DNA of 33,355 bases, taken from Comamonadaceae bacterium (GTDB lineage Bacteria > Pseudomonadota > Gammaproteobacteria > Burkholderiales > Burkholderiaceae_C). The notes under the pieces are model-generated. The model searched no databases, was not told the origin of the DNA, and saw only the letters and a program-made list of their open reading frames with translations. Positions 1 to 33,355 of the stretch are shown here, piece after piece. The DNA is taken from contig CANKRG010000021.1 in assembly GCA_947485165.1 (NCBI GenBank), positions 1 to 33,355 of the forward strand, written 5' to 3'. Numbering within the stretch: position 1 is the stretch's first letter; each line of letters opens with the position of its first letter. The translations under genes were made by a program, and so were the position numbers.

Positions 1-708
1 CTGCTAGCCGTGCCAGCTGGTTTGATCATGAAGCAGCCGGATTTGGGCACAGCGCTGCTGGTGATGTCGGCCGGCTTGTCGGTGATATTTTTTGCAGGGT
101 TGAGCTGGAAGCTTATTGCACCCCCAGTCATCCTTGGATGCATTGGCGTGGCGCTGATCGTTGCGTTTGAAGGGCAACTGTGCGCTGATGGCGTTGACTG
201 GCGTGTGCTGCACGAATACCAGCGTCAGCGCGTTTGCACCTTGCTAGACCCCTCCTTAGACCCACTGGGCAAAGGTTTTCATATCATCCAAGGCATGATC
301 GCGATTGGTTCTGGCGGCATTTTTGGCAAGGGCTTCATGCAGGGCACGCAGACGCATTTGGAGTTTATTCCAGAGCGCACAACCGACTTTATCTTTGCGG
401 CCTTCTCTGAGGAGTTTGGTTTGTTTGGCAATCTGTTGCTGATCTCTGGCTTTCTGTTTTTAATCATCCGTGGTTTGATGATCGCCGTCGAAGCGCCGAC
501 GCTGTTCACGCGCTTGCTGGCAGGCAGTGTGACGATGATTTTCTTCACCTACGCCTTCGTCAACATGGGCATGGTCAGCGGGATTTTGCCGGTGGTCGGT
601 GTGCCGCTGCCGTTTATCAGCTACGGCGGCACGGCGATGGTGACGCTGGGTATGGGCATTGGTATTTTGATGTCGGTGAGCAAATCTAAACGGTTGGTGC
701 AATCATGA
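1..708 (+). CDS. rodA: Rod shape-determining protein RodA (SEDS family), 3' part; 5' end outside the window
   Basis: Open frame from base 1; motifs MKQPDLGTALL, PERTTDFIFAAFSEEFG and VGVPLPFISYGGTAMVTLGMGIGILMS are typical of RodA/FtsW. Confidence 0.93.
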   Translation: MLAVPAGLIMKQPDLGTALLVMSAGLSVIFFAGLSWKLIAPPVILGCIGVALIVAFEGQLCADGVDWRVLHEYQRQRVCTLLDPSLDPLGKGFHIIQGMIAIGSGGIFGKGFMQGTQTHLEFIPERTTDFIFAAFSEEFGLFGNLLLISGFLFLIIRGLMIAVEAPTLFTRLLAGSVTMIFFTYAFVNMGMVSGILPVVGVPLPFISYGGTAMVTLGMGIGILMSVSKSKRLVQS

Positions 709-778
709 AGCCAGTGACGCATGGCTTGACCTACCCTGTCGGCATCAACTTGGTGGGCGCTGCCCAAACTCATGCGCC

Positions 779-1339
779 ATGACCACTGATAGTTCTGATT
801 TGCATCCGGCAGCCGTGCTTGCTGACAAGCCCATCGACAGGCCTGCTAACAAAGCCAACGCCAAATTCATGTGGTCACACCCTGCACGGATGGTGGCTCT
901 CGGTTTTGGCGCGGGTTTGAGCCGTGTCGCCCCTGGCACTGTCGGAACCGCGTGGGCTTGGCTCACGTTTCTGCTGTTGCAATCCCATATGACGGATGGT
1001 TTGTGGGGGCTGACGATAGCGGCTTCGCTCCTGCTCGGTTGGTGGGCCTGTACGCTGACGGCCAAAAACATGGAAGTCGCAGACCCTGGCAGCATCGTGT
1101 GGGACGAAGTGGTCGCCTTCTGGCTGGTGTTGTGGCTGGTCACGCCCACAGGGTTTTGGGGACAATTGGTCGCTTTTGCGCTGTTTCGTTACTTTGATGC
1201 CGCCAAGCCAGGGCCGGTGGCCTGGGCTGACAAAACCTTCAAGGGCTTTGGCGCACGCGGTGGGTTCGGCATCATGTTTGACGATTTGGTCGCTGCTTTT
1301 TGTACCGTGTTGGTCATCGCTGTATGGCGCTTTATTTAA
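779..1339 (+). CDS. pgpA: Phosphatidylglycerophosphatase A
   Basis: Translation contains GFGAGLSRVAPGTVGTAWAW and WDEVVAFWLVL, matching the PgpA family. Confidence 0.9.
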   Translation: MTTDSSDLHPAAVLADKPIDRPANKANAKFMWSHPARMVALGFGAGLSRVAPGTVGTAWAWLTFLLLQSHMTDGLWGLTIAASLLLGWWACTLTAKNMEVADPGSIVWDEVVAFWLVLWLVTPTGFWGQLVAFALFRYFDAAKPGPVAWADKTFKGFGARGGFGIMFDDLVAAFCTVLVIAVWRFI

Positions 1340-1376
1340 ATTTTCTAAATGTGTCTAATTTTATTTGCGTTAAATC

Positions 1377-1892
1377 ATGAGTCAATCCGCTAATTTGCTA
1401 TTAAATTTAGAGCAGTATAGGCAATCATTATGCCGTCTAGTGGCCGATTTGATGCTTAAAAAGCAGTCTTTTCTCGCTGCAGCCGAAAGTTGCACCGGCG
1501 GATTGATCGCAGCGGCCTGTACCGACCTGGCAGGCTCCAGTCAATGGTTTGAGCGTGGATTTGTAAGCTATTCCAATGCCGCCAAAACGGAGATGCTGGG
1601 TGTAGACGCTACCTTGATCGCGCAGTTTGGCGCTGTCAGCGAGCCAGTTGCTGCTGCGATGGCACAAGGCGCGGTGAAACACTCGGCGGCACAAGTTGCT
1701 GTGGCGGTGACGGGTGTTGCTGGCCCGACCGGTGGCGGTGCTGAAAAACCTGTTGGGACAGTTTGGATTGGCTGGTGGGTGGATGGCAAAACCACCACCG
1801 AACTATGTCACTTCGATGGCGACAGGGCGATGGTTCGCGCCCTGACGGTTCAAAGAGCCTTGCAAGGACTCATTGAACGGTTGAAAGATTAA
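1377..1892 (+). CDS. pncC: Nicotinamide-nucleotide amidase (CinA C-terminal domain family)
   Basis: [36 protein letters not shown] and [23 protein letters not shown] are typical of the CinA C-terminal/PncC family. Confidence 0.9.
1390..1439 (-). repeat. Intragenic copy of the ~50 nt repeat family (5' coding end of pncC, antisense)
   Basis: Minus strand TAGACGGCATAATGATTGCCTATACTGCTCTAAATTTAATAGCAAATTAG; 36/50 ungapped identities to the leuD copy. Confidence 0.7.
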
Positions 1893-2761
1893 ACAACCGC
1901 ATCAGCCGCCTGCTTTTGCAGCATCGCCAGCACATTGGCAATGGTTTTACGCAACTCACGGCGGTCAGAGATGAAGTCCACCGCGCCTTTTTGCAGTAAA
2001 AACTCAGCCCGTTGAAAGCCCGCTGGCAGCGTCACGCGCACGGTGGATTCAATCACCCGTGGACCGGCAAAACCAATCAAGGCTTTGGGTTCGGCAATCA
2101 CCACATCGCCCACAAACGCAAAACCGGCACTGACGCCGCCCATGGTCGGGTCGGTCAACACGCTGATGTAAGGCAGGCCTTTTTTGGCTAATTTGGTGAG
2201 TGATGCGTTGGTTTTCGCCATCTGCATCAGGCTGAGCAAGCCTTCCTGCATCCGGGCACCACCCGTTGCCGTAAAGCAAATGAAAGGTACTTTTTGCTCA
2301 ATCGCTGTGTGTACGGCGCGCACAAAGCGCTCGCCTACCACGCTGCCCATGCTACCGCCCATGAAGTCAAACTCAAAGCAGGCGACGACGACGTTGATGC
2401 TGTGAACCGAGCCACCCAAGACGACCAGTGCATCGGTTTCATTGGTGTTTTCAAGCGCTTCTTTCAAGCGCTCGGTGTATTTGCGGCTGTCTTTGAACTT
2501 GAGCGCATCCACGGGTAGCACTTCTTGCCCGATTTCGTAACGGCCCTCGGCATCCAAAAAGTTGTCCAGCCGCGCTCGTGCGCCTATACGCAGGTGGTGG
2601 CTGCAGCTGGGGCAAACATTCTGGCTTTGCTCCAAATCGGCCTTGTACAGCACGGTTTCGCAGCTGGGACATTTGATCCACAAGCCTTCAGGAATACTGC
2701 GCCGGTCTGCGGGGTCCGATTTGAGAATTTTGGGCGGAAGTAACTTTTCTAGCCAGCTCAT
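1889..2761 (-). CDS. accD: Acetyl-CoA carboxylase carboxyltransferase subunit beta
   Basis: N-terminal zinc-ribbon Cys pairs ([23 protein letters not shown]) and [18 protein letters not shown]. Confidence 0.95.
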
Positions 2762-2809
2762 GTGTGCATATCCTTCTATTCTTCTGTCCTGAACTTTCGT
2801 TCTGATGTT

Positions 2810-3649
2810 CTATTTTGCAACCAAAGCAGCGTGAATGCCACTTAAAAATTCGCTGGCCACGCCAACGACCTTGTCTCTGGGTTGATTGTCTATCAATTGG
2901 ATGATTTTGCTGCCAATCACCACCGCATCGGCCGTTCTGCCAATGGTTTGCGCCGTGGCAGCATCGCGGATACCAAAACCCACGCCAACTGGAATATCCG
3001 TCACATGCTGCCGAATCTTGGGCAACATGGCGGCGACGGCGTCCGTATCCAGCGTGCCCGCACCCGTCACGCCTTTGAGTGAGACGTAATACACATAACC
3101 GCTGGCGATGCGGGCAACCTGCGCCATGCGCTCGTTGGTAGACGTAGGCGCGAGCAGGAAGATCAAATCCATGCCATTGGCTTTTAACTCAGCGGCAAAA
3201 GACTCGCATTCTTCAGGTGGGTAATCAACCACCAGCATGCCGTCTACGCCAGCTTCTGCGGCATCGCGAATGAAAGCACTTTTGCCTACATCACTGTTAT
3301 GCCGCTGATCGTAGCGCTCGATCGGATTGGCGTAGCCCATCAGCACGACGGGTGTTGATTGATTTGTCTGGCGGAAGTCGCGCACCATCTGCAGCACCTG
3401 CGGCAGCCCAATGCCATAGCTCAGTGCTTTGTCGCCCGCTTTTTGGATCACAGGGCCGTCTGCAGACGGGTCACTGAAAGGTATGCCAAGTTCAATCACG
3501 TCCGCACCTGCAGCCACCATACCGTGCATCAGCTCGGGGGTGATATCGGCAAAGGGGAAGCCGGCGGTGACGTAGGGAATCAGTGCGGCGCGGTTTTGCG
3601 TTTTTAAGGCAGCGAAAGTGGATTTTATCCTGTGCAAATGCATGCTCAT
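2810..3649 (-). CDS. trpA: Tryptophan synthase alpha chain
   Basis: [26 protein letters not shown] and [12 protein letters not shown] motifs; start overlaps the trpB stop by 4 nt. Confidence 0.95.
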
Positions 3650-4929
3650 TTCAGCATCCTCACAATCTGCTCGCTACCTTTGACCGATTGTCCTTCACAA
3701 CTTGGACGGCAAAAGAAATCTGCCTTGCTCAAATCAGCCACCGTGCCGATGTCTTTGTCGCCACGGCCGGATAAGTTGACCAAAATAGATTGATCCGAAC
3801 GCATCGTTTTGGCTAATTTCATAGCATAAGCGACTGCGTGGCTGGACTCCAACGCGGGAATGATGCCTTCGGTACGACATAGATAGTGAAACGCGGACAA
3901 GGCTTCCTCGTCGGTGATGCCCACATATTCGGCACGGCCAATATCTTTTAAAAACGCATGCTCAGGGCCGACACCGGGATAGTCCAAGCCAGCACTGACG
4001 CTATGGGTTTCGGTGATCTGCCCATTGTCGTCCTGCAAAATGTAAGTGCGGTTGCCGTGCAACACGCCTGCGCTGCCGCGCTGCAGCGATGCCGAGTGTT
4101 TACCGCTTTCCAAGCCTTCACCAGCCGCTTCCACCCCAATCAAACGGGTGTTGTCATGCTTGATGTAGGGGTGGAAAATACCCATGGCGTTGCTACCACC
4201 ACCGACGCAGGCAATCACTGCATCGGGTTGTGTCGTTTTGCAGCCAGCCGCAGCCAGCATTTCCGGCATTTGAACCAAACATTCATTGCCGATCACACTT
4301 TGGAAATCGCGCACCATCATGGGGTAGGGGTGCGGGCCGGCGACAGTGCCGATGATGTAGAAGGTGTTGTCCACATTGGCGACCCAGTCGCGCATGGCTT
4401 CGTTCAACGCGTCTTTCAGAGTGCGGCTGCCACTGGTCACAGGTACAACGGTTGCGCCAAGCAGTTTCATGCGGTAGACGTTGGGGCTTTGGCGTTTGAC
4501 GTCTTCACTGCCCATGTACACCACGCATTCCAGGCCGTAGCGGGCACAGATGGTGGCTGTGGCGACGCCGTGCTGGCCAGCGCCAGTTTCAGCAATCACA
4601 CGGGGCTTGCCCATGCGTTTAGCGAGCATGGCTTGGCCAATGGTGTTGTTGATTTTGTGGGCGCCCGTGTGGTTCAAATCTTCACGTTTCAGGAAGATTT
4701 GCGCCCCACCTTGCTCGCGGCTCATGCGGGCAGCATGGTAGATGGGGGAAGGGCGGCCTACGAAATGAGCCAATTCCGATTTGAACTCTGCAATAAACGC
4801 GGGGTCGTGCTGGTATTTGGCGTAGACGTCTTTGAGTTCGTTGATAGCGTGCGTCAGCGTTTCAGACACAAAACTGCCGCCATAAATACCGAAATGACCT
4901 TTGGTGTCGGGTTGTTGGTAGTCAAACAT
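3646..4929 (-). CDS. trpB: Tryptophan synthase beta chain
   Basis: [15 protein letters not shown] (PLP lysine), [23 protein letters not shown] and NLSGRGDKD motifs. Confidence 0.97.
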
Positions 4930-4962
4930 GGTGATATTTTTTAAAAAATTATTTAAAGAGCT

Positions 4963-5694
4963 TTAATTTTTTGAATTAAATTGCTCATCCGCAGCGCGTA
5001 CGGCTTGGATGAACTGATGGATTTTGTTGACATCTTTGATGCCTTTGAGGGTGTTGCCCTGCGAGTCAGTTGCTTCGACGCCAGAACTGACGTCGACGGC
5101 AAGCGTTTTACAGCGCGGCCTGACCTGCAAAATGCCATCGGTCACGTTGGCAGCGCTCAGCCCACCACTTAAGACGAGGTGAGCGTTGACGTTTGTTGGA
5201 AGCAGTGACCAATTGAATGTTTTACCGCCGCCGCCATAACCCTCAACATGTGCGTCGAGCAAGATAGCTTGGGCTTGTGAATAATCTTGTACGTATTTTA
5301 CTAGGTCAAACTGGTCTGCGTCTGGTCCTAGGGGTATTCGTGCAGCTCGGATAAAGCGGCGATGGATGGCGGCACACATCTCAGGTGTTTCATCACCATG
5401 AAATTGGATTGTAGCCGACGTATTTATTGCTTGAGCTGCTATGATATTTGCGGTACTTTCATTGACAAACAGTAGCACTGGCGTTACAAAAGGGGGCAGG
5501 CGGCTTACCAGTTCGGCGGTACGCTCGGGTGAGACGTATCGCGGGCTGGCTTTATATAGCACAAAACCGATGGCGTCAGCGCCTGCTGCAACGGCTGCAT
5601 CGACGTCTTGTTCACGGGTTAAACCGCAGATTTTGATGCGGGTGCGCTGGGCGGGGAGGTCAGAATTTGTAGCAAAAGTCGTCATAGCCTGCAA
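4963..5694 (-). CDS. trpF: Phosphoribosylanthranilate isomerase (start may be slightly internal)
   Basis: RIKICGLTREQDVDAAVAAGADAIGFVLY, QFHGDE, LSGGLSAANV and AVDVSSGVE motifs. Confidence 0.94.
   Translation of the reverse strand: MQAMTTFATNSDLPAQRTRIKICGLTREQDVDAAVAAGADAIGFVLYKASPRYVSPERTAELVSRLPPFVTPVLLFVNESTANIIAAQAINTSATIQFHGDETPEMCAAIHRRFIRAARIPLGPDADQFDLVKYVQDYSQAQAILLDAHVEGYGGGGKTFNWSLLPTNVNAHLVLSGGLSAANVTDGILQVRPRCKTLAVDVSSGVEATDSQGNTLKGIKDVNKIHQFIQAVRAADEQFNSKN
5412..5443 (+). repeat. Intragenic copy of the repeat family core (inside trpF, antisense)
   Basis: TAGCCGACGTATTTATTGCTTGAGCTGCTATG; 27/32 ungapped identities to the leuD copy. Confidence 0.6.
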
Positions 5695-5723
5695 TCTTAG
5701 TCCATTGCGATCGATTTAGAACG

Positions 5724-6530
5724 CTAAGGCAACCAATCAAAAGCTGCTGTTTGCTTAGGTAAACCCCAACTGTCTGGGTAAACCGGGCCTAAAAAGTACA
5801 AACCATCGGGTGAAAACGTAGGGGCTGCTGCGTCACGGTCACGTTTAGCCAGCACGTCCAGTATCCATTCTGGTGGCTGACGGCCATCACCCACCATCAG
5901 CAAGCAGCCCATGATGTTGCGTATCATGTGGTGCAAAAAAGCATTGGCCTCGAATTCAAAACGCCAATAGCGTTGCATGGGTTGACCGCGATTTGAAATA
6001 GCTATGCGCTGCATGGTTTTGACGGGGGACAAAGCTTGGCAGGCTGACGCCCGAAAAGAGCTGAAATCGTGTTCGCCGAGCAGATAACTGGCCGCTTGCT
6101 GCATAGAATCAGCATCCAAACCATGGTGAACCCAGCCTACGCGACCGGCTTCCACACTGGGTCGCACCGCAGATTCCAACACCACGTAGGCATAGCGCCG
6201 CGCAGTGGCGCTGGCACGGCAGTGGAACTCTCTGGGCATGATCTGCGCCCATTGAACGGCGATGTCTTTCGGAAGGTAAGCATTGGTGCCGCGCACCCAA
6301 GAGCTGGGTTCGCGCTCGGCATCCGTATCAAAGTGCACCACTTGCATCAAGCCGTGCACGCCAGAATCGGTACGGCCAGCGCACAAAGTAGAGACTCGGC
6401 TTTGGGTGAATTTACCCAAAGCAGTCTCTAGTTTGTCTTGAACCGTCAGGCGGGAGAGCTGGCTTTGCCAGCCTTGGTAGGCGCTACCGTTGTAGCTAAC
6501 CCCAAGCGCAATCCTCACGAGATGGCGCAC
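5724..6530 (-). CDS. truA: tRNA pseudouridine(38-40) synthase
   Basis: CAGRTDSGVHGLMQVVHFDT active-site motif, FHCRASATARRY and NAFLHHMIRNIMG. Confidence 0.95.
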   Translation of the reverse strand: MRHLVRIALGVSYNGSAYQGWQSQLSRLTVQDKLETALGKFTQSRVSTLCAGRTDSGVHGLMQVVHFDTDAEREPSSWVRGTNAYLPKDIAVQWAQIMPREFHCRASATARRYAYVVLESAVRPSVEAGRVGWVHHGLDADSMQQAASYLLGEHDFSSFRASACQALSPVKTMQRIAISNRGQPMQRYWRFEFEANAFLHHMIRNIMGCLLMVGDGRQPPEWILDVLAKRDRDAAAPTFSPDGLYFLGPVYPDSWGLPKQTAAFDWLP

Positions 6531-6554
6531 AATCCAGATTTTAAAACTGCAGTC

Positions 6555-9047
6555 TTAGCCAATTTCGGCGAGTAAAGTTTCTGCACGGGTTTTTAAAGTA
6601 CCGTTTGCCAATATCAATACCTCGTTGACAAGCATCTTGGCACCAGTCTTGTCACCGATGGCATGAAACTCTTGTGCCAGCGCTAATTTTGTTTCTAACG
6701 GGCCGTTGCCAACAGCACTTGAAACCGAGCTTGGTTTTGATTCCGCATTGTTCAAGTCGAGAGACAAATGCCCAAGGTCAAATTCCATAGCTTTGGGTGC
6801 ATTGGAGGGCGCAGGTGTTGGTGCAGGTGTAGGGTGGGTGACTGCAGTGGCACTCGCCGCAGCTGGCTCTAACGAGAAATCTGGAAAGTCCATCAACGGT
6901 GTTTTGGGCGGTTCAGCTTTTATAGCCGGAACAGGTTCAGGAAAACTCGACGCAAAGTTAAAGTCTAAATCAAGATCAACAGAGGCCGGTGATTTCGCTG
7001 ATTGAGGATCTAATCGTGCGACGGTGCGTGTGAAAAATTCGGTGCTGCTCATATTCTCAAAAGAATCAATTTCAGGCGCGCCTGCAGCGTACAGCGGATT
7101 GCTTGGTTCCAGTTCAAAGCCTTGTTTGCTCAGGGCTAGCCATTGCGGATCGTTTTGAGTCAGCAATAATTTAGCTTTCAACGCGATTTGCTCAAAGTTT
7201 TTAGCGTCGCGACGTTTTGCGTAAATGCCCATTAACTTGGCGTAGATAGCAACATTCTCCGGTTGAGTTTTGAGACCATGTTTAAGGATTTCTTCGGCTT
7301 GCACATCTCGTCCGTAATCCAAATAGACATTGGCTTCGGTCAGTGGGTCCACCACAGCATGCGCATTCACAGCTGGTACCGTGATGTCGTTCGCACCATT
7401 TTCTATGATAGGCGCGAGTTCCTGCGTCACAGGCGTTGGCGTAGGGATTTCTACGACTGGCGCTTCACGTTCCATGAGGGGTTCATTCGTCGTTTCATTG
7501 AAGAAAGATTTTTCATGGAAATACTCGCCAGACAGGGCATCTTTTTCAGCTTGTTCCGCCGCCTTACGTTTCCCCCGCTTGTTGTTGGCAAACAAACCGC
7601 CAGCTAAAAGCGCTATGAGCAAGCCGCCGGTAGCCGGCAGTACAACTGGATCATTCATCAAAAAGTCTAGTGCACTTGGCTCAGCCACAGGGGCGACCAC
7701 TACGGGTGCTTTGGCCACCACAGGTGGTTTAGGCGTTGGGGGTGTCGCAGGTGCCGATGGCGCTACAGGCACAGCAACTGTTGCAGGCGGCACAGCCGCT
7801 TTTGGGGTAGTTGCAGATACCACTGGCGCTGCTGGCGCAACGGGCGCCGCATTGGCAATCTTGTTCAAGTCTTTGATATTCTTCGCTAGCTCTGCGCTAC
7901 GAGCCGCATCGTCTTTGGCTTGGCGCTCTTTGGCAATTTTTTCTAAATTCTCTGTTGCGGCAGCGTCTGATTTATCGCCAGCAGTCAAGCCACCTTTTGA
8001 GAGTGTGAGTTTGTCTGGCGTCACAGCAGCTGATTTTTGATCATCAACTTTCGCTTCAATTTTGCCGCTGGCAACGCGATCAGTCGTTTTAGAAGCTAAA
8101 GCAGGGGCGCTTTCAGCGAGTTTGCGTCGGTAGTTGTTGAAGTCGTTGCTTTGGGCAACTAAACTTTGTCGCGCTTCGTTGGCCGATATTGCAGCCGCTT
8201 GCGCTTCTGCGGGTAAATCTAAAATCGCACCGGCTTTTAAGCGGTTGATGTTGTTGCCTGTAAAAGCTTGCGGGTTACCGCGTAGCATGGCAGCCAGCAT
8301 TTGATCAAGCGATACATTGGCCGGCAAGTTGTTGGCGGCAATTTTTCCAGCAGTGTCGCCATGGCTCACTTTAACTTGCTCACCTGAATTTGTCGTTGGT
8401 GCTTTTGCGGCTACCGCAAGGGGTTTTGCTGCCACTGCTGTTATGGGCATGGCGACTGGTGCAGCTACCGACGCAGAAGCTACTGGCGCAGGGGAAGGCG
8501 CTTGTACTGGGGCTTGAACAGGTGCGGCAGCTTGCGGTGCTGGCGCAGGTAAAGTTGCGATGGGCGCACTGATTGCAGCGTCACTCTGTTTTGCAGCCGG
8601 TGGGTCCAGCAAGAGCGTGTAATTGCGCACGATACGACCGGTTGACCAGTTGACGTTGAGCACCAAGTTTAGAAACGGGTCAGTGACTATTTTGTCACTA
8701 CGAATGAGCAATTGAGAGCTGCCATTCGCGCGGCGGGTCAAAGTTACTTGAGCATTGCTCAAAGCAGGGTTGTATTCCATGCCTGCGATTCTGAAAGCTT
8801 CTGGTGTGGCTAAAGCGGCTTTCAGGCTGGCCATTTCTTCCGCATTGATGTCAGGAATCTCAATACTTGCAAGCAAGGGCTCGCCTAGGTTAGACATTGC
8901 CGTGATGCGACCAAGCGCGAGTGCATTTGCATCGACGTGCGCTATGCTCAACAACGCACCCATGGCCGCAGCCAGTGCGGTTAAGCGCCACGTCTTGCTC
9001 GGGCTCGGCAAGTTCGCGCGTGAGATTGCGTTCAATTTGGTATGCAT
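6555..9047 (-). CDS. fimV: FimV-family pilus assembly/peptidoglycan-binding protein
   Basis: N-terminal LGRITAMSNLGEPLLASIEI, LysM-like segment, long Ala/Pro-rich linkers, TM segment, C-terminal TPR-like ...ETKLALAQEFHAIGDKTGAKMLVNEVL; trpF-truA-fimV-asd order. Confidence 0.88.
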   Translation of the reverse strand: MHTKLNAISRANLPSPSKTWRLTALAAAMGALLSIAHVDANALALGRITAMSNLGEPLLASIEIPDINAEEMASLKAALATPEAFRIAGMEYNPALSNAQVTLTRRANGSSQLLIRSDKIVTDPFLNLVLNVNWSTGRIVRNYTLLLDPPAAKQSDAAISAPIATLPAPAPQAAAPVQAPVQAPSPAPVASASVAAPVAMPITAVAAKPLAVAAKAPTTNSGEQVKVSHGDTAGKIAANNLPANVSLDQMLAAMLRGNPQAFTGNNINRLKAGAILDLPAEAQAAAISANEARQSLVAQSNDFNNYRRKLAESAPALASKTTDRVASGKIEAKVDDQKSAAVTPDKLTLSKGGLTAGDKSDAAATENLEKIAKERQAKDDAARSAELAKNIKDLNKIANAAPVAPAAPVVSATTPKAAVPPATVAVPVAPSAPATPPTPKPPVVAKAPVVVAPVAEPSALDFLMNDPVVLPATGGLLIALLAGGLFANNKRGKRKAAEQAEKDALSGEYFHEKSFFNETTNEPLMEREAPVVEIPTPTPVTQELAPIIENGANDITVPAVNAHAVVDPLTEANVYLDYGRDVQAEEILKHGLKTQPENVAIYAKLMGIYAKRRDAKNFEQIALKAKLLLTQNDPQWLALSKQGFELEPSNPLYAAGAPEIDSFENMSSTEFFTRTVARLDPQSAKSPASVDLDLDFNFASSFPEPVPAIKAEPPKTPLMDFPDFSLEPAAASATAVTHPTPAPTPAPSNAPKAMEFDLGHLSLDLNNAESKPSSVSSAVGNGPLETKLALAQEFHAIGDKTGAKMLVNEVLILANGTLKTRAETLLAEIG

Positions 9048-9271
9048 TTGCGTCTTATTTTTTGTATTCTGTGAAGGACCGGCAGCTCACCAACGCAGAC
9101 AAAAAATGTATTTTATAAAATTAAATTAATTAAATTGCATAGTACATCAATGGCTTACGTCAAAAAGCTAAGTCAATTTCTATATTGTGACTTGTACGGT
9201 ACTACTTGACCTTCAAACATAGACACATTCACAGTTTTAACCAATTGACTGTTGCGAGCAAGCAACTATTT

Positions 9272-9307
9272 GGCACAACTTGACGTTCTTCAACGTTCTT
9301 AGTTGCC
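9272..9307 (-). terminator. Candidate hairpin 3' of asd (no clear U-tract)
   Basis: + strand GGCA(c)AACT tg ACGTT CTTC AACGT tctt AGTTGCC: nested inverted repeats 22 nt past the asd stop. Confidence 0.35.
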
Positions 9308-9328
9308 ACTCACAAGAATTGTGCGACT

Positions 9329-10519
9329 TTAGTCTTCAATCAAAATCCGCAGCATACGGCGCAACGGTTCTGCCGCACCCCATAACAACTGGTCGCCAAT
9401 CGTGAACGCGCCCACATACTCAGGGCCCATTGCCAGCTTACGCACACGGCCAACTGGAATGCTCATGGTGCCGGTCACCTGCACCGGTGTCAGCTCGCGC
9501 AAAGTGGCTTCTTTGGTGTTGGGCACGACTTTGACCCACTCGTTGTCCGCCGCCATCATGGCTTCCAGGTCGGCCAATGGCACGTCTTTTTTTAGCTTGA
9601 AGGTCAGCGCCTGGCTGTGGCAGCGCATCGCACCGATACGCACACAAAAGCCGTCCACTGGTGTGGCAGCGCTGCCAAACATCGCGCCCTGGCCTAAGAT
9701 CTTGTTGGTCTCAACCCCGCCTTTCCACTCTTCCTTGGACATGCCCCAGCTGGCGTCGGTCTGCCCTTTGCCGACGCCCAAGTCGCTGTCAATCCACGGA
9801 ATCAGGCTGCCGCCCAACGGTGCGCCAAAGTTGGCGGTCTCAGCAGCGCTGAGGGACTGCTGTTTCGCCAGCACCTTGCGGTCGATTTCCAGAATCGCCG
9901 ATTTTGGGTCATCCAACAGCGTGCGGACTTCGCCGTTCAGCGTGCCGAATTGGGTCAACAGCTCGCGCATGTGCTGCGCACCGCCGCCCGAGGCCGCCTG
10001 GTAGGTCATGGTGGTCATCCACTCGACCAAACCGGCTTTGTACAGCGCGCCCACACCCATCAACATGCAGCTCACGGTGCAATTACCGCCTACCCAGTTA
10101 TTTAAGCCTTTGGCCAGCGAGTTTTTGATGACCGGCAAGTTCACCGGGTCAAGGATGATGATCGCATCGTCTTTCATGCGCAGGGTCGAAGCCGCGTCAA
10201 TCCAATGCCCAGTCCAACCCGCTGCGCGCAGCTTGGGGAAGACTTCAGCGGTGTAGTCGCCGCCTTGCGCCGTCAAAATGATGTCGCACTTTTTCAGCGC
10301 TCCAATGTCAAAAGCGTCTTTCAGCGTGGTTTCGTTCTTGGCGTAAGCAGGGGCTTTGCCACCTGCGTTGGAGGTGGAGAAGAACACCGGCTCGATGAGC
10401 GCAAAATCGCCCTCAGCCTGCATGCGGTCAAGCAGTACCGAGCCGACCATGCCGCGCCAGCCTACCAAACCCACGAGGGGTTCTCTAGCACCCGCTACGA
10501 GGTTACCTACTTTTTTCAT
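9329..10519 (-). CDS. asd: Aspartate-semialdehyde dehydrogenase
   Basis: [34 protein letters not shown] (catalytic Cys) and GAMRCHSQA. Confidence 0.95.
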
Positions 10520-10549
10520 TTTTAAGCGCCTTTCAAATTAATCAGTCTT

Positions 10550-10609
10550 GACTAATCCCCCGGCTCGTCTAGCTCCGGGGTGGGCGCGACGAACCGGGCT
10601 GGATTAGCC
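10550..10609 (-). promoter_or_regulatory. Long hairpin in the asd 5' region overlapping the leader ORF stop codon
   Basis: Minus strand GGCTAATCC-AG-CCCGGTTCGTC-(18 nt loop)-GACGAGCCGGG-GGATTAGTC; 9 bp + 11 bp paired with only G-U exceptions and a 2-nt bulge. Confidence 0.75.
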
Positions 10610-10705
10610 TTTAATGGTCGTCGTTTTGGTGGAAGTCTTGAACGCGCAAACATCCAGCGCGCAAGCGGCGAGGATGGTTGTTGTGGTGGTCACAGGGGCA
10701 TTCAT
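10604..10705 (-). CDS. Putative Thr-rich leader peptide upstream of asd
   Basis: 33-aa ORF MNAPVTTTTTILAACALDVCAFKTSTKTTTIKG, 10 Thr; 85 nt upstream of the asd ATG; TATAAT at 10718..10713 ends 7 nt before its ATG. Confidence 0.55.
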   Translation of the reverse strand: MNAPVTTTTTILAACALDVCAFKTSTKTTTIKG

Positions 10706-10712
10706 GACTTTA

Positions 10713-10718
10713 ATTATA
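10713..10718 (-). promoter_or_regulatory. Perfect TATAAT -10 box candidate for the asd leader transcript
   Basis: Minus strand CGGCTATAATTAAAGTCATG; no convincing -35 hexamer seen at 17 nt spacing. Confidence 0.5.
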
Positions 10719-10756
10719 GCCGAGGGAACTTGCAGATTTCTTGCTAACAAGCACCA

Positions 10757-10781
10757 GAAATCGGGGACAGAGCCCAATTTC
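10757..10781. repeat. Short repeat, GGGGACAGAGCCCAATTT type
   Basis: GAAATCGGGGACAGAGCCCAATTTC resembles sequences commonly seen flanking REP-associated/Y1-type transposase genes; related half at 10820..10843. Confidence 0.45.
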
Positions 10782-10819
10782 GATGTGAAGTTACTGTCCG
10801 CCGAAGGAGAAATTGTCCT

Positions 10820-10843
10820 GAATTAGGATCTGACCCCAATTTC
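10820..10843. repeat. Short repeat, related to 10757..10781
   Basis: GAATTAGGATCTGACCCCAATTTC; shares the CCAATTTC end and GGxxCxGA(C)CCC core. Confidence 0.45.
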
Positions 10844-10893
10844 TTCACCTTCGCTGGTAGAAGCCTAATTCGACCGCCAACCCTCAAATGAAA

Positions 10894-10941
10894 GCTCCCC
10901 TTTCGCCCGGCGGGGCGAGAGGGGCTGGGGGTGAGTGGGGG
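10894..10941. repeat. GC-rich intergenic palindrome
   Basis: CCCCTTTCGCCC-GGC-GGGGCGAGAGGGG inverted repeat followed by CTGGGGGTGAGTGGGG. Confidence 0.6.
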
Positions 10942-10988
10942 AAACAAGCCAGCTTACGCAGTAAACAAAGCTGGAAATAGTAAAAAAT

Positions 10989-11031
10989 GCTACAAATAAA
11001 ATAACATCTTATGCAATAAACACAGCGGCTA
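10989..11031 (-). repeat. Copy of the ~45-50 nt repeat family (3' of leuB)
   Basis: Minus strand TAGCCGCTGTGTTTATTGCATAAGATGTTATTTTATTTGTAGC; 30/43 ungapped identities to the leuD copy; both preceded by a TAGAG..CTCTA stem. Confidence 0.75.
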
Positions 11032-11052
11032 GAGCCATAAATGACCTCTAAA

Positions 11053-12135
11053 TCAGCCCAAAGCCCTCAAAACCGCATCCCCCATCTCCACCGTGCTGAC
11101 CTTCGTCGTCCCCGCACTGTAAATATCCGGCGTCCGCAGCCCTTGCGTTAAAACGGCTTTGACGGCAGTTTCGATACGATCTGCAGCCGCAGCTTGGTTC
11201 AACGAGAAGCGCAACATCATTGCCGCGCTCAAAATCGTGGCTAGGGGATTGGCGATGCCTTTGCCGGCGATGTCGGGCGCGCTGCCGTGGCTGGGCTCGT
11301 ACAGACCTTGTTTTTTGTCGTTCAAACTGGCGGACGGCAACATGCCGATGGAGCCGGTCAGCATGGCGGCAGCATCAGACAGAATGTCGCCAAACATGTT
11401 ACCGGTGACGACCACGTCGAATTTCTTGGGCGCTTTGACCAGCTGCATGGCGGCGTTGTCCACGTACATGTGATCCAAAGCGACTTCGGGGTATTGCTTG
11501 CCTACCTCAGAAACCACGTCTTTCCAAAACTGAAAAGTCTCTAAAACATTCGCTTTGTCCACGCTGGTAACCCGTTTATCGCGTTTCATGGCGGCTTGGA
11601 AAGCGACGTGCGCGATGCGCTCGATCTCTGGGCGGCTGTAGCGCATGGTGTCGAAGGCTTCTTCAGCGCCGGGGAAGTGGCCATCGGTGGCGACGCGGCG
11701 GCCACGGGGCTGGCCGAAGTAGATGTCGCCCGTCAGCTCGCGGATGATCAAAATGTCGAGTCCGGCGACCAGCTCCGGCTTCAAGCTGGAGGCATCGACC
11801 AGCTCTTTGTAACAAATAGCAGGACGGAAGTTGGCAAACAACCCCATGTTTTTGCGGAGTCCCAAAATCGCCTGTTCGGGGCGTAGCGGGCGATCTAGCG
11901 TGTCGTATTTCCAGTCGCCGACCGCGCCAAACAGCACAGCGTCGGAATCCATCGCCAGCTTCAGGGTGGCCGGTGGCAGCGGGTGGCCGTGTGCCTCAAA
12001 CGCCGCGCCGCCGACCAGAGCGGATTCCATCTCCATCTTCAGGCCGAATTCTTTGTCGATAACCTTCAGGACTTTGACCGCTTCTGCGACGATTTCTGTA
12101 CCGATGCCGTCACCGGGGAGGATTGCTATTTTCAT
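11053..12135 (-). CDS. leuB: 3-isopropylmalate dehydrogenase
   Basis: [29 protein letters not shown] and [18 protein letters not shown] motifs. Confidence 0.96.
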
Positions 12136-12172
12136 AATGTGCTCACTTTAACCAAAAATATTATTCATGAAT

Positions 12173-12241
12173 CCGTTCGCATTGAGCTTGTCGAAATGTT
12201 TCTCAATTCACGCAAGGCTTCGACAGGCTCAGCCCGAACGG
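12173..12241. repeat. Palindromic intergenic repeat (TTCGACAGGCTCAGNNCGAACGG type)
   Basis: CCGTTCGCATTGAGCTTGTCGAA ... TTCGACAGGCTCAGCCCGAACGG, 19/23 inverted match. Confidence 0.85.
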
Positions 12242-12248
12242 GTAGGAT

Positions 12249-12298
12249 TTTATTTGCTATTATTTACATAGCTGCTTAGGCAATAAATACGCCGACTA
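12249..12298 (-). repeat. Reference copy of the ~50 nt repeat family (3' of leuD)
   Basis: Minus strand TAGTCGGCGTATTTATTGCCTAAGCAGCTATGTAAATAATAGCAAATAAA, preceded by TAGAGGC-ATTTTTA-GCCTCTA; GCTAT..ATAGC inner stem. Confidence 0.85.
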
Positions 12299-12337
12299 GA
12301 GGCTAAAAATGCCTCTAAAATGATGTTTTAGGTATTT

Positions 12338-12985
12338 TTACAGCAAAGTATGCGCCAACCACGGCTTCGCAGCCAATCTTTCGGCTTCAAACGTCTTGAT
12401 TTTGTCGCTGTGGCGCAGGGTCAGACCAATGTCGTCAAAGCCGTTGATCAGGCAGTATTTGCGGAAGGCTTGCACCTCAAACGGCCATTCCACACCGTCG
12501 GGTTTGATGACGACTTGGCGCTCCAAATCAACCGTCAGGCTGTAGGTCGGGAAAGCGGCGCACTCGTTAAACAGCTGGGCGACTTGCGCTTCGCTCAAAA
12601 CGATGGGCAGCAGGCCATTTTTGAAGCAATTGTTGAAGAAAATATCGGCATAGCTGGTCGCGATGATGGCTCTGAAGCCATATTGGTCCAGCGCCCACGG
12701 TGCGTGCTCGCGCGAAGAGCCGCAACCGAAGTTTTTCCGAGCGATCAGAACGCTGGCGCCCGAATAACGCGGTTGGTTCAGCACGAAATCTGGGTTGGGT
12801 TTGCGGCTGGTCGGGTCTTGGCCCGGGTAGCCATCGTCAAAATAGCGCCAAGCATCAAACAAATGCTCGCCAAAACCGGTTTTGCGGATGGATTTGAGAA
12901 ACTGCTTGGGGATGATCGCGTCAGTGTCGACGTTTTCGCGGTCCATCGGGGCGACCAGGCCTTTGTGTACGGTGAATTTTTGCAT
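12338..12985 (-). CDS. leuD: 3-isopropylmalate dehydratase small subunit
   Basis: [21 protein letters not shown] and [15 protein letters not shown] motifs. Confidence 0.96.
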
Positions 12986-13025
12986 AAATAGGTGGCTAAG
13001 TTGTTAATTTTTATAATTATTTATA

Positions 13026-13154
13026 TTATTTTTTGCCAGCGCCTTCAATCACCGAGCCCGCTTTTTGAATGTCTTGGCCGACGCCTCTGATGGTGTTGCA
13101 GCCTGCAATCGCCAGCAAAGCGATGGCAACAATCAAGGTTAAAAACTTGTTCAT
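13026..13154 (-). CDS. Entericidin A/B-family small lipoprotein
   Basis: 42 aa MNKFLTLIVAIALLAIAGCNTIRGVGQDIQKAGSVIEGAGKK; lipobox AIAGC plus entericidin-like NTxRGxGxDIxxxGxxIExA; SD-like GGAG upstream. Confidence 0.88.
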   Translation of the reverse strand: MNKFLTLIVAIALLAIAGCNTIRGVGQDIQKAGSVIEGAGKK

Positions 13155-13176
13155 GGTGTTCTCCTTCAGAGCTTGA

Positions 13177-14637
13177 TCAAACAAAACGGCGGATATCGAC
13201 AAAATGCCCATGCACAGCCGCCGCCGCAGCCATGGCAGGGCTGACCAGGTGGGTGCGACCACCCGCACCTTGTCGGCCTTCGAAATTGCGGTTGCTGGTG
13301 GAGGCGCAGCGCTCGCCAGGCTCCAGCTTGTCAGCGTTCATGGCCAGACACATGGAGCAGCCGGGTTCGCGCCATTCAAAGCCCGCAGCGATGAAGATGT
13401 GGTGCAGACCTTCGCGCTCAGCTTGGTCTTTGACGAGACCTGAGCCGGGAACGACCAAGGCTAACTTCACGGTTTTCGCGACTTTTTGGCCGAGTTGTTT
13501 CACCATCGCTGCCGCTTCGCGTATGTCTTCAATGCGGCTGTTGGTGCAGGAGCCGATGAAGACCTTGTCCACGTAGATGTCGTTCAGCGCTTTGCCTGGT
13601 GGTAAACCCATGTAGGTGAGCGCTCGCTCTATTGCATCGCGTTTGTTGGCGTCTTTTTCTTTGTCAGGATCAGGCGTGAAGCCGTCGATGCCAAACACCA
13701 TCTCGGGCGAGGTGCCCCAAGTGACTTGCGGGATGATCTGGGACGCGTCCAGTTCGACCATGGCGTCAAAATGCGCGCCGGCGTCGGATTGCAGACCTTT
13801 CCAGTAGGCGACGGCCTGGTCCCATTCGGCGCCACCCACAAAGCGGCCGCTTTGTGCATCGAATCCTGGGGCGAGGGGGCGGCCTTGCAGGTAGGCGATG
13901 GTTTTGTCGTCCACCGCCACCAAACCCGCACGTGCGCCGGCTTCAATCGCCATGTTGCACACGGTCATGCGGCCTTCCATGCTCAGCGCCCGGATGGCGG
14001 AGCCCGCAAATTCTATGGTGTAGCCGGTGCCGCCTGCCGTGCCAATTTTGCCAATGATGGCCAGTACGATGTCTTTGCCACCCACGCCGGCCGGCACTTT
14101 GCCTTCGACCTTGATGAGCATGTTTTTGGCTTTTTTGGCCAACAGCGTCTGCGTCGCCATGACGTGTTCGACCTCGCTGGTGCCGATGCCGTGGGCCAAG
14201 GCGCCAAACGCGCCGTGGGTGGAGGTGTGGGAGTCGCCACAAACAACTGTCATGCCCGGCAAAGTCGCGCCCTGTTCAGGCCCGATGACATGGACGATAC
14301 CCTGGCGTTTGGACAGAAAGGGGAAATAGGCCGCCGAGCCGAATTCGGCCATATTCGCGTCCAGCGTAGTGATCTGCTCTTTGCTGACCGAGTCGGTGAT
14401 GCCGTCGTAGCCCAGCTCCCAGCCGGTGGTGGGGGTGTTGTGGTCAGCCGTGGCGACGATGGAGCTGATGCGCCAGATCTTGCGACCCGCTTGGCGGATG
14501 CCTTCAAACGCCTGTGGGCTGGTGACTTCATGCACCAGATGGCGGTCGATGTACAAAACGGCGGTGCCGTCTTCTTCGGTGTGGACGACGTGTTCATCCC
14601 AGATCTTGTCGTAAAGCGTGCGGCTCATGGTGTGCAT
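13177..14637 (-). CDS. leuC: 3-isopropylmalate dehydratase large subunit (start may be internal [13 protein letters not shown] at 14628)
   Basis: [40 protein letters not shown] and [13 protein letters not shown]. Confidence 0.96.
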
Positions 14638-14705
14638 TGGAGGGTTATTTCCTAGTGAATTTTCGATGCGAATTCAGTGTAATTTGACGTAAACAAGCTA
14701 TTTTA

Positions 14706-14729
14706 TTCAATATGCAGGTTCAATATGCA
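14706..14729. repeat. 11-bp direct repeat TTCAATATGCA x2 (13-bp period)
   Basis: TTCAATATGCA-GG-TTCAATATGCA between the gltA terminator and leuC. Confidence 0.8.
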
Positions 14730-14761
14730 AAACGCCCGCAGATGTTGCCATCAGGCGGGCG
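14727..14761 (-). terminator. Rho-independent terminator of the sdh-gltA transcript
   Basis: Minus strand CGCCCGC-CT-GATG-GCAA-CATC-T-GCGGGCG-TTTT, 22 nt past the gltA stop. Confidence 0.85.
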
Positions 14762-14782
14762 AATTTTGACAGTGCAGCTGTA

Positions 14783-16093
14783 TTAACGTTGAGCGATTGG
14801 CTTCACGTCACGCGTCACGTTACCTGTAAACAACTGGCGTGGACGGCCAATTTTGTACTCTGGGTCGCCAATCATTTCGTTCAATTGCGCAATCCAGCCG
14901 GTCGTGCGCGCCAAGGCGAACACAGCGGTGAACAACGGGGTTGGGATGCCGATGGCGCGTTGGACGATACCAGAGTAGAAGTCCACGTTCGGGTACAACT
15001 TGCGCTGCACAAAGTAGTCGTCTTCCAGGGCGATTTTTTCGACCGCCATGGCCAGTTTGAACAAGGGGTCGTTTTCCAAACCGAGTTCGTGCAGGACTTC
15101 TTTGCAAGTTTCTTGCATTAATTTAGCACGCGGGTCGTAGTTTTTATAAACGCGGTGACCAAAACCCATCAACTTGACGCCAGAGTTTTTGTCTTTCACT
15201 TGTTCCATGAACTCACCCACTTTGCTGATGCCACCCATTTTTTGGATGTCTTCCAACATGTTCAAGCAAGCTTCGTTTGCACCACCGTGGGCAGGACCCC
15301 ACAGGCAAGCCACGCCCGCAGCAATCGCCGCAAACGGGTTGGTGCCGGAGCTACCGCACAAGCGAACCGTCGACGTTGACGCGTTTTGTTCGTGGTCTGC
15401 GTGCAGGGTGAAAATGCGGTCTAAGGCGCGCTCTAACACTGGGTTGACGATGTAGGGCTCACACGGTGTCGCAAACATCATGTGCAAGAAGTTGCCAGCG
15501 TAGCTCAAGTCATTACGCGGGTACATATAGGGCTGGCCGACCGTGTATTTGTAGGCCATCGCCACCAAAGTAGGCATTTTGGCGATCAATCGAATCGCAG
15601 AAATATCGCGGTGCTGTGGGTTGGTGATGTCGGTGCTGTCATGGTAGAACGCAGACAAAGCACCCACCAAACCGGTCATGATCGCCATCGGGTGTGCATC
15701 ACGGCGGAAACCACGCAAGAAGAATTGCATTTGCTCGTTGACCATGGTGTGGTTGGTCACGCGCTTGGTGAAGTCAGCTTTTTGAGCTGCATCAGGCAAC
15801 TCACCGTAGAGCAACAAATGGCAAGTTTCTAAAAAGTCGCAGTTGGTAGCGAGCTGCTCAATCGGGTAGCCGCGGTACAACAATTCGCCTTTGTCGCCGT
15901 CAATATACGTGATGGCCGATTGGCATGCCGATGTCGACAAAAAGCCTGGGTCATACGTGAACATGCCGGTTTGGGCATACAGTTTACGAATATCGATCAC
16001 ATCAGGTCCGACGCTACCTTGGTAAACGGGCATATCGATACTTGGGCTGCCGTTGCTAAAGGATAGCGTGGCTTTGTTTTCAGCTAGTTTCAT
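14783..16093 (-). CDS. gltA: Citrate synthase (type II)
   Basis: [36 protein letters not shown] and [15 protein letters not shown]. Confidence 0.97.
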
Positions 16094-16135
16094 GAGGCGT
16101 CCTCTGTGGGCTGGGTTTATATAACTTTTAAAATC

Positions 16136-16423
16136 TTATGCTTTATTTTGCAGCATCTGTAGCACTTCGCGCGCTTCAGCGCAGTCTAGAGAGGGGCTGC
16201 TGATAACAAGCTCATCAAGCGATTTTCGCGCCAAATGCAGGTCTAGCAAGTCGTTGTCACTCAAGTCCATTAAGACATTGAGACCTTTCGCTTGGTTGAC
16301 AGTCAACGATTTATCGAACTTATTGAAAAAACGCTCAATGAACAAGTCGTTTTCCAGCAAGCCACGGCGGCAGCGCCAGCGCAGTTTGCTTAAGTCTCGC
16401 TCGTTCAATAGTTCGGCTTGCAT
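16136..16423 (-). CDS. sdhE: FAD assembly factor SdhE (succinate dehydrogenase assembly factor 2)
   Basis: LRWRCRRGLLENDLFIERF, the conserved RxRxRGxxExD-type motif; located between sdhB and gltA. Confidence 0.9.
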   Translation of the reverse strand: MQAELLNERDLSKLRWRCRRGLLENDLFIERFFNKFDKSLTVNQAKGLNVLMDLSDNDLLDLHLARKSLDELVISSPSLDCAEAREVLQMLQNKA

Positions 16424-16436
16424 CGTTTTGTCCAGA

Positions 16437-17141
16437 TTAGACGGTTCGCATGACCATCATCTCTTTGATCTTGCCGATGGCCTTGGTGGGGTTCAAACCC
16501 TTGGGGCAAACATCGACGCAGTTCATGATGGTGTGGCAGCGGAACAGGCGGTATGGGTCTTCCAGGTTGTCCAGACGCTCAGCGGTGGCTTCGTCGCGGC
16601 TGTCGGCGATAAAGCGGTAGGCTTGCAACAAGCCGGCAGGGCCGACAAATTTGTCCGGATTCCACCAGAAGCTGGGGCATGACGTGGAGCAGCTGGCGCA
16701 CAAAATGCACTCGTACAAGCCATTCAGCTCATCACGCTCTTCAGGGCTTTGCAGGCGCTCTTTTTCAGGCGGCGTGGTGGTGTTGATCAAGTACGGCTTG
16801 ATCGAGTTGTATTGCTTGAAAAACTGCGTCATGTCAACGATCAAATCGCGGATGACTGGCAGGCCTGGCAATGGCTTCAAGACGATATCACCTTTGAGCG
16901 TGAGCATATTGGTCAAGCAAGCCAGACCATTTTTGCCGTTGATGTTCATTGCGTCTGAACCGCACACGCCTTCGCGGCATGAGCGGCGGAAGGTGATGCT
17001 GGGGTCTTGCGCTTTGAGCTTCATCAGCGCGTCCAAGAGCATGCGCTCAGAGCCATCCAACTCGACGTTGATGGTTTGCATGTACGGCTTGGCGTCGGTA
17101 TCCGGGTCGTAACGGTAGATTTTGAAAGTACGTAGGGTCAT
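16437..17141 (-). CDS. sdhB: Succinate dehydrogenase iron-sulfur subunit
   Basis: SCREGVCGSDAMNINGKNGLAC, CILCASCSTSCPSFWWN and CHTIMNCVDVCPKGLNP. Confidence 0.97.
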   Translation of the reverse strand: MTLRTFKIYRYDPDTDAKPYMQTINVELDGSERMLLDALMKLKAQDPSITFRRSCREGVCGSDAMNINGKNGLACLTNMLTLKGDIVLKPLPGLPVIRDLIVDMTQFFKQYNSIKPYLINTTTPPEKERLQSPEERDELNGLYECILCASCSTSCPSFWWNPDKFVGPAGLLQAYRFIADSRDEATAERLDNLEDPYRLFRCHTIMNCVDVCPKGLNPTKAIGKIKEMMVMRTV

Positions 17142-17199
17142 GTTGATTCTCGATGTGTTCTGTTATAGATGTCGATATAGATTCAAACGTTATCTGGAC

Positions 17200-19032
17200 T
17201 TAGAAAGAACGCACAGTGAGTGGAATCGAATCCACAGTCAACGGTTTCATCTTGACGGGCTTGTAAGTCAGCGCGTTGGAAGCACTGTGCCACAGCGTGT
17301 GCTTGTGCCAATCGGTATCGTTACGGCCGTTCGGGTGCGCAGCGGTGTCACCGTAGTCATTCACGGTATGCGCGCCACGGCTTTCTTGGCGGGCAGCAGC
17401 GGACACGATGGTGGCTTGCGCGGCTTCGATCAAGTTGTCGATTTCCAGCGCTTCAATACGCGCGGTGTTGAAGACTTTGGATTTGTCTTTGAGGTTGATG
17501 TTGGCGACGCGTTTGCGCAGCTCGGCGACCTTTTTGACGCCTTCGTTCATGCTGGCTTCTGTGCGGAACACGCCGGCGTGGAACTGCATGGTGTTGCGAA
17601 TATCGTCCGCCACATCTTGCGCGTATTCACCATCCGTGGCTGCGTCCAAGCGCGCCACACGGGCGAGTGAGGCATCAGCGGCATCGGCAGGCAAGGGCTT
17701 GTGCAATTTGTTTTTCTGGTTGAACTCCACAATGTGGTTGCCTGCAGCACGGCCAAACACCAGCAAGTCGAGCAGGGAGTTGGTGCCCAAGCGGTTCGCG
17801 CCATGCACGCTGACGCAGGAGCATTCGCCCACCGCGTACAAGCCATTCACGACTTCGCTTTGGTTGTCGGCGTTTTGTGTGACGACCTGACCATTGATGT
17901 TGGTCGGGATGCCGCCCATTTGGTAATGAATGGTCGGCACGACTGGAATCGGCTCTTTGGTGATGTCGACATTGGCAAAATTGTGGCCGATTTCAAACAC
18001 CGAAGGCAGGCGCTTCAAGATGGTGTCTGCACCTAAATGCGTCATGTCCAAGTTGATGTAGTCCTTGTTTGGACCGCAACCTCGGCCTTCTTTGATCTCT
18101 TGGTCCATACAGCGTGACACGTAGTCGCGCGGTGCCAAGTCTTTGTAGGCCGGGGCGTAGCGCTCCATGAAGCGCTCGCCGTTGCTGTTGCGTAAAATAG
18201 CGCCTTCGCCACGGCAGCCTTCGGTCAACAACACACCAGCACCGGCAACGCCAGTCGGATGAAATTGCCAAAATTCCATGTCTTGCAATGGGATGCCCGC
18301 ACGTGCAGCCATGCCCAAACCGTCGCCGGTGTTGATGAACGCATTGGTAGACGCTGCAAAAATGCGACCTGCACCGCCGGTGGCGAGCAAGGTGGTTTTG
18401 GCTTCCAAGATATGAATCTCGCCCGTTTCCATCTCTAATGCGGTGACACCAACGACGTCACCAGCGGCATCGCGGATCAAATCAAGCGCCATCCATTCGA
18501 CGAAGAATTGCGTCTTGGCTTGCACGTTTTGCTGGTACAGCGTGTGCAGCATGGCGTGGCCAGTACGGTCAGCGGCAGCGCAAGCGCGTTCAACGGCTTT
18601 TTCACCGTAGTTGGCCGTGTGGCCGCCGAAGGGGCGTTGGTAAATCGTGCCATCTGGGTTGCGGTCAAACGGCATGCCCATATGCTCTAAGTCATACACC
18701 ACGTTGGCGGCTTCGCGACACATGAATTCAATCGCGTCTTGGTCGCCCAACCAGTCAGAGCCTTTGACGGTGTCGTAAAAATGGTAGTGCCAGTTGTCGG
18801 CGTTCATGTTGCCCAGCGAAGCGCCAATGCCGCCTTGTGCAGCAACGGTGTGCGAACGGGTTGGAAATACTTTTGATAGCACTGCAACATTCAAACCAGC
18901 ACGAGCAAGCTGTAGCGAAGCGCGCATGCCTGAGCCGCCAGCGCCGACGATGACAACGTCAAATTTGCGCTTAGAAACGGCCGCAGTCGATGCGGTGAAA
19001 GAAGAAATAGGGGAATTTGCAGCTGACGCCAT
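17200..19032 (-). CDS. sdhA: Succinate dehydrogenase flavoprotein subunit
   Basis: FDVVIVGAGGSGMRASLQLA, RSHTVAAQGGI and GECSCVSVHGANRLGTNSLLDL. Confidence 0.97.
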   Translation of the reverse strand: MASAANSPISSFTASTAAVSKRKFDVVIVGAGGSGMRASLQLARAGLNVAVLSKVFPTRSHTVAAQGGIGASLGNMNADNWHYHFYDTVKGSDWLGDQDAIEFMCREAANVVYDLEHMGMPFDRNPDGTIYQRPFGGHTANYGEKAVERACAAADRTGHAMLHTLYQQNVQAKTQFFVEWMALDLIRDAAGDVVGVTALEMETGEIHILEAKTTLLATGGAGRIFAASTNAFINTGDGLGMAARAGIPLQDMEFWQFHPTGVAGAGVLLTEGCRGEGAILRNSNGERFMERYAPAYKDLAPRDYVSRCMDQEIKEGRGCGPNKDYINLDMTHLGADTILKRLPSVFEIGHNFANVDITKEPIPVVPTIHYQMGGIPTNINGQVVTQNADNQSEVVNGLYAVGECSCVSVHGANRLGTNSLLDLLVFGRAAGNHIVEFNQKNKLHKPLPADAADASLARVARLDAATDGEYAQDVADDIRNTMQFHAGVFRTEASMNEGVKKVAELRKRVANINLKDKSKVFNTARIEALEIDNLIEAAQATIVSAAARQESRGAHTVNDYGDTAAHPNGRNDTDWHKHTLWHSASNALTYKPVKMKPLTVDSIPLTVRSF

Positions 19033-19035
19033 GAC

Positions 19036-19401
19036 TTACAGTCTCCAGAGAACTTGAATGGCCCAGCCCGCACATGCGACCAGCCAGACGATGGTGAATA
19101 CTTGCATCAACAAACGGATGCCAACGGGCTGGATGTAGTCCATCCAAATATCGCGCATGCCCACCCATACGTGGTACAGCATGGCGACGATGACGACAAA
19201 CGTGAGTGTCTTCATCCATTGTGAAGAGAAGATGCCCGCCCACTTATCGTAGCCCATCGTTCCTTTGTTGAAAATGACTTGTGCGAGGACGACAACTGTG
19301 AAGAGTGCCATCAGCACAGCGGTGACGCGCTGGCTGAGCCAGTCGCGCACGCCATAGTGCGCACCTACGACGATGCGCTTGGAGCCGTAATTAACTGCCA
19401 T
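19036..19401 (-). CDS. sdhD: Succinate dehydrogenase membrane anchor subunit
   Basis: MAVNYGSKRIVVGAHYGVRDWLSQRVTAVLM; three TM segments; the ORF-track start at 19461 is likely too far upstream. Confidence 0.9.
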   Translation of the reverse strand: MAVNYGSKRIVVGAHYGVRDWLSQRVTAVLMALFTVVVLAQVIFNKGTMGYDKWAGIFSSQWMKTLTFVVIVAMLYHVWVGMRDIWMDYIQPVGIRLLMQVFTIVWLVACAGWAIQVLWRL

Positions 19402-19457
19402 GTCTTTTTTCCTTGGTTCTTTTTTTGGGTGAATAATTTTGTTGTTTGTTCGTCGAA

Positions 19458-19904
19458 TCAATAAACGCCAAAAAGTTTGAGCGCCAAAATGAACGTCAAA
19501 CCCAAGCTCAGCACTAAAACCACCATCGCTGATGATTTGCCGAATTCTTTGGTAGCTCGGTCATGGTTCAAGTCCATGAACAAATGACGCAAGCCTGCAA
19601 TGAAGTGCTGCAAATAAGCCCAAATCAACGCCAAGGCGATCAATTTGAAAAACCAGCCCGGAACAAAGCCCACGCCAGCATTGAAAACAGAGGTGAATTT
19701 GGCGAATGAAATTTCTGAACTCACTGAGGTGTCAAACATCCAGATGATGAAAGGCATCAGCAAAAACATGATCGCGCCACTGGCACGGTGCAAGATGGAC
19801 ACCCAAGCAGCTGGCACCATGCGGTAGGTGGTCAGGTCTTTGAAGGCGTTGATGTTGCGAAATTCGGGCCGTTTTGGCTTGGTTGTCTGGGTTGAATCGG
19901 TCAT
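19458..19904 (-). CDS. sdhC: Succinate dehydrogenase cytochrome b556 subunit
   Basis: SILHRASGAIMFLLMPF and HFIAGLRHLFMD (heme His region). Confidence 0.93.
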   Translation of the reverse strand: MTDSTQTTKPKRPEFRNINAFKDLTTYRMVPAAWVSILHRASGAIMFLLMPFIIWMFDTSVSSEISFAKFTSVFNAGVGFVPGWFFKLIALALIWAYLQHFIAGLRHLFMDLNHDRATKEFGKSSAMVVLVLSLGLTFILALKLFGVY

Positions 19905-20049
19905 GTGGAGGCTTTCAGAAAGTACGAAAAAAACAAAAAAAGAGATGTCCCGAATCGGTGAAAGTGTAAATTCTATTGCACTGCAGCAAACTTAACTCAA
20001 AATTACAGTAAAACCGTCATAAATACTAAGTGTTAATAAATCAGACTAT

Positions 20050-20874
20050 TTAGTTTAATTCATTGCGGTAATGATGTGTAGAAGTCAGGTAATAACCTCG
20101 GCGTAACTCCATCGGCATTTCGTTGTAGGTGTAGGCAACGCGTTCTACGCTTAAAAGCGGCGTATTTTGCTCTATTTTTAATAGCGAACTATGCATTAAA
20201 TTCGCCGGCAAAGCGCGTATTTTCTCTACTGCACGAACCATGCGAACACCAAACTCGGTTTCAAACAAAGCATACATCGAGCCGTGGTAATCGGCCAATC
20301 GCTCTGCAGTCAAACCTTTGAAAGGGGCAGCGGGCAGCCAAATATCTTCCAAGATGGTGGGCGCGCCGCTGAACGACAGCACGCGCTGCGCCTGCCAAAC
20401 AGGGTCACCCGTACGCACATTTAGCAATTTGGCGATTTCGGCGGTGGCGCGAATACGCTTGCATTCGGTGATCTGCCGATCTGCCGGGCCTTCGCTGCTT
20501 TGGTCGCCAGAATCTGGCACCAGTTTTAAAAATCGATATTGGGCGTGTTTCTCGGCATGCGTATCAACAAAGGTACCCTTGCCTTGACGGCGCACCAGCA
20601 AATTGTCTGCCGCTAGCTCGTCAATAGCTTTGCGTACCGTGCCTTGGCTCACGCGGTAGCGTGCTGCCAAGTCCATTTCGCTGGGAATCGCTTCGCCGGG
20701 TTTCCATTCGCCGCCTTGCAGGCTTTTGAGTAGCAAACCTTTGATTTGCTGGTAAAGCGGGCTGAAAGCGGGCGCGGCAAAGTCGGGCAATCCTTGCAAA
20801 TCGCTTACAGATGCCAGCTGCGTGGCTTGCGCTGGTTGAGTTGAGTTGTCGTTTTGTGCCATCCCCTCAATCAT
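20050..20874 (-). CDS. GntR-family (HutC/UTRA type) transcriptional regulator (start 20874 or 20862)
   Basis: PLYQQIKGLLLKSLQGGEWKPGEAIPSEMDLAARYRVSQGTVRKAIDELAADNLLVRRQGKGTFV winged-helix; UTRA-like C-terminal ...PLLSVERVAYTYNEMPMELRRGYY. Confidence 0.92.
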   Translation of the reverse strand: MIEGMAQNDNSTQPAQATQLASVSDLQGLPDFAAPAFSPLYQQIKGLLLKSLQGGEWKPGEAIPSEMDLAARYRVSQGTVRKAIDELAADNLLVRRQGKGTFVDTHAEKHAQYRFLKLVPDSGDQSSEGPADRQITECKRIRATAEIAKLLNVRTGDPVWQAQRVLSFSGAPTILEDIWLPAAPFKGLTAERLADYHGSMYALFETEFGVRMVRAVEKIRALPANLMHSSLLKIEQNTPLLSVERVAYTYNEMPMELRRGYYLTSTHHYRNELN

Positions 20875-20891
20875 ATCTTATATAAGACATA
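20874..20891. promoter_or_regulatory. Palindromic operator candidate in the gntR/mdh divergent region
   Basis: ATATCTTATATAAGACAT contains the perfect palindrome TCTTATATAAGA (20876..20887), followed by a further ATAAGAC copy. Confidence 0.55.
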
Positions 20892-20898
20892 AGACAAA

Positions 20899-20928
20899 TT
20901 GACTTATTAGGGTTTTCGCGAGTAAACT
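20899..20928 (+). promoter_or_regulatory. Candidate mdh promoter
   Basis: TTGACT - 17/18 nt - GTAAAC/TAAACT, ~80 nt upstream of the mdh ATG. Confidence 0.4.
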
Positions 20929-21004
20929 TAGAGGCTGTCACTTTCTCGTTTTCTATCTTTTCTCTTCTCTTTTTTAACTTTTACTTTCAACTTTGGAGTT
21001 TTCT

Positions 21005-21991
21005 ATGAGCAAAAAGCCCGTCCGTGTAGCAGTTACAGGTGCAGCAGGTCAAATTGGTTACGCGATTTTGTTTCGCATCGCATCGGGTGAAATGCTCGGA
21101 AAAGACCAGCCCATCATCCTGCAATTGCTCGAAGTGCCCGTAGAAGGCCCACAAAAAGCACTGCAAGGTGTGATGATGGAATTGCAAGATTGCGCATTCC
21201 CATTGCTCGTTGGCATGGAAGCACACAGCGACCCGATGACTGCGTTCAAAGACGTGGACTACGCCTTGCTGATCGGTTCACGCCCGCGCGGCCCAGGCAT
21301 GGAGCGTGCTGAATTACTCGCTGTCAACGCTGAAATTTTCACGGCACAAGGTAAAGCTTTGAACGCTGTTGCCAGCCGCGACGTACGCGTCTTGGTGGTC
21401 GGCAACCCCGCCAACACCAATGCCTACATCGCCATGAAAAGCGCGCCAGACCTGCCACGTAAAAACTTCACCGCCATGCTGCGTTTGGACCACAACCGTG
21501 CTTTGTCGCAAATTGCTGCCAAAACCGGCAAAGCCGTGGCCGAGATCGAAAAATTCGTGGTGTGGGGCAACCACTCACCAACGATGTACGCTGATTACCG
21601 CTTCGCCACCATCAACGGCGCATCAGTCAAAGACATGATCAACGACCACGACTGGAACGCCAACACTTTCTTGCCGACTGTCGGCAAGCGTGGCGCAGCC
21701 ATCATCGCGGCACGTGGCGTGTCTTCTGCCGCTTCTGCAGCGAACGCCGCTATCGACCACATGCGCGATTGGGCATTGGGCACCAACGGCAAGTGGGTCA
21801 CCATGGGTATTCCGTCTGATGGCCAATACGGCATCCCGAAAGACACCATGTTTGGCTTTGCCGTGACCTGCGAAAACGGCGAATACAAAACCGTTGAAGG
21901 TTTGACCGTTGACGCGTTCAGCCAAGAATGCATCAACAAAACCCTCGCTGAGTTGCAAGAAGAGCAAAAAGGCGTGGCGCATTTACTGTAA
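21005..21991 (+). CDS. mdh: Malate dehydrogenase
   Basis: [42 protein letters not shown] and [17 protein letters not shown] before ATG 21005 (ORF track starts at TTG 20993). Confidence 0.96.
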
Positions 21992-22020
21992 TCACGGAAA
22001 ATAAACTGGCTAGACTGACT

Positions 22021-23139
22021 ATGCAGCTTGTTCCCGCATCCACCCAAGTGCATCCGCGAGATGTGCTGTTGGGTGCGCAGGCTGCGGGTGTCAGTTTGCC
22101 AGTGTGTGATCATTATTGCGGCGTTGAAGCCCGCATGTTGAAGAGCTTGCAGCTGCAAAAAGAACTTGCTGAAGAGTTTGGCACCTGCGTGTTTGACGTG
22201 ACATTGGATTGCGAAGATGGTGCACCCGTTGGGGGCGAGGTAGAACATGCTGGATTGGTGGCTAAAATAGCATCAAATTCGGCGTTAGACGGTGTAAATA
22301 TTGAATACAATGCTATTAAAAAAATAGCAAATAAACACCTTGAAGTGCGGAAATTATCGCGTGTGGCTGTCCGCGTGCATGCGCCAGACCATGCGGCCTT
22401 TGAGTCAGATATCGACATCATCGTCGGCCAAGCATCGCATGCCTTGTGCCATGTGATGATCCCGAAAGTGGAGTCCGTTACGGACGTTGATCGCGCCGTC
22501 AAATTGATTGATGCGGCGCAGAAGAAATCTAAGGTGGTGAGTACTAACTTTCAAGGCAGGCTTACGAATAATGGCAAGTTGCCATTGCATGTGTTGATTG
22601 AGTCTCCCACGGCAGTCCACCGTGCTTTTGAGATTGCCGCACACCCTCGCGTGCAGTCGCTCAGTTTTGGGTTGATGGACTTTGTTTCTAGCCACGGTGG
22701 TGCAATTCCGGCAAGTGCTATGGGTTTGGCGGGGCAGTTCACGCATCCGCTGGTGGTTCGGGCCAAGTTGGCGATTGCTAGCGCCTGCCATGCGCACGGT
22801 AAAGTGCCTTCGCACTGTGTGGTGACTGAGTTTTCTGATGCAGACGCTATTAAAAATGCAGCGATTCAAGCAGCAAATACCTTGGGTTTTACGCGAATGT
22901 GGAGCATTCACCCCAGTCAAATTCGTCCCATCTTGGCGGCTTTTGCGCCGGCTGCGAACGACATTGACGTGGCTACACACATCATCGCCGCTGGCGTGGA
23001 TGCCGATTGGGCACCCATCAACTACCAAGGCATGCTGCACGACCGCGCCAGTTACCGTTACTACTGGCAAGTGCTAGAACGTGCGCACCAAACAGGAAGA
23101 GCGATGGATAAGTCTGTGGCTCATTTTTTTAACGATTGA
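22021..23139 (+). CDS. HpcH/HpaI aldolase / citrate lyase beta-like (CitE-like) CoA-ester lyase
   Basis: [60 protein letters not shown] and [12 protein letters not shown]. Confidence 0.88.
22286..22335 (+). repeat. Intragenic copy of the ~50 nt repeat family (inside the CitE-like gene, sense)
   Basis: TAGACGGTGTAAATATTGAATACAATGCTATTAAAAAAATAGCAAATAAA; 37/50 ungapped identities to the leuD copy, including TAGCAAATAAA at the end. Confidence 0.75.
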
Positions 23140-23164
23140 TTATTTTTGAAACTAGGAGATTGAG

Positions 23165-25789
23165 ATGTTACAAGCCTACAGAACCCACGTTGCCGAGCGC
23201 GCTGCGCTAGGTATTCCGCCATTGCCTCTGTCAGCCAAGCAAACTGGCGAGTTGATTGAACTGCTCAAAGTGCCACCAGCGGGCGAAGAGGCAACACTGG
23301 TTGACTTGATCACACACCGTGTGCCAGCGGGTGTAGACGCTGCTGCTAAAGTGAAAGCTAGCTACCTAGCTGCTGTTGCCCACGGAACAGAGTCCTGCGC
23401 ACTCATCAGCCGTGCGCAAGCAACGACACTTTTGGGCACTATGCTGGGTGGCTACAACATTGGCCCGATGGTGGCTTTGTTGGACGACTCTGCTGTTGCT
23501 GCAGAAGCCGCTGCGGGTCTGAAAAAGACTTTGTTGATGTTTGACCAGTTTCATGATGTCAAAGAAAAAGCCGACAAAGGCAATTCCTTTGCCAAGTCTG
23601 TGTTGCAAAGCTGGGCCGATGCTGAGTGGTTCACCAGCCGCCCAGAAGTGCCAAAGTCCATCACTTTGACCATTTTCAAAGTGGCCGGTGAAATTAATAC
23701 TGACGATTTGTCTCCAGCGCCTGATGCATTTAGCCGCCCAGACATCCCGATGCATGCATTGGCCATGCACAAAAATGGCCGTCCAGGCATCGTTCCGGAA
23801 GAAGAAGGCAAGCGTGGCCCTGTGAAATTCATCAACGACTTGAAAGCCAAGGGCAACTTGGTTGCCTACGCGGGCGATGTGGTCGGTACGGGTTCCAGCC
23901 GTAAATCAGCCACCAATTCCGTGCTGTGGTTTACCGGTGAAGACATTCCGTTTGTGCCAAACAAGCGTTTTGGCGGTGTGTGCTTGGGCAATAAAATTGC
24001 CCCAATTTTCTACAACACCATGGAAGACTCAGGCGCTTTGCCGATTGAGTTGGACGTGAGCAACATGAACATGGGCGACGTGGTTGAGCTGCGCCCTTAT
24101 GACGGCCAAGCCCTCAAAGATGGCAAAGTGATTGCCGAGTTCAAGCTGAAAAGCGATGTGCTGTTTGACGAAGTGCGCGCCGGCGGCCGTATTCCGCTCA
24201 TCATCGGCCGTGGTTTGACCTCCAAAGCGCGTGAAGCGCTGGGCCTGCCAGTGTCTACTTTGTTCCGTTTGCCGCAAAATCCGGTTGACACCAAAAAAGG
24301 CTTCACACTGGCGCAAAAAATGGTCGGCCGTGCTTGCGGTTTACCCGTGGTCAACGGCAATCAGCAAGGCGTTCGTCCAGGCATGTATTGCGAACCAAAA
24401 ATGACCAGCGTCGGTTCACAAGACACCACCGGCCCGATGACCCGTGACGAGCTGAAAGACCTGGCTTGCCTGGGCTTCAGCGCCGATCTGGTGATGCAGT
24501 CTTTCTGCCACACAGCTGCCTATCCAAAACCCGTCGACGTGAAAATGCACCACGAGTTGCCAGAGTTCATGACCGATCGCGGTGGCATCCCCCTGCGTCC
24601 GGGTGACGGCATCATCCACAGCTGGTTGAACCGCATGCTGTTGCCTGACACCGTCGGCACTGGCGGCGACAGCCACACCCGTTTTCCTATCGGCATCAGC
24701 TTCCCTGCGGGTTCTGGCTTGGTCGCGTTTGGTGCAGCTACGGGCGTGATGCCACTCGACATGCCCGAGAGCGTGTTGGTGCGCTTCAAAGGCAGCATGC
24801 AGCCCGGCGTGACGCTGCGCGATTTGGTCAATGCCATTCCGTTGTATGCGATCAAAGCGGGTTTATTGACGGTGGCCAAGCAAGGCAAGATCAACATTTT
24901 CTCGGGTCGTATTTTGGAAATCGAAGGCCTGCCAGACCTCAAAGTTGAGCAGGCGTTTGAATTGTCTGACGCGTCTGCCGAGCGTTCTGCCGGTGGTTGC
25001 ACCGTGCATTTGAACAAAGAACCCATCATCGAGTACATCACCAGCAACATCACCATGTTGAAGTGGATGATTGCAACCGGTTACAGCGATGTCCGCACCA
25101 TCAACCGCCGCATCGCCGCGATGGAGGCCTGGTTGGCCAAGCCTGACTTGTTGAAAGGCGATGCAGATGCCGAATACGCCGCCGTGATCGAGATTGATTT
25201 GGCTGACATCCATGAGCCTATCGTCGCCTGCCCGAACGACCCGGATGATGTGAAAACATTGGCTGAGGTAGCAGGTAGCAAGATTGATGAAGTGTTTATT
25301 GGCAGCTGCATGACCAATATCGGTCACTTTCGCGCAGCGTCCAAACTGCTTGAAAACAAACGTGACATTCCGGTCAAGCTGTGGGTGGCACCACCGACCA
25401 AAATGGATGCCCATCAGTTGAGCGAAGAAGGCCACTACGGCGTGCTGGGTAGTGCTGGCGCACGCATGGAAATGCCGGGCTGCAGCTTGTGCATGGGTAA
25501 CCAAGCGCAGGTGAAAGAGGGCGCAACAGTGTTCTCCACATCGACACGTAACTTCCCGAACCGTTTGGGTAAAAACAGCAATGTGTATTTGGGTAGCGCC
25601 GAATTGGCGGCTATTTGCTCCAAACTGGGCCGTATCCCCACCAAGGCAGAGTACATGGCCGACATGGGTGTATTGACCGCCGCCAGCGACAAAATTTACC
25701 AATACATGAATTTTGACAAAATGCCCGACTTCACCGATGTGACTGAAGCCGCGGACAAGGCGGCTGAAAAAGCCGCAGCAACCGCATAA
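23165..25789 (+). CDS. acnB: Bifunctional aconitate hydratase 2 / 2-methylisocitrate dehydratase
   Basis: 874 aa; [60 protein letters not shown] and [12 protein letters not shown]. Confidence 0.97.
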
Positions 25790-25805
25790 ATCAGCGCTGA
25801 ACAGC

Positions 25806-25840
25806 AAAAAGCCATGCAAGCTGCCTTGCATGGCTTTTTT
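25806..25840 (+). terminator. Rho-independent terminator after acnB
   Basis: AAAAAGCCATGCAAG-CTGC-CTTGCATGGCTTTTTT; 10-bp perfect stem plus T-tract. Confidence 0.95.
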
Positions 25841-25857
25841 ATGCCTAAATATGACTC

Positions 25858-25900
25858 TAGTCGTCGTATTTATTCCCTAAGATGCTATTGATTTAATAGC
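25858..25900 (+). repeat. Copy of the ~45-50 nt repeat family (3' of acnB)
   Basis: TAGTCGTCGTATTTATTCCCTAAGATGCTATTGATTTAATAGC; 35/43 ungapped identities to the leuD copy. Confidence 0.85.
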
Positions 25901-25908
25901 ATCTTAGG
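25876..25908. terminator. Perfect 14-bp inverted repeat between convergent acnB and the IlvD-like gene; possible bidirectional transcript end
   Basis: CCTAAGATGCTATT-GATTT-AATAGCATCTTAGG, ending within 10 nt of the minus-strand stop. Confidence 0.6.
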
Positions 25909-25914
25909 TGAATA

Positions 25915-27651
25915 TCAATGGTTGTCACGTGGCACTTGTGAGCCGCGTTTGCCGACTAAAAAGTCTAAATCAACGCCTTCATCGGCCTGCAGCACGTGGT
26001 CGATATAGAGCTTCCAATAGCCAGAATCCATGGGTGGCTTAGGCGGTGTCCACAAAGCCAAGCGGCGCGCTAATTCTTCGTCGCTGATGTGCAAATGCAG
26101 TTTGCGCTCTGGCACGTTCAGTTCAATCAAATCCCCGTTTTGCACCACGGCCAACGGGCCACCGGCGGCCGCTTCAGGTGCGGCATGCAAAACCACTGTT
26201 CCGTAGGCGGTGCCGCTCATACGTGCGTCGCTGATACGCACCATGTCGGTGATGCCTTTGCGCAAGATCTTTGGTGGCAACGGCATGTTCCCCACCTCAG
26301 CCATGCCTGGGTAGCCCTTTGGGCCGCAGTTTTTAAGCACCATGACGCAAGTTTCGTCAATATCCAAATCTTCGTCGTCAATGCGCTTGTGGAAGTCTTC
26401 GATGTTCTCAAACACCACGGCACGACCCTTATGCACCAGTAATGACGGGGTTGCCGCACTCGGTTTGATCACCGCGCCGCGTGGCGATAAATTGCCCTTC
26501 AAAATGGCGATGCCCGCTTTTTCTTTGAAAGGGGTTGCCAAAGGGGTAATCACATCGGTGTTGTAGTTTTCAGCGCCAGCAATGTTTTGCGCAACCGTTT
26601 GTCCAGTAACAGTGACGATGTCTTGGTGTAGCAAGTGTGAAATTTCCTTCATCACCGCCGGCAGACCACCCGCATAGCAAAAATCCTCCATCAGGTATTT
26701 GCCTGAAGGTTGCAGGTTGACCAAGCAAGGCAACTCGCTGGCCAGACGGTCAAAATCTTCAATCGCCAACTCTACGCCAATACGTCGTGCCATGGCCACC
26801 AAATGAATCACCGCATTGGTCGATCCACCAATCGCAGCCAGTGTGACGATGGCATTTTCAAAAGCTTTGCGTGTCATCACCTTAGACAGCTTCATGTCTT
26901 CGTGCACCATTTCCACAGCGCGTCTGCCAGCCATGCGTGCCAATACGTTGCGGCGTCCATCTACTGCTGGGTACGCAGCGTTACCTGGCAGGCCAATGCC
27001 CAGGGCTTCCACCATGCTGGCCATCGTCGAAGCAGTACCCATCGTCATGCACGAGCCGTGGCTGCGGTGCATGCAGCTTTCGGATTCAAAAAAGTCTTCC
27101 AACTTCAATGTGCCTGCGCGGACTTGCTCACTCATGCTCCACACACCCGTACCCGAGCCCAATTCTTGACCCCGCCATTTCCCGCTGAGCATAGGGCCGC
27201 CACTCACACCGATGGTTGGCAAGTCAACACTGGCCGCACCCATCACCAGCGAAGGCGTGGTTTTGTCGCACCCCATGAGCAATACGACGCCATCAATCGG
27301 GTTGCCGCGAATGCTTTCTTCAACGTCCATACTTGCCAAGTTGCGGTACAACATAGCGGTAGGGCGCAACAATGTTTCACCCAAGGACATCACAGGGAAT
27401 TCAAGCGGAAATCCACCGGCTTCATAAACGCCGATTTTGACCTGCTCGGCCAAGGTGCGGAAGTGAGAATTGCAAGGTGTGAGTTCACTGAAGGTGTTGC
27501 AAATGCCAATCACAGGGCGACCATCAAACTGGTCATGCGGCACGCCTTTGCCTTTGACCCAGCTGCGATAGGCAAAGCCATCGCGGTCTTGACGACCAAA
27601 CCACTGTTGGCTGCGAAGTTCATGGGCTGGTTTTTTTGGTGTTTGGGTCAT
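25915..27651 (-). CDS. IlvD/Edd-family sugar-acid dehydratase (L-arabonate/D-xylonate dehydratase-like); likely start MTQTPKK at 27651
   Basis: GICNTFSELTPCNSHFR, LLMGCDKTTPSLVMGAASVDLP, IGGSTNAVIHLVAMARR and C-terminal GSQVPRDNH; resembles the aldonic-acid dehydratase subgroup more than IlvD proper. Confidence 0.88.
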   Translation of the reverse strand: MTQTPKKPAHELRSQQWFGRQDRDGFAYRSWVKGKGVPHDQFDGRPVIGICNTFSELTPCNSHFRTLAEQVKIGVYEAGGFPLEFPVMSLGETLLRPTAMLYRNLASMDVEESIRGNPIDGVVLLMGCDKTTPSLVMGAASVDLPTIGVSGGPMLSGKWRGQELGSGTGVWSMSEQVRAGTLKLEDFFESESCMHRSHGSCMTMGTASTMASMVEALGIGLPGNAAYPAVDGRRNVLARMAGRRAVEMVHEDMKLSKVMTRKAFENAIVTLAAIGGSTNAVIHLVAMARRIGVELAIEDFDRLASELPCLVNLQPSGKYLMEDFCYAGGLPAVMKEISHLLHQDIVTVTGQTVAQNIAGAENYNTDVITPLATPFKEKAGIAILKGNLSPRGAVIKPSAATPSLLVHKGRAVVFENIEDFHKRIDDEDLDIDETCVMVLKNCGPKGYPGMAEVGNMPLPPKILRKGITDMVRISDARMSGTAYGTVVLHAAPEAAAGGPLAVVQNGDLIELNVPERKLHLHISDEELARRLALWTPPKPPMDSGYWKLYIDHVLQADEGVDLDFLVGKRGSQVPRDNH

Positions 27652-27689
27652 TTGAAATGTAAATTTTTGCGATTGAGGATGAAAATTTC

Positions 27690-27699
27690 GGGTATACCC
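27690..27699. promoter_or_regulatory. Candidate operator GGGTATACCC upstream of the dehydratase
   Basis: Perfect 10-bp palindrome with a GGTATACC core, 39 nt upstream of the dehydratase ATG in the divergent intergenic region. Confidence 0.5.
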
Positions 27700-27806
27700 T
27701 GAGGTCTTAATGGTCTTATGGTAATACGATAGCGACATTAACGCAAACGTTGATTTAGTTCAAGTTGCAGGGTTAAAAACAATAGTTTTAATGATGTGGA
27801 GTTGAT

Positions 27807-28745
27807 TTGTCTAAGCCAGAAATATTAACAGTTGCCAAGTTGTGGCCGCCTTATCTTGAAGAGTTGCAACAAAATTTTGTGGTGCATGATCGTACGCATG
27901 AGTTAGATGCAGCCGCTTTTGCGCAAATCGCACCACGAATCAAGGCTATTGCCGGTGGTGGTGAGTCGCAGGTGACACGTGCATTGATGGAACAGCTGCC
28001 GGCGTTACAGATGATTTCCGTCTTTGGTGTTGGCTACGATCGCTATGACGTCGCTGCCGCGCGTGAGCGCAGCATTCCAGTCACCAATACGCCTGATGTG
28101 CTGACTGACGATGTCGCAGACATGGGCATTGCCTTGATGCTAGCACTTTCGCGCAGTATTCCGCAAGCAGATCAATATGTGCGTGATGGCAAATGGATGG
28201 GTGGGCCTATGCCTCTCGCACGTAAAGTGAGTGGAGCGCGTTTAGGTATTGTCGGTTTAGGTCGTATTGGCAGCGCCATTGCGCGCCGAGCTGCGGGGTT
28301 TGACATGAGCATTGCATACACATCCAGAAATAAAGTGGTGGACAGTCCTTACACCTATTACCCTACGCCAGCCGCACTGGCTGCTGAGGTCGATTTTTTG
28401 ATGGTCATCACACCCGGCGGTGCGGGCACCAAGGGCTTGATCAATGCCGAAGTTTTAACTGCTTTGGGCGCAAAAGGTTATTTGATCAATGTGGCGCGCG
28501 GCTCGGTGGTTGACGAATCCGCGCTGATAACTGCATTGCAGAATAATGTGATTGCAGGTGCTGCATTAGATGTGTTTGAAAACGAACCCCATGTCCCAGC
28601 CGCCTTGTGCGCTATGAGCAATGTTGTGCTCGCGCCGCATGTGGCAAGCGCAACCTGGCAAACGCGTCGTGCGATGGCTGATTTGGCATTTGGCAATTTG
28701 CAGGCGCATTTTGCGGGTAAGCCGTTGTTGACGCCAGTTCCCTGA
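27807..28745 (+). CDS. D-2-hydroxyacid dehydrogenase (glyoxylate/hydroxypyruvate reductase-like); TTG start
   Basis: GARLGIVGLGRIGSAIARRAAGF (NAD-binding), NVARGSVVDESAL, AALDVFENEP and LAPHVASAT; GGAG SD upstream of TTG. Confidence 0.9.
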   Translation: MSKPEILTVAKLWPPYLEELQQNFVVHDRTHELDAAAFAQIAPRIKAIAGGGESQVTRALMEQLPALQMISVFGVGYDRYDVAAARERSIPVTNTPDVLTDDVADMGIALMLALSRSIPQADQYVRDGKWMGGPMPLARKVSGARLGIVGLGRIGSAIARRAAGFDMSIAYTSRNKVVDSPYTYYPTPAALAAEVDFLMVITPGGAGTKGLINAEVLTALGAKGYLINVARGSVVDESALITALQNNVIAGAALDVFENEPHVPAALCAMSNVVLAPHVASATWQTRRAMADLAFGNLQAHFAGKPLLTPVP

Positions 28746-28759
28746 AATAAGCTCAAAAC

Positions 28760-29503
28760 ATGATTAAAAACGTACACGGCAATACAGTGGACTTCCTTGG
28801 CGAAGCCATTGTTGCTGGGCGTTATACAGAGGGTGGTGCTATGCCGCCAGAACCCGTATTGTGCGAAGAATTAGGGGTCAGCCGCACCGTGGTGCGCGAA
28901 GCCATCAAGTCGTTGGTCGCCAAAGGCTTGATACACACGGGACCTAAAGTTGGTACGCGTGTGTTGTCTGCAGATCAATGGAATTGGTTTGATGCTGATG
29001 TCATTGCTTGGCAATCGAAGGCAGGTTTGACGGCGGAATTCATCCGTGATTTGCAAGATCTACGCCGCGTGGTTGAGCCCGCTGCAGTTCGCTTCGCTGC
29101 CATGCGAGCGACGTCAGAAGACATTGCGCGCATTGAAGCGGCCTATGACGGTATGAAGCAGGCCGTTTACGAAGGTGGCGACTACATCACCTTTGATTTG
29201 CGTTTTCATCAAGGCTTGCTCGCTGCATCACACAACCGCATGTTGGTTCAAATGAGCAAGGCATTAAGTGCCTTATTGCGAACCAGCTTTGAGTTATCAA
29301 CGGCCAAAAAAGATGGGCCACTCAGTTCTTTGCCTCTGCACCGCGCGGTTTTAGATGCCGTTATTGCGCAGAATCCAACGCAAGCTGAGCGTGCGATCGG
29401 TATGCTGATTGACAGTGCACATACTGATATTGAAGAAATCTTGACTTCTCGCAGACGTTTACCGCGCGTGAATAAGCCGGCGTCAGAATTGCGAGCAGCT
29501 TGA
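28760..29503 (+). CDS. FadR-type GntR-family transcriptional regulator (FCD domain)
   Basis: GGAMPPEPVLCEELGVSRTVVREAIKSLVAKGLIHTGPKVGTRV HTH; FHQGLLAASHNRML FCD metal-site-like motif. Confidence 0.92.
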   Translation: MIKNVHGNTVDFLGEAIVAGRYTEGGAMPPEPVLCEELGVSRTVVREAIKSLVAKGLIHTGPKVGTRVLSADQWNWFDADVIAWQSKAGLTAEFIRDLQDLRRVVEPAAVRFAAMRATSEDIARIEAAYDGMKQAVYEGGDYITFDLRFHQGLLAASHNRMLVQMSKALSALLRTSFELSTAKKDGPLSSLPLHRAVLDAVIAQNPTQAERAIGMLIDSAHTDIEEILTSRRRLPRVNKPASELRAA

Positions 29504-29517
29504 TATTTTTGTAGATA

Positions 29518-29543
29518 TAGGATTAAATTTTAGGATTAAATTT
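29518..29543. repeat. Perfect 13-bp tandem duplication
   Basis: TAGGATTAAATTT TAGGATTAAATTT. Confidence 0.95.
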
Positions 29544-29589
29544 TTCGATCCCGTAAGTAAGTTTGTATAACCACGAAGGAGACTGTCAG

Positions 29590-30963
29590 ATGAAATTTAA
29601 ACTTATCGCAACAGCAGCTTGCATGACCACGGCGATGCTCGTCGGTGGCCATGCCGCTGCACAAGAAAAACTCACCGTCTGGTGGGCGAAAGGCTATTAC
29701 AAGGCTGAAGATGATGCGCTTTTTGCCGCTATCAAAAAGTTCGAAGCCAAGACAAAAGTCAAGGTCGAGCTATCTCAATATGCACCGCAAGAAGCTATTC
29801 CAAAATCTGTTGCGGCTATGGATGCTAAAAATCCGCCAGACGTCGCCTATGCGGACGTCTATGACTTCCAAGTCGCAGGCAAATGGGCGTTTGATGGCAA
29901 ATTGGAAGATGTCAGTAGCATCATTGACCCAATGCGAAGCAAATTTGCACCCAACACAGTAGAAACTGCGTTCTTGTACAACGATGTCGACAAAAAACGT
30001 GCTTACTATGCCTTCCCGATGAAGCAGCAGACCATGCATATTCAATATTGGGCAGACATGCTCACTGACGCTGGATTGAAAGAAAGCGACATTCCGACCA
30101 ACTGGAAAGATTACTGGACATTCTGGTGTGATAAAGCGCAAACAGCGCATCGTCAAAAATCAGGAAATCGGACTTTTGGTATGGGTCAACCCATGGGTGT
30201 TGATTCCAGTGATTCGTTTTATTCATTCTTGACATTCATGGATGCGCACAACGTGAAGCTGGTGAGTGATAGCGGAAAATTATTGGTGGATGATCCAGTG
30301 GTGCGTGCAGGGCTAATTGCTGCCTTGACTGACTACACAGGTATTTATACCCGTGGTTGCACACCACCTTCGTCTTCAAACTGGAAAGACCCGGATAACA
30401 ACGTTGCATTTCATAACAAGACGACACTTGCAACCCACAACGCTACTATTTCAATAGCTGCCAAGTGGCTGGATGACTCGACCAATGCGTCGCTTACACC
30501 AGAGCAGCGCGCAACTGCCGGCAAAAACTACAACGAGAATATCCGCACTGCTGGTTTCCCGAATAAGCCAGATGGCAGCAAAATGCAGTACCGCTCGGCA
30601 GTAAAGGTCGGTGTGATCTTCAAAGACGCTAAAAACATCAAACGTGCGAAAGAGTTCGCTGCGTTCATGATGGCTGAAGAAAACTTAGGTCCATATGTTG
30701 AAGGCTCATTGGGTCGCTGGTACCCGGTCACCAAAACGGGTCAAGCAAGTGCGTTCTGGAAAGGTGATAAACACCGTTTGGCTGTTCACAACCAGTTCCA
30801 GGCAGGTACGGTGAACTTCGAATTCACGAAAAACTACAAATTCACGATTTTGAACAACGAAAATGTTTGGGCAAAAGCGATGAATCGTGTGGTCAGTGAA
30901 AAAGTGCCAGTTGATAAAGCCGTTGATGAAATGATCGCTCGTATCAAAACGGTAGCAAACTAA
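29590..30963 (+). CDS. Sugar ABC transporter substrate-binding protein (extracellular solute-binding family 1)
   Basis: Signal peptide MKFKLIATAACMTTAMLVGGHAAAQ, LTVWWAKGYYKAEDDALFAAIKKFEAKTKVKVE; followed by two permeases and an ATPase. Confidence 0.9.
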   Translation: MKFKLIATAACMTTAMLVGGHAAAQEKLTVWWAKGYYKAEDDALFAAIKKFEAKTKVKVELSQYAPQEAIPKSVAAMDAKNPPDVAYADVYDFQVAGKWAFDGKLEDVSSIIDPMRSKFAPNTVETAFLYNDVDKKRAYYAFPMKQQTMHIQYWADMLTDAGLKESDIPTNWKDYWTFWCDKAQTAHRQKSGNRTFGMGQPMGVDSSDSFYSFLTFMDAHNVKLVSDSGKLLVDDPVVRAGLIAALTDYTGIYTRGCTPPSSSNWKDPDNNVAFHNKTTLATHNATISIAAKWLDDSTNASLTPEQRATAGKNYNENIRTAGFPNKPDGSKMQYRSAVKVGVIFKDAKNIKRAKEFAAFMMAEENLGPYVEGSLGRWYPVTKTGQASAFWKGDKHRLAVHNQFQAGTVNFEFTKNYKFTILNNENVWAKAMNRVVSEKVPVDKAVDEMIARIKTVAN

Positions 30964-31002
30964 TCATCGCATCGAAATTAAAACAGTAGTAATTTAGAAA
31001 AT

Positions 31003-31027
31003 GGTTGACCAGTATGGGCTGGCAACC
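31003..31027 (+). promoter_or_regulatory. Intercistronic hairpin between binding-protein and permease genes
   Basis: GGTTG-a-CCAG-TATGGG-CTGG-CAACC, 9 bp with a 1-nt bulge, no T-tract. Confidence 0.65.
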
Positions 31028-31047
31028 ACTCACTAATATTTTTTGAC

Positions 31048-31920
31048 ATGACCACATTGACACATGCCACAGCAGTGCTGCCCACTCAGCCGATCAAAAA
31101 AGGTCTAACTTCTTGGGAATTTTGGGGCAGAATTTTGCTCATTCCCTATGCCTTGTTATTTTTGATTTTTGTTTTATACCCTGTCGGCTACGGCTTGTGG
31201 CTTGCGAGTAACCCCAGTAGTTACGTCAAGCTTTTCGACGATCCCATTTTTTATCGCACAGTTGTAAACACTGTCATTTTTCTCGTTATTGGCATCAATT
31301 TAAAAATGCTTTTGGCGTTGTTCTTATCTGGCTTTTTTGTCCATAACCGTACCTGGATCAAATGGCTTTCTTTGATTTTCATTTTGCCTTGGGCAGTTCC
31401 TTCCATCCCCACCATCTTGTCTATGCGGTTCATGTTGAACCCAGAGTGGGGCGTGATTAATACTTTGATTTTTAAACTCACGGGCACAGACGGTCCGAAC
31501 TGGTTGAACGATCCGACTTTGGCTTTGTCTTTATCCATCTTGGCGCATATCTGGAAGTCACTGCCATTTTGGACGCTGATTTTGGTGGCTGCACGGCTGG
31601 CGATTCCGACCGAACAATACGAGGCGGCTTCCGTCGATGGCGCGACTAACTGGCAAAAATTTAAATACATCTCTTGGCCATCGCTGAAAACGGTTTACCT
31701 CACATCTACCTTGCTTTCAACGATTTGGTCGCTTGGCGATTTCAACAGTGTCTACCTGTTAACTGGTGGTGGCCCGGCAGATTTAACGCATGTCTTGGCA
31801 ACGCTTGGTATTCGCTATTTACGCCTTGATCAAATTGATTTGGCGATGGCGTCGATTGTGGTTGCCTTGCCCATGATGCTGCCATTGGTGTATTTCATGA
31901 TGAAGCGTTTGTCTAAATAA
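31048..31920 (+). CDS. CUT1-type sugar ABC transporter permease (MalF-like)
   Basis: Six hydrophobic segments; EAASVDGATNWQKFKYISWPSLK (EAA loop). Confidence 0.92.
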   Translation: MTTLTHATAVLPTQPIKKGLTSWEFWGRILLIPYALLFLIFVLYPVGYGLWLASNPSSYVKLFDDPIFYRTVVNTVIFLVIGINLKMLLALFLSGFFVHNRTWIKWLSLIFILPWAVPSIPTILSMRFMLNPEWGVINTLIFKLTGTDGPNWLNDPTLALSLSILAHIWKSLPFWTLILVAARLAIPTEQYEAASVDGATNWQKFKYISWPSLKTVYLTSTLLSTIWSLGDFNSVYLLTGGGPADLTHVLATLGIRYLRLDQIDLAMASIVVALPMMLPLVYFMMKRLSK

Positions 31921-31951
31921 GTGCATGAATTAGGACAACAAGAGAAGAACA

Positions 31952-32803
31952 ATGAAGCCCATTTCTTTAAAAAAAGTCACAACTGAAGCCAAGCTGTTGC
32001 TCATCGGTATTCCAGTTTTCCTGTGGACCATGATTCCTGTCTACCACATGATTTTGTTTGCCATTTCTCCGCGAGATAAGGCAACGTCTGGACAGCTATT
32101 TCCTAAAAATCCAACGCTGGATAATTTCGGCGTTGTGTTTGAGCAAAAACATATTTATTTGACGCACTTTTGGCAGCAGCTTGGGAATTCGTTTGTGATT
32201 GCATTTTCAGTTGCTGCGATTACATTATTTATTGCGACGACAGCCGCATTTGCCATCAGTCGGCTCAAAGTGCGAGGCGGTCGCACGGTGATGAATTTGG
32301 CTTTGTGCACCTATTTCATTCCAGCAGCTTTTTTGGCGGTGCCTATGTATAAAACCATGAGCACCTATGGTTTGCTAAACAACCATTGGTCTTTGATTTT
32401 GGCAATGGTCACCATCGCATCCCCCTACTGTATTTGGGTGCTGAAGCAGGCGTCGGACAAATTGCCGTATGAGTTAGATGAGGCCGCAAAAATGGATGGT
32501 GCAACTGCCCTGCAGTTGTTCCGTCTGGTTTATTTGCCTTTGATGGTGCCATCCTTGGTTGCGGTTGGTACGTATTCCTTGTTATTGGCTTGGAACGAGT
32601 ATTTATACGCATTCTTGTTGCTGTCAAAAGAAGACACGCTGACCTTAGGGGTCGCACTGGGTAATTTCTTAGGGGCAGATGACTCGCCGTGGGAGCTTTT
32701 GATGGCTACTGGCTTGCTCTACGCGCTGCCCCCAGCTGCGATTTACTACACCTTTAAGCGCTATATGGTTTCTGGTTTAACCGCTGGCGCCGTAAAAAGC
32801 TAA
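31952..32803 (+). CDS. CUT1-type sugar ABC transporter permease (MalG-like)
   Basis: ELDEAAKMDGATALQLFRLVYLPLMVPSL (EAA loop); membrane protein adjacent to the first permease. Confidence 0.92.
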   Translation: MKPISLKKVTTEAKLLLIGIPVFLWTMIPVYHMILFAISPRDKATSGQLFPKNPTLDNFGVVFEQKHIYLTHFWQQLGNSFVIAFSVAAITLFIATTAAFAISRLKVRGGRTVMNLALCTYFIPAAFLAVPMYKTMSTYGLLNNHWSLILAMVTIASPYCIWVLKQASDKLPYELDEAAKMDGATALQLFRLVYLPLMVPSLVAVGTYSLLLAWNEYLYAFLLLSKEDTLTLGVALGNFLGADDSPWELLMATGLLYALPPAAIYYTFKRYMVSGLTAGAVKS

Positions 32804-32877
32804 GTTTTAAAAGCTAAGTGATTTTTTACACATCGATTTTCTAAATATTTAAATTTAAAACTGATTGAAGACAAATT

Positions 32878-33355
32878 ATGGCATCCGTATCCTTTCGAAA
32901 TATTGAAAAATCATTCGGCAAAACCAAGATCATCCGCGGTATCAGTTTTGATATTCAAGACGGTGAGTTTCTTGTCCTAGTTGGCCCTTCAGGTTGTGGA
33001 AAGTCAACTTTGCTGCGCATGTTGGCCGGCTTAGAGGAGATTAGTGGCGGTGATATTGCCGTGGATGACAAGATTGTTAACGACCTTGAATCCAAAGACC
33101 GTGACATCGCCATGGTGTTTCAAAGCTATGCGCTGTACCCACACATGACCGTGCGGGATAACATGGCGTTTAGTTTGAAGTTGCGCAAAGCCGATGCTGC
33201 GATTACGAATGAGCGCGTTGATAAAGCGGCAAAAATTCTGAATTTGGATGTGCTTCTGGATCGTTTTCCCCGTGAACTTTCAGGCGGTCAACGTCAACGT
33301 GTCGCCATGGGGCGGGCTATTGTGCGCGACCCTAAAGTCTTCTTGTTTGATGAGC
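32878..33355 (+). CDS. CUT1-type ABC transporter ATP-binding protein (UgpC/MalK-like), truncated by the window end
   Basis: My translation from ATG 32878: [53 protein letters not shown]...[16 protein letters not shown]...[26 protein letters not shown] (Walker A, Q-loop, signature, Walker B). Absent from the ORF track because no stop is in the window. Confidence 0.95.

Follow-up and report, generated by a model that had tools for sequence, protein, structure and literature searches.

The minus strand of a Comamonadaceae genome (contig CANKRG010000021.1, positions 1 to 33,355; this whole stretch of 33,355 nt is called the window here, and all positions refer to it) carries a short, threonine-rich reading frame and a large hairpin upstream of asd, the gene for aspartate-semialdehyde dehydrogenase. 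The locus raises the question of whether this frame is a leader through which amino acid supply controls asd and, if so, at which level of gene expression such control would act. A first-pass annotation, made from the sequence alone, had proposed a Thr-rich leader and left open the choice between Rho access, RNA stability and translation; the data presented here favor translation. A ribosome-stalling translational attenuator of asd is, in our assessment, the best explanation and a likely one (probability of about 0.78), resting on comparative and computed evidence only, with no expression data. What has been shown, and what serves as the basis for this reading, is the conservation of the element, the joint presence of the peptide tail and the hairpin, the co-variation of the pairing arms, and the dependence of the predicted opening of the Shine-Dalgarno (SD) sequence on ribosome position. 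The comparisons span approximately 200 relatives, with a non-redundant set of 111 sequences.

The asd locus and its proposed leader reading frame

On the minus strand of the window, the order is leuC, leuD, leuB, 347 nt of intergenic DNA, the leader open reading frame (ORF), asd and fimV (Table 1). As read from the sequence, the leader ORF comprises 33 codons for 33 amino acids, 10 of which are Thr; such an ORF, followed by a hairpin upstream of asd, had been described in the first-pass annotation, and this part held. The distance had been given as 85 nt before asd, and 84 nt were measured between the leader stop codon and the asd start (ATG at 10519).

A TATAAT- or TACAAT-like hexamer ending 6-9 nt upstream of the start of the short ORF (sORF) is present at all 23 of the 23 inspected loci where the leader is a standalone frame, and no convincing -35 element was found upstream of the leader ORF. 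On the basis of the -10 spacing, the transcript is therefore predicted to begin at or beside the leader ATG, so that translation would be near-leaderless; there is no mapped start site. Such an arrangement has been reported for trpL of Sinorhizobium meliloti (PMC7298713), a leader ORF whose start coincides with the 5' end of its transcript (leaderless), although that system differs in responding to Trp, in acting by transcription attenuation and in belonging to Alphaproteobacteria.

Table 1. Positions of the genes, the leader ORF and the RNA segments in the window.
Feature	Position	Strand	Basis and remarks
asd, aspartate-semialdehyde dehydrogenase, proposed regulated gene	9329..10519	minus	TIGR01745, 574 bits
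GGCGC overlapping the asd SD (AAAGGC)	10526..10530	minus	folding, SD opening
P2 hairpin GATTAGTCA / TGATTAATT, 3' of segment 4 and 5' of the SD, predicted in both states	10536..10557	minus	folding; strongest co-variation of all helices; arms 10557-10549 / 10544-10536
Segment 4, GACGAGCCGGGG, predicted to pair with segment 2 or 3	10558..10569	minus	folding and co-variation
Segment 3, CCCCGG, predicted to replace segment 2 as partner of segment 4 in the completed (OFF) state	10575..10580	minus	folding and co-variation
Anti-SD, GCGCC	10583..10587	minus	stop-state partner predicted at 10530-10526; co-variation
Segment 2, AGCCCGGTTCGTC, predicted partner of segment 4 in the stalled (ON) state; a ribosome at the stop codon would cover half of it	10588..10600	minus	folding and co-variation
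Leader ORF, MNAPVTTTTTILAACALDVCAFKTSTKTTTIKG-stop	10604..10705	minus	ATG 10705-10703, TAA 10606-10604; read from sequence
Segment 1, GGCT (last codon and first stop base), possible partner of the start of segment 2	10606..10609	minus	arm-swap z -5.4; tentative
Control codons T K T T T I K G, immediately 5' of the stop codon	10607..10630	minus	Thr/Lys/Ile enrichment across relatives
Putative -10 box, TATAAT, 7 nt 5' of the leader ATG	10713..10718	minus	read from sequence
leuB	11053..12135	minus	TIGR00169; window copy ends ..RALG-stop, without tail

The end of the leader ORF and the hairpin are one conserved unit

The end of the leader ORF and the hairpin form a single conserved unit in Comamonadaceae-type Burkholderiales, far beyond what chance would produce. 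Eighty loci from named genomes were picked by Asd similarity alone, unselected for leader or hairpin. Both the tail rich in Thr, Lys and Ile and the hairpin were present in 72 of them, neither was present in 8 (L013, L022, L036, L047, L072, L075, L076 and L080), and one without the other was found in none. At the 72 loci, the last approximately 8 codons of the frame are nearly all Thr, Lys or Ile, mostly ending in Gly-stop or Ser-stop, and the hairpin follows directly on the 3' side. A covariance model of the leader end and the hairpin, R1, matches 120 of the 151 genomes of the window's family, or 111 of 141 genera; this model includes both parts, so the unbiased figure for their joint presence is that of the Asd-selected loci (72/80). 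When 20 family genomes negative for R1 were checked through Asd, readable upstream DNA was available in 16, of which 12 lacked both parts and 4 carried degenerate copies of both (L288, L291, L294 and L295). Lack of conservation in relatives was the first result that, according to the first-pass annotation, would have refuted the leader; the leader survived it, as the Thr codons of the tail and the hairpin are kept and the arms co-vary.

In L013 and L281, LeuB ends in ..AALN(Q/K)SKG-stop and the hairpin is missing; this ending may be left over from a tail since lost. At three others (L086, L092 and L096), leader and hairpin precede an Asd only about 65-66% identical to that of the window, most others in the family being about 80% identical or more, and the Asd proteins of L092 and L096 fall on a long branch near Burkholderia Asd. 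It is possible, judging from their appearance, that the enzyme gene was replaced at these three loci beneath an unchanged leader.

Conservation of the peptide is confined to its end. Relatives in the genus (L003-L005) and more distant ones share only the C-terminal TKTTTIKG-stop, in which synonymous changes such as ACG/ACA occur, and the front half varies freely; outside the tail, the leader ORF is fast-evolving and not conserved. The first-pass annotation had pointed to Thr runs at both ends, of which the C-terminal control codons are conserved, whereas the N-terminal TTTTT run, variable even inside the genus (L003-L005), had been overrated. Of the 8 positions preceding the last residue, Thr, Lys and Ile occupy on average 7.3 in standalone leaders and 6.9 in leaders fused to LeuB across the 111 non-redundant sequences, against a combined background of approximately 16% in the proteins of the window; Met accounts for about 1% or less of the control positions. 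The commonest Thr codon in both kinds of tail is ACC, and the control codons are therefore not rare ones. Apart from Met, the products of the aspartate pathway that depend on asd are Lys, Thr and Ile. The match between the control codons and these end products is counted in favor of leader control of asd, and the proposal of a Thr-rich leader with Thr, Ile and Lys codons upstream of this gene is strongly supported by the conservation of the ORF end and of the RNA structure.

A separate ORF is missing from 60 of the 111 non-redundant sequences, where LeuB itself is extended at its C-terminus by the tail, just 5' of the same hairpin. Such fused proteins end in ..MGDAVVAA-ITKKTITG-stop or similar, the usual end of LeuB being ..MGDAVVAAL-stop or similar. 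The remaining sequences have a LeuB with a normal end, followed by a distinct sORF. On the Asd tree, at least 8 changes between the fused and the standalone form are needed on the best tree, 2-3 per label being forced by well-supported branches, which makes it likely that the two forms interconverted more than once. Variovorax boronicumulans strain Xaverov (L010) has a standalone, Acidovorax-like leader, and its near Variovorax relatives (L007) have the LeuB-fused form; gene transfer or a recent switch may account for this case. A bolder reading, which we also regard as probable, is that LeuB doubles as a leader peptide, with an 8-codon Thr/Lys/Ile sensor grafted on its C-terminus in Variovorax, Ramlibacter, Piscinibacter, Ideonella and others. 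Each ribosome finishing LeuB would then report the supply of Thr, Lys and Ile to asd, and lineages would have switched repeatedly to and from a standalone, near-leaderless sORF.

An alternative explanation is that the peptide or the LeuB tail has a function of its own, as a small protein or an enzyme tail, and that the hairpin is an unrelated stability element. The conservation of the tail at the amino acid level with synonymous codon change speaks for it, and so does the location of the tail within LeuB in roughly half of the non-redundant sequences. Against it, neither tail nor hairpin occurs without the other, the sORF is unconserved outside its tail, the residues Thr, Lys and Ile occur in varying order among relatives, and the tail is held at a fixed distance from segment 2 (12-15 nt from the stop codon to TTCG in 99 of 111 relatives). 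We consider this alternative very unlikely.

Outside the window's family, many Burkholderiaceae have a standalone sORF upstream of asd, ending in ..ITKTITTKTIIKR-stop or similar, with an unrelated hairpin. This combination of a Thr/Lys/Ile-rich sORF and a different large hairpin (CTTCCCCGC..GCGGGGAAG) was observed at L253, L255-L256, L258, L260-L267, L269-L274, L276, L278, L280 and L105. Applied to the Burkholderiaceae leaders, the test for an SD switch described below found none (mean -0.4), and the mechanism is therefore not claimed for that family. In most other surveyed families of the order, asd lies soon after leuB and no leader was recognized; an exception is L136 (family f14), where an sORF ending in ..KRTTTIITKTVMKG-stop is located upstream of asd, possibly of independent origin. 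In the order-wide model search, L105 was the only match outside the window's family that precedes asd. The weak order-wide matches L098-L103 and others that were examined had neither an asd nor a leuB match and were discarded as chance hits.

Alternative pairings and the predicted opening of the Shine-Dalgarno sequence

The stem CCCGGTTCGTC (10598-10588) / GACGAGCCGGG (10569-10559) is present in the predicted minimum-energy fold (z -3.3 against shuffles). The first-pass annotation had placed the stop codon inside its 5' arm, which failed for the conserved part of the arm: the functional arm starts 6 nt 3' of the first stop base. Its alternative pairing of the 3' side with GACTGATTAA held and forms a second hairpin, P2. 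That annotation contained neither the pairing of the anti-SD with the SD nor the alternative hairpin formed by segments 3 and 4 (3:4), nor did it contain the near-leaderless promoter or the leader as a tail of LeuB. The pairing of segment 4 with segment 2 (2:4) and its pairing with segment 3 are predicted to be mutually exclusive, and a C-rich unpaired stretch lies between segments 2 and 3.

Two ribosome positions were represented in folding: for the stalled state, the folded RNA began immediately 3' of the first stop base, and for the stop state, 12 further nt were masked. In toeprints, the front edge of the ribosome lies 12 nt past the first base of the codon in the A site. With any of the tail's Thr, Lys or Ile codons in the A site, this edge therefore lies at most 6 nt past the first stop base (stop+6), and only the stop codon itself brings it to stop+12. 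In the window, the stalled-state fold consists of 2:4 and P2 with the SD free (z -3.3 against shuffles), and the stop-state fold of 3:4 and P2, enclosed by pairing of the anti-SD, 10587-10583, with 10530-10526 (z -3.1 against shuffles). The predicted cost of opening the SD of the window is flat, 0.3-0.8 kcal/mol, from stop-12 to stop+6 and reaches 6.6 kcal/mol at stop+12; the corresponding family means are approximately 3.4 and 5.2 kcal/mol. Across the 111 non-redundant relatives, the difference between stop and stall is +1.77 kcal/mol (s.e. 0.24), compared with -0.02 (s.e. 0.06) for shuffled spacers; it amounts to +2.4 in standalone and +0.8 in LeuB-fused leaders, each above shuffles. The strength of the switch is uneven, with about half of the 111 exceeding +1 kcal/mol and 8% going in the opposite direction beyond -1. 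This unevenness, the weaker effect in LeuB-fused leaders and the negative result in Burkholderiaceae count against the model. What a translational attenuator demands, an SD sequestered or open according to ribosome position, is thus met, by computation only. Folding included neither co-transcriptional kinetics nor pseudoknots, and a kissing pair between the anti-SD loop and the SD in the ON state falls outside the model. In Variovorax (L015, L029 and other loci), the predicted repressing helix reaches over the asd start codon (TTCGTCA with TGGCGAA).

Support for these helices came from arm-swap tests on parsed segments, in which the partner arm of each sequence was compared with an arm from another species; for all five helices tested, the sequence's own partner paired better. 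These tests took the place of pair counting on MAFFT alignments, which gave little covariation in the close set because segments 2 and 4 hardly vary there, and of RNAalifold, which returned only five pairs on a gappy alignment. The z values were -6.0 for 2:4, -4.1 for 3:4, -8.9 for P2, -3.9 for the anti-SD with the SD and -5.4 for segments 1 and 2 (1:2), with -0.1 for the control. Swaps restricted to nearest relatives limit the effect of common descent and gave p values of 0.006 for 2:4, 0.012 for 3:4, 0.004 for P2 and 0.014 for the anti-SD with the SD (control 0.36); the co-variation of this last pair is modest with relatedness controlled. The p values of the other shuffles and swaps are uncorrected for descent, and those of the nearest-neighbor swaps are corrected only in part. 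Matched changes can also be seen by eye, such as GGCGC with GCGCC in the window, L187 and L241, GGGCA with TGCCC in Polaromonas, and AGGCGCGCGACG with CGTCGCGTGCCT in L056. A 1:2 hairpin (GGCT/AGCC) looked good by eye and was not supported in the nearest-neighbor test (p 0.3).

In enteric bacteria, thrL is a short ORF with Thr and Ile codons, at which stalling selects between alternative hairpins. Classical transcription attenuation of this type, by an intrinsic terminator, is suggested for asd by the Thr and Ile codons and the mutually exclusive hairpins: enrichment of end-product codons is met, and exclusive hairpins dependent on ribosome position are met by prediction and co-variation. The intrinsic terminator is not. 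Of the 111 relatives, 105 have no U-run after the 3:4 hairpin and only 6 have TTTT close to the hairpin end, and no U-tract follows the hairpin of the window, so that the first-pass statement that the hairpin lacks a U-tract and does not fit classical attenuation held. Rfam covariance models, including Thr_leader and the asd motif RF01732, gave no match to the window at the gathering score or at E values up to 5, and the absence of a Thr_leader match also counts against this alternative, which we regard as very unlikely.

Another possibility is that the stalled ribosome or the alternative hairpins act at the RNA level, altering Rho access or mRNA decay and not access to the SD. The absence of a U-tract and the C-rich unpaired stretch between segments 2 and 3 are compatible with this; lost translation of asd would in any case expose its mRNA to Rho, and the SD switch is weaker in the LeuB-fused relatives. 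However, the anti-SD co-varies with the SD, and the predicted opening of the SD shifts as the ribosome moves from the last sense codon to the stop codon, neither of which would be expected were the SD irrelevant. Action at the RNA level alone therefore appears unlikely.

Proposed mechanism and its place among known leaders

According to the translational attenuator model, a ribosome would translate the leader ORF, which is the standalone sORF in the window and the end of leuB in many relatives. When charged Thr-, Lys- or Ile-tRNA is short, the ribosome would stall with its front edge no more than 6 nt past the first stop base; segment 2 would remain free, 2:4 would pair, the anti-SD would be held in a loop, and asd would be made from an open SD. 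When the tRNAs are charged, the ribosome would reach the stop codon and cover half of segment 2; 3:4 would pair, the anti-SD would pair with the SD so as to enclose the 3:4 and P2 hairpins, and asd would be repressed. Four parts of this model are inferred, namely that the sORF is translated, that ribosomes stall on it, that the RNA folds in this way in cells and that Asd is affected.

Similar to thrL, the asd leader is a short ORF with Thr and Ile codons before a gene of the same pathway. In contrast to thrL, it would control asd and adds Lys codons, which fits the position of asd above the Lys branch; it has no terminator U-tract and no Rfam match, the SD is its predicted target, and it may be part of leuB. 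In translational attenuators of the ermC type, a stalled leader ribosome frees the SD by changing the pairing of segments, and such stall-driven release is also proposed here; the signal, however, would be amino acid supply through control codons and not an antibiotic, and the RNA is specific to the family. The LEU element of Actinobacteria (PMC1262725) likewise combines a control-codon leader ORF upstream of an amino acid gene with a structure involving the SD. There, a run of Leu codons itself pairs with the SD and a pseudoknot is predicted, whereas the predicted SD partner of the asd leader, found in Betaproteobacteria, is a separate anti-SD outside the ORF, with switching between 2:4 and 3:4. 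The asd motif RF01732 (PMC2864571) is a structured RNA of Lactobacillales named for asd, and its covariance model does not match the window. No earlier description of the asd leader element was found in the open literature searched; many subscription papers were outside its scope.

If the model is correct, Burkholderiales would possess an amino-acid-sensing leader for the aspartate family that was not found in the literature or Rfam searched, predicted to act on translation and not on transcription. Its codons match Lys, Thr and Ile, the products below asd, which opens its logic to direct test. From the LeuB-fused form it would follow that the gene of an unrelated enzyme can carry a sensor as its tail; leaders of this kind would escape searches limited to short ORFs, and similar tails could be looked for elsewhere. 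The leucine and aspartate pathways would thereby be tied together at one locus.
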